Assembly (NCBI GenBank): GCA_937923745.1
Contig: CALDUO010000173.1
Coordinates: 1 to 52,869 of the forward strand
Direction of reading: 5' to 3'
Source: an uncultured Granulosicoccaceae bacterium
Lineage (GTDB): Bacteria > Pseudomonadota > Gammaproteobacteria > Granulosicoccales > Granulosicoccaceae
Length of the DNA stretch: 52,869 bases
Shown here: piece after piece, positions 1-52,869 of the stretch
How the letters are laid out: every line of letters begins with the position of its first letter
Position numbering within the stretch: the stretch's first letter is position 1
Translations under genes and position numbers: made by a program
The notes under the pieces: model-generated
Told to the model about the DNA's origin: nothing
What the model saw: the letters and a program-made list of their open reading frames with translations, nothing else
The model's database searches: none

Positions 1-1
1 T

Positions 2-244
2 ATGGGCAACAGTATGGGCAACAGTATGGGCAACAGTATGGGCAACAGTATGGGCAACAGTATGGGCAACAGTATGTGCGACAGTATGGGCAACAGCCCT
101 GGTCATAGCACGGGCCATAGCACGGGCCATAGCACGGGCCATGGCGTGGGACACGGCATGGTTTCGGACAGCCATGCCGGTCAGCATAACGGCGACACAG
201 GTGGTTACAACACGGGTGGTTACAACACGGGTGGCTACGACACA
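2..244 (+). repeat. In-frame minisatellites in the zipA linker
   Basis: Three coding tandem arrays follow one another. Eight 12-bp units at 2-97 encode MGNS (one reads MCDS). 12-bp units at about 98-160 encode PGHS/TGHS/TGHG. Three 15-bp units at 200-244 encode GGYNT, GGYNT and GGYDT. The first array runs to the window edge, so its true copy number is unknown. Unit lengths are multiples of three and keep the frame. Confidence 0.95.
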
Positions 245-1000
245 GGTCACCGCGGTAACAGCCAAAACAGGCGCCATAACGCAGGGGCCTCTGAGCACAG
301 CCATTTGCATGAAGCCGAGGGCTTTGATCCTGCCGACTTTGTTCGTCCGGCCGCTGCTGCCGATGATTATCCGGCGCGTGAAGATATGCTCGACCCGGAA
401 GTGCGTGGACTGGGGCAAGGCTCGACTGAGCAGTCAGCACGAGGAGCACGATCATCGATTGGTGAAAAGATAGAGGCTTTTGGCGCAAGACTATCGCCGC
501 GCCGCAAAACCCGTGTAGCGGCCAGCGTACCCCGTGACCCGGATGGTAAAGGCGAATCTGGCGGTATGGAAGCCGATAAAATTATTTCGCTGCATGTGGT
601 CACCCCAGCGGGGCAAATTATTCCCGGACAGCATTTACTCGATGTGTTCGAAAGCCGTGGTTACCATTACGGCGACATGAACATTTTTCATTCGCTGCAT
701 AACAACAAAACACTGTTCTCAATTGCCAAGGCGGTTGAGCCGGGTAACTTTGATATCAATGATGTCCAGAGTTTTGATACGCCCGGTGTGACGCTGATTC
801 TTCAACTACCGGGTCCAGTGCAGGGCGATGTGGCCTTTGAAGTATTAATCAGCGAAGCGCATGAGCTTGCGAGTCTGTTGGGTTGTAAAGTGTTGGACAG
901 TGATCGCAGCACGTTAGGCAAACAAACCGTGCAGCACTTGCGGGAGAGTGTGTACGAATACATGCACCGTCAAAAATACTTTAACAAGGCACCGAGTTAA
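2..1000 (+). CDS. zipA: Cell division protein ZipA, 3' part (5' end outside window)
   Basis: ZipA anchors FtsZ to the inner membrane at the division site. The last ~140 residues (about 190-327 of the visible part) match the FtsZ-binding ZipA C-terminal domain, with IISLHVV, GYHYGDMNIFH and a final YEYMHRQKYF. The reading frame is open to the first base, so the N-terminal membrane helix lies upstream and the first visible ATG need not be the start. The linker, normally Pro/Gln-rich, is here made of tandem tetrapeptides (MGNS, then TGHS) and pentapeptides (GGYNT). The position directly before ligA is the usual gammaproteobacterial order. The family call is firm; the linker is unusual. Confidence 0.92.
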   Translation: MGNSMGNSMGNSMGNSMGNSMGNSMCDSMGNSPGHSTGHSTGHSTGHGVGHGMVSDSHAGQHNGDTGGYNTGGYNTGGYDTGHRGNSQNRRHNAGASEHSHLHEAEGFDPADFVRPAAAADDYPAREDMLDPEVRGLGQGSTEQSARGARSSIGEKIEAFGARLSPRRKTRVAASVPRDPDGKGESGGMEADKIISLHVVTPAGQIIPGQHLLDVFESRGYHYGDMNIFHSLHNNKTLFSIAKAVEPGNFDINDVQSFDTPGVTLILQLPGPVQGDVAFEVLISEAHELASLLGCKVLDSDRSTLGKQTVQHLRESVYEYMHRQKYFNKAPS

Positions 1001-1221
1001 TACAACAGCGTGTATTGAGGCAGTAGCGCCTGTACGGGGTTTGTATCGTGCTAAAGCCGCGCCAGTCGTGTCGTCACCGGTCACTGTAGTTGTCATCATT
1101 GCAGTCAACAGCGCAGTCAACTTATAGTCACCGCGGTGATGAGCGTGGATCTACAGTGGCCATCATTAACACCGGTGCAGCAAGGGAACATAATTCGGTG
1201 GCGTTAGCGAATGGCCAGCAA

Positions 1222-1244
1222 GCGCGATAACAAAACGCGATAAC
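1222..1244 (+). repeat. Short direct repeat GCGATAAC in the zipA-ligA spacer
   Basis: The motif CGCGATAAC occurs twice, 14 bp apart, just upstream of ligA. It shares the CGATAAC core with arrays near 6800, 12120 and 12330. The rest of the 262-bp zipA-ligA spacer shows nothing I can assign. Confidence 0.5.
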
Positions 1245-1253
1245 TTTATGTAA

Positions 1254-4146
<2,893 letters not shown>

Positions 4147-4230
4147 ATGATGTACGCCTTGCACAGGTTTGCTGGTTTTGGCAAGCGAGGCGGCTGACAA
4201 ACTGACGCCTAAAATGTGGCCTGAAAACCC

Positions 4231-4334
4231 GGCAAGATAAAACAGGCCAGATAAAACAAGCCAAAAAAAACAGGCCAAAAAAAACAGGCCAAAAAAAACA
4301 GGCCAAAAAAAACAGGCCAAAAAAAACAGGCAAG
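4231..4334 (-). repeat. 14-bp tandem array with A8 tracts upstream of fabD
   Basis: Five perfect 14-bp units occupy 4261-4330, each with eight consecutive A. Two or three diverged units (with GATAAAACA in place of the A run) lie at 4231-4260. Read on the minus strand the unit begins GCCTGTTTT, like units of the 8525-8734 array. The array sits in the 342-bp dapB-fabD spacer. The rest of that spacer has no gene I can support. Confidence 0.95.
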
Positions 4335-4488
4335 AAGCTTTGGTTTTTTATTGCAAGCCAGTAGACGCGCGCGAAAAAACGCGATGACGCAAAACCATAA
4401 TGCAACGCCCGGCGCCTCGTGTTGAGTCGCTGTCAATCGGTAGCCAGGCAGGCGTGGCACTTATTAACAATGACCAACGGAACATAGC

Positions 4489-5433
4489 ATGACGCAAAAA
4501 TCAGTGGCAGTTTTATTCCCGGGCCAGGGGTCTCAGTCCGTTGGTATGCTGTCGGCGCTGGCCGATGCGTATCCCGCTATTAAAGATACGTTTGCCGCTG
4601 CCAGTGACGCTCTGGGTTACGACCTGTGGGCGCTGGCCCAGGAAGGCCCGGAGGAGACCATCAAACAGACGCAATTTACCCAGCCCCTGATGTACGCCAG
4701 CGGCGTTGCGGTTTATCGCGTCTGGAATCAACTGGTACCCGGTGCGACCACTGTCATGGCGGGTCACAGTCTCGGCGAATTTTGTGCTTTGACCGCCAGC
4801 GGTGCGTTGACGTTTGAACAGGGCCTGCCGTTGGTGGCCGAGCGCGCACGGCTGATGGCCGGGAGCGTGCCGGAGGGTGAGGGTGGCATGGCGGCTGTCT
4901 TGGGTCTGGATGACGACGCTGTGGTGGCCGTGTGTGAGTCGGTGACCGGCGAGCGTATTGTCGAAGCTGTCAACTTCAATGCCCCGGGGCAGGTTGCCAT
5001 TTCCGGACATCTTGATGCTGTTGAAAAAGCGTGTGAGGTGGCCAAAGAGCAGGGCGCTCGTAAAGCGATGATGCTGCCGGTCAGTGTGCCGAATCACAGT
5101 GCGCTCATGCAGGACGCCGGTGCCAGTCTGGCGACGATCATTGACAACACCGATTTTAAGGCGACGTCGGTGCCGGTTATCCAAAACACCGAAGCGTCAG
5201 TGGCTGAGGACAGCGGGCAGATGCTGGGCTGGTTAAAACAGCATGTCTATCGACCGGTGCGCTGGACACAGTCTTATCAGCTATTGCTGTCAGCGTACTC
5301 GCCAGATGTCGTCATTGAACCCGGTCCGGGAAAAGTGCTGACGGGACTTGCCAAACGCATTGATCGGGGTACGGTGGTGCATCCCATCGACACACCTGAT
5401 GCACTCGAAAAAGCGCTCGAAGCTGTACGCTGA
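4489..5433 (+). CDS. fabD: Malonyl-CoA:ACP transacylase FabD
   Basis: Transfers malonyl groups from CoA to acyl carrier protein, feeding fatty acid elongation. The 314-residue protein shows the N-terminal PGQGSQSVGM motif, the nucleophile elbow GHSLGE with Ser94, and the active-site His203 in VPNHSALM. The start ATG at 4489 follows a weak GGAAC ribosome site. It heads the fabD-fabG-acpP-fabF cluster, and the 14-bp A-tract array lies within 160-260 bp upstream of it. Confidence 0.97.
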   Translation: MTQKSVAVLFPGQGSQSVGMLSALADAYPAIKDTFAAASDALGYDLWALAQEGPEETIKQTQFTQPLMYASGVAVYRVWNQLVPGATTVMAGHSLGEFCALTASGALTFEQGLPLVAERARLMAGSVPEGEGGMAAVLGLDDDAVVAVCESVTGERIVEAVNFNAPGQVAISGHLDAVEKACEVAKEQGARKAMMLPVSVPNHSALMQDAGASLATIIDNTDFKATSVPVIQNTEASVAEDSGQMLGWLKQHVYRPVRWTQSYQLLLSAYSPDVVIEPGPGKVLTGLAKRIDRGTVVHPIDTPDALEKALEAVR

Positions 5434-5494
5434 CAGCGATACGTGTAATCTGAAATCATTTCATTGACGTCATTGACGAAAGGCACTTAATTTT
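5434..5494 (+). other. fabD-fabG spacer with 9-bp direct repeat
   Basis: CATTGACGT is followed directly by CATTGACG at about 5462-5478, just before the AAAGG ribosome site of fabG. No terminator is seen, consistent with read-through from fabD. Confidence 0.5.
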
Positions 5495-6235
5495 ATGTTG
5501 GACAACGAAGTCGTTCTGGTTACAGGCGCGAGTCGCGGAATTGGACTTGCCATCGCTGATACGCTCGGTAACGCCGGCGCCACAGTGGTGGGCACTGCCA
5601 CCTCAGCGGCAGGTGCAGATGCGATATCGGCGCGGTTTAAAGAGGCAGGAATCACCGGCGTCGGCATGGCACTGAACGTGACTGACGCTGATCAGATTGC
5701 AGACGTGGTAGCGACGATCTCTGCACAGTATGGTGCTATCACCGTGTTGGTGAATAATGCCGGTATCACCCGCGACAACCTGATGCTGCGCATGAAAGAT
5801 CAGGAATGGAACGATATTATCGACACCAACTTGACGTCGGTATTTCGACTGAGCCGTTTGTGCATGAAGCCGATGATTAAAGCGCGCCGTGGTCGTATCA
5901 TTAACATCGCCTCTGTGGTGGGTGTCACCGGTAATGCCGGGCAGGCAAATTATGCTGCGGCCAAGGCCGGTCTGATCGGATTTGGTAAATCGCTGGCGCG
6001 TGAGGTCGGTTCAAGAGGCATTACCGTGAATACGGTAGCGCCCGGGTTTATTGTGTCTGATATGACCGATGCGCTGCCAGATGCGCAGAAGGAGGCCCTG
6101 GTGGCGGATATCACACTCGGCAGGCTCGGAACGCCAGAGGACGTTGCACAGGCCGTTCTGTACCTTGCCTCTCCAATGGGAAACTACGTTACCGGGCAGA
6201 CGCTGCATGTCAACGGCGGCATGTACATGAATTGA
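5495..6235 (+). CDS. fabG: 3-oxoacyl-ACP reductase FabG
   Basis: NADPH-dependent ketoreductase of the elongation cycle. It is a 246-residue short-chain dehydrogenase with the cofactor motif GASRGIG (11-17), NNAG (87-90) and the catalytic Ser140, Tyr153 and Lys157. The C-terminal GQTLHVNGGMYMN is typical of FabG. It lies 61 bp after fabD and before acpP, as in most gammaproteobacteria. Confidence 0.97.
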   Translation: MLDNEVVLVTGASRGIGLAIADTLGNAGATVVGTATSAAGADAISARFKEAGITGVGMALNVTDADQIADVVATISAQYGAITVLVNNAGITRDNLMLRMKDQEWNDIIDTNLTSVFRLSRLCMKPMIKARRGRIINIASVVGVTGNAGQANYAAAKAGLIGFGKSLAREVGSRGITVNTVAPGFIVSDMTDALPDAQKEALVADITLGRLGTPEDVAQAVLYLASPMGNYVTGQTLHVNGGMYMN

Positions 6236-6359
6236 CAGCTGCTTGAAAAGCCACTGAACAGTCCCAGATTTAGCACTGGATAGCCATTCGCGGCGGGTAT
6301 ATACTGCCGCCAGAATTTCCGCCAGGCGTTAAGCATAGCTTACTCGCCCTGGTTTCCAT

Positions 6360-6401
6360 TACAATAGGCCTATGGACGCAGGTTCTGCCGGGATAATCCC
6401 G
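6360..6401 (+). promoter_or_regulatory. Possible acpP promoter -10 and leader palindrome
   Basis: A TACAAT hexamer at 6360-6365 resembles a sigma70 -10 box, though no good -35 box sits at the right distance. It is followed at 6389-6401 by CGGGATAATCCCG, two 6-bp arms around one A. Its place between fabG and acpP fits extra transcription of acpP, which is usually much more abundant than its neighbours. This is inference only. Confidence 0.3.
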
Positions 6402-6444
6402 CGGGTCTACCGTAATCATTTTCCCTGAGGAGGTTTTACCAACA

Positions 6445-6681
6445 ATGAGCACTATTGACGAGCGCGTCAAAAAAATCGTGATTGAACAGCTGGGTGTTAA
6501 GGAAGACGAAGTCAAGAACGCCGCGTCTTTCGTAGACGACCTTGGCGCAGACTCGCTGGATACCGTCGAGCTGGTCATGGCTCTGGAAGAGGAATTCGAA
6601 TGCGAAATTCCTGATGAAGAAGCTGAAAAGATCACCACCGTTCAGGAAGCCATCGATTACGTTAACGCACACAACGGCTAG
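6445..6681 (+). CDS. acpP: Acyl carrier protein AcpP
   Basis: Carries acyl chains on a phosphopantetheine arm during fatty acid synthesis. The 78-residue acidic protein has the modification motif GADSLDTVE with Ser37. Helix II ([11 protein letters not shown]) and the C-terminal AIDYVNAH are typical. A strong GAGGAGG ribosome site lies about 12 bp before the ATG, fitting high expression. It sits in its normal place between fabG and fabF, but the following spacer to fabF is unusually long at 561 bp. Confidence 0.98.
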
Positions 6682-6695
6682 TATTAAACACCGTT

Positions 6696-6749
6696 CTGTT
6701 TATGTAAACTCTGGCCCTGTAAACTGGCCCTGTAAATTGGGCATGTAAA
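6696..6749 (+). repeat. 13-bp tandem repeat CTGGCCCTGTAAA
   Basis: Two exact units at 6711-6723 and 6724-6736 are followed by a diverged third (TTGGGCATGTAAA, 6737-6749). A more diverged unit ending TGTAAA precedes them. It lies directly after acpP. Confidence 0.8.
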
Positions 6750-6752
6750 AAC

Positions 6753-6780
6753 GTGTGTCGGCAGTCTGTTGCCGGCACAC
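6753..6780 (+). terminator. Strong hairpin downstream of acpP (possible terminator or mRNA stabiliser)
   Basis: Arms GTGTGTCGGCA (6753-6763) and TGCCGGCACAC (6770-6780) pair over 11 positions with one G-U pair and a 6-nt loop. No T run follows on the plus strand; an A run precedes it, so the classic terminator form would be on the minus strand. It may reduce read-through into fabF or protect the acpP mRNA end. Confidence 0.45.
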
Positions 6781-6798
6781 GGTTATAGTGAATCAACT

Positions 6799-6861
6799 GC
6801 GCCAATAACCAGCGCCGATAACCAACGACAATAACCAGAGCTAATACCAGAGCAGATAACC
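6799..6861 (+). repeat. 13-bp GATAACC tandem array in the acpP-fabF spacer
   Basis: Units read GCGCCAATAACCA, GCGCCGATAACCA, ACGACAATAACCA and then two 12-bp units. The CGATAACC core recurs at 12327-12342. The remaining spacer, 6862-7242, has no gene I can support; several short GTAACC matches are scattered in it. Confidence 0.8.
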
Positions 6862-7242
6862 TGAGTCTGTGCAGTAGCATCGGCAATCAGATAGGTTTTT
6901 GGTATCGCACGACCGAAGACACACACCGACGTGTCAGCAAGGTGCTTACGGCCAATGCTGAACGCGTCGCAGTAAACGTGAAGACAGTCAACATAACCCA
7001 CAGGTTTCAGCGTTCCCCTTTGGTCATCGGTGTAACCAGTGGTCATTGATTCAACCTGTAGTCACTGACGTAACCGGTTATGCTCAAGGTGCGCTGACCG
7101 TTTTTTGGCCCTTTAGCGAATTGACCTTTTTTTGACCCAATGGGTTGCTGGTATCGGTCAACCAGTGTTGCTTTTGGGTCCCGAGAGTTAAATTGTATTC
7201 CGGACTGGATCAATCCTTTTCCAGCATCGAGGAGAAACCGGT

Positions 7243-8481
7243 TTGAACAAAAGAAGAGTGGTAGTGACCGGACTGGGTTTGGTGACACCCGTAGGTAACA
7301 CCGTCAATGATTCCTGGGACTCCATCGTAGCGGGTCGCTCCGGTGCAGCCACTATCGAGCACTTTGATACCTCACGCCTCGGCACGCGTTTCTCCGCGTC
7401 CGTCAAAAATTTTAACGCCGAAGATTATCTCAGCCGCAAAGACATCAAAAAAATGGATGTGTTTGTGCATTTTGGGATAGCCGCAGCCATGCAGGCTATT
7501 GAAGACGCCGGTCTGTCTGCCAACCCCGATCACCCGGAACGCATTGGGGTGTCGATAGGTTCGGGTATCGGTGGGCTGCCCAACATCGAAGCACAACACA
7601 AGTCGTTACTCGAAAGCGGCCCCAGAAAAGTGTCTCCGTTTTTTGTGCCCAGCACGATCATTAACATGATTTCCGGCAATCTCTCTATTCAGTTCGGTTT
7701 TCAGGGTCCTAACATCTGTATTGTCACAGCCTGCACGTCGGGCACTCATAACATCGGTGAAGCCGGGCGCATAATCGAATATGGCGACGCAGATATCATG
7801 ATTGCCGGTGGCGCTGAAATGGCCACCAGCGAACTCGGTATTGCAGGGTTCGGTGCGGCCAGAGCATTATCAACCCGCAACGACGCACCCGAACTGGCCA
7901 GTCGTCCGTGGGATCGCGACCGCGACGGGTTTGTATTAGGGGACGGTGCCGGTGTCATGGTGCTGGAAGAATATGAACATGCGAAAGCGCGTGGCGCTAA
8001 CATTTATTGTGAGTTGGCGGGCTTTGGTATGAGTGGTGACGCCCACCACATGACGCTACCGGCTGAGGGTGGTGACGGTGCGCGACGCTGCATGGAAAAC
8101 GCGTTACGCAACGGTGGTATCAATGTGAACGAGGTCGATTACATCAACGCACATGGCACCTCAACACAAGCGGGTGATCTTGCCGAGACACACGCGGTGA
8201 AAACCTTGTTTCAAGAGCACGCAAAATCCCTGGTGGTCAGCTCTACCAAGTCCATGACTGGACACCTGCTGGGCGCGGCCGGTGGGATCGAGGCTGTGTT
8301 CTCGGTATTGGCCATGCGCGACAGCGTCGCACCACCGACCATTAATCTTGATAATCCCGGGGAAGGGTGCGACCTTGACTACGCGGCTAACGAGGCAAAG
8401 CCAATGCCCATCAAGGTTGCTGTATCCAATTCCTTCGGCTTCGGTGGTACCAACGGCTCCGTGGTTTTTCGCGCTATTTAA
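7243..8481 (+). CDS. fabF: 3-oxoacyl-ACP synthase II FabF
   Basis: Condenses malonyl-ACP with acyl-ACP and controls unsaturated chain elongation. The 412-residue thiolase-fold enzyme has Cys164 (TACTSGTHN), His304 (NAHGTSTQ) and His341 (GHLLGAAG), and ends in the usual [15 protein letters not shown]. The start is TTG at 7243, preceded by GAGGAG at 7229-7234, and gives the standard N-terminus [10 protein letters not shown]. The stop at 8479-8481 is followed one base later by the GTG of a candidate repeat-encoded ORF. Confidence 0.97.
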
Positions 8482-8482
8482 C

Positions 8483-8929
8483 GTGAGTTTTATCGCGTAC
8501 CTGCCGCACTGTTGTAAGCTGCTTGCCACTTTTTTATTTGCCAGCTTGGTACCGGCCCGTTTGTCACAGGCCAGTTTGTTAACAGCTCGTTTGTCACAGG
8601 CCAGATTGTTAACAGCCCGTTCGACGTTGGCCATCTTGTTACCGGCCCTTTTTTTATCGGCCCTTTTTTTATCGGCCCGTTTCTTATCGGCCTGTTTCTT
8701 ATCAGCCTGTTTATGGTCGGCCTGTTTATTGTCGACTCGCGGGTCCGGTGTCCGGTTTATTCACATCCGTTTTTTGGCCGTGCGTAACTTGCTTACCGCA
8801 ACATTACCGGTCCATTTCTCGTTAGTGACGGCGCCACTGTTGGCTTCAACGGTTGTTGCGCAGTCTTTCAGCCTCGACCGATCAGCAGTTGCTGACCGGT
8901 ATTTTGCCCGATCGGAACCTGCAACATGA
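8483..8929 (+). CDS. Candidate small protein with 14 phased pentapeptide-like units
   Basis: Not recognised as a known gene. The ORF begins with GTG one base after the fabF stop and its TGA overlaps the mltG ATG (ATGA), so it exactly fills the gap. Residues 15-84 are fourteen consecutive 5-residue units, each starting with Ala. The third residue is Leu or Phe in 13 of the 14 (ARLSQ, ASLLT, ARFLS, ACLLS). That resembles the A(D/N)LxX pattern of pentapeptide-repeat proteins, but Asp/Asn at position 2 is missing. Residues 85-148 show no recognisable domain. No clear ribosome site precedes the GTG, so expression would need coupling to fabF. Similar arrays elsewhere break frame, so it may instead be a non-coding repeat. 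Confidence 0.35.
   Translation: MSFIAYLPHCCKLLATFLFASLVPARLSQASLLTARLSQARLLTARSTLAILLPALFLSALFLSARFLSACFLSACLWSACLLSTRGSGVRFIHIRFLAVRNLLTATLPVHFSLVTAPLLASTVVAQSFSLDRSAVADRYFARSEPAT
8525..8734 (+). repeat. Fourteen-unit 15-bp array between fabF and mltG
   Basis: Units are all 15 bp and begin GCC or GCT, for example GCCAGTTTGTTAACA, GCCCGTTTGTCACAG and GCCCGTTTCTTATCG. Adjacent pairs alternate in the first half, suggesting a 30-bp duplication step. On the minus strand the later units read CGATAAGAAACGGGC, like the array at 12107-12222. Confidence 0.9.
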
Positions 8930-9927
8930 TTCTTCGCCTCTTCTTGTTATTAGTGGCGATTGTCGCGGTCGGTGCTGGCCTTGCCTTTGCTGATTACTCG
9001 GCGTTTTTAAAAAAAGAGCTCACCATCCCGGATGCGCCCGCTACATTTACCATCGAAAAAGGCTGGTCAGGCAAACGTGTGAGTCAGGAATTGGTCAAAC
9101 GAGATATTTTGGACAAACCCTGGTGGCTGGATATCTATGCCAGAGCCGAAGGGTTGGCAGGCTCTATAAAAACCGGTCAATACACGCTAACCAACGGTAT
9201 GACACCGCCTGAACTCATGGCGTTGTTTCAGACAGGCCAAACCCTTGAATATCCGTTTACCATTATAGAAGGGTCGACGTTTCGGCAACTCCTTGACAAG
9301 CTCGCCACGGCCGAAAGGCTCAAGCAAACAGACCAGCCGTTGGATGAGGAAGCGCTGATGACGGCGCTTGGCAAACCGGGTGTGCACCCTGAGGGGCAGT
9401 TTTTTGCGGATACTTATCTGTCGCCAAACATGACGCTCACCACCGACGTGCTCGCACGAGCCTCTCGATTACTGGATACTGTGTTGGCTGAGGAATGGGA
9501 AAACAGACAACCTGATTTACCACTGGCCAACGCCTACGAAGCACTGATCTTGGCGTCGATTGTCGAGAAAGAAACTGCGGTGGCTGCGGAGCGACCACTA
9601 ATTGCCGGTGTGTTCTTATCCCGGCTGATAAAAAAAATGCGCCTGCAGACTGACCCGACCGTTATCTACGGTATGGGTGAAAGTTTCGACGGCAATATTC
9701 GGCGTCGTGATTTGACCACCGATACGCCTTATAACACTTATACCCGTGGAGGCTTGCCGCCAACGCCCATCGCGCTGGTCGGACGTGAAGCCATACATGC
9801 CGTGCTGAATCCGCAAGCGACCGATGCGCTGTATTTTGTCTCCCGCGGTGACGGTACCCATCAGTTCTCTAAGACCCTGGAAGAGCATAATGCTGCGGTT
9901 GCAAAATACCAGCTCAATAAGCGATAA
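8926..9927 (+). CDS. mltG: Endolytic murein transglycosylase MltG
   Basis: Inner-membrane lytic enzyme that cuts nascent peptidoglycan strands and probably sets glycan length. The 333-residue protein has one N-terminal membrane helix (about 3-23), a LysM-like region (about 38-105) and the YceG catalytic domain. The catalytic glutamate is Glu214 in ILASIVEKET. DPTVIYG and the YNTYTRGGLPPTPI signature follow. It lies just before tmk, as in E. coli, where pabC would normally precede it. Confidence 0.96.
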   Translation: MILRLFLLLVAIVAVGAGLAFADYSAFLKKELTIPDAPATFTIEKGWSGKRVSQELVKRDILDKPWWLDIYARAEGLAGSIKTGQYTLTNGMTPPELMALFQTGQTLEYPFTIIEGSTFRQLLDKLATAERLKQTDQPLDEEALMTALGKPGVHPEGQFFADTYLSPNMTLTTDVLARASRLLDTVLAEEWENRQPDLPLANAYEALILASIVEKETAVAAERPLIAGVFLSRLIKKMRLQTDPTVIYGMGESFDGNIRRRDLTTDTPYNTYTRGGLPPTPIALVGREAIHAVLNPQATDALYFVSRGDGTHQFSKTLEEHNAAVAKYQLNKR

Positions 9928-9930
9928 CGG

Positions 9931-10593
9931 ATGACGGCAGTGGACACTCGTGGCTGTTTCCTGTCGCTCGAAGGTGTGGAAGGTGTGGGTAAAACCACGA
10001 ACCTGAAATACATTGTCGAGTACCTGAGTGAACATGGCATCACCGTCGTGCAGACTCGTGAACCCGGTGGCACACTGTCCGGTGAACGCATTCGCGACTT
10101 GCTGCTCGACCCCACGGTTGACCTGCTTGATGATACCGAGTTGTTGCTGATGTTCGCCTCCAGAGCCGAACTGGTCAAAAAAACGATCCAGCCTGCTTTG
10201 GCAAGGGGAGACTGGGTGGTCAGTGACCGGTTCACCGATGCAAGCTTTGCGTATCAGGGGGGCGGGCGACAGTTGGGTTTTCAGCGCGTGGCGGCATTGG
10301 AATCCTGGGTGCTCGGGACCTTCAAACCAGACACCACGTTGTTCCTTGATTTACCGGTGCAACAGGGGCTGGATCGCCTGAGCGAGAGACCCGGCAAGGA
10401 TCGCATCGAACTCGAATCAACAGCGTTCTTCGACCGTGTTCGCGTGGCCTATCATCAGCGTATTGCCGAACAGCCCGAGCGGTTTCGGATCATCGATGCC
10501 TCGCTACCGCTCAGCGACGTGCAGCAATCGATTAAAGCGGTGCTGGACGAAGTGATTCGACAGCACCCGCTGACAACTCGTCACGCAAACTGA
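9931..10593 (+). CDS. tmk: Thymidylate kinase
   Basis: Phosphorylates dTMP to dTDP for DNA synthesis. The 220-residue protein has the P-loop EGVEGVGKTT (14-23), the substrate motif TREPGGT and the DRF motif in VSDRFTDAS. The LID region contains RPGKDRIE. It begins 3 bp after mltG and is followed 16 bp later by holB, the usual cluster order. Confidence 0.97.
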   Translation: MTAVDTRGCFLSLEGVEGVGKTTNLKYIVEYLSEHGITVVQTREPGGTLSGERIRDLLLDPTVDLLDDTELLLMFASRAELVKKTIQPALARGDWVVSDRFTDASFAYQGGGRQLGFQRVAALESWVLGTFKPDTTLFLDLPVQQGLDRLSERPGKDRIELESTAFFDRVRVAYHQRIAEQPERFRIIDASLPLSDVQQSIKAVLDEVIRQHPLTTRHAN

Positions 10594-10609
10594 CCGGCAA
10601 CGACAGGCA

Positions 10610-11590
10610 GTGACTTTGTATCCGTGGCAATCTGCATCATGGCATCTGCTGATAAACCGTTTGCAGCAGGGCAACTTGCCACATGCCCTGTTGATACACG
10701 GACCGGTGGGCGCCGGTAAGGCCAGTTTTGCAGAGCAGCTTTTGCAACGATTGTGCTGTGAGCAATACAGGTCATTGTCACCAGACGAGATTGCCTGTCT
10801 CGTGTGTCCAGCCTGTCAGCAATTTGCAGTTGGCTCGCATCCCGACATCTCCAGACTCAGCGCCAAAGAGGGTGAGAACAGCATTAAGATAGACGCTGTG
10901 CGCCAAATGATCGACTGGCTACAGGTTACGCCACAGTATGCGGGTTTTAAGGTCGCACTCCTGTCCGATGCTGATCTGTTAACCCGAGGTGCTGCGAATA
11001 GCCTGTTAAAGACCCTCGAAGAACCCGCCAGCAGTGATCTGATTATGTTAACCACCTCATCACCGGCAGAGCTGCCTGTCACAGTTCGAAGTCGTTGTCA
11101 GTCCATTAACCTCGGACATTACGAACACACATTGGCAGAACAGTGGCTGACAGAGCAAGGCATTGATGACAGTGCCTCCGCATTGCGGCTTGCATCTGGT
11201 GGACCACTGGCAGCGTTGGCCGCAATGGATGATGAACAACGCAAGAGTCGTGAGTTGCTGTTTGGCGCTTGGCACAACGTGCTGCTTGGAAAAGCCAGTA
11301 TCGCCCGAAGTGTTGAGGCGGTGGCAGCGTTGCCGGTACGACTGTGTTTGCGACACTTTATGGGCTGGACGGCAGATTGTGTCAAATTGCAGATCAACAC
11401 AGAGGCCCCAATTACCGATAGTGCCCGTAAATCTGCGTTGTTGCAGTTGAGTACCGTGCTCGATACTGAGACGTGGTTCAAGGTTTACGATGATTTATTG
11501 CATCTCTATCAGATTGACAGTGCCAGCTTTAAAACACCCACTGTGCTTGAGGGAATTTTTGCCGATATACGTCTCAAGATTGGCCAGTAG
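10610..11590 (+). CDS. holB: DNA polymerase III delta' subunit
   Basis: Part of the clamp loader that places the beta sliding clamp on DNA. The 326-residue AAA+ protein shows the modified P-loop GPVGAGKASF, four zinc-ligand cysteines (CCEQ followed by CLVCPAC), the LLKTLEEP motif and the sensor SRCQ. These are typical of delta', which loads clamps without ATP hydrolysis of its own. The start is GTG at 10610. It lies between tmk and pilZ as in Pseudomonas and relatives. Confidence 0.95.
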   Translation: MTLYPWQSASWHLLINRLQQGNLPHALLIHGPVGAGKASFAEQLLQRLCCEQYRSLSPDEIACLVCPACQQFAVGSHPDISRLSAKEGENSIKIDAVRQMIDWLQVTPQYAGFKVALLSDADLLTRGAANSLLKTLEEPASSDLIMLTTSSPAELPVTVRSRCQSINLGHYEHTLAEQWLTEQGIDDSASALRLASGGPLAALAAMDDEQRKSRELLFGAWHNVLLGKASIARSVEAVAALPVRLCLRHFMGWTADCVKLQINTEAPITDSARKSALLQLSTVLDTETWFKVYDDLLHLYQIDSASFKTPTVLEGIFADIRLKIGQ

Positions 11591-11644
11591 TTGGGTTGGT
11601 ACCCGACTTGCGTGTCAAGACCGTATCCGCACAGGGCATTACTC

Positions 11645-11986
11645 ATGACGACTGAACACCGTAAAGGCATTATCTCGTTTTCGATTTCTGACAAGGGCGC
11701 CTTGTATGCGTCATACATGCAGTTTTTACAAAACGGTGGCGTGTTTGTACCAACCACGACGCCCTATCAGTTAGGCGATAGTGTATTTATGTTGCTCAAA
11801 CTGATGGATGCGAACAACCCGATCCCGGTTGAAGGCACCATTGCCTGGGTCACACCCGCTGGCGCACAAGGTAACAAAACGCAAGGTGTGGGTGTTCACT
11901 TTGGTGAAGAGCCTACGGCCAAGCGCACCATTGAAGACGTGCTCGCGGCTACGCTCAATAGCGATCGACCCACACATACCATGTAG
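11645..11986 (+). CDS. pilZ: PilZ-domain protein, type IV pilus assembly family
   Basis: The 113-residue single PilZ domain resembles the founding Pseudomonas PilZ, required for type IV pilus formation. Visible family features are the start region GIISFSISDKGALYASYM, NGGVFVPT and the closing GVGVHF. The c-di-GMP ligand motifs RxxxR and (D/N)xSxxG are absent, as in that subgroup. I choose ATG 11645 rather than an upstream in-frame TTG at 11591, because homologous proteins begin near this methionine. It follows holB, the normal place for this gene. Confidence 0.9.
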   Translation: MTTEHRKGIISFSISDKGALYASYMQFLQNGGVFVPTTTPYQLGDSVFMLLKLMDANNPIPVEGTIAWVTPAGAQGNKTQGVGVHFGEEPTAKRTIEDVLAATLNSDRPTHTM

Positions 11987-12106
11987 ATGGCATAACCTGC
12001 CAACGGCGAGCCCTGTGATAGGTTGCTCGGCTGTTGCACTGACAACTCTGCGCAGGGTTGGTGATTGCCGTCACTGTCTGTCGTTTCAACGGCCAAAGTT
12101 ATGGTC

Positions 12107-12222
12107 AAAACAAGCTGGCCGATAACAAGTTGGCCGAAAACAAGTTGGCCAAGAGTAGCTGGCCCGGAGAAATTCGCTAAGAGTAGCTGGCCCGGAGAAA
12201 TTCGCCAAGAGAAGCTCGCCAG
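12107..12222 (-). repeat. 14/15-bp tandem array, pentapeptide-like on the minus strand
   Basis: On the minus strand eight units begin GCG or GCC: five of 14 bp (such as GCGAATTTCTCCGG and GCCAGCTACTCTTG) and three of 14-15 bp (GCCAACTTGTTTTCG, GCCAACTTGTTATCG). The last three translate as ANLFS, ANLLS, ASLF and then stop. The 14-bp units also give ANFSG or ASYS if each is read separately, but the frame slips between them. It lies in the 452-bp pilZ-SET spacer. Confidence 0.85.
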
Positions 12223-12310
12223 TCACTAAACAGCAAACACCAGAACAGCAAGTACAAACCGGGTTAGCCTTCGAGCGGCAACTATTTTTAGTGCCATAAG
12301 TGCTATAGCC

Positions 12311-12400
12311 GGTACTGGTGATAACCAGTATTGGCGATAACCGGCAGTGAAATTACCGGCACCGTATTGCCAGCGCACCTTGCTCTAAAACCGTTATACT
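12311..12400 (+). promoter_or_regulatory. 16-bp repeat pair and possible promoter before the SET gene
   Basis: Two 16-bp units ending GATAACC lie at 12311-12326 and 12327-12342. A TATACT hexamer at 12395-12400, 39 bp before the SET ATG, matches a sigma70 -10 box in five of six bases. No convincing -35 box is at 16-18 bp. Nothing else is assignable in 11987-12438. Confidence 0.4.
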
Positions 12401-12438
12401 CCGCGTGTTATCTATTACCTACAGGGTGCGTCAGGGTT

Positions 12439-12732
12439 ATGTCTAAAATACCTCATGTTTATGTGGCAAAAAGTCCGTTGCACGGCAAAGGACTTTTTGC
12501 CAAGAAAAAACTGCGCAAAGGTACTGTGCTAGGTGAAATTGAAGGTAAACCCACCACGAAAGACGGCACTTATGTGCTCTGGCTCTCCAAGAAAAAAGGC
12601 TTGCGCATTACCAATGATTTCCGATTTATCAATCATGGCAAACCGGCTAATTGCGCGTTGTATGGTGACGAGGTTGTGGTCCTCAAGACCGTCCGGCCCG
12701 ATGAAGAACTGCTGCATGACTACGGTTGGTAA
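12439..12732 (+). CDS. Minimal SET-domain protein
   Basis: A 97-residue protein that is almost only a SET core. It shows HGKGLFAKKKLRKGTVLGE at the start, the pseudoknot motif NHGKPANC (about residues 67-74) and the closing DEELLHDYGW, which supplies the catalytic tyrosine. SET domains transfer methyl groups from S-adenosylmethionine to lysine; the bacterial substrate is unknown here. It ends right after the tyrosine motif, with no post-SET cysteines. ATG 12439 is preferred to an upstream in-frame start at 12331, since the domain starts there. Family confident, function unknown. Confidence 0.8.
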   Translation: MSKIPHVYVAKSPLHGKGLFAKKKLRKGTVLGEIEGKPTTKDGTYVLWLSKKKGLRITNDFRFINHGKPANCALYGDEVVVLKTVRPDEELLHDYGW

Positions 12733-12771
12733 CAACAACCGCACACACGTGTGGTCAGCCTGAGTAGACCC

Positions 12772-13416
12772 ATGCGTTACTCCACGTTTATTTTTGATCT
12801 TGACGGTACATTGTCAAATCCTCTGCCTGGTATGACGGCGTCTATTAATCATGCGTTTGAGCGAGAGGGTTTTGATCCGTATCCTTCAGAGGCGCTGGCG
12901 ACGTATGTGGGGCCTCCTCTGGAAAACACGTTTAAAACGCTAACCGGTAAAGACGACGATGCGTTAGTGCTATTGTTAATCCAACACTATCGAGAGCACT
13001 ACCTCGACACGGGGTATCGGATGAACACGTTGTACGACGGTATTGTCGATGTGCTCGATGCACTGAGTGATCAGCGTATACCGGTTGGTGTCTGTACCTC
13101 CAAACCTGAAAAAACCGCACGACAAATACTGGACTATTTTGAGCTTGAAACGCGTTTCGAGTTTGTCAGCGGCGGTGATGTGGGTGTCCGAAAAGCCGAC
13201 CAACTGAGCACTCTGTTATCAGGTGGCCTGATTGACGGTGCTGCGCTGATGATTGGCGATCGGGCGGTCGACATTGAATCTGCACAGGAAAACCGGTTGG
13301 CCAGCGCTGCGGTTCACTGGGGCTTTGGTGCCTTTGACGAACTGCAATGCGCCATTCCAACCCACCACATCAAAACGCCGGGTGTGCTGACAGAGCTGAC
13401 GCGTCTGGCTGGCTAG
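12772..13416 (+). CDS. HAD-family phosphatase, phosphoglycolate phosphatase-like
   Basis: A 214-residue haloacid dehalogenase-like hydrolase. Motif I is DLDGTLSN (nucleophile Asp and acid Asp), motif II is the Ser in VCTSKP, motif III is the Lys in VRKAD, and motif IV is GDRAVDIE. An alpha-helical cap lies between motifs I and II (about residues 20-80), as in Gph-type enzymes. The substrate cannot be told. ATG 12772 is chosen over the in-frame GTG at 12751, as it puts the nucleophile near residue 10. Confidence 0.85.
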   Translation: MRYSTFIFDLDGTLSNPLPGMTASINHAFEREGFDPYPSEALATYVGPPLENTFKTLTGKDDDALVLLLIQHYREHYLDTGYRMNTLYDGIVDVLDALSDQRIPVGVCTSKPEKTARQILDYFELETRFEFVSGGDVGVRKADQLSTLLSGGLIDGAALMIGDRAVDIESAQENRLASAAVHWGFGAFDELQCAIPTHHIKTPGVLTELTRLAG

Positions 13417-13555
13417 TAGCCGGTAGCCAAGTTCCGCTGTAGTGTCCGTCGCGTGAGCCATTTTGCCGCTCTGTCACAGCGGTGCCGCTGTAAGCACCTC
13501 CGCATGACGTTAACGACCGATGGTGCTGTGCACAGTGTCTGTTACTCTTAACACC

Positions 13556-14608
13556 ATGAATCCGATACGATTGGTGGGCCTCTTTTGTCTGTGGCTTTGG
13601 TTGAGCGCGTGCACACAACCGGATGTGCGTTGGCGACTGCAAGGCCAGACAATGGGTACCACCTGGCATGTGGTTGCGATAGCGCGTGTTGATGCATCTG
13701 ACGTCAAACCAAATGCCGTGCGTCTTAACAAACCGGCATTACAAACAGCCGTTGAGCAGGAGCTCGTGCGCATCAACGCATTGATGTCGACGTGGCAAGC
13801 TGATTCCGCGTTAAGTCTCTTTAACGCAATTGAAAGTACCGAGCCGCAGAGGCTTGCACCCGAAATTATCCACTTGCTACGCGTCGCTCAAACGATCAGT
13901 GAGCAAACCAACGGTGCCTACGATGTGACTCGGGGTAACGTTTTTTCGTTGTGGGGATTCGGTGCAGACAATGCCGCTGGACACATGGCACCGGCTGCCA
14001 GCACCATCGAGCAGGCGTTGGCGACCTCCGGTTTTCGGCAGTTGCAGATACACGCAGACACGGTGTCCAAAGCGTCGCCGAGCCTCAGTGTTGATTTGTC
14101 ATCTATCGCCAAGGGTTATGCTGTTGACCAAGTTGGTACTGTGCTGGAGGAGGCCGGAATATTCGATTATCTGGTCGAGATCGGTGGCGAGATTCGCACG
14201 CGGGGCCGGGCGCTGTCGGGTGGCCGCTGGCGAATCGGTGTCGAGTCGCCATCCGACGCATCCAAGCCTGAGCGAGGGATAGTGGTTGGGGACGCTCACA
14301 TGGCAAGCTCGGGTGACTATCGTAATGTGAATGAAATTGAAGGACGCCGTATCTCGCATATCATGGATGGCAGAACGGGGCAGCCGGTGACACACAATCT
14401 GGCGGCTGTGACCGTGTTGCACGAATCGACAGCGTTGGCCGACGCGTGGGCGACCGCTTTTTTGGTGCTGGGATTTGAGGCAGCCTGGGAGATCGCAAGT
14501 CGCGATGCGCTGGCCGCAAGCTTTGCCTTGCGGGGCGCCGATGGTGTGGAAATCAGGTCCACGCCGCAGTGGTTATTCGGTCAGGAGAAGCGACCCCAGC
14601 ACCACTGA
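13556..14608 (+). CDS. apbE: FAD:protein FMN transferase ApbE, lipoprotein
   Basis: Attaches FMN covalently to threonine of target flavoproteins such as Na+-NQR or RnfG subunits, using FAD, in the periplasm. The 350-residue protein starts with a lipoprotein signal (WLWLSAC lipobox). It then shows GQTMGTTWHV, the FAD-binding region VDLSSIAKGYAVD, EIGGEIRTRG and the metal-binding DAWATAF. ATG 13556 is chosen because it begins the signal peptide. No flavinylation target is seen nearby. Confidence 0.93.
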   Translation: MNPIRLVGLFCLWLWLSACTQPDVRWRLQGQTMGTTWHVVAIARVDASDVKPNAVRLNKPALQTAVEQELVRINALMSTWQADSALSLFNAIESTEPQRLAPEIIHLLRVAQTISEQTNGAYDVTRGNVFSLWGFGADNAAGHMAPAASTIEQALATSGFRQLQIHADTVSKASPSLSVDLSSIAKGYAVDQVGTVLEEAGIFDYLVEIGGEIRTRGRALSGGRWRIGVESPSDASKPERGIVVGDAHMASSGDYRNVNEIEGRRISHIMDGRTGQPVTHNLAAVTVLHESTALADAWATAFLVLGFEAAWEIASRDALAASFALRGADGVEIRSTPQWLFGQEKRPQHH

Positions 14609-14625
14609 CATGTCATAATACCGGG

Positions 14626-16419
14626 ATGAATCCGGATCAGACTGAATCGCTCATTCCCGCCTTGGCTGATGTTCCTGCGTCAGGTGCGGCTGACCCGAAA
14701 CCTGCCGACTCCGCCACGACAACCACTGAACCTGCTGCTAACGGGCCGGTGTCCTTTGACGGCATTGCCGCGTCTTTCCGCTGGCAGGTGCCAGCCCGGT
14801 TTAATATCAGCGATTGGGTCTGTGAGCGCCATGCCGACGGGTCACATCGTGTTGCAATGATGGCCTGCCGTGAGGGTGCCGACGATGTCACCTACACCTT
14901 TGATCAGATCAACCGTTGGGCTGCATCGCTTGCCGGTGCCTTTGGCGCACTGGGTTGTGCGGCGGGTGACCGGGTGGCGGTTATTCTGCCGCAACGACTG
15001 GAAACCGCACTGCTACATGTTGCTGCGCACAAGGCCGGGTTGGTGTCGTTACCGTTGTCGGTGCTGTTCGGCGATGATGCACTTGCCTATCGTTTGCAAG
15101 ACAGTGGCACTCGATTGGTGGTGACGACCGCTGAACGTGCCGGGGTTATTGCGTCAATCGCTGCGCAACTACCTGAGCTCAACACCGTGCTGGTGGTGCC
15201 GGATCAGCCGGTTTCCGATGAGACAGCCGCGACGGTTTCGGTCACGCTCGATGACCGGTCTGCGGTGACCCAACAAAATTTCTGGCAGGCGCTGCTCGCT
15301 GCTACGCCGCTGCAGACAGCTGCCGTCACGCAGACGGATGATCCGGCTTTCCTGTTGTACACATCGGGCACGACCGGACCACCCAAAGGCGCATTGATAC
15401 CGCATCGGGCACTGATCGGTAACCTGACCGGGTTTGAGATGTCCCAAAACGGGTATCCCCGAGACAACGACATCTTCTATACACCGGCTGACTGGGCCTG
15501 GACCGGCGGACTCCTCGATGGCCTGATGCCCGCGTGGTTTTACGGCACGCCGGTGGTCGGATTTGATGCGGGTAAGTTTGACGCCGAGGCAGTGTTGTCG
15601 GTGATGTCGCGTCACCGGGTCACCTGCGCGTTTATACCACCGACCGCACTGAAAATGATTCGCGCCGAAGCCGGGCTGCTTGACCAATACCCGTTATCAC
15701 TCCGGGCAATTATGAGTGCAGGCGAGGCGGTCGGTGATGCGTTATTCAGCTGGGGGCGGGAGGTGCTCGGACTCGACATCAATGAAATGTGCGGTCAAAC
15801 CGAGCACAACTATGTCATGGGTAACTGCAGTTTGGTGATGCCGGTAAAACCTGGCTCAATGGGTAAGGCCTATCCAGGACATCGTGTGGCTATCATGGCA
15901 GAAGATCAAACATTGTGTGCTCCCGGGGTGGCGGGCGAAATCGTGGTGCATCGCGATGATCCCGTGCATTTTCTGGGGTATTGGAACAAACCCGATGCTA
16001 CCGCAGAGAAGTACACTGGCGAGTGGTTTCACACCGGTGATATTGGTCTGATCGATGAAGACGGTTACTGTTGGTTTCAGGGACGGGCCGATGATGTGAT
16101 CAGCAGTGCTGGCTACCGCATCGGGCCGGGCGAAATTGAAGACTGTGCGCTGCGACACCCCGCCGTTTTGCAAGCCGCAGCGATAGGCGTGCCTGATCCT
16201 GATGGCATCCGTGGTGATATTGTAAAACTCTGTGTGGTCCTAAAAGAAGGATACACTGACACTGCGGCACTCAAGACAGAGCTGGCCGATTGGGTCAGGC
16301 GTTATCTTGCGGCTTATGAATACCCAAGGCTGATCGAAATTTTTGACGCACTGCCGATGACAACCACCGGTAAAGTGCGTCGTAAAGCACTCAGGGACAG
16401 TCATGGCTACACCCAATAA
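14626..16419 (+). CDS. AMP-forming acyl-CoA synthetase, acetyl/medium-chain type
   Basis: A 597-residue adenylate-forming enzyme that activates a carboxylic acid to acyl-CoA. Core motifs are the AMP-binding loop LLYTSGTTGPPKGA, CGQTEHNYV, the hinge-region DVISSAGYRIGPGEIE and the catalytic lysine region TTTGKVRRK near the C-terminus. The Trp-rich FYTPADWAWTGG stretch is typical of acetyl/medium-chain synthetases rather than FadD. The first ~50 residues are Pro/Ala/Thr-rich and low complexity. ATG 14626 follows apbE by 17 bp. The exact acid is unknown. The 3' end overlaps the next gene by 17 bp. Confidence 0.88.
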   Translation: MNPDQTESLIPALADVPASGAADPKPADSATTTTEPAANGPVSFDGIAASFRWQVPARFNISDWVCERHADGSHRVAMMACREGADDVTYTFDQINRWAASLAGAFGALGCAAGDRVAVILPQRLETALLHVAAHKAGLVSLPLSVLFGDDALAYRLQDSGTRLVVTTAERAGVIASIAAQLPELNTVLVVPDQPVSDETAATVSVTLDDRSAVTQQNFWQALLAATPLQTAAVTQTDDPAFLLYTSGTTGPPKGALIPHRALIGNLTGFEMSQNGYPRDNDIFYTPADWAWTGGLLDGLMPAWFYGTPVVGFDAGKFDAEAVLSVMSRHRVTCAFIPPTALKMIRAEAGLLDQYPLSLRAIMSAGEAVGDALFSWGREVLGLDINEMCGQTEHNYVMGNCSLVMPVKPGSMGKAYPGHRVAIMAEDQTLCAPGVAGEIVVHRDDPVHFLGYWNKPDATAEKYTGEWFHTGDIGLIDEDGYCWFQGRADDVISSAGYRIGPGEIEDCALRHPAVLQAAAIGVPDPDGIRGDIVKLCVVLKEGYTDTAALKTELADWVRRYLAAYEYPRLIEIFDALPMTTTGKVRRKALRDSHGYTQ

Positions 16420-16834
16420 AACACAGGCCACTGACGCATCACCACTGGCGTTTATCGAATCAGTCACACCGCCGCGTCGTCGTGAGGACGGGCTGACATT
16501 GCTGGGATGGTTCGGTGAAGTCACCGCACTCACACCGCGGATGTGGGGCACGAGCCTTATTGGCTACGGGCGTTATCAGTATCAATACGACAGCGGGCAC
16601 AGCGGTGACTATTTTTTAACCGGATTCTCGCCGCGTAAAGCCGCGTTGTCTGTGTATATCATGCCGGGGTATCAGGACCTGTCGGAACCACTGTCTCGAC
16701 TGGGTAAACACAAAACCGGGAAAAGTTGTTTGTACATTAATCGACTGAGCGATATCGACATGCGTGTGTTGGAAGAAATTGTGACCGCAGGTCTGCTTTA
16801 CATGCGCACTCATTACACCACCAAGGATAACTGA
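16403..16834 (+). CDS. DUF1801 (YdhG-like) protein
   Basis: The 143-residue protein matches the DUF1801 family by [34 protein letters not shown] and [14 protein letters not shown]. The function of the family is not established. The ATG lies inside the last codons of the acyl-CoA synthetase, and its TGA shares a base with the rnhB ATG, so the three genes are probably co-translated. Confidence 0.85.
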
Positions 16835-17526
16835 TGGCAGCCGCACGAAAACCACCGTCACTGGATGCTCGGGTTCAGGCCCGCATAACAGACTGTGTGA
16901 CCACCGGTGGCCGAATGGCCGGTGTCGATGAAGTGGGTCGTGGTCCGTTGGCCGGGCCCGTGGTCGCGGCCGCTGTCATCCTTGATCCAACCAATCCGAT
17001 TGACGGATTGGCCGATTCCAAATTGCTGACCGAAGATGATCGCATCAGGCTCGACACCGAGATCAGGGCGCGTGCGCTCAGTTACAGTGTGCAGTTGAGT
17101 TCGGTCGATGAAATCGATGACATCAACATATTGCACGCAAGTCTTTTGGCGATGAAACGGTCGGTCGAATCTCTTGATGTTGCGCCTGATTTGGTGTTGG
17201 TCGACGGAAATCGTTGTCCGTCGCTGAACGCGCCGAGTTGTGCGGTCATCAAAGGTGATCAACTGGTTGCGTGTATCAGTGCAGCTTCCATTATTGCCAA
17301 GGTAGCGCGTGATCGTATGATGGTTGATCTGCATCAGCGTCATCCGGGCTATGGTTTTGATCGGCACAAGGGTTATCCCACACCACAGCACCGGGCGGCG
17401 CTGCAATCACTGGGCGTGTTGCCAGAGCACCGACGCAGTTATGCGCCTGTGCGTGATGCGCTAGCTGCCATGACAGCCGATCACGTTCAGCAAACCGAGG
17501 TTAACTTGGGAACCGAACCCGTATGA
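16834..17526 (+). CDS. rnhB: Ribonuclease HII
   Basis: Removes RNA from RNA-DNA hybrids and single ribonucleotides from DNA. The 230-residue protein has the active-site Asp32 and Glu33 in [14 protein letters not shown], a further Asp in LVDGN and an Asp in AKVARDRMM. The segment [11 protein letters not shown] is typical of type 2 RNase H. It overlaps dnaE by 4 bp (ATGA), the usual rnhB-dnaE arrangement. Confidence 0.96.
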
Positions 17527-20500
17527 GCAATACCTTTGTTCACCTGAATTTACACACGGAGTTCTCTCTCGAAGACAGCACGGTGCGTATTAAACCGATG
17601 GCTGCAGCGGTTAGTGTGTCAATGCCGGCGGTGGCTGTGACCGATCGCTTTAACATGTTCTCGTTGGTCAAGTTTTATCGTGCGGCTATCGGTGCCGGTA
17701 TCAAGCCAGTTGCCGGTGTTGATGTGCGCATCAGAAATCCAGACGCCGTCGAACCATTAACCCGTGCCATTTTACTGGTGCAGAACAATACCGGTTATAC
17801 CAATCTGGCGCGACTGGTCTCAATCAGTTATCAGCAGGGACAGGCGTCAGATGGTGTGCCACTGATTGAACGTGAGGCACTGTTTGAGAACGCGGCAGGG
17901 GTCATCGCGTTATCCGGCGGAATAGAAGGTGAGATTGGCACCGCGGTTATTCGCGACCGCAAAGCGCAGGCGCTCAAAGTCGCGCGCGAGTGGCAAGCAG
18001 CTTTTGGCGATCGGTTTTATTTGGAAGTCCGTCGCACCGGTAAACCTCGTGAAGCATTGTATAACGGTGTTGCGGTTGAATTTGCCAAAGAGCTGGGCTT
18101 ACCGTTGGTCGCAACCAATGATGTACGTTTTCTTGAGGCGTCTGATCACGCAGTCCATGAAGCCCGTGTCTGTATTCAGGCCGGTTATGTGTTGGCAGAC
18201 CCGTCACGTCCGCAGGGCGTGACCGCCGAACAGTACCTGAAAACACCGGAGCAAATGGCCGAGCTGTTCAGCGATTTGCCCGAAGCCATTACCAACACGG
18301 TTGAAATTGCCAAACGGTGTAACCTGTCATTAAAACTCGGTGTGCCGGTATTACCGGACTTCCCGATACCGACCGGAATGACTGAGGTTGAATATTTTAA
18401 TCAGGTCGTCAAAGAGGGCCTGGAGGTTCGGCTCGACGAGCTCTATGACCGTAACGATCCAGCGTTTGCCGACAAGCGTGTCTCCTATGATGAGCGATTG
18501 GCCTATGAGCTGGGCGTTATTAATGACATGGGGTTTGCCGGATACTTTCTGATCGTCTCCGACTTCATCCGCTGGGCGCGCGAGAATTCGATACCGGTTG
18601 GACCGGGGCGAGGCTCGGGTGCCGGGTCACTGGTGGCGTACTCGTTAACCATTACCGATCTCGATCCGCTGGAGTACGACCTGCTGTTCGAACGTTTTTT
18701 GAATGTCGAACGAATATCGATGCCAGACTTTGATATCGATTTTTGTATGGACGGTCGTGATCGGGTTATTCAGTACGTTGCCAAAACCTATGGCGAACAT
18801 CGGGTCTCGCAAATCATTACCTACGGCACCATGGCCGCCAAAGCGGTGGTGCGTGATGTGGGTCGTGTGATGAGCCATCCGTACGGGTTCGTCGATCGCA
18901 TCGCGAAGATGGTGCCCTTTGAAGTTGGTATGACACTGACCAAAGCGCTCGAGGAATCAGAAGAATTACGCAATAGTTATCGCGAGGATGAAGAGGTCAC
19001 GGCGCTGCTTGACATGGCGCTGGCGTTGGAAGGGTTAGCGCGTAACGCCGGTAAACACGCCGGTGGTGTTGTTATTGCGCCTACCGCGCTGACAGATTTT
19101 GCGCCGCTCTACTGCGAACCTGACGGCAGCAGTCTGGTGACGCAATTTGATAAGGACGACGCCGAGGCGGTCGGCCTCGTTAAGTTTGACTTTCTGGGCT
19201 TACGCACACTCACCATCATTGATAACGCGGTGCGTATGATCAACCGCACGCGTGAAGAGCCACTGGATATTGCAGCGCTGGCGCTCGATGACAAAGCGAC
19301 TTACCAGTTGCTGACCGAGGCCAAAACAACGGCTGTGTTTCAGCTTGAATCGGGTGGCCTGAAACGACTGATCGAACGACTCAAGCCCGACAATTTTGAA
19401 GATATTATCGCGTTGGTTGCACTATACCGGCCGGGGCCATTGCAGTCAGGTATGGTCGATGACTTCATTGACCGCAAGCATGGCCGCAAACCAATGGCGT
19501 GGCCGCACGAAAACTATCAGCTCGAGTCACTGCGGCCCGTGCTTGAATCAACCTATGGCGTTATTCTGTACCAGGAACAGGTGATGCAGATACCGCAGAT
19601 CATGGCGGGCTATTCGCTCGGTAGTGCCGACATCCTGCGACGTGCAATGGGTAAAAAGAAACCCGAAGAAATGGCCAAGCAACGTAGCGTCTTTCTGGAA
19701 GGGTGTGCGAACAATAACATCGATAAAGATCTTGCCGGCAATATCTTTGATCTCGTCGAAAAATTTGCAGGTTACGGATTTAACAAATCACACTCTGCAG
19801 CGTATGCGCTGTTGTCATATCAAACGGCATGGTTAAAGTGTCATTACCCGGCAGCATTTATGGCAGCGGTGTTATCGGCTGATATGGATAACACCGAAAA
19901 GGTCGTGGTGTTAATTGAAGAGTGTGCGGCGTTTAAGCTGACCGTGCTTGGGCCTGATATCAATCACTCCGATATTCGGTTTGATGCAGTCGGTGAGCGG
20001 GAAGTGCGTTACGGTTTGGGCGCCATTAAGGGCGTCGGCGAATCCGCACTGGCGCAGGTAATGACTGAGCGTGAAACGAACGGTCCGTTTAGCAGTTTGT
20101 CTGAGTTATGTCGACGGGTGGGTTCGGGCAGTCTGAACAAACGGGTGCTCGAAGCGCTTATTCGGTCTGGCGCTGTCGATGCGCTCGGGCCAAATCGTGC
20201 GTCGCTGTTCGCAGGTTTGCCCACCGTGATTCAGGGAGCAGAGCAGTATCACCGAAATATCGCGGCCGGGCAAAACGATCTCTTTGGGCTTGAACCTGCC
20301 GCTGATGAAAGCGAGGACGACGCCACGCCAATTCCTGTGGTTGCCGAGTGGTCCAAACGTGAGTTACTCAAAGCCGAGAAAGAAACGCTGGGCCTGTATC
20401 TGACCGATCACCCCATTTCAGAATATCTGGCCGAGCTGGGGCAATTCACGTCTGGACGATTACATGCGCTGTCTGAACGTGTGCCAATCACACCGGCCGA

Positions 20501-21047
20501 TGCGGCGCAGGGACAAGGTCAGTGGCAGCAGCGAAATCGTGGTATTCCGGTTATCGCCGGTGGCATGGCAAGCGGGCTGCGTGTTCGTGAGACCCGAAGT
20601 GGCCGTATGGGCTTTGTGTCTATCGATGATCGCAGTGCAAGGGTTGATATTGTGTTGAACGCCGATATGCTTGCTCAATACGCGGATTCTCTGGTGGTCG
20701 ACGATGTACTGGTAGTCGAGGGAGATATGTCCTACGACGACTTTAACCGTGGCTATCGGGTCCGGGCCAAAGGTCTTTACACGCTGGCTCAGGCACGTGC
20801 CCGATTTGCAAGACGGCTGGTCATCAATCTGTCGCACCGGCAGATTGACACGACGTCGCTCGATAACCTGCTGACCACGCTCGGCAATTTTCGCTCAGGT
20901 CGCACGCCGGTGTTGTTTGAGTATGTCAATGGCGAGGCGAAAGTGAAGATTCGCGCCGGTGATAGCTGGCTGATCGACCCCAAAACCGAGCTGATCGATG
21001 ATTTGCATCGTATTGCCGGCACCGGTTCGGTTGAGTTGCAGTATTAA
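17523..21047 (+). CDS. dnaE: DNA polymerase III alpha subunit DnaE
   Basis: Catalytic subunit of the replicative polymerase. The 1174-residue protein has an N-terminal PHP domain ([11 protein letters not shown] to about residue 270), then the polymerase domain with [14 protein letters not shown] and PDFDIDF carrying the catalytic Asp402 and Asp404. [13 protein letters not shown], a helix-hairpin-helix region and an OB fold (about 1000-1080) follow. In the PHP domain the usual second histidine of the HSDYS motif aligns with the His of LHTEFS, as in E. coli-type inactive PHP domains. Length and order fit the gammaproteobacterial protein. Confidence 0.97.
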
Positions 21048-21137
21048 TAATCACGCCGATTGGCGGAACGTCGTGTGGCGTGTGGTGTATTATGACGCCA
21101 CTATCGTATTGTCTACCTTGTTTTTGAGCTTGCGCAA

Positions 21138-22097
21138 ATGAGTCAGAACTTTCTGGATTTCGAACAACCCATTGCCGATCTTCAGGCGCGTATTCGCGAG
21201 CTGCAGTTTGCGACAGCCGAGACTGATCTCAATATCAGTGAAGAAATCGACAAGCTCACCCGCAAATGCGATGCACTGACCACGTCTATTTTTGCCAAAC
21301 TCTCGGCGTGGCAGATTGCACAGCTTGCACGGCACCCGCAACGCCCGTACACCCGATTCTATATAGACAGCATTTTTACCGACTTCGAAGAGCTGCACGG
21401 TGACAGACTCTACGCCGATGATCAGGCCATTATTGGTGGTCTGGCGCGTCTCGACGGTCAGGCAGCTGTCGTCATCGGTCATGAAAAGGGGCGCGACACC
21501 AAAGAAAAAATATACCGTAACTTCGGCATGCCAAGACCCGAGGGCTATCGTAAGGCCAAACGTCTGTTTGAATTGGCTGAGCGGTTCAAGTTACCGGTCT
21601 TCACGTTCATTGATACGCCGGGTGCGTATCCTGGCATCGGTGCTGAGGAGCGAGGGCAGAGTGAGGCAATTGCCCGCAACCTAATGGTCATGTCGCAGCT
21701 AAAAACACCGATAATTTCTACCGTTATCGGTGAAGGTGGTTCCGGAGGCGCGCTGGCCATTGGTGTTGCCGATCGAGTTATGATGCTTCAATACAGTATC
21801 TATTCGGTGATATCCCCGGAAGGCTGTGCCTCTATTTTGTACAAAAGCGCCGAGAAGGCAGCTGACGCGGCTGAAGCGATGGGCGTGACGTCAGGTCATC
21901 TGTTTGAGCGAGGGCTGGTTGATCGGGTGGTCGAAGAGCCGTTAGGTGGTGCGCATCGAGATGAAGAGCAAATGGCTGCATCGTTGAAACAGGCACTTAC
22001 CGAAGAGCTCAAGGGGCTTGCCGAGCAACCGCTCGATTCTTTGCTGACCAACCGTAACGCCAAGTGGCGCTCTTACGGCGAGTACAAAGAAGGCTAG
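21138..22097 (+). CDS. accA: Acetyl-CoA carboxylase carboxyltransferase subunit alpha
   Basis: With AccD it transfers carboxyl from biotin to acetyl-CoA, giving malonyl-CoA for the fab enzymes. The 319-residue length equals that of E. coli AccA. Visible motifs are DFEELHGDR, the [14 protein letters not shown] loop, [10 protein letters not shown] and the oxyanion-hole [11 protein letters not shown]. It lies 90 bp after dnaE and 21 bp before tilS, as usual. Confidence 0.97.
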
Positions 22098-22118
22098 ACG
22101 CCACTTGATGATGGCATC

Positions 22119-23459
22119 GTGACGTCGCTTCCGTCATTACACAATGAGCCTGTCACCCAGGCGCTCACACATTTTCTGAAACGCGTACCGAAAACCCGGC
22201 GTGTGTTGGTCGGGTACAGCGGTGGGGTCGATTCCCACGTCCTGCTGCACAGCCTCAAACAACACCTCGATACCCGCCCTGACCTTGATCTCCTCGCTGT
22301 CCATATTAACCACGGGATGCAGTCGCAAAGTGGTGATTGGGTGAATCACTGCAAAAACCAGTGCCGTGCGCTGGAAGTCGCGTTGACCTGTATTGATGTG
22401 GACGTGTCGCTTTATCAGGCGCAGGGGCCGGAGGCCAGTGCTCGCATGGCCCGTTACGGGGCATTTGCGACTGTCATGCGAGAGGGCGACTACCTGCTGT
22501 TGGCACAGCATGCGGATGATCAGGTCGAAACCTTTTTGTTGCAGGCGCTGCGTGGCAGTGGTCCGGACGGTCTGGCCAGCATTCCGCAACAGCGCACCTT
22601 TGCGATGGGACACCTGTGTCGTCCGCTGTTGGGTTGTTATCGCTCGCAGATTGAACATTACGCAGCGCAGGCGGCGCTGCACTGGATTGAGGACCCCAGC
22701 AACGATGACACGATGCTGGATCGTAACTATCTTCGCAACTCAGTGATCCCGCTACTCAAAGACCGTTGGCCCTCGCTGAATCAAACCATCTCGCGTGCGG
22801 CGTCCCGTTGTGGTGCTGCATCCAGCCTATTGAAGTCCATGGCACAGGATGATCTGGACTTTTCGCGCTATGATCCGGCTGAGCAAGATCAGTTGTTACA
22901 TGGCAGCATTGCTGTATTAAACGCAACACGGCTTGCATCGCTGGGTGAGGAACGTGTGTTTAATACGTTACGGTTGTGGGTCCGTGAAAACGGTTTGGCG
23001 CTGCCGGGTCTGGAGCACCTGAAACAAGTGGCCAACACGTTACTGCAAAACAGTGATGCAATCAGTGGCAGGGGCGTTGTGCATATCGATGGCTATGGCT
23101 TCAGGCGCTATCAGCAAGTGTTGCATTTGTGCCGCTTGGAAGATCAGGTGCCTGACGATATCGACACGGTGTGGGAGCCACCGTTTGCGCCACTGCACCT
23201 TCGTGCTATCGGGATCACGTTGGACTTGGCTGCGTGTCAGTCAATGGGCCTGGTGTTCGATCAAAGCACACCGGTAGATATCACCACGCGACGAGGTAGC
23301 GAAGTGATTCAGCTTCGGGGGCGGGGACACAAGGCGATTAAAAAACTCTTTCAGGAAGCGGGCGTTCCCCCGTGGCGGCGACAGCGTTACCCGCTGATGT
23401 ATCAACGTGATCGGGTGATAGCGATATGGGGACTTCAGGTCGCTGACACCGACGGATAA
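22119..23459 (+). CDS. tilS: tRNA(Ile)-lysidine synthase TilS
   Basis: Modifies the wobble cytidine of tRNA-Ile2 to lysidine so it reads AUA. The 446-residue protein has the ATP pyrophosphatase P-loop SGGVDS (34-39), HINHGMQ, LAQHADDQVET and the substrate motif DRNYLRN. Central and C-terminal domains complete the E. coli-like length. The start is GTG at 22119; nearby ATGs at 22108 and 22111 are out of frame. Confidence 0.95.
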   Translation: MTSLPSLHNEPVTQALTHFLKRVPKTRRVLVGYSGGVDSHVLLHSLKQHLDTRPDLDLLAVHINHGMQSQSGDWVNHCKNQCRALEVALTCIDVDVSLYQAQGPEASARMARYGAFATVMREGDYLLLAQHADDQVETFLLQALRGSGPDGLASIPQQRTFAMGHLCRPLLGCYRSQIEHYAAQAALHWIEDPSNDDTMLDRNYLRNSVIPLLKDRWPSLNQTISRAASRCGAASSLLKSMAQDDLDFSRYDPAEQDQLLHGSIAVLNATRLASLGEERVFNTLRLWVRENGLALPGLEHLKQVANTLLQNSDAISGRGVVHIDGYGFRRYQQVLHLCRLEDQVPDDIDTVWEPPFAPLHLRAIGITLDLAACQSMGLVFDQSTPVDITTRRGSEVIQLRGRGHKAIKKLFQEAGVPPWRRQRYPLMYQRDRVIAIWGLQVADTDG

Positions 23460-23512
23460 CCGACGACAAGCTACCGGCCTGCTGTGCTTGATCATTGCAG
23501 GCCCGGCAGCCA

Positions 23513-23545
23513 GCAACCGCAACAACCGCAACAACCGCAACAACT
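23513..23545 (+). repeat. 9-bp CAACCGCAA repeat before the pyrG promoter
   Basis: CAACCGCAA occurs three times in a row plus a partial copy. It lies between tilS and the candidate promoter at 23575. The rest of 23460-23888 shows only that promoter and no supported gene. Confidence 0.85.
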
Positions 23546-23574
23546 GTGGGGGCGACCTTAACACCTTTTCGCAA

Positions 23575-23603
23575 TTGTGCCGGTATCCCGACTCGGGTAT
23601 ACT
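23575..23603 (+). promoter_or_regulatory. Candidate sigma70 promoter for pyrG-kdsA
   Basis: TTGTGC (23575-23580) and TATACT (23598-23603) are separated by exactly 17 bp. Transcription would start near 23610, leaving a leader of about 280 nt before the pyrG ATG. The -10 matches five of six consensus bases; the -35 keeps the TTG. Confidence 0.5.
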
Positions 23604-23882
23604 GATCTCCCATCCAGAGGCAGGCTATCCGTCTGCTTCCAGTCACCTGATACTCACATTTTGTTGTTCTGACTAAACGTGTTTTAGCGTTTACCGGATT
23701 TTGCGTGGCGTCTGTTGCCAGCCCATACCGCCCTGATGCGTGACTCGCCGATCAGACTGGTATGCGCGGGCTTTAGACCACTGCAGAGCGGTACTGCAAG
23801 AACCGGCATTAGCAAACGTGCTCAGGTTGTTTTCATTATTATTACACCTGTCACCGGCAGGCGGCACAAGCGTTGGACGTAA

Positions 23883-26355
<2,473 letters not shown>

Positions 26356-26356
26356 C

Positions 26357-26416
26357 AAAAGCGTTGGTGTTGATCCGCACAACGACCGGATCATGCTGAA
26401 AACACCAAGGGCTTTT
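26357..26416 (+). terminator. Nested inverted repeat between kdsA and eno
   Basis: Outer arms AAAAGCGTTGGTGTT (26357-26371) and the near-complementary 26401-26416 ending GGGCTTTT enclose an inner hairpin GATCCG/CGGATC (26372-26377 and 26387-26392). The right arm runs into TTTTGG and soon a T6 run (26425-26430). The form suits an intrinsic terminator or partial attenuator starting 2 bp after the kdsA stop; the mirrored A run could also let it work on the other strand. Confidence 0.6.
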
Positions 26417-26436
26417 GGACAACCTTTTTTGTATAA

Positions 26437-27747
<1,311 letters not shown>

Positions 27748-27802
27748 CAGCGGCGAGCGTAATGCGTTATGATTCAGTGTCTGGTGGTGGAACGGTAGTG
27801 TC

Positions 27803-28108
27803 ATGAAAGTGATGTTGGGTGTCATGCTGATTGTGCTGGTGGGTTTGCAGTACCGCCTGTGGTTCGGCGACGGCAGTCTCCAGGAATTTTGGCGGTTGCA
27901 TGAAATTGCGGAAGAAAAGCATGCCGAGGTAGCGCGGATGCAGAACCGCAATCAGGCATTGGAGGCAGAGGTTGCTGACCTCAAAGACGGTTTTGCAGCA
28001 CTCGAAGAGCGTGCCAGAACCGAGCTCGGTATGATCAGCAGTGACGAGACGTTTTACCAGTTTGTGCGCGATAGCCGCCGACAGCCAGCAGGCGCTGTCA
28101 GTCCATAG
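27803..28108 (+). CDS. ftsB: Cell division protein FtsB
   Basis: Small bitopic membrane protein that bridges FtsL and FtsQ in the divisome. The 101 residues give a short cytoplasmic start, one membrane helix (about 3-20), a periplasmic coiled coil (about 28-70) and the conserved ELGMISSDETFYQFV segment. The place after eno and before ispD is the standard order. Confidence 0.93.
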   Translation: MKVMLGVMLIVLVGLQYRLWFGDGSLQEFWRLHEIAEEKHAEVARMQNRNQALEAEVADLKDGFAALEERARTELGMISSDETFYQFVRDSRRQPAGAVSP

Positions 28109-28114
28109 GTAGAG

Positions 28115-28313
28115 TGTAACCCAAGGTAACCCGAGGTACCCAGGGTAACCCGCGGTGATACCGGCAGGCAGCCCGATGGTTACGTTGCCGTTGAACCGGC
28201 GACTTGTCTGAACTGGCCACTTGTCCGAACCGGCCGCCTGATTGAACTGGTCGCCTGACTGAGCAGGTACTTGGGCGATCAGGTGCTTGAGCGAGCAGGC
28301 GAGCTGGTCAACT
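28115..28313 (+). repeat. Two degenerate tandem arrays in the ftsB-ispD spacer
   Basis: The first (28115-28160) repeats GGTAACCC with about 10-bp spacing. The second (about 28198-28313) has six 16-17 bp units, for example GGCGACTTGTCTGAACT, GGCCACTTGTCCGAACC and GGCCGCCTGATTGAACT. The two arrays fill most of the 274-bp spacer. Confidence 0.75.
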
Positions 28314-28382
28314 TTTAACCTGTTCGCGCACGTTGGCAGATCTGATCGTTTCCCGATAACAACGTAGACGTCTTTCAATTCT

Positions 28383-29150
28383 ATGCCTGCACGCCAGTCT
28401 CACGCGCCCATAGCTGTGTTGATCGCCGCAGCCGGAACCGGCTCCCGCATGGGAGGTGATACACCCAAACAATATCTGCCGCTCGCAGGCTCGCCGGTCT
28501 TGCTTCACGCGTTGAGGCCATTTGTTGCACATCCGCGTATTAGTCGTATCGTGATTGTCCATGATGCCCTTGATCGTCACCTGCCAGAGCTATTATTGCC
28601 CGGCGAGAAACAGATCGAGTGTGTGGCGGGCGGTGCGACCCGTGCCGCGTCGGTGCAGTGCGGATTGACGCATCTGTTGGCCGACAAAAAACCTGAACCC
28701 TGGGTGATGGTGCATGACGCTGCCCGACCGCTGATTACTGAGCCGGCGATTGATCGATTGTTGCAGTGGTTAGACGAATCGACACTGTCACCGGCAACCA
28801 CCGCTGGCGGTGCATTGCTGGCACTGCCGGTAACCGACACCATCAAGATTGCCGAGGCAGGGCATGCCGTAAAAACGCCGGATCGAGCGACGCTTTGGGC
28901 CGCGCAGACACCGCAGCTCTTCCCGACCGTGGCGCTGCATCAGGCGCTGTCCGATGCCGAGCTGCGTGGCGAGACCATTACCGATGAAGCGTCGGCCATG
29001 GAGTGCAGCGGTCACCGTCCGACACTGGTGACAGGTGACACTGACAACTTTAAGATCACGCACCCCGACGACCTTGCGCGCGCCCAATTTGTGCTGGCCG
29101 GGCGAAACACGACCGGCGAGACGGACACGTCCGAGGAGATAGGTACATGA
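28383..29150 (+). CDS. ispD: 2-C-methyl-D-erythritol 4-phosphate cytidylyltransferase
   Basis: Third enzyme of the methylerythritol phosphate route to isoprenoids, adding CMP to MEP. The 255-residue protein has the nucleotide-binding [27 protein letters not shown] and AQTPQLF motifs. No clear ribosome site precedes the ATG, but the domain starts only about 10 residues in. It overlaps ispF by 4 bp (ATGA). Confidence 0.96.
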
Positions 29151-29620
29151 GAATTGGACACGGTTTCGACGTGCATGCCTTTGAGGCAGGTGATTACTTG
29201 ATGCTGGGCGGAGTCGCGGTACCGTTTGAACAGTCGTTTCGTGCGCACTCAGATGGGGATGTTGCCTTGCACGCACTGACCGATGCGCTGTTGGGTGCTG
29301 CAGGATTGGGTGATATCGGACGGCATTTTCCGGATACGGATCCTGCGTACCATAAGGTGGACAGTCGCGAATTGCTCAGACACAGCATCGCGTTGCTGCA
29401 CGAGCGTCAGCTTCATTGCTCAAGTGCAGATCTGACGATTGTGGCACAAAGGCCCAAACTGTCACCCTACATTGATACCATGTGCGGTTACATCGCAGCT
29501 GATCTGCAGCTGGATATAACACGAGTTAACGTCAAGGCCACTACCAGCGAACACCTCGGGTTTTGCGGTCGTGGCGAGGGCATCGCCGCGTTTGCGGTTG
29601 TATTACTTGAAGAGATTTAA
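29147..29620 (+). CDS. ispF: 2-C-methyl-D-erythritol 2,4-cyclodiphosphate synthase
   Basis: Cyclises CDP-ME 2-phosphate in the same isoprenoid pathway. The 157-residue protein has the zinc-binding [37 protein letters not shown] and the C-terminal [15 protein letters not shown]. Overlap with ispD implies coupled translation. Confidence 0.97.
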
Positions 29621-29624
29621 AGTC

Positions 29625-30368
29625 ATGTCAGAAATTGCAATTATTGGCGGTACCGGGTTGACTAATGTCGAGGGTCTTAAGATTCTGCGACGTGAAATGG
29701 TAAAAACCCCTTACGGCAATCCGTCGGGTCCCCTGGTGATGGGCGAACTCGATGGACGCGCGGTGACATTCCTTGCACGACATGGTCAGCGGCACTCGAT
29801 ACCGCCGCATCGGGTTAATTATTGCGCGAATCTGTGGGCGTTGCATTCAGTCGGCATCCGTCGGGTGATTGCCGTAGCGGCAGTCGGGGGCATAGCGGCG
29901 GAGTGCACGCCGGGTATGCTCGTGATTCCTGACCAGATTATTGACTATACGGTAGGTCGCCAAAGCACCTATTTTGACGAGGCTCCCGAGCGCGTTGTAC
30001 ACATCGATTTCAGTTACCCGTACTCCGAAAACTTGCGTCAGGCATTAATCTCAGGTGCACAGGCGGCTGGTGTCGGCGTGATCGGCTCAGGCGTGTACGG
30101 CGCCACACAGGGGCCAAGGCTTGAGACTGCCGCCGAGATCAAACGCATGGCGCGGGACGAATGCACGGTCGTTGGTATGACCGGCATGCCCGAGGCTGCG
30201 CTCGCGCGTGAGCTTGAGCTGGAGTACGCCTGTTGCGGTGTGGTCGTGAACCCTGCGGCCGGACTGACCGAAAAGCCTCTGGACATGGACGAGATCGCGG
30301 CAATGGTCGCGACTGGCATGGGCCATGCGCGAGCCGCTATTCTGCAAACATTGGCGACACTGAGCTAA
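29625..30368 (+). CDS. S-methyl-5'-thioinosine/thioadenosine phosphorylase family
   Basis: Phosphorolysis of methylthio-nucleosides made by polyamine and homoserine-lactone synthesis, returning a purine base and methylthioribose 1-phosphate. The 247 residues show IIGGTGL, LARHG, IPPHRVNYCANLWAL, GVYGATQGPRLET and VGMTGMPEAALARELELEY. The last stretch resembles the Pseudomonas enzyme that prefers methylthioinosine, but specificity cannot be proved here. ATG 29625 is preferred to an in-frame start at 29571 inside ispF. A hairpin with CGGAAACT/AGTTTCCG arms (30375-30401) follows the stop. Confidence 0.87.
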   Translation: MSEIAIIGGTGLTNVEGLKILRREMVKTPYGNPSGPLVMGELDGRAVTFLARHGQRHSIPPHRVNYCANLWALHSVGIRRVIAVAAVGGIAAECTPGMLVIPDQIIDYTVGRQSTYFDEAPERVVHIDFSYPYSENLRQALISGAQAAGVGVIGSGVYGATQGPRLETAAEIKRMARDECTVVGMTGMPEAALARELELEYACCGVVVNPAAGLTEKPLDMDEIAAMVATGMGHARAAILQTLATLS

Positions 30369-30416
30369 CCCTGCCGGAAACTCAAGTCACCTCAGTTTCC
30401 GATACCTGCACCGGAC

Positions 30417-31451
30417 ATGACAGAACCTGACCTGCCAATCATTGATCGGACACGCCTCGGTGCGGAGGCTGTGACTGTGCCTGAATTCAGCGTCGCACCC
30501 ATGATGGAACTGACCGATCGCCATTTTCGTTTTCTGATGCGACTGATCAGCCGCAAAACCCGCCTCTACACCGAAATGCTGACTGCAAATGCCGTGATCC
30601 ATGGTGATCGGGAGCGTCTGTTGGGTTATGACCCGGTGGAGCATCCGCTGGCGTTGCAGTTGGGTGGCAACGATCCGGCGTTACTGGCAGAGGCAGCGGG
30701 TATCGGTGAGCAGTTTGGTTATGACGAGATCAACCTCAACGTCGGTTGTCCGAGTGACCGGGTGAAAAGCGGCCGTTTTGGCGCAGCATTGATGGCCGAA
30801 CCTGAATTGGTCGGACGGTGCGTGCAGTCTATGCAGCAGGCGGTAGCAGTGCCGGTCACGGTCAAATGCCGTATCGGTATTGATCGTGACGAGAGCATTG
30901 AGACACTGAATGCATTTGTGAACACGGTATCTGACTATGGGTGTCAGCATTTTGCCGTGCACGCACGAAAGGCATGGCTCGATGGTCTCAGCCCAAAAGA
31001 GAATCGCACCATACCGCCGTTACGGTACGACACGGTCTACCAACTGAAAGCAGCACGACCCGACCTGACTATCGTGATTAACGGTGGCATTGACTCATGG
31101 TCAGACATCGATACCCATTTGGCACAGACAGACGGTGTGATGATCGGTCGCGAGGCATATTACAACCCGGTGTTTATGTCGCGGGTCGACAGCTACCTCG
31201 ACGGCAGTCCGTGGGTAGAACCTGATCTTTTTTCCATTGCACGTCAGTACGGGGAATACATGCAGCGCCAACGGGAAGAGGGCATTAATCTTTCCGGCAT
31301 GAGTCGCCATCTGATAGCGCTGTTTCAACAGGTGCCCGGTGCCCGGGCATGGCGACGCCATCTGTCGAGTGGACATCGGGATACCAACTCGGCCATCACA
31401 CTCGTAGAAGACGCACTGGCATTTTTGTCTCCACAGACCAACACGGGTTAA
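30417..31451 (+). CDS. dusA: tRNA-dihydrouridine synthase A
   Basis: Reduces uridine to dihydrouridine at positions 20/20a of tRNAs using FMN. The 344-residue TIM-barrel protein has VAPMMELTDRHFR, TEMLTANAV, the catalytic cysteine in NLNVGCPSDRV, HARKAWLDGLSPKENR and GGIDSW. The LSPKENR form is typical of DusA rather than DusB or DusC. It ends 9 bp before the ABC transporter. Confidence 0.94.
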   Translation: MTEPDLPIIDRTRLGAEAVTVPEFSVAPMMELTDRHFRFLMRLISRKTRLYTEMLTANAVIHGDRERLLGYDPVEHPLALQLGGNDPALLAEAAGIGEQFGYDEINLNVGCPSDRVKSGRFGAALMAEPELVGRCVQSMQQAVAVPVTVKCRIGIDRDESIETLNAFVNTVSDYGCQHFAVHARKAWLDGLSPKENRTIPPLRYDTVYQLKAARPDLTIVINGGIDSWSDIDTHLAQTDGVMIGREAYYNPVFMSRVDSYLDGSPWVEPDLFSIARQYGEYMQRQREEGINLSGMSRHLIALFQQVPGARAWRRHLSSGHRDTNSAITLVEDALAFLSPQTNTG

Positions 31452-31460
31452 GCACGACGT

Positions 31461-33242
31461 ATGCACGCAGGTCCCAGAACCGATGCACCACACAGCAACC
31501 GTCGTGATCTCAGTAATCTTCTAAAACTGTCGTCCTACATTTGGGACTATCGTGGGCGTGTGCTGCTGGCGCTGGGTATTTTGATGCTGGCCAAGTTGGC
31601 CACCGTCGGTGTGCCACTGGTGCTCAAGGAAATCGTCAACGCACTGGATGTCGACAGCGGCGACGCGTTATTGATTGTACCGTTGGGCTTGGTGGCAGCT
31701 TACGGTGCGTTACGGCTTGCCGGGTCGCTGTTCACCGAAATTCGTGATGCGCTGTTTGCCCGTGTGCGACTGGGTGCAATGCACTCGCTGTCGGTGCGGG
31801 TGTTGTCTCACCTGCATAATCTGTCGCTCAACTATCACCTCGAACGACGCACCGGTGGAATCAGCCGCGACCTCGAGCGCGGCACATCAAGCTTAAGTTC
31901 CATCGTGAACTCGCTGGTGTTTAATATCGTGCCGACGGCGGCTGAATTCTCATTGGTCGCCTTCATCCTGCTCGGTAACTATCACTGGCACTACTCAATT
32001 GTGGTGCTGGTGACTGTGCTTATCTACATCACGTTCACGGTGTTTTTGTCGGGGTGGCGCATGCAATATCGTCACGAGATGAATCGGCTCGACTCCTTGG
32101 CCAACGGGCGTGCTATCGACAGTTTGCTTAACTACGAAACGGTCAAATACTTTAATAACGAGACACTGGAGACGACGGCTTACCAAAAACACTTGGGTGA
32201 CTGGACCAACGCCGGTGTCAAAAGCCAAATGACGATGTCTGTGCTGAATTTTGCACAGGCGTCTATTGTCGCTATAGGCGTGACGTTACTGATGGCGCTG
32301 GCTGCACGTGATGTTGCAAACGGTACGATCACCCTGGGCGACATCGTTTTAATAAACGCAATGATGCTGCAGCTGTTTGTGCCCTTGAATATGTTGGGCT
32401 ATGTGTATCGTACGTTGCAGTATTCACTGGCAGATATGGATCTGGTTGTGCAGCTATTGGAACGACCCTCAGACATTGAAGACAAACCCAATGCACCCGA
32501 ACTCGATGTAACTGCCGGTCGTATTGAATTCAAGGATGTTCATTTTTCGTATCTGCCTGAACGAAACATTTTGCGGGGCATCAGTTTTTCCATTGAGCCT
32601 GGTCAGAAAGTCGCAGTGGTCGGCCCGTCGGGCGCCGGTAAGTCTACGCTGTCGAGGCTTTTGTTTCGTTTTTATGAGGTGGATGAGGGGAGTATTTTGA
32701 TTGACGGGCAAGACATCAGCCAAGTTACACAAGATAGCCTGCGCCGTGCGTTGGGTATCGTGCCGCAAGATACCGTGATGTTTAACGAATCAATAGAGTT
32801 TAATTTGGGTTATGCCAAAGCCGGTGCTTCCATGGAGGACATTAAGGCCGCGGCAGCATCAGCCAATCTCGACACCTTTATTGAATCGTTGCCTGATGGA
32901 TATGCCTCCGTTGTCGGTGAACGCGGACTCAAATTGTCCGGTGGGGAAAAACAGCGTATGGCCATTGCGAGAGTCATGCTGAAGCGGCCACCTGTCATCG
33001 TGTTTGACGAGGCAACATCAAGTCTCGACAGCCAAACCGAGCAGGCCATTCTGGAGGGACTTCAACGGGCCTCGCGTGGTGCGACTTCACTGGTGATTGC
33101 ACACAGGCTCTCAACGGTTGTCGATGCCGACAATATTCTTGTATTGGACCACGGTGTGATTGAAGAGCAGGGGACACATGAGTCGCTGCTCAAGGCTGGA
33201 GGTTTGTATGCGCAACTTTGGCGGTTGCAGCAGGACAGTTAG
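31461..33242 (+). CDS. Atm1/HMT1-type ABC exporter (fused permease and ATPase)
   Basis: The 593-residue half-transporter has an N-terminal membrane domain of about six helices (about 30-310) and a C-terminal ATPase. Walker A is GPSGAGKST, the signature LSGGEKQR and Walker B VIVFDEATSSLD. The membrane-domain segment LNYHLERRTGGISRDLERG and NYETVKYFNNE are hallmarks of the Atm1 group. Members export glutathione-linked sulfur species or heavy metals from the cytoplasm. Cargo is not told by context. It acts as a homodimer in the inner membrane. Confidence 0.88.
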   Translation: MHAGPRTDAPHSNRRDLSNLLKLSSYIWDYRGRVLLALGILMLAKLATVGVPLVLKEIVNALDVDSGDALLIVPLGLVAAYGALRLAGSLFTEIRDALFARVRLGAMHSLSVRVLSHLHNLSLNYHLERRTGGISRDLERGTSSLSSIVNSLVFNIVPTAAEFSLVAFILLGNYHWHYSIVVLVTVLIYITFTVFLSGWRMQYRHEMNRLDSLANGRAIDSLLNYETVKYFNNETLETTAYQKHLGDWTNAGVKSQMTMSVLNFAQASIVAIGVTLLMALAARDVANGTITLGDIVLINAMMLQLFVPLNMLGYVYRTLQYSLADMDLVVQLLERPSDIEDKPNAPELDVTAGRIEFKDVHFSYLPERNILRGISFSIEPGQKVAVVGPSGAGKSTLSRLLFRFYEVDEGSILIDGQDISQVTQDSLRRALGIVPQDTVMFNESIEFNLGYAKAGASMEDIKAAAASANLDTFIESLPDGYASVVGERGLKLSGGEKQRMAIARVMLKRPPVIVFDEATSSLDSQTEQAILEGLQRASRGATSLVIAHRLSTVVDADNILVLDHGVIEEQGTHESLLKAGGLYAQLWRLQQDS

Positions 33243-33332
33243 TCGCGTGGTGGTTGCCGCAGCAAAGCGTCGCCCAAAACCAGTAACCGCCTAACCGACA
33301 GCCACAACAGATGACAACGATGCAGGGGCGGG

Positions 33333-33887
33333 TCAGGCGCTTTTGGCTAACTGTAAAAATTCGTTGCGTGTGTTGGTGTCGCTGCGAAAACGGCCTAACA
33401 TCGACGATGTCGTCATTGATGAATTCTGTTTTTCTACACCGCGCATCATCATGCACATGTGTTGCGCTTCGACGATGACGCCAACCCCCAAGCCACCGGT
33501 AACCTCGTGTATTGCGGTCGCAATCTGTTTGGTCAGATTTTCCTGAATCTGGAGCCGCCTTGCGTACATATCGACGATTCGTGCTACCTTAGATAATCCG
33601 AGGACTTTGGCGCGAGGCAGGTAGCCGACATGGCAGCGTCCGATGAACGGCAGCATGTGATGCTCGCACAGCGAATAAAGCTCAATATTACGAACTATTA
33701 CCATCTCGTCGCTGTCGGACTCGAATATGGCACCGTTCACAACTTCGTCGAGTGTTTGGTCATAACCGTGGGTCAGAAATTGCATCGCCTTCGCAGCTCT
33801 TGCGGGCGTGTCTTGCAATCCATCACGGGACAGATCTTCGCCAATACCGCTGATAATGGTCGAGTAGGCTGTAACGAGATCAGTCAT
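33333..33887 (-). CDS. folE: GTP cyclohydrolase I
   Basis: First step of folate (and queuosine) synthesis, making dihydroneopterin triphosphate from GTP. The 184-residue protein has the zinc ligands in [28 protein letters not shown], the RLQIQENLT motif and the third ligand Cys in [10 protein letters not shown] choose ATG at 33887, preceded by GGAG, rather than the in-frame GTG at 33926. It is alone on the minus strand and divergent from fadE. Confidence 0.95.
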
Positions 33888-33939
33888 TTGGAACGAACTC
33901 CAGGCTAGGTCGTATAAGCCTGACACTATATCATTTATA

Positions 33940-33958
33940 CACGCCGTTGAAGGGCGTG
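33940..33958. promoter_or_regulatory. Inverted repeat in the folE-fadE divergent region
   Basis: CACGCC (33940-33945) and GGCGTG (33953-33958) form a 6-bp inverted repeat 18 bp before the fadE ATG. The AT-rich stretch before it (33913-33939) holds TATAAG and TATATC, possible -10 boxes for either direction. No FadR consensus is present. Confidence 0.25.
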
Positions 33959-33975
33959 ACTTTGGAGCGTATTAC

Positions 33976-36417
33976 ATGGGACTCATTTTTTGGCTGGCAG
34001 TGATTTTAGGGTCTCTGTACGCAGTCGCCCGATTCAGACCATCACTGCAACACGCCACTATCGTCGGTGGCATCATTCTGCTGGTCGCCTGGGTGTTGGG
34101 TTTACTGTCCGGATTCTTTGGACTGCTCCTGACAATCATTGCAGTAGCGCTTGGCGTACTGTTTAACGTTCGTAGTCTACGACTGTCTCTGGTCAGCACT
34201 CCGCTGCTAAAATATGTCAGAGCCGTGTTGCCACCCATGTCAGATACCGAACGTGTCGCGATCGATGCCGGTACGGTGTGGTGGGAAGCCGATCTCTTCC
34301 AGGGCGACCCCGACTGGCAGAAACTGCTCAACTATCCCGAAGCTACGCTGACCGAAGAAGAGCAGGCGTTTGTCGATGGTCCGACCAACGAGCTGTGCGC
34401 CATGATGGATGACTGGCAGATTACCTACGAGCTCAACGATCTTCCTCAAGACGTCTGGCAGTACATCAAAGACAATAAATTCCTCGGCATGGTCATCCCG
34501 AAAGAATATGGCGGGCTTGGGTTCTCGGCAATGGCACACTCTGAAGTGGTGATGAAGCTCGCGACACGCAGTGTCACCGGTAGTGTCAGCGTCATGGTAC
34601 CGAACTCGCTTGGCCCGGCAGAACTCCTGTTGCACTACGGCACCGACGAACAAAAAAACTACTACCTGCCTCGTTTGGCGCTCGGCCAGGAAATCCCTTG
34701 TTTTGCCCTGACCGGCCCAACATCCGGATCTGATGCAGGCGCCATGGTCGATTACGGCGTGGTCTGTAAAGGCGAATACAATGGCGAGGAAGTATTGGGT
34801 CTTCGCTGCACATGGAACAAGCGATACATTACGCTGAGTCCGGTAGCCACGTTACTCGGTCTGGCGTTCAGAGCCTATGACCCTGACGGGTTATTGGGTG
34901 ACACCGAAGACCTCGGCATCACATGCGCGATGATCCCAACGTCAACCCCGGGTGTTGAGATTGGCCGTCGTCACTTTCCGCTCAACAGCGCATTTATGAA
35001 CGGACCCAACAGCGGCAACGATGTGTTCATCCCCATGGAATGGATTATCGGCGGGCAGCCCATGCTCGGTCAGGGCTGGCGCATGCTGATGGAATCACTG
35101 TCGGTGGGTCGCGGCATTTCGTTACCGTCCTCCGGTATCGCATCCGGCAAGGCCGTATCGCGATTTGTCGGTGGTTACGCGCGTGTCCGCAAACAGTTTA
35201 ATCTGCCGATCGGTAAATTCGAAGGCGTCGAAGAGGCGCTGGGCCGCATAGCCGGTTACACCTACACCATGGATGCAGGCAGACGCCTCACGTGTGGTGC
35301 ACTCGATCAAGGTGAAAAGCCGTCTGTGGTCTCCGCTATTCTCAAGTACTTTAATACCGAGCACATGCGGTCAGTGATCAACGATGGTATGGATGTCATT
35401 GGTGGTAAGGGTATTTGCATGGGACCTTCTAACTTTCTGGCCCGATCGTATCAGGGCATACCGGTGGGTATCACGGTTGAAGGTGCAAACATTCTGACCC
35501 GCAGCATGATTATTTTTGGTCAGGGCGCGATGCGTTGTCATCCGTGGCTGGTCAGCGAAATCAATTCGGCCTCCATGGAAGACAGTGACGCAGCACTCGA
35601 CAGTTTTGATGAAGCGTTAAGAGGCCATATTGGCTACGGTATTCAAAACGGTGCCCGCGCCTTGTTTCACGGGCTCACAGGTGGGCGATTGCTGAAAGCA
35701 CCGGTATCGGGTCATCAAGCCAAGTACTATCGGCGACTGTCACGCATGAGTGCTGCGTATTCCTTTTTGTCTGATTTTGCGATGCTGTTTCTCGGTGGTG
35801 GACTCAAGCGAAAAGAAATGCTGTCGGGTCGCTTTGCCGATGGCCTGATCTACATGTATATGGCCTCGGCTGTACTCAAGCGCTATGAGGATACGGGCCG
35901 CCCCAAAGAAGACCGTGCCTTAATGGAATGGTCGGTGCGGCATTGTCTGTTTAATGTGCAGGTAGCGCTCGACCAAATTTTGCGTAACTTCCCCAACAAA
36001 TACGTTGGCCTGTTGTTACGTGGCGTTGTTTTTCCGCTGGGTCGTCGCTATCGCACCCCCAACGACAAACTAACGCGAGAGTGTGCAGCGGTATTGATGA
36101 GCGCATCGGATTCGCGAGATCGCCTGACCTCAGGTACTTACATCAATGATCGTCCGGATGATGTCACCGGCGCAATCGAGAACGCATTTAACCTGACGCT
36201 TGCAGCAAAAGATGCTGCCCGCAAACTGAAGAAAAGCCGGACACCAAGAGACTATCGTATGACCGATGCCGAGTGGTACCAGCATCTGCTCGATACCGGT
36301 GTACTGACCCAGACTGAGGTTGATCTGGTCAAACAGGCTGATGAGGCTACGGCAAGAGTCATTGCGGTAGATGATTTTCCGAATGATTTCCGTCAAAGCG
36401 GACCGGCACACAGCTAA
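33976..36417 (+). CDS. fadE: Acyl-CoA dehydrogenase FadE
   Basis: First oxidation step of fatty acid beta-oxidation. The 813 residues match the long FadE form (E. coli about 814) rather than the usual ~380-residue dehydrogenases. Two or three N-terminal membrane helices lie at about 2-70. The dehydrogenase core shows GMVIPKEYGGLGFS, CFALTGPTSGSDAG, and GGKGICMGPSNFLARSYQGIPV with the VEGANILTRSM stretch. The C-terminal DUF1974-like region has AYSFLSDFAMLFLGGGLKRKEMLSGRFAD. The fadL-lipase operon just downstream fits a lipid-use neighbourhood. Confidence 0.95.
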   Translation: MGLIFWLAVILGSLYAVARFRPSLQHATIVGGIILLVAWVLGLLSGFFGLLLTIIAVALGVLFNVRSLRLSLVSTPLLKYVRAVLPPMSDTERVAIDAGTVWWEADLFQGDPDWQKLLNYPEATLTEEEQAFVDGPTNELCAMMDDWQITYELNDLPQDVWQYIKDNKFLGMVIPKEYGGLGFSAMAHSEVVMKLATRSVTGSVSVMVPNSLGPAELLLHYGTDEQKNYYLPRLALGQEIPCFALTGPTSGSDAGAMVDYGVVCKGEYNGEEVLGLRCTWNKRYITLSPVATLLGLAFRAYDPDGLLGDTEDLGITCAMIPTSTPGVEIGRRHFPLNSAFMNGPNSGNDVFIPMEWIIGGQPMLGQGWRMLMESLSVGRGISLPSSGIASGKAVSRFVGGYARVRKQFNLPIGKFEGVEEALGRIAGYTYTMDAGRRLTCGALDQGEKPSVVSAILKYFNTEHMRSVINDGMDVIGGKGICMGPSNFLARSYQGIPVGITVEGANILTRSMIIFGQGAMRCHPWLVSEINSASMEDSDAALDSFDEALRGHIGYGIQNGARALFHGLTGGRLLKAPVSGHQAKYYRRLSRMSAAYSFLSDFAMLFLGGGLKRKEMLSGRFADGLIYMYMASAVLKRYEDTGRPKEDRALMEWSVRHCLFNVQVALDQILRNFPNKYVGLLLRGVVFPLGRRYRTPNDKLTRECAAVLMSASDSRDRLTSGTYINDRPDDVTGAIENAFNLTLAAKDAARKLKKSRTPRDYRMTDAEWYQHLLDTGVLTQTEVDLVKQADEATARVIAVDDFPNDFRQSGPAHS

Positions 36418-36430
36418 CGTTGCCGGTTAA

Positions 36431-36456
36431 GGTGGTGGCTGTTGTCAGCCACCACC
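36431..36456 (+). terminator. Perfect hairpin after fadE
   Basis: GGTGGTGGCTG (36431-36441) and CAGCCACCACC (36446-36456) are perfectly complementary over 11 bp with a TTGT loop, 14 bp after the fadE stop. A direct T tail is missing; the nearest T run is at 36480-36484. Probably the fadE transcript end. Confidence 0.6.
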
Positions 36457-36484
36457 GCATACTCAATAGCTGAAGAGAATTTTT

Positions 36485-36589
36485 CGGGTAGCTTTGTCGC
36501 CTGCGAGTTGCTACCCGCCAACCCTGTAGTTCCAAAACCGACATCGGGGTCTGTGGTTCCAACGCCATTTTTCTGAGGTATGGCCTCAG
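36485..36589. other. Two further inverted repeats in the fadE-36973 convergent spacer
   Basis: CGGGTAGC (36485-36492) pairs with GCTACCCG (36510-36517). CTGAGG (36573-36578) pairs with CCTCAG (36584-36589). Neither has a T tail on either strand. They lie in the 555-bp spacer between the convergent fadE and the minus-strand lipid operon; no gene is supported there. Confidence 0.5.
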
Positions 36590-36630
36590 GTCTCTTGTCT
36601 AACCACATTGGGTCAGGCACATGGAATCAA

Positions 36631-36711
36631 GCACCTTGATTTTGGCAACGTGAATCTGGCAACTTGAATCTGGCACCGTGAATCTGCACCGTGAATCTGC
36701 ACCTTGGGGTG
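36631..36711 (+). repeat. 13-14 bp GCAACTTGAATCTG array
   Basis: Six units, including GCAACGTGAATCTG, GCAACTTGAATCTG and GCACCGTGAATCT twice. The start resembles GCCAACTTG of the array near 12120. Confidence 0.85.
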
Positions 36712-36857
36712 AGGAATACCGGGTGACGCACGCTGGTTGTGACACGCCGGGAGTTGTTTTTAGGGGGATTTTGGGTGGGGTTGAAAGACTTCAGCGCGTA
36801 GACGAGCCCGTCTGCTGGTCTTCCACTGTTCATATTTGACTGATCGTTAGACAGGCT

Positions 36858-36905
36858 GCCAAATTGGTCACCAGATTGGTCGCCATAGTGGTCGCCAGAT
36901 TGGCA
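36858..36905 (+). repeat. 12-bp GCCAGATTGGTC array
   Basis: Four 12-bp units: GCCAAATTGGTC, ACCAGATTGGTC, GCCATAGTGGTC and GCCAGATTGGCA. GCCAGATTG also occurs in the 8525-8734 array. Confidence 0.85.
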
Positions 36906-36972
36906 ATTAAAGCGATTGCCTCGATCAATCACAGAGCCGATCGGGTAGAGAACCCGATCAGCCCACGATCAT

Positions 36973-37590
36973 TTAGCGGTTGTTTAACAGTGCCGTTTTC
37001 AGTTTTCCCTGCACTGGCTTTTCAGACAGCCAAATACCAAACAATGCCTGTTTAAATGGTAGCCCGGCAATCACACCAACGGCAGTGCCGTTTTTGCTAA
37101 CCGTGGTGCCGGTACCCGGGGCGTAGCTCAATAAAAACTCGTCTTTTTTACTGATCTTCTCATCAAGCAGTGCAATCATCTGATCAATCTCAGCTTGCAC
37201 CGCACTGGTGTCTCCGCCGGTTGATTGTTTGAAGCCACTTTTCAGCGCGTCGATCATTTTTTCTCGTGTGAGAAGACCTGACCGTACTCTGAGCCATAAT
37301 GCCATCGGTTCATCGGCACTGGTGATAGCCGCAGCATCAGTACTGGTTTCAGCGAGATATAAGGCCGCGACATACAACTTAAACACGGCACGGGTCCTCA
37401 TGCCTGCGCCATTTAGCACCAACGTTGAGTCTTCTGCACTCAACGTCTCCGGTACTTTGGTGCCGGAGACATCTTTTGCGCTAACGGTGCTGATGCTGAG
37501 TACAGTCAACGCCAGGATGAATGCGGTAGCAGCCTTTTTTGTCAGCAGGCAAGACGCGGCAAAGCCGCGCCTGTCGAAGGTAAGTTGCAT
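36973..37590 (-). CDS. Secreted chalcone-isomerase-like domain protein
   Basis: A 205-residue protein with an N-terminal export signal (hydrophobic ATAFILALTVLSIS, cleavage likely after STVSA). A chalcone-isomerase-fold domain follows: GAGMRTRAVFKLYVAALYL, ALWLRVRSGLLTREKMIDAL and a closing GIWLSEKPV. Bacterial members have no settled role; related plant proteins of this fold bind fatty acids. It starts 1 bp after the lipase stop, so it belongs to the fadL-lipase operon. ATG 37590 is chosen over far upstream in-frame starts inside the lipase. A role in handling fatty acids in the periplasm is inference from context. Confidence 0.8.
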   Translation of the reverse strand: MQLTFDRRGFAASCLLTKKAATAFILALTVLSISTVSAKDVSGTKVPETLSAEDSTLVLNGAGMRTRAVFKLYVAALYLAETSTDAAAITSADEPMALWLRVRSGLLTREKMIDALKSGFKQSTGGDTSAVQAEIDQMIALLDEKISKKDEFLLSYAPGTGTTVSKNGTAVGVIAGLPFKQALFGIWLSEKPVQGKLKTALLNNR

Positions 37591-37591
37591 C

Positions 37592-39619
37592 TTAGTTGCC
37601 CCTGATGACACTGGTGTCGGTAATGACCAGTGACGTACCCAGCGTTGCCGCAAATGTGGCTGTTTGTGTTTGCATTTCCACTGTCGCCGGAACACTCGCT
37701 GCCGGGCTCAAAATGGTGCCATGGTCTCCAGCGGTGAACTGAACAAGGCCAGCGCCTGCAACCGATGCCGAGGTGGGATTTAGCGGATCAAAACCCATGG
37801 TGCGTGCCAGTGGATCAGTACCGGCCAAGGGTGCACCGGGTACATTGTTGGGCACGGTTTGATCCGGCAGAGAATCGCCGCCATCACCGACGATTTCGGT
37901 CATGTGAATAGCGGCATTGGCTGCCGCCGCGGCACCGAAGTTGATTGCGTCTCCAGAATCAATCACCGTTTGTACCGCCGTCAGGAACTGCTCGAAGTCG
38001 GCCGTGCCCTGTTCGAGACCTGCGGCCGAGAGTCCTGCCAGCAGTGTTGGGCCAAATGCAGGTGATGCCACCAGCATACGGGCAAGTCCTGCTGCGGGCA
38101 TAGCCAGCGTGGCAGCGTTGACTGAATCGTCGAATGCGAGGAACGTGGTCGATACCGTGCCGCCCAGCGAGTGTCCCACGACAGTTTTGCGACTGGTATC
38201 GAGCAGTACGCCGGGTACCGCGTCGAGGCTGGCGCTAAGAACAAACAAATCGGCGGCAGACTGGCGCAAGTTATCACGGGCGTTCAGCAGAAACTGTGGC
38301 GAGTAGAAGTGCGTACCACTGCTGTCGGCAATGCCGTCGGGGCCGGGCGCACCGGTGTCGTTGTTTGCCAGATCGATACCAAAGGTTCTTTCGACATCCG
38401 TTGGGAACGGTGATGCCGTTGCAGACAGCGGATTATCGGCAGCGATACCGTGCATGGGTTGATCGATAGCGATCACTGCATGACCGGCCTGCGCCATGGC
38501 ATCAGCGATGGCCAACATCACGGTGCGGTTACTGGTGATACCGTGAACAAAGATGGTGATGGGCCAACCCGAATCAGGCATGGTCTGGCCGGATGCGGCG
38601 TTAGGCACTGTCATTAACACCGGTACCGTTTGAGTGCTTCTGAGTTCGGGCAGGGTGTTAAACGCTGTCAGGTTAGAACCAGCCGGACCCGTCCAGTTGC
38701 TGCTGATTCCGGCAGGATCATTCGGATTTGCCGGTGCGGTCAGGTAGTACGGCAGGTCAATCGTTCCGATCAGGACATCAGCAATACCCGGCAGCGCGGC
38801 ATTGACGTCATTGGTGGTTAAGCCTGTGGGTGCCATATTGACAGTGGAGCCAACGGTCTGATCTTTCACCGCTTGCAGCACCGGCCGGATGGACTGGGTT
38901 TTCATTGACCAGGCCTGGATCACCGACGCGGCCGGAATGCCCTGGGCGATACCCAGCTCGATCAGTGGTCTTGTCGCCAAACGAACAGGCTCAAGCGCTG
39001 CCGCTTCACCCACGAGTTCAGTGCGACCTGTGACTAGCCGGAAAAAACTGCTGGGGCTGGATGGCACGCCATTGAGGTTAGTCACGGCACTGGTGACGAG
39101 CATCATGTAGGTGGTGTTTTCTGCCAACGGTCTGATCGGAGAAATAGCCAGTGTGGTGCCGCCGGGCACAGACACGACTACATCGTCACTGGTCAGCTCA
39201 CCGGCAACGCCAGTGGGTGTGCCGGTTGCATCGGTGGATAACGCAAAAACACGCACACTGTCACCCAAGACCGCAGACTCAGGATCAATAGGGTCACTAA
39301 AGGAGGTGGTGATGGCCTCGGTGGTTGAGAAACCGTCAAGCGCGTTTAATGCAACCGTCGGGTTGGAGATATCGCTCGCATCGACACCCTCGTCAAGCGG
39401 GATATTCAATGTGCCGTCAAGGCTGCCACCAAACAACAGGTTATTCGGGAATGGGATAGCCCCGGTGGATGGATCGAATGCCGCCTCGGACGCCTGTCCG
39501 GCCACTGCCTGCTCACGTGCTGCATTCAGGTCGGCTTCAAAATCGAAATCAGCGCTGTCAGTACAAGCGCCTAACGCCAGCGCCAGCGGGGCTACAATGC
39601 CGGGAAATAATTTATTCAT
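37592..39619 (-). CDS. Surface lipoprotein lipase, VolA/Pla-1 family
   Basis: A 675-residue predicted lipoprotein (lipobox ALGAC, Cys19). Residues about 45-190 form an Ig-like N-terminal region with FDPSTGAIPFPNNLLF and SPIRPLAENTTYMMLVTSAV, typical of the Pla-1/cef-type extracellular lipases. The C-terminal alpha/beta hydrolase has IFVHGITSNRT, an IDQPMHGI segment and the nucleophile motif VVGHSLGG. In Vibrio the related VolA is a surface lysophospholipase encoded beside fadL, releasing fatty acid for FadL uptake. The same pairing here supports that role. AGGAG precedes the ATG; the gap to fadL is 11 bp. Confidence 0.82.
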   Translation of the reverse strand: MNKLFPGIVAPLALALGACTDSADFDFEADLNAAREQAVAGQASEAAFDPSTGAIPFPNNLLFGGSLDGTLNIPLDEGVDASDISNPTVALNALDGFSTTEAITTSFSDPIDPESAVLGDSVRVFALSTDATGTPTGVAGELTSDDVVVSVPGGTTLAISPIRPLAENTTYMMLVTSAVTNLNGVPSSPSSFFRLVTGRTELVGEAAALEPVRLATRPLIELGIAQGIPAASVIQAWSMKTQSIRPVLQAVKDQTVGSTVNMAPTGLTTNDVNAALPGIADVLIGTIDLPYYLTAPANPNDPAGISSNWTGPAGSNLTAFNTLPELRSTQTVPVLMTVPNAASGQTMPDSGWPITIFVHGITSNRTVMLAIADAMAQAGHAVIAIDQPMHGIAADNPLSATASPFPTDVERTFGIDLANNDTGAPGPDGIADSSGTHFYSPQFLLNARDNLRQSAADLFVLSASLDAVPGVLLDTSRKTVVGHSLGGTVSTTFLAFDDSVNAATLAMPAAGLARMLVASPAFGPTLLAGLSAAGLEQGTADFEQFLTAVQTVIDSGDAINFGAAAAANAAIHMTEIVGDGGDSLPDQTVPNNVPGAPLAGTDPLARTMGFDPLNPTSASVAGAGLVQFTAGDHGTILSPAASVPATVEMQTQTATFAATLGTSLVITDTSVIRGN

Positions 39620-39630
39620 GGTTGCAGCTC

Positions 39631-41037
39631 CTATTTGATAAGCCAGTTGAACTGGGCGCTGATGATGTTGGCGTCTGTGTCGTAAACACCACGAATGGTC
39701 GTGCCACCAGCGCTTTCACTGGCGTTGGCAATAGGGGTGTCATCGACGAACAGGTGAGCAAAGCCAACATCAACCGACATATTCGGGCGAAATTTGTAAC
39801 CTGCACCAAACGCGATCCAGGTCCGGTCATTACCGGGTATACGAGCGGTTCGTAATTGCGGTGACGGCACCGGGTCTTCATCAAAGGCCCAGCCCGCTCG
39901 TAAGGTCAGTTTGTTGCTGTGCGCGTAATTAAGACCAGCAGACAGTCGAACCACGTCCTCATAGCCTTGCGTATTAAAGGTGTCAGGTTGAGCCGGGTTA
40001 TCAAAGACGATACGCAGCTCTTCAAAGGAACTCCAACCGGTCCAGCTGACATCACCGAGTAACTCGACCTTGTCATTGAGTTGGTGTGCCAGAGACATCA
40101 TGACCTGACCGGGCAGGTTTGCCTCGGCGGTGGCACCGCCATTGACGAACAGCGGGATGCTATTGGCTGCCAGCACGGCTGCCAGGCCTGGATTGGTTTC
40201 AAAATCGGCATCACCGTCTAACGAATGATCGATTTTGTGGCGATAGGCAACCCCGAGCTTGGTTTGAGCAGAGGGTTTGTACAGGAGTCCGAGATTGAAG
40301 GTGGCGTCAACGGAATCGCCGTTAATTTCAGCGTAACCGTCGTTGGCTCTTACGCCAGCCGCCGTTAACTGTGCACCGGCACATTGCGCGAGATCGACGC
40401 TGCCGCGACTCACAAGCCCGAGGCAGGTCGCGCCGGAGTCCACCGAGTTGCCGAGTGTTGCATTCATAATCTGCACACTGATGCCTGCGCCAACACTGAA
40501 TTTTTCGTTCACCCGGTACGCAAAGGACGGGTTGATATCAATGACTGATACACCGGACTCGACCGCCTGGTAGCGACCCACCCAATCACGGTCGTATTCT
40601 GTTGAGTTACCGAACGGCACGCTGATGCCGACACCCCAACTCATGTTGTCATTCAGTGGTGCAACATAGTACAGGTTCGGTAAGAAGGTTGCGCCACCGG
40701 CATCAACGTTGGTGTCGCCGGGCACCGCGGTTAATCCAAAAGCTGCGTTTAGCGTGGAGCCCCGGTCTGCAAAGTCACTGTTAACACCGATCACGTGACC
40801 GGCGACGGCAAACTCACGGCTGTCCAGCTCAAGCATACCGGCGGGATTAAACCAGACAGTTGATGCATCGGCAGCAACAGCGCTGGCGCCAGCATAGGCA
40901 TTACCCATGCCCGAGCCGCCTTGTTCAATCAGGGCAAAACCGCCCGCTTGGACGTTGGCTCCGGTCAACAGGGCAGCGATTGTGCCTGCCAGCAGTGTTT
41001 TACGCACCGCCAGTGGCTTGTGGGTGTTAGCACTCAT
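39631..41037 (-). CDS. fadL: FadL/TodX-family outer membrane fatty acid transporter
   Basis: A 468-residue beta-barrel that carries long-chain fatty acids or other hydrophobic molecules across the outer membrane. A signal peptide ends near ANVQA. It is followed by the FadL N-terminal hatch GGFALIEQGGSGMGNAYAG and DASTVWFNPAGM. Alternating amphipathic strands run to the C-terminal aromatic-containing FNWLIK. GAGGA precedes the ATG. It is the first gene of a three-gene minus-strand operon with a lipase and a chalcone-isomerase-like protein, which favours fatty acid as the substrate. Confidence 0.92.
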   Translation of the reverse strand: MSANTHKPLAVRKTLLAGTIAALLTGANVQAGGFALIEQGGSGMGNAYAGASAVAADASTVWFNPAGMLELDSREFAVAGHVIGVNSDFADRGSTLNAAFGLTAVPGDTNVDAGGATFLPNLYYVAPLNDNMSWGVGISVPFGNSTEYDRDWVGRYQAVESGVSVIDINPSFAYRVNEKFSVGAGISVQIMNATLGNSVDSGATCLGLVSRGSVDLAQCAGAQLTAAGVRANDGYAEINGDSVDATFNLGLLYKPSAQTKLGVAYRHKIDHSLDGDADFETNPGLAAVLAANSIPLFVNGGATAEANLPGQVMMSLAHQLNDKVELLGDVSWTGWSSFEELRIVFDNPAQPDTFNTQGYEDVVRLSAGLNYAHSNKLTLRAGWAFDEDPVPSPQLRTARIPGNDRTWIAFGAGYKFRPNMSVDVGFAHLFVDDTPIANASESAGGTTIRGVYDTDANIISAQFNWLIK

Positions 41038-42100
41038 ACATCATAGTCCTCGGTGGAATATTGGATTACAGCCTTTTTCTGCCCGCTTGTTTTATAGCGC
41101 GATGCGGGTTTTCGATTGGCACATGGAGCGTCAGAAAGCATTGAGTGAAACACGGTGGACACAGGTTGCCGGATACACATCCGGGGTGTCCCATTCTCAA
41201 TGCACAACATTCAAACGTACTGTCAGTTCCAGGTCTTAAACGGATCTGCTGGTGTTGACCATTCGCCATCCTACACCGGTACAGGTTGCGGTGTTGGACA
41301 TGCGCGGTTATTCACTTGATTATTCGTTTTACTGTCAAATTGTTAGCCGGGTCAAAATCAGCATGAAGATCTGCCCGGTACTTCCAAACAGTTCGCACTA
41401 CGTGTTTTCCAGCCGGTTAGGGTGTCTGACATTGGCCCGGTTTTGTCTGTGTTTCCCGAGCGACTTATAACCGGAGGCTACCCATGCCCGAGGCGACCTG
41501 TGTTGATGCCATTGCCAACAGTGTGGTCGGCATAGGTTCTGGTGCCGCGTTCTCGACACTTTCGTTTGGCATGCTCGTCTGGAGCGTGCAGTTGCTTCGG
41601 CGCACACGTTCTCCACTGCGGTTCCGGCGCACCATTGACGGCAGAGGCGGTAGCCTGGCAACAGGCAGGTGGTCAGTTGGAACGGCGATTGTGACTACTT
41701 ATTCACTGGATCACCGCGTTCAACAAGCCTAAACTGGCGCTGGAGTATATAACAACTGCGTCAGTTTGTAGCGACACAAAATTTAACATTCGTAACAATT
41801 GCATACCGATGTCGACTTCGGGCATTTTATGTTCGGAACTGAGCTAAACCCGGCCGGTCCTTAGATAACCCACGTGATGATCAGAACACCCAAGCTCGTG
41901 AAATTATGTCTTGTGTTAACGTTCCGCAGTCGCGTGCGTGCCCGGGCCTGCGTGCAGTCAGCAGACCTGTCCCGGGCGTTCGCAGATTGCGTCGCGATGC
42001 CGGGCAGTGTTACCTCGCAAGCACACCTGTCGCTTCGGCAATGCGAGGGCGCTGAGTCACGTGTTATCCCCACTGCAGAAGGACCAGAGACCTTAGCCAG
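41038..42100. other. 1.06-kb spacer between fadL and the MoxR operon
   Basis: This is the longest spacer in the window. It should hold the promoters of the divergent fadL and MoxR operons. An AT-rich stretch at 41741-41800 is the likeliest promoter region for the latter, but no clear -35/-10 pair was found. Only one weakly supported small ORF (41484-41732) stands out. No RNA gene is recognised. Confidence 0.5.
41484..41732 (+). CDS. Possible small membrane protein
   Basis: Not recognised. The 82-residue ORF has a good ribosome site (GGAGG ending 8 bp before the ATG). One hydrophobic, Gly/Ser-rich stretch (about residues 11-40) is followed directly by a basic segment, RRTRSPLRFRR, a normal topology signal. 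The last 30 residues look random. Overlapping ORFs exist on the other strand, so it may be chance. Confidence 0.3.
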   Translation: MPEATCVDAIANSVVGIGSGAAFSTLSFGMLVWSVQLLRRTRSPLRFRRTIDGRGGSLATGRWSVGTAIVTTYSLDHRVQQA

Positions 42101-44587
42101 TTGATTGATTTGTTGTTTAGTCCAGCAGGCGGCGCCAAAGCGTTGAGCTTCGGGCAGATTGCTGATGTCAGCCAGTGGTTTTCGGCCGCAGGCTGGTCGT
42201 GGTGGCACCTGCTCATGGCAAGTGCGCTGGCGGCGGTGATCATCGGCTGGTCCGTCATCAGCAAAGGCACCGGTGGGCAAATCAGCACTGGTGGGCGGAC
42301 CAGCACTGGTGGGCGGACCAGCACTGGCAGTCAGGGTGGCGCGCGTGCCTCCGGGCAGCACACCCCGATCAGCAATACAGCGCCTGCCGCGAACGGCGGC
42401 CTGTCAGGTGCGAGACGCGGTGTGATTGCGCTGCTTCAATGGCTGTTTATGACGGTGTTGTTGTTGATGCTGTGGCAGCCAGCTGTCCATATCGATTCGC
42501 TTGTGAAAGGCGACAACACCATCGCCGTCCTCATTGATGGCTCCCGGAGCATGTTATTGCCTGCCGACGCCACCTCATCGCAACCCACTCGGTTACAGGC
42601 CGCGTTACAAGCACTGAACAATACTGCAGGTTTCGACACATCATTGCTTGAGCAACTTGGGCAGGACTTTACGGTGTCGGTCAAAACCTTCGACCGTACC
42701 GTGCAAACGATTGGCGATGATGAACTGCGCGGCCTGGCCTCGACTGACAGAGTGGCGGGGGAGGCAACACGCGTTAAACAGGCATTGCTCGATACGGCGG
42801 CTGAGGCATCGCAGTCGCTGCTTGCCGGAGTGATTGTGCTTTCCGATGGTGCAGATACAGACACGCAGGAGACAACCTTCTGGCAGTCCTTGAGGGCTAG
42901 CTCCGTGCCGGTGTACACCGTTGGGCTGGGTGCGCTTGAGCATCACGATTTGATGATAGCCGATGTCGATATGCCGGCATCAGCACCGGCAGACACATTG
43001 GTCACAGCGCAGTTGCAGCTGCGCTACTCAGTGCCCGGCTCGACCGTGTTGCGTGTGACACGCGACGATCAGTTGCTGTACTCGGGTCGGGTGGACCTGC
43101 CCGAAGGCAAAACCGACATCCGACATAATGTGCGCATCAGGACCGGAGAGCCGGGTGCCTCGCAGCTTGAGTTTTCGGTTGAAACGCAGGAAAACGAGGT
43201 CAGTGTCGTCAACAATCAATACCGCCAACCGTTGTGGGTCAGTGATAAAAAACCGCGCGTTTTGTATATCGAAGGCGAACCCAGGTGGGAGTATAAATTT
43301 TTGCGCCGTGCGGTGACGGCATCGAGTCCCGTCGATGTGGTTAGCCTGTTGTACACATCACCCAATAAATTTTATCGCCAGGGTGTATCCGGACGACAAG
43401 AGCTCGAGGCAGGTTTTCCAACCGACGCTGAAACGCTTTTCGAGTACGACGCGATTATTATCGGCAGCCTTGATTCGGCGTTGCTCAGTGTGGAGCAACA
43501 CCAGTTAATTCAGGACTTTGTCAGAATTCGTGGCGGCTCGTTGTTACTGCTCGCTGGTGCCAAGGGTATTGATGATGGCGGGTGGAGCCGCACGGCAGTC
43601 GGCCAGGCATTACCGATGACAGCGGCAACTCGTGACACCACCTATCGGCGCGAAAGAACAGCGTTGAGCGTCACGCAGGCAGGCGCAGCCGTCGACTGGC
43701 TTTCGTTAAGTGACAACAGTGACCCGCAGTCCGGCTCGAATCCGTCTGGTAATGGATCTGGCAACCAATCGGGCAACCAATCCGGCAATTGGGCGACGTT
43801 ACCTAAGGTCGCAGATATCCAGTCAACCGGTACGCTCAAACCAGGAGCAACCGTGTGGGTTGCGGCAACGTCCGATGACAGGTATATACCGGTGCTGACC
43901 TGGCAGCGGTATGGACGTGGCAGAACGTTCGTGTTGGCCACCAGTGGCACTTGGCGATGGCAAATGTCGTTACCGGCAACCGATCAGCGACACGAGTTGT
44001 TCTGGAGCGGCTTGTTGGGTGAGTTGGCCGATGGTGTATTGCCAGGGATTGTCGTATCCGGTGCGACACGTGTGGTGCGAGACAACGACACATTGGCGCT
44101 GTCTATCGACGCTCGCTCAGGTAGTTTCGCTCCAAGCGCAAACCCTGTTCGTATCAAAGTCACCGGGCCAAACAACGTGACTCAGGCTGTCACTGCGCAA
44201 GCTGACCCTGCTGTGCCGGGTCGTTATCTCACCAATGTGTCGATGCCACGTTCAGGCTTATACACACTGGAAGTTATGGCTGACGATACTGAATCAACTG
44301 ATAACAAACACACTACGCAACTGACTGTTCTGCGAGAAGCAGATACGGCCGAAGATTATGCGTTGGTGCAAAACAAGGCTTTTTTGTCAGAGGTTGCGCG
44401 TGTTACCGGTGGTCAGTATCTGACCCCGGGAGAGGTCGGGCAAATACCGGCCCTGGTGGCCGGTCACAGCGCGACGCAAACACGACAAAGCGTCTACCCG
44501 TTATGGCAATTGCCACTGTTTTTTCTCGTCTTGGTGCTCCTGAAAATTGGAGAGTGGTTACTGCGTCGAGGCTGGAATCGTCTATGA
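42101..44587 (+). CDS. VWA / glutamine-amidotransferase-like membrane protein
   Basis: An 828-residue membrane protein heading the MoxR operon. Predicted helices are at about 33-51 and 106-127, with one near the C-terminus (PLWQLPLFFLVLVLLKIGEWLL). A von Willebrand A-like domain starts at about 140 with the metal-site motif DGSRS (Asp146, Ser148, Ser150). A class I amidotransferase-like fold follows (VLYIEGEPRWEYKFLRRA to LLLLAGAKG), with no nucleophile cysteine visible. A beta-rich region comes before the last helix. Such proteins accompany MoxR and DUF58 genes in many bacteria; their role is unclear. The start TTG at 42101 is uncertain. An 18-bp repeat array encodes residues 55-78. Confidence 0.78.
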   Translation: MIDLLFSPAGGAKALSFGQIADVSQWFSAAGWSWWHLLMASALAAVIIGWSVISKGTGGQISTGGRTSTGGRTSTGSQGGARASGQHTPISNTAPAANGGLSGARRGVIALLQWLFMTVLLLMLWQPAVHIDSLVKGDNTIAVLIDGSRSMLLPADATSSQPTRLQAALQALNNTAGFDTSLLEQLGQDFTVSVKTFDRTVQTIGDDELRGLASTDRVAGEATRVKQALLDTAAEASQSLLAGVIVLSDGADTDTQETTFWQSLRASSVPVYTVGLGALEHHDLMIADVDMPASAPADTLVTAQLQLRYSVPGSTVLRVTRDDQLLYSGRVDLPEGKTDIRHNVRIRTGEPGASQLEFSVETQENEVSVVNNQYRQPLWVSDKKPRVLYIEGEPRWEYKFLRRAVTASSPVDVVSLLYTSPNKFYRQGVSGRQELEAGFPTDAETLFEYDAIIIGSLDSALLSVEQHQLIQDFVRIRGGSLLLLAGAKGIDDGGWSRTAVGQALPMTAATRDTTYRRERTALSVTQAGAAVDWLSLSDNSDPQSGSNPSGNGSGNQSGNQSGNWATLPKVADIQSTGTLKPGATVWVAATSDDRYIPVLTWQRYGRGRTFVLATSGTWRWQMSLPATDQRHELFWSGLLGELADGVLPGIVVSGATRVVRDNDTLALSIDARSGSFAPSANPVRIKVTGPNNVTQAVTAQADPAVPGRYLTNVSMPRSGLYTLEVMADDTESTDNKHTTQLTVLREADTAEDYALVQNKAFLSEVARVTGGQYLTPGEVGQIPALVAGHSATQTRQSVYPLWQLPLFFLVLVLLKIGEWLLRRGWNRL
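42263..42334 (+). repeat. 18-bp in-frame repeat near the N-terminus of the VWA protein
   Basis: Four 18-bp units, the middle two almost identical (ATCAGCACTGGTGGGCGG and ACCAGCACTGGTGGGCGG), encode STGGRT-type hexapeptides between the first two membrane helices. Confidence 0.9.
43742..43789 (+). repeat. 12-bp in-frame repeat encoding SGNQ in the VWA protein
   Basis: Four 12-bp units such as GGATCTGGCAAC and CAATCGGGCAAC encode SGN, GSGN, QSGN and QSGN. They form a Gly/Asn/Ser linker after the amidotransferase-like domain. Confidence 0.85.
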
Positions 44588-45588
44588 AGCGCGTCTGTCG
44601 CACACGATCAACAACTATCGCTATTGCTCTGGCCATCGCTCTGGCCCGAACTTTGGCCCGAACTTTGGCCCGTGCTCTGATACTGCCCGTCTTGGTGGTT
44701 TTGTTGTTACCGGTAACGTGGTCAGTTGCGGCTGCGGCAGACTATGTCGTGGTGGTGGAAGGGTTGGGCGGCAATGAGGACTACACGCAGGCGTTTGGTG
44801 ACAGCGTTGCTGCCATTGAGGCTTCACTGAACGACTCCACAGCGGTCACTGTGTTTGCTGCTGCAGATGCCACAACTGACGCGGTTGCACACCACATGAC
44901 ACAACTGGCAATGACACTGACACCCACTGATCAGTTTTCATTGATGCTGATTGGCCATGGCAATGCGACGCAACGGGGCTATCGGTTTAATGTGCGTGGT
45001 GCTGACATCACCGACGCGCATTTGGTGCAGTGGCTTAACGAGCTGCCGGCAACGCGACAGTTAGTCGTGGTGGCCACCAGTGCCAGTGGCGGTTTGCAAA
45101 AAGCGCTTGCGGCGCCTCATCGCATTGTTGTCACCGCCACCAAAAGTGCGCAGGAACAAAACGCCACACAGTTTCACCGTTACTGGTCGCAGGCACTGAA
45201 TGACCAGGCCGCTGACAGTGACCGCAATGAAATCATTAGCGCTGATGAGGCCTTTGAGTTTGCGACACAATCAGTGGCGTCTCATTACCGCGACAAAAAT
45301 CTGTTGGCAACAGAACACGCCGTGTTCACCGCCGGTACTGATATCGTCTCCCGCCGTTATGTCATCAACCGCACCGGTAGGCTCGCGTCCCTTGAAGACG
45401 ACAGCCAGGTCAGGGGCCTGTTGGTGCAGCGCGATCGTATCGAAGATGAATTTCATGCGCTGTTAAAAAACCGTTCTGACAACCCGTCGTGGTCTGACGA
45501 CGACTATTACGCTCAACTCGAAGTGGTACTACTGAAACTGGCTCGCTTGCAGCTCGACATCGATGCTGCGGCTGGAGAATCGCCGTGA
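44584..45588 (+). CDS. Exported caspase/C13-fold protein without catalytic cysteine
   Basis: A 334-residue exported protein. An unusually long, repeat-built signal region (about 10-55) is followed by a caspase-like fold. His125 lies in LIGHGNATQRG, but the nucleophile strand reads VVVATSASGG (residues 161-170), where peptidases have DACxSGG; Ser166 stands in the cysteine position. Residues 211-222 (DSDRNEIISADE) fit an EF-hand-type calcium loop. A C-terminal helical segment follows. It overlaps the genes on both sides by 4 bp. Similar exported proteins occur beside MoxR genes. I infer a binding or regulatory role, not proteolysis; a serine nucleophile is possible. Confidence 0.68.
   Translation: MKRVCRTRSTTIAIALAIALARTLARTLARALILPVLVVLLLPVTWSVAAAADYVVVVEGLGGNEDYTQAFGDSVAAIEASLNDSTAVTVFAAADATTDAVAHHMTQLAMTLTPTDQFSLMLIGHGNATQRGYRFNVRGADITDAHLVQWLNELPATRQLVVVATSASGGLQKALAAPHRIVVTATKSAQEQNATQFHRYWSQALNDQAADSDRNEIISADEAFEFATQSVASHYRDKNLLATEHAVFTAGTDIVSRRYVINRTGRLASLEDDSQVRGLLVQRDRIEDEFHALLKNRSDNPSWSDDDYYAQLEVVLLKLARLQLDIDAAAGESP
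44617..44676 (+). repeat. 12-bp repeat in a signal peptide coding region
   Basis: Five 12-bp units (ATCGCTATTGCT, CTGGCCATCGCT, CTGGCCCGAACT, TTGGCCCGAACT, TTGGCCCGTGCT) encode IAIA, LAIA, LART, LART and LARA at residues 12-31. The array puts arginines into the region ahead of the hydrophobic core. Confidence 0.9.
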
Positions 45589-47951
45589 AGAACCGTGTAG
45601 CTACATTACGCTGTCTGTTGTACCTGATCACCTATATGTGTTGTCTGCCCGTTGTACAGGCGATGCCCGGATCGATGACTGTCGCCTACGACACGCTACG
45701 CTCGCCGGGCTTAAAAGCTTGCGATGACACATTGTTTGCCGGTGACCGTGATGCTGCGCGTGCGTGTTATGCACAATTGTCCACCAGTGACAGTGTATTG
45801 GAGCGAGCAGAATCGGCGCACGCGTTACGGGATGTGAAGCTGGCGAACAGACTGTATCGCGAGGCATCACGCACCGACGACCCCTATGTGCTGACCCGCT
45901 GGGGTTACCTCTTTTTGCAAACGCATCAAGTCAGTGATGCTGCTGCATTGTTTCGTGAGGCGATTCAGTTGCAACCGGGGTTTATTCCGGCACGTATCGC
46001 ATTGGCTGAAGCGCAGGGTCGAGAATTTCAGGGTGAAGCGCGACAAAGTTTATACGACGTCATAAACGAAGATCCCGAGGCAATTGGTGCACTGTTGCTG
46101 CTGGCCCACATCGAACTCGAACTGCAGCAACTTGAGAGTGCGAAGCGGTTACTCGATGCAGCATTCGAATTGGCGAGCACCAAACAGATATCACCGTTGG
46201 AAATTTATGCCCTCTATGTGGCGCACGATATTCTCTCCGGTGAGTTGAAGAACGGTCGAAACACAACCGAGTGGATGGACAAGGCGTTGTCGCTGAATTC
46301 CAATTACTCCGATATATTTGTGATACCCGCGCACTTTTTTCTTATAACGTATCGATACCGTGAGGCGGTAGAGTTGTATCAGCGCGCAGTGAAAGCCGAT
46401 CCCGCGCATGCTGATGCGCACTCCAAACTGGGCATCAATCTCTTTCGCATCAACGATATTTTCGGTGCGCGATTTCATTTGCAAAAAGCGTATCAGCTCG
46501 ATCCGTTTAATGTGGAAACCGTCAACACCTTAAGACTGCTCGATGATCATGACAGCATGCGTGTGACCTGGACTGCCAATACGCCACAACCGCAAGATAA
46601 ACGTCCCGATGAACCTGATCAACCCGATGACGGGCATGCCCATGGTAGCGCCAAACCGCTCGCGCGAGCACTGATCAGAATGGATCATGATGAGGCAGAG
46701 GCGCTGGAGCCTTATGTAAAGTCACTGACACAGGATGCGCTGGCGGTGTTAACAGAGCGTTACGCGTTTAAGTTACAAAAGCCGGTAACGCTGGAGCTGT
46801 ATCATAACCACGATGATTTCGCGGTTCGAACTGTGAGCACACCGGGTGTCGGGTTGCTCGGGGTGACATTTGGTTATGTTGTGGCGATGGACTCACCCAA
46901 AGCGCGCGAGCAAGGCGAATTTCATTGGGGCAGTACTCTCTGGCACGAACTGGCTCACGTCGTCACCCTCGAAGCTGCCAACCATTTGTTGCCGCGGTGG
47001 CTCAGTGAGGGTCTATCGGTGTATGAGGAGTGGCACACCGGACCACTGCCTTCACGCGAGCTGCCATTGCAGGTTCTGCAGGTGTTGCAGGATAACGGCT
47101 TTTTAGGCGTCGATATGCTCGACAGCGGGTTTGTGCGACCCACCTATCGAGGGCAGGTAACCGTCTCGTACAATCAGGCGGGCCTGTTGTGTACATACAT
47201 TGCCGATCGGTGGGGGCATGACGCGCTGGTCGGCATGCTCCATGATTATGGTAAGGGCCTGAGTACCTCCGAGGTGATTTTGCGTAACCTCAAGATCAGC
47301 ACACACGATCTGGACAGGGAGTTTCTCGCGGCGATGCGTCAACAGTACAGTGTCATCCTCGCGAACCTCGATGAGTGGTCCGGTATACCGATGGTGATGG
47401 ATAGTCTGATTCAAAGTGAGCAGTGGCAGCGGGTTGAACGCCTGAGCCGCCGTCAACTCGACCTGTACCCGGATGCCGTTGGCAACGACAGCGCCTGGTT
47501 AACGCTGGCAGATTCGCTCGATGCACAACAACGCTCCGACGAGGCATTGGTGACATTAATGGCGTGGTTCGAAAAAGGGGGGCATTTGCCGGAGCGGCTT
47601 CTGGATTTGGCATCGCGCCTGAAGGTGTCCGGAGCCGATAAAGATGCCATTCGTGTTCTTGAGGCACTGAACTGGGTTGCGCCGTATCATGCACAGGCGC
47701 ATATTGATTTGGGTGATTATTACCTGCAGCGCGACAAGCCCCGAAAGGCACTGCGCGAATTTAATGCAACGTTGGGGCTGGCTGAGGTCAATAACAGTGA
47801 TGCCTGGTTTGGTCGGGCACAGTCCTATCATGCGTTGGCGCAGCCCGCGCAAGCCAAACGCAGTGTGCTCAAAGCACTCGAAGCCGCACCGTTTCACCGG
47901 GAAGCGCAACACTTACTGTTAGATATTGTATCGGGAGAATCTGTTGAGTAA
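45585..47951 (+). CDS. TPR protein with gluzincin (peptidase MA-like) domain
   Basis: A 788-residue exported protein (signal about 1-27, cleavage after VQA). TPR-like repeats (about 45-310) come before a zinc metallopeptidase domain with His454, Glu455 and His458 in WHELAHV and the third ligand Glu475 in WLSEGLS. This matches the peptidase MA-like pattern. More TPR repeats (about 600-780) follow. The start is GTG overlapping the previous stop by 4 bp; the end overlaps the MoxR gene. Active-site residues are intact, so it is probably a working periplasmic peptidase; its substrate is unknown. Confidence 0.82.
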   Translation: MKNRVATLRCLLYLITYMCCLPVVQAMPGSMTVAYDTLRSPGLKACDDTLFAGDRDAARACYAQLSTSDSVLERAESAHALRDVKLANRLYREASRTDDPYVLTRWGYLFLQTHQVSDAAALFREAIQLQPGFIPARIALAEAQGREFQGEARQSLYDVINEDPEAIGALLLLAHIELELQQLESAKRLLDAAFELASTKQISPLEIYALYVAHDILSGELKNGRNTTEWMDKALSLNSNYSDIFVIPAHFFLITYRYREAVELYQRAVKADPAHADAHSKLGINLFRINDIFGARFHLQKAYQLDPFNVETVNTLRLLDDHDSMRVTWTANTPQPQDKRPDEPDQPDDGHAHGSAKPLARALIRMDHDEAEALEPYVKSLTQDALAVLTERYAFKLQKPVTLELYHNHDDFAVRTVSTPGVGLLGVTFGYVVAMDSPKAREQGEFHWGSTLWHELAHVVTLEAANHLLPRWLSEGLSVYEEWHTGPLPSRELPLQVLQVLQDNGFLGVDMLDSGFVRPTYRGQVTVSYNQAGLLCTYIADRWGHDALVGMLHDYGKGLSTSEVILRNLKISTHDLDREFLAAMRQQYSVILANLDEWSGIPMVMDSLIQSEQWQRVERLSRRQLDLYPDAVGNDSAWLTLADSLDAQQRSDEALVTLMAWFEKGGHLPERLLDLASRLKVSGADKDAIRVLEALNWVAPYHAQAHIDLGDYYLQRDKPRKALREFNATLGLAEVNNSDAWFGRAQSYHALAQPAQAKRSVLKALEAAPFHREAQHLLLDIVSGESVE

Positions 47952-48975
47952 TGCAGGCACTACGCTAAACACCGAAGACATCAGGGAACAGGCCTCGCGG
48001 TTCCGCGAGGTGAATGAACAGCTTCGTCACGAGGTCGGATCTGTGGTTGTCGGGCAAGATCATGTGGTCGAGCACTTACTGACAACGTTGTGGGTGGGTG
48101 GGCACTGTCTGGTCACCGGTATGCCGGGCACTGCAAAGACGTTGCTGGTGAAAACCTTAAGTGACGCGTTGGGCCTGTCGTTTAACCGGATACAGTTCAC
48201 GCCGGATCTAATGCCTGCCGATATCACCGGCACCGATATCGTCGAAGAGGCGGATGACGGCAGCAGACAATGGCGATTTGTGCCGGGTCCTTTGTTTACC
48301 CACGTGCTTCTCGCTGATGAAATCAATCGCACGCCACCGAAAACACAGGCGGCATTACTGGAGGCGATGCAAGAGTATTCAGTCACTGTGAGAGGCACCG
48401 GTCACACGATCGACAAACCGTTTTTTGTGCTGGCAACACAAAATCCGCTGGAGTTGGAGGGCACCTATCCGTTGCCGGAGGCACAGCTTGATCGTTTTTT
48501 GTTTAACATCATGCTCGATTATTTACCGCGCGATGACGAACATGAAGTGGTCCGACGATTTACCGCCGGTGAAGTGCCCTCGGTTGCCAAGAGCTGCACC
48601 AATGCTGAACAAATTCGACAGTTCCAGCAACTGGTCAGACAGGTACCGGTGGCAGATGCTGTCAGTCAGTATGCTGTTGATTTGGTCAGGGCTTCACGAC
48701 CGGAATCGGACGCAGCTCCCGATAGCGTAAAACGTTATGTGAAGTTTGGTGCCAGTGTGCGCGCCACGTTGTTTATTACGCTGGCGGCCAAAGCACGCGC
48801 GCTAATGAACGGGCGGTATCATGTTGAAAACAGCGACATCGACGCCTTGGTCAAACCGGTGCTGCGGCATCGTGTCCTTACCAACTATTTTGCAGAGTCT
48901 GATGGCAGAACCATCGACGATATTCTCGACGATTTGGTTGAGAGCTGTCGTGCAACGCAGGCAAAGGCTTCCTGA
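47944..48975 (+). CDS. MoxR-family AAA+ ATPase
   Basis: A 343-residue cytoplasmic ATPase. Walker A is GMPGTAKT, Walker B LLADEINRTPPKTQAALLEAM, sensor 1 FFVLATQNPLELEGTYPLPEAQLDRFLF, here cited only as the region 157-185. A C-terminal lid domain follows. MoxR proteins act as chaperones that mature VWA-domain partners, several of which are encoded around it. The start is taken as TTG 47944 because CGGGAG lies 6 bp before it; TTG 47926 in the same frame is possible. Confidence 0.92.
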   Translation: MSNAGTTLNTEDIREQASRFREVNEQLRHEVGSVVVGQDHVVEHLLTTLWVGGHCLVTGMPGTAKTLLVKTLSDALGLSFNRIQFTPDLMPADITGTDIVEEADDGSRQWRFVPGPLFTHVLLADEINRTPPKTQAALLEAMQEYSVTVRGTGHTIDKPFFVLATQNPLELEGTYPLPEAQLDRFLFNIMLDYLPRDDEHEVVRRFTAGEVPSVAKSCTNAEQIRQFQQLVRQVPVADAVSQYAVDLVRASRPESDAAPDSVKRYVKFGASVRATLFITLAAKARALMNGRYHVENSDIDALVKPVLRHRVLTNYFAESDGRTIDDILDDLVESCRATQAKAS

Positions 48976-48977
48976 CC

Positions 48978-49892
48978 TTGGCAGTCACGCCTGCCACATC
49001 GCGATTGATTGATCCTGCTGTGCTCGCACGGTTTGGGTCACTGGAGTTAGTGGCCCGTGCGGTGGTAGACGGTGTGCTCAATGGCATGCACCGTTCGCCT
49101 GATTTCGGTTTTAGCCAAGAGTTCGAAGAGTATCGGGCCTACAACGAAGGCGATGATCCAAGGCACGTAGACTGGAACGTGTATGCCCGCACGGATCGAG
49201 CGTTCATCAAACGCTTTAGCGGAGACACCAACACGACGTTAACGGTGGTTATTGACAGTAGTGCCTCAATGAATTTTGCATCGGGTGGCCTGACGAAATT
49301 TGACTACGCGCGGTATCTTGCCGCGGCTTTGTTTTGGTTGGCCAGAAAGCAGCGCGATGCGTTGGCATTGGTGGTTTTTAATGATGCAGTGACTGATGTG
49401 TTTCCGCCATCCACTCGTCCCGATGCATTTCAGCGGGTACTGGCTCTGCTGCAGCGCGCCGAGTGCGGTGCCAAGACTGACATGCCAGCGGCCATCAAAC
49501 AGTTGGTGCCTCATAGTCAACGTCGCGGCATACTGCTGTTTTTATCCGATTTTTATACCGATCACGCAACGCTTGAGACGGCACTCGCACCGCTGGTTGC
49601 ACATGGCCAGGAAATCGCGTTTGTGCAGGTGGTTGATCCCGAAGAGCGTGCGCCAGTCTTGCAGGAGGTAACAGCGCTCAGGGGACTAGAGTCCGGTCGG
49701 CAAATTGAAGTGTCTCCGGAGTATGTCAGTGGCGAGTACCGTGAGCGTTTTGCAGCACATGGACAGGCGATCAGTGAGCTCGCGGTTAAAACCGGGGCAG
49801 ATTACGTACAGGCAGTCACATCAGAACCGGTGGATCAGTTAATTCTGAAGTATCTTGATTACCGGCGTCGTAGTGGCGCAGGGCGCCGCTGA
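48978..49892 (+). CDS. DUF58 (VWA-like) protein
   Basis: A 304-residue soluble protein of the DUF58 family, the usual partner of MoxR. The signature region RAYNEGDDPRHVDWNVYART is at about residues 51-70. A VWA-like fold follows with VVIDSSASM, where the metal-site DxSxS is kept. It lacks the N-terminal membrane helices found in some family members. The start is TTG at 48978, 2 bp after the moxR-type stop. It shares one base with the next ATG. Confidence 0.9.
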   Translation: MAVTPATSRLIDPAVLARFGSLELVARAVVDGVLNGMHRSPDFGFSQEFEEYRAYNEGDDPRHVDWNVYARTDRAFIKRFSGDTNTTLTVVIDSSASMNFASGGLTKFDYARYLAAALFWLARKQRDALALVVFNDAVTDVFPPSTRPDAFQRVLALLQRAECGAKTDMPAAIKQLVPHSQRRGILLFLSDFYTDHATLETALAPLVAHGQEIAFVQVVDPEERAPVLQEVTALRGLESGRQIEVSPEYVSGEYRERFAAHGQAISELAVKTGADYVQAVTSEPVDQLILKYLDYRRRSGAGRR

Positions 49893-51946
49893 TGTCGCTA
49901 CTCAGTCCGTTATTTTTATTGGGTGCCGGTTTATTGATTGTACCGTGGGTGCTGCATTTGCTGCGTCAGCGTAATGCACCCGTGCAAGACTTTCCAAGTA
50001 CACGGTTCCTGGAACACAGCGATGCCGCCAGCTCAAAGTCCAAAAAACTGTCTTACAAAAAGCTATTGCTCTTGAGGCTTTTGTTACTGCTGGCACTGTG
50101 TTTTGTATTTGCGCAGCCCGTGATTCGCACGGTGAGCGACTGGATGGGCTCGGCAAGACAACACCATATTATTGTGTTGGATCAAACATTCTCGATGCAG
50201 GCCAGTGGTCGCTGGCAAGCCGCGACCGACGCGGTGGAATCTTTATTGAGTGCGATACCGGATGCACATCCGGTACAGTTGTTCGGCTGGACCGGCGCGT
50301 TAGTGCCACTGCACGATAGTCTGCAGGATCGATCGGCGGTGCAGCAAGCGCTCGCCTCTGCTCAGGCCGGTTATACGCAAGGCGACTTTGGCACGCTTAT
50401 GCGCCGTTTGAATATCGCCTCTGCAGACATCTCGTTACCGGTTAACGCCTACCTTGTCTCCGACATGCAAGCCAGTGCAATGCCGCCACGGTTAAACGAC
50501 TTGTTGGCGCCGTCGATTGCGGCCCTGCAATTAATTGCGGTCGGTAATAGCGACGCTGAAAACCGCTGGGTCAACGCGCGGGTGCGGAGTTTGTCAAACG
50601 ACAGCTTTGCCATCGCAGCCACGCTGGTTGGCCCGCCAGAAACAGACAGCACGGGCACGTCGGCTACGCTGTTGTTGGACGGACGCACCGTGCAGACAGT
50701 GCCATTCACCGTGCAACCCGGCACCACGACACAAAGCGCAGAATTTGATCCGTTGGTTTGGCCCGTAGCCGGCGATATCGATGTTTACGATGTCGCCATC
50801 GAACCACAGGACGCGTTGCCTGCTGACGATGTACGATCGGTGGCCGTCGGTGCCGATGAACAGGTCAGGGTGCTGTTAACCGGCAGTGACCTTGATGCGA
50901 ACAGTCGGTCATTGCGGTTTTTGCAAACCGCTTTGCTGACGGATGATCGTAATACCGTTGAGCGCGACGAACGATTAACCGGACAGCCCATTGGCGACTT
51001 TGATGTCAGCGTGGTACATATCGATCAACCCACCAGTGGTGACGTGTTACCTGCGTTATCCCAAGCGGTCAACAGTTATCGACTGGCAGGCGGACATGTG
51101 TTGGCTGTAATCGGTCGCGCCGGCGACTATCTGGTTGATGTGACGGTGCCGGCGGCACGTATCGGCACTGTTGACAGCACGCATCCAATGAGACTTGATG
51201 CCAACGGCTGGCGATCAGTAACTGTGTATCGTGATGTGCCGGTAGCGCTACCGTCATCGACATCTTTGGCGACTGGCGGTGCGGATCAATTTCGTGTCCT
51301 TGTGGCAACCGAGGCGGGGAGTCCTGTGTTAATTGAGCAGTCTGCCGGGCAGGCAGCGGGCAAGTTATTGTGGTTAACTTTACCGCTGGACGGTGACGCA
51401 AGTGATCTACCGCTGTCACCGGCGTTTGTGCCATGGTTGCATTCCGTGGTCGATTACATGGTCAGGTACGACCAGTACCCGCAACGATCAACGGTGGGTG
51501 ACACCTTGCAGCTACGTGGTAACACGCAAATCTTTGATCCCGAAGGTCAGGCAATGCTCGGTGTGTCTGCATCAGCCAACGGCTCGACGGTAAGTCTGTC
51601 ACGTCCGGGCGTTTATCAAATACAGGATCGCAGTGGGCTACAGGCAGTCACCGTATTAACCAGCGCGGCTGAATCCAACCTGACAGTGGCCTCGCCAACG
51701 CTACTGACGAATTGGACCGAGGGTATTCAAGCGTCGACAGACCCTAACGCAGTCAGTACAGTGGCTGGACAAAGTGGTGCGACAGGGGGGCAGTCGTCTT
51801 CAGCTGCTACCGACGCCAGCGCAACCGAGGCGCGAGGCACGTTGGTAAACCTGTCCCGATGGGTACTGCTGCTGTGCGCCCTGTTAGCGATTCTGGAAAT
51901 CTGTTACGCCAACAGCTTGCTGTGGGTGAGGAGGTCTGCCTCATGA
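49892..51946 (+). CDS. BatA N-terminal-domain membrane protein
   Basis: A 684-residue membrane protein. The N-terminal 80 residues match the BatA/aerotolerance N-terminal domain: helix at about 4-24, LLRQRNAPVQDFPSTRFL, then a second helix at 57-77. A VWA-like region with ILDQTFSMQ-type sequence follows; its metal-site serines are partly lost (DQTFS). Beta-rich domains lead to a final helix at about 655-675. It overlaps the next gene by 4 bp. Bat genes were named from Bacteroides aerotolerance; function here is not known. Confidence 0.82.
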   Translation: MSLLSPLFLLGAGLLIVPWVLHLLRQRNAPVQDFPSTRFLEHSDAASSKSKKLSYKKLLLLRLLLLLALCFVFAQPVIRTVSDWMGSARQHHIIVLDQTFSMQASGRWQAATDAVESLLSAIPDAHPVQLFGWTGALVPLHDSLQDRSAVQQALASAQAGYTQGDFGTLMRRLNIASADISLPVNAYLVSDMQASAMPPRLNDLLAPSIAALQLIAVGNSDAENRWVNARVRSLSNDSFAIAATLVGPPETDSTGTSATLLLDGRTVQTVPFTVQPGTTTQSAEFDPLVWPVAGDIDVYDVAIEPQDALPADDVRSVAVGADEQVRVLLTGSDLDANSRSLRFLQTALLTDDRNTVERDERLTGQPIGDFDVSVVHIDQPTSGDVLPALSQAVNSYRLAGGHVLAVIGRAGDYLVDVTVPAARIGTVDSTHPMRLDANGWRSVTVYRDVPVALPSSTSLATGGADQFRVLVATEAGSPVLIEQSAGQAAGKLLWLTLPLDGDASDLPLSPAFVPWLHSVVDYMVRYDQYPQRSTVGDTLQLRGNTQIFDPEGQAMLGVSASANGSTVSLSRPGVYQIQDRSGLQAVTVLTSAAESNLTVASPTLLTNWTEGIQASTDPNAVSTVAGQSGATGGQSSSAATDASATEARGTLVNLSRWVLLLCALLAILEICYANSLLWVRRSAS

Positions 51947-52869
51947 GTCAACGCAACGACAGTGCGATCAAACGGTTTGATCGTTATCTGAATGCGATTA
52001 TGTCCCGAGAGACGGTTAGGCTGTTAATGGCAGCGGTAGTCAGAGTGCTAGTAGTGCTGGCCGGTATTACTGCCGTGGCGATGGCTTGTGCTCACTTTGT
52101 CGGTTACACCGAATGGCTTCTGAATATCACACGAATCGCTTTTCTGCTCTCGCCAATTCTGATATTTATTCGTTACTTCTGGCAGCCGTTACATCGATTA
52201 CGCTACACAGAGGGTTCTCAAATACTGGCTTCGGCGCACGACGGGTTTGGAGAAAGGTTACAAACCTATCTTGAATTAAAACACGCTGATCGGCCGTCTG
52301 CATTCACGCCTTTATTGGCGGAAGACAATACAGCCATTGCAGCGCGGTTGCCGGTGCACAAAGCGATACCGCGTGCGCGTCTGGCGGCACCGCTGTTATT
52401 GCTGTTGCTGTCGGGTGGTGGCATCACCGCTTTTTTCCTGGCGAACCAGGATTGGCGGCAAAACGATGTTAAACACTTGTGGGCAGGGTGGTTAAAAGAC
52501 GGATATATCGCGCCACGCGATATCGCCGTGAGTCCGGGTAACCAAACAGTGCTGTGGGGATCGGATGTCGATATAGCAGCGGTGCTGTCAGGTTTTGCCA
52601 GTGAGACGGTGACATTAACCATAACGCCTGATAACGAACCAGCTGCAACAACGGTGCTTTATCGCGAACCGCCGGTGACGCCAACGGACAACACGGTAGC
52701 TGACAGTGCCGCCGGCCTGCTCGAAAATACCAGTGCAGCTGGCGGTGACCGCTTTGGCTTTTCATTGTTTCGGGTGACCGAGCCTGTGACATACTCTGTG
52801 TCTACCGCGTATACCGCCAGCGAGATCTACACCATTGACGTGGTTAAACCTGCCACGGTTCTGTCGATT
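51943..52869 (+). CDS. DUF4175-like membrane protein, 5' part (cut by window end)
   Basis: 309 codons are visible and the frame is open to the window end. Two N-terminal membrane helices (about 25-50 and 60-80) and a third (about 145-165) surround a segment LASAHDGFGERLQTYLEL. A periplasmic beta-rich part with GYIAPRDIAVSPGNQTVLWGSDVDI follows. This layout fits the large DUF4175-like proteins found with MoxR-DUF58-BatA genes. The ATG overlaps the BatA-like stop (ATGA). Confidence 0.65.
   Translation, partial: MSQRNDSAIKRFDRYLNAIMSRETVRLLMAAVVRVLVVLAGITAVAMACAHFVGYTEWLLNITRIAFLLSPILIFIRYFWQPLHRLRYTEGSQILASAHDGFGERLQTYLELKHADRPSAFTPLLAEDNTAIAARLPVHKAIPRARLAAPLLLLLLSGGGITAFFLANQDWRQNDVKHLWAGWLKDGYIAPRDIAVSPGNQTVLWGSDVDIAAVLSGFASETVTLTITPDNEPAATTVLYREPPVTPTDNTVADSAAGLLENTSAAGGDRFGFSLFRVTEPVTYSVSTAYTASEIYTIDVVKPATVLSI

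Follow-up and report, generated by a model that had tools for sequence, protein, structure and literature searches.

The window, which comprises the entire contig C173 (52,869 nucleotides), comes from a genome of 4.1 Mb that is 84.9% complete. No 16S gene was detected in this genome; its class is inferred to be Gammaproteobacteria, since genomes of the Methylobacterium kind rank in its phylum but in a different class. Seven genes on the forward strand (Table 1) occupy its last part, from position 42101 to the contig end, where the seventh gene is truncated. Adjoining genes overlap or lie at most two bases apart: overlaps of 4 bases are found at g1/g2, g2/g3 and g6/g7, of 26 bases at g3/g4 and of 1 base at g5/g6, and a gap of 2 bases separates g4 from g5. 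The 26-base overlap would shrink if g4, whose start codon is uncertain, started later. A promoter scan gave results at chance level. The upstream neighbours, on the reverse strand (37592–41037), encode a lipase-like protein that is exported and a protein resembling outer-membrane transporters; genes related to the second of these also adjoin the operon in several related loci. The initial annotation of this DNA had proposed a seven-gene MoxR unit, and the tight junctions, together with identical gene order in 36 out of 36 uncut loci, support this proposal. The identities that it had assigned (MoxR, DUF58, BatA-like, DUF4175-like, caspase-fold and TPR-gluzincin) agree with the Pfam and NCBIfam matches, with those of relatives and with hhalign, and N-terminal export signals are predicted in g2 and g3, both of which it had described as exported. 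Three further points are described here: g2 lacks the catalytic cysteine, a DUF4159 protein forms an eighth member and the set is widely spread.

Table 1. Predicted genes of the operon at the end of the window
Gene	Predicted product	Coordinates	Strand	Basis
g1	VWA and GATase1-like membrane protein	42101..44587	+	Pfam/NCBIfam, TM prediction, 20-row alignment
g2	Exported caspase/C13-fold protein with C-terminal helical region	44584..45588	+	Pfam, hhalign, alignment
g3	Exported TPR protein with gluzincin-type peptidase domain	45585..47951	+	Pfam, alignment
g4	MoxR AAA+ ATPase, start codon uncertain	47926..48975	+	Pfam, alignment
g5	DUF58 protein, no TM segment	48978..49892	+	Pfam, alignment
g6	BatA N-terminal double anchor and VWA, third TM segment C-terminal	49892..51946	+	Pfam/NCBIfam, alignment
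g7	DUF4175-like membrane protein, N-terminal 309 residues	51943..52869	+	Pfam matches of relatives

Pfam matches of g4 to AAA_3 of the MoxR type (E 3e-60) and AAA_lid_2 (E 1e-15), with intact Walker A, Walker B and arginine residues, assign this protein to the MoxR AAA+ ATPases. In the alignment the conserved positions are G65–T72, D131–E132, N173 and R190, with Walker A at approximately 48118–48141 and Walker B at approximately 48310–48321. The g5 protein matches DUF58 (E 5e-44) and has a MIDAS motif, DSSAS (residues 93–97, bases 49254–49268), complemented by T167 and D191. Neither g4 nor g5 has predicted TM segments, and their ATPase and MIDAS sites are intact; the two are predicted to work as a pair in the cytoplasm. 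The BatA N-terminus is recognized in g6 (E 8e-15), which also matches TIGR02226 and has the MIDAS motif DQTFS (residues 97–101, bases 50180–50194). Pfam matches of g1 to GATase1_like and VWA are weak; its MIDAS motif reads DGSRS (residues 146–150, bases 42536–42550), and D146, S148, S150 and D249 are invariant in the 20 aligned rows. In alignments of relatives the MIDAS residues are retained in all three proteins. Three TM segments plus large soluble parts are predicted for each of g1, g6 and g7, those of g1 at residues 36–54, 107–125 and 798–816. The loop between the first two segments of g1 (42263–42418) contains short Gly/Ser/Thr-rich repeats (TGGRTSTGGRTSTG).

The g7 fragment in the window is short. 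Full-length g7 proteins of relatives have approximately 1,100–1,400 residues, some with Gln/Gly-rich repeats, and DUF4175 (PF13779) is matched by 9 out of 12 of them (best 1.2e-7); the copy of Gemmatirosa kalamazoonensis (Gemmatimonadota) scores 26.0 bits against a cut-off of 27.3 bits. By description, g7 may resemble AdvA of Acinetobacter baumannii, a DUF4175 protein with TM helices that is tied to cell division and is not described as belonging to a MoxR operon (PMC7481262). A second copy of the operon end is found in the same genome on contig C234 (15000–23650 of locus L097), which begins within g6, encodes a full g7 of 1,401 residues and is 83% identical to the window end over 1.6 kb. This g7 is followed by the gene of a small conserved protein and by a pair of glycosyltransferase-like genes. 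Either the bin is mixed with another species, or the operon has been duplicated.

The g3 protein combines TPRs with a Peptidase_MA_2 domain (Pfam, E 1e-13). Its HExxH motif (residues 454–458, bases 46944–46958) is followed by Glu475 (47007–47009), and all zinc-site residues are invariant; together with the export signal, these features place g3 among the gluzincins. In a PDB profile search, the best 60 matches to g3 were exclusively TPR proteins, and in a scan of the contigs of its own genome the sole match was an unrelated TPR locus.

An unusual member is g2. Its match to Peptidase_C13 is weak (0.041; best relative, 2.8e-8), and a PDB profile search with g2 yielded nothing significant. A comparison with C13-like proteins by hhalign gives 98.5% and an E of 2.4e-15, with Ser166 aligned opposite the cysteine. 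The assignment of g2 to the clan CD fold comes from sequence profiles, the single-sequence structure model being poor (pLDDT 46). The catalytic histidine, His125, is kept (44956–44958), and Ser166 occupies the position of the catalytic cysteine (45079–45081); g2 thus lacks the His–Cys dyad and with it the feature that defines C13. Around the nucleophile, C13-like proteins from this class read SACYSG, DSCYSG or ATCYSG, versus [TSAG]-S-[AS]-S-G in the readable g2 homologues, which also keep the His of GHG. Serine replaces cysteine in all readable g2 proteins of the window's class and in that of Gemmatirosa; in this alignment one row (L052) is masked at the nucleophile position and hence unreadable, and two rows (L098 and L117) have identical sequence. 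Compared to the legumain family C13 and clan CD in general, g2 therefore has the fold and the His motif in common and differs in its serine, in being exported and in being fixed in an operon.

Could g2 be catalytically active, as a peptidase of the serine type with a caspase fold and a His125–Ser166 dyad, and form a relay of proteolysis with g3 that MoxR controls? Both residues are among the 23 nearly invariant positions of g2, and the nucleophile position is Ser in every readable sequence, second phylum included. Catalytic sites of dead enzymes usually drift. On the other hand, we know of no serine-type member of clan CD. Legumains have a Glu two residues N-terminal to the catalytic Cys, which is absent from g2, and g2 is overall less conserved than g3 or g4. 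We consider this alternative improbable, and slightly more so its boldest form, in which g2 would be the first caspase-fold serine peptidase, processing or unlocking g3 in the periplasm under MoxR, as an ATP-gated relay of two proteases across the inner membrane. Judging from the alignments, g2 would instead be a conserved pseudopeptidase, a serine variant being less likely, and the invariant Ser may have a structural or binding role more readily than a catalytic one. The suggestion of the initial annotation that the caspase-like protein is a sensor or adaptor is strengthened, since Ser replaces the Cys nucleophile in every readable homologue. The motor, the MIDAS adhesion sites and the zinc peptidase all look functional, and g2 alone looks dead.

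In the window's family (f1), a sequence search detected g2 in 22 out of 24 relatives. With searches of the class and of two other orders added, and with profiles of the seven genes run on the surrounding DNA, the total came to 44 loci, which belong to six families (f1, f18, f94, f120, f257 and f260), all in the window's class. All seven genes are present in the same order and on one strand in 36 of these loci, and the remaining eight are truncated where a contig or locus ends. Among 369 sampled genomes of the class, strong matches to g2 occur in seven, and those to g7 and to the g3 peptidase domain in six each. The matches coincide in these six genomes, and the contig with g2 ends early in the other one. 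In twelve genomes of these orders that lack g2, a full g1 is missing as well, the sole match being a weak VWA hit of 342 residues. The operon is inherited in an all-or-none fashion, as a block. A plasmid search with g3 returned one record, from Gemmatirosa (34% identity over 95%), where the gene order is g1, g2, g3, DUF4159, g4, g5, g6, g7. The full set of seven families is present in every uncut locus as well as in Gemmatirosa. The intactness of the set across six families and a second phylum suggests that its products probably form one envelope-maintenance machine.

DUF4159 is, as far as gene neighbourhoods and a domain fusion indicate, an eighth and often adjacent member of the set. Its gene adjoins the operon in 24 out of 44 loci, either upstream on the same strand, divergently or downstream, and is inserted between g3 and g4 in Gemmatirosa. 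The g6-like proteins of Alphaproteobacteria mostly have 920–1,000 residues, and the one tested with Pfam (L157) is a BatA–DUF4159 fusion, which ties DUF4159 to BatA. In the window's genome the DUF4159 gene is located on a separate contig (C105; L133, 5025–6068), away from the operon.

Homologous cores without g2 and g3 are found elsewhere. In ten loci that a g1 search detected outside the class, and in one locus of Methylobacterium bullatum, MoxR, DUF58, BatA-type and VWA/GATase proteins are encoded with no g2, g3 or g7 nearby. Alphaproteobacterial loci are matched by the profiles of g1 and g4–g6 (g4, 360–396 bits; g1, 47–75 bits), and a Planctomyces plasmid also has MoxR, DUF58, BatA and VWA/GATase genes and lacks g2 and g3. 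The window's operon contains this MoxR–DUF58–BatA/DUF4159–VWA/GATase core in one cluster, except for the separately located DUF4159. The alphaproteobacterial cluster, with which we equate the cmdA–cmdD operon of Rhizobium leguminosarum (RL3499–RL3502) from descriptions and not from its sequence, shares MoxR, DUF58, BatA, DUF4159 and the g1-type VWA/GATase protein with the eight-member set described here. It differs in having no caspase-like, TPR-peptidase or DUF4175 genes, in the fusion of DUF4159 to BatA and in the position of MoxR as the first gene. The Bat (Bacteroides aerotolerance) operon similarly shares MoxR, DUF58, BatA-type VWA membrane proteins and a TPR protein, but includes BatD and lacks genes for a caspase-like protein or a peptidase. 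The window's cluster has MoxR, DUF58 and the BatA double anchor, without BatB, BatD or a separate BatC TPR protein, and the same genome encodes the full classical set (MoxR–DUF58–DUF4381–BatA–BatB–TPR–BatD) elsewhere, on contig C88 (L053, 1204–8783). Since the core occurs without g2, g3 and g7 in other lineages, these three genes probably joined an older Bat/cmd-type core and were then fixed in the lineage of the window.

In the MoxR phylogeny, the proteins from the operons with caspase-like and peptidase genes, including that of Gemmatirosa, form one clade (97/94), and those of the alphaproteobacterial cluster form a separate one (100/99). Two MoxR paralogues from the window's genome also fall outside the operon clade, with uncertain placement due to long branches. 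The f94 operon groups with Gemmatirosa (93/87; L076 and L159), a relationship that could reflect exchange of the operon between phyla.

The distribution of the core bears on whether g2 and g3 work with it. According to the initial annotation, the connection would fail if the caspase-like and peptidase genes were absent from relatives in which the MoxR, DUF58 and Bat genes remain. Among near relatives they are never missing while the rest stays; the alphaproteobacterial core and the C88 Bat operon do lack them. The latter two cases would fit a Bat-type operon of the ordinary kind, to which g2 and g3 are joined by a shared promoter and not by a shared function. Against this, neither gene is missing or displaced in the 36 uncut loci and Gemmatirosa, while DUF4159 moves, and the whole block is lost together, which makes mere neighbourhood rather unlikely.

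The likeliest of the explanations considered, though by no means an assured one, is that the operon encodes a Bat/cmd-type complex for maintenance of the inner membrane that reaches into the periplasm. In this complex MoxR and DUF58 would drive the membrane VWA proteins, and these would use the pseudo-caspase as an adaptor for the metallopeptidase. MoxR would hydrolyse ATP and, through DUF58, bring about conformational changes in the VWA proteins, whose action in the periplasm would rely on MIDAS contacts. The g2 protein could bind peptide ends or partner proteins without cleaving them and thereby position or restrain g3, which would cleave envelope proteins, the overall task being envelope integrity or quality control. 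The gating of the peptidase by MoxR that the initial annotation had proposed is likewise conjectural. Support comes from the domains, the constant gene order, the presence as a block, the second phylum, the MoxR clade, the invariant sites and the replacement of Cys by Ser. It also comes from described systems: the VWA domain of the BatA-like protein BB0173 is periplasmic and the cmdA–cmdD operon is required for envelope integrity (PMC5700661), and NorD contacts its target through MIDAS and NorQ supplies the ATP-driven force (PMC9976466). Three points weigh against such a maintenance complex. First, g2 may contact the membrane proteins rather than g3. Second, the fold of g2 is assigned from sequence profiles. 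Third, deletion of all bat genes in Leptospira biflexa caused neither a growth nor an oxidative phenotype (PMC3557215), an outcome suggesting that tests under a single condition may miss an effect.

The place of g3 can be read in two ways, as effector or as client of the MoxR/VWA complex. If it is a client, the operon would be a maturation system in which g3 is remodelled or metal-loaded by MoxR/VWA, with g2, DUF4159 and DUF4175 as assembly factors. Analogues are NorQ/NorD, CbbQ/CbbO and the methanol dehydrogenase maturation genes, and the described MoxR/VWA pairs are maturation chaperones (PMC9976466; PMC3893208). Like the window's operon, NorQ/NorD, CbbQ/CbbO and RavA/ViaA pair a MoxR ATPase with a MIDAS-bearing VWA partner; unlike it, they are two-protein systems (NorQ/NorD being described as cytosolic) without membrane VWA proteins or exported partners. 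The g3 protein is a constant member of the operon and its zinc site is complete. To our knowledge, zinc peptidases normally do not need an ATP-driven metal inserter, and the alphaproteobacterial core exists without g3, so that g3 is not a client of this core in general. Maturation is an alternative to be taken seriously, albeit an unlikely one.

That the operon belongs to the MoxR-vWA ternary systems for conflict or defence, with a caspase as its effector, is very improbable. Such systems do bring together domains of the MoxR, VWA and caspase-superfamily types (PMC7159879), and g4 weakly matches the bpMoxR model. However, g2 is exported and has no Cys, and the order of the operon is constant over whole families, unlike that of systems with variable effectors. 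PADLOC gave no match of weight and a phage search no match, and neither VMAP nor iSTAND nor any comparable third component accompanied by a variable effector was found in the cluster. Based on the PADLOC and phage searches, the exported Cys-less g2 and the constant order, we set this possibility aside.

A literature search, the coverage of which excluded most subscription journals, returned no description of the full set. What is new here is the joining of an exported zinc peptidase and a Cys-less caspase-fold protein to the known Bat/cmd module. Bat/MoxR operons are widespread, and the literature searched offers no general mechanism for them. The definition of the set by eight members and its all-or-none inheritance make it annotatable in other genomes, and the exported partners offer a concrete and testable periplasmic target for MoxR–DUF58–Bat complexes.
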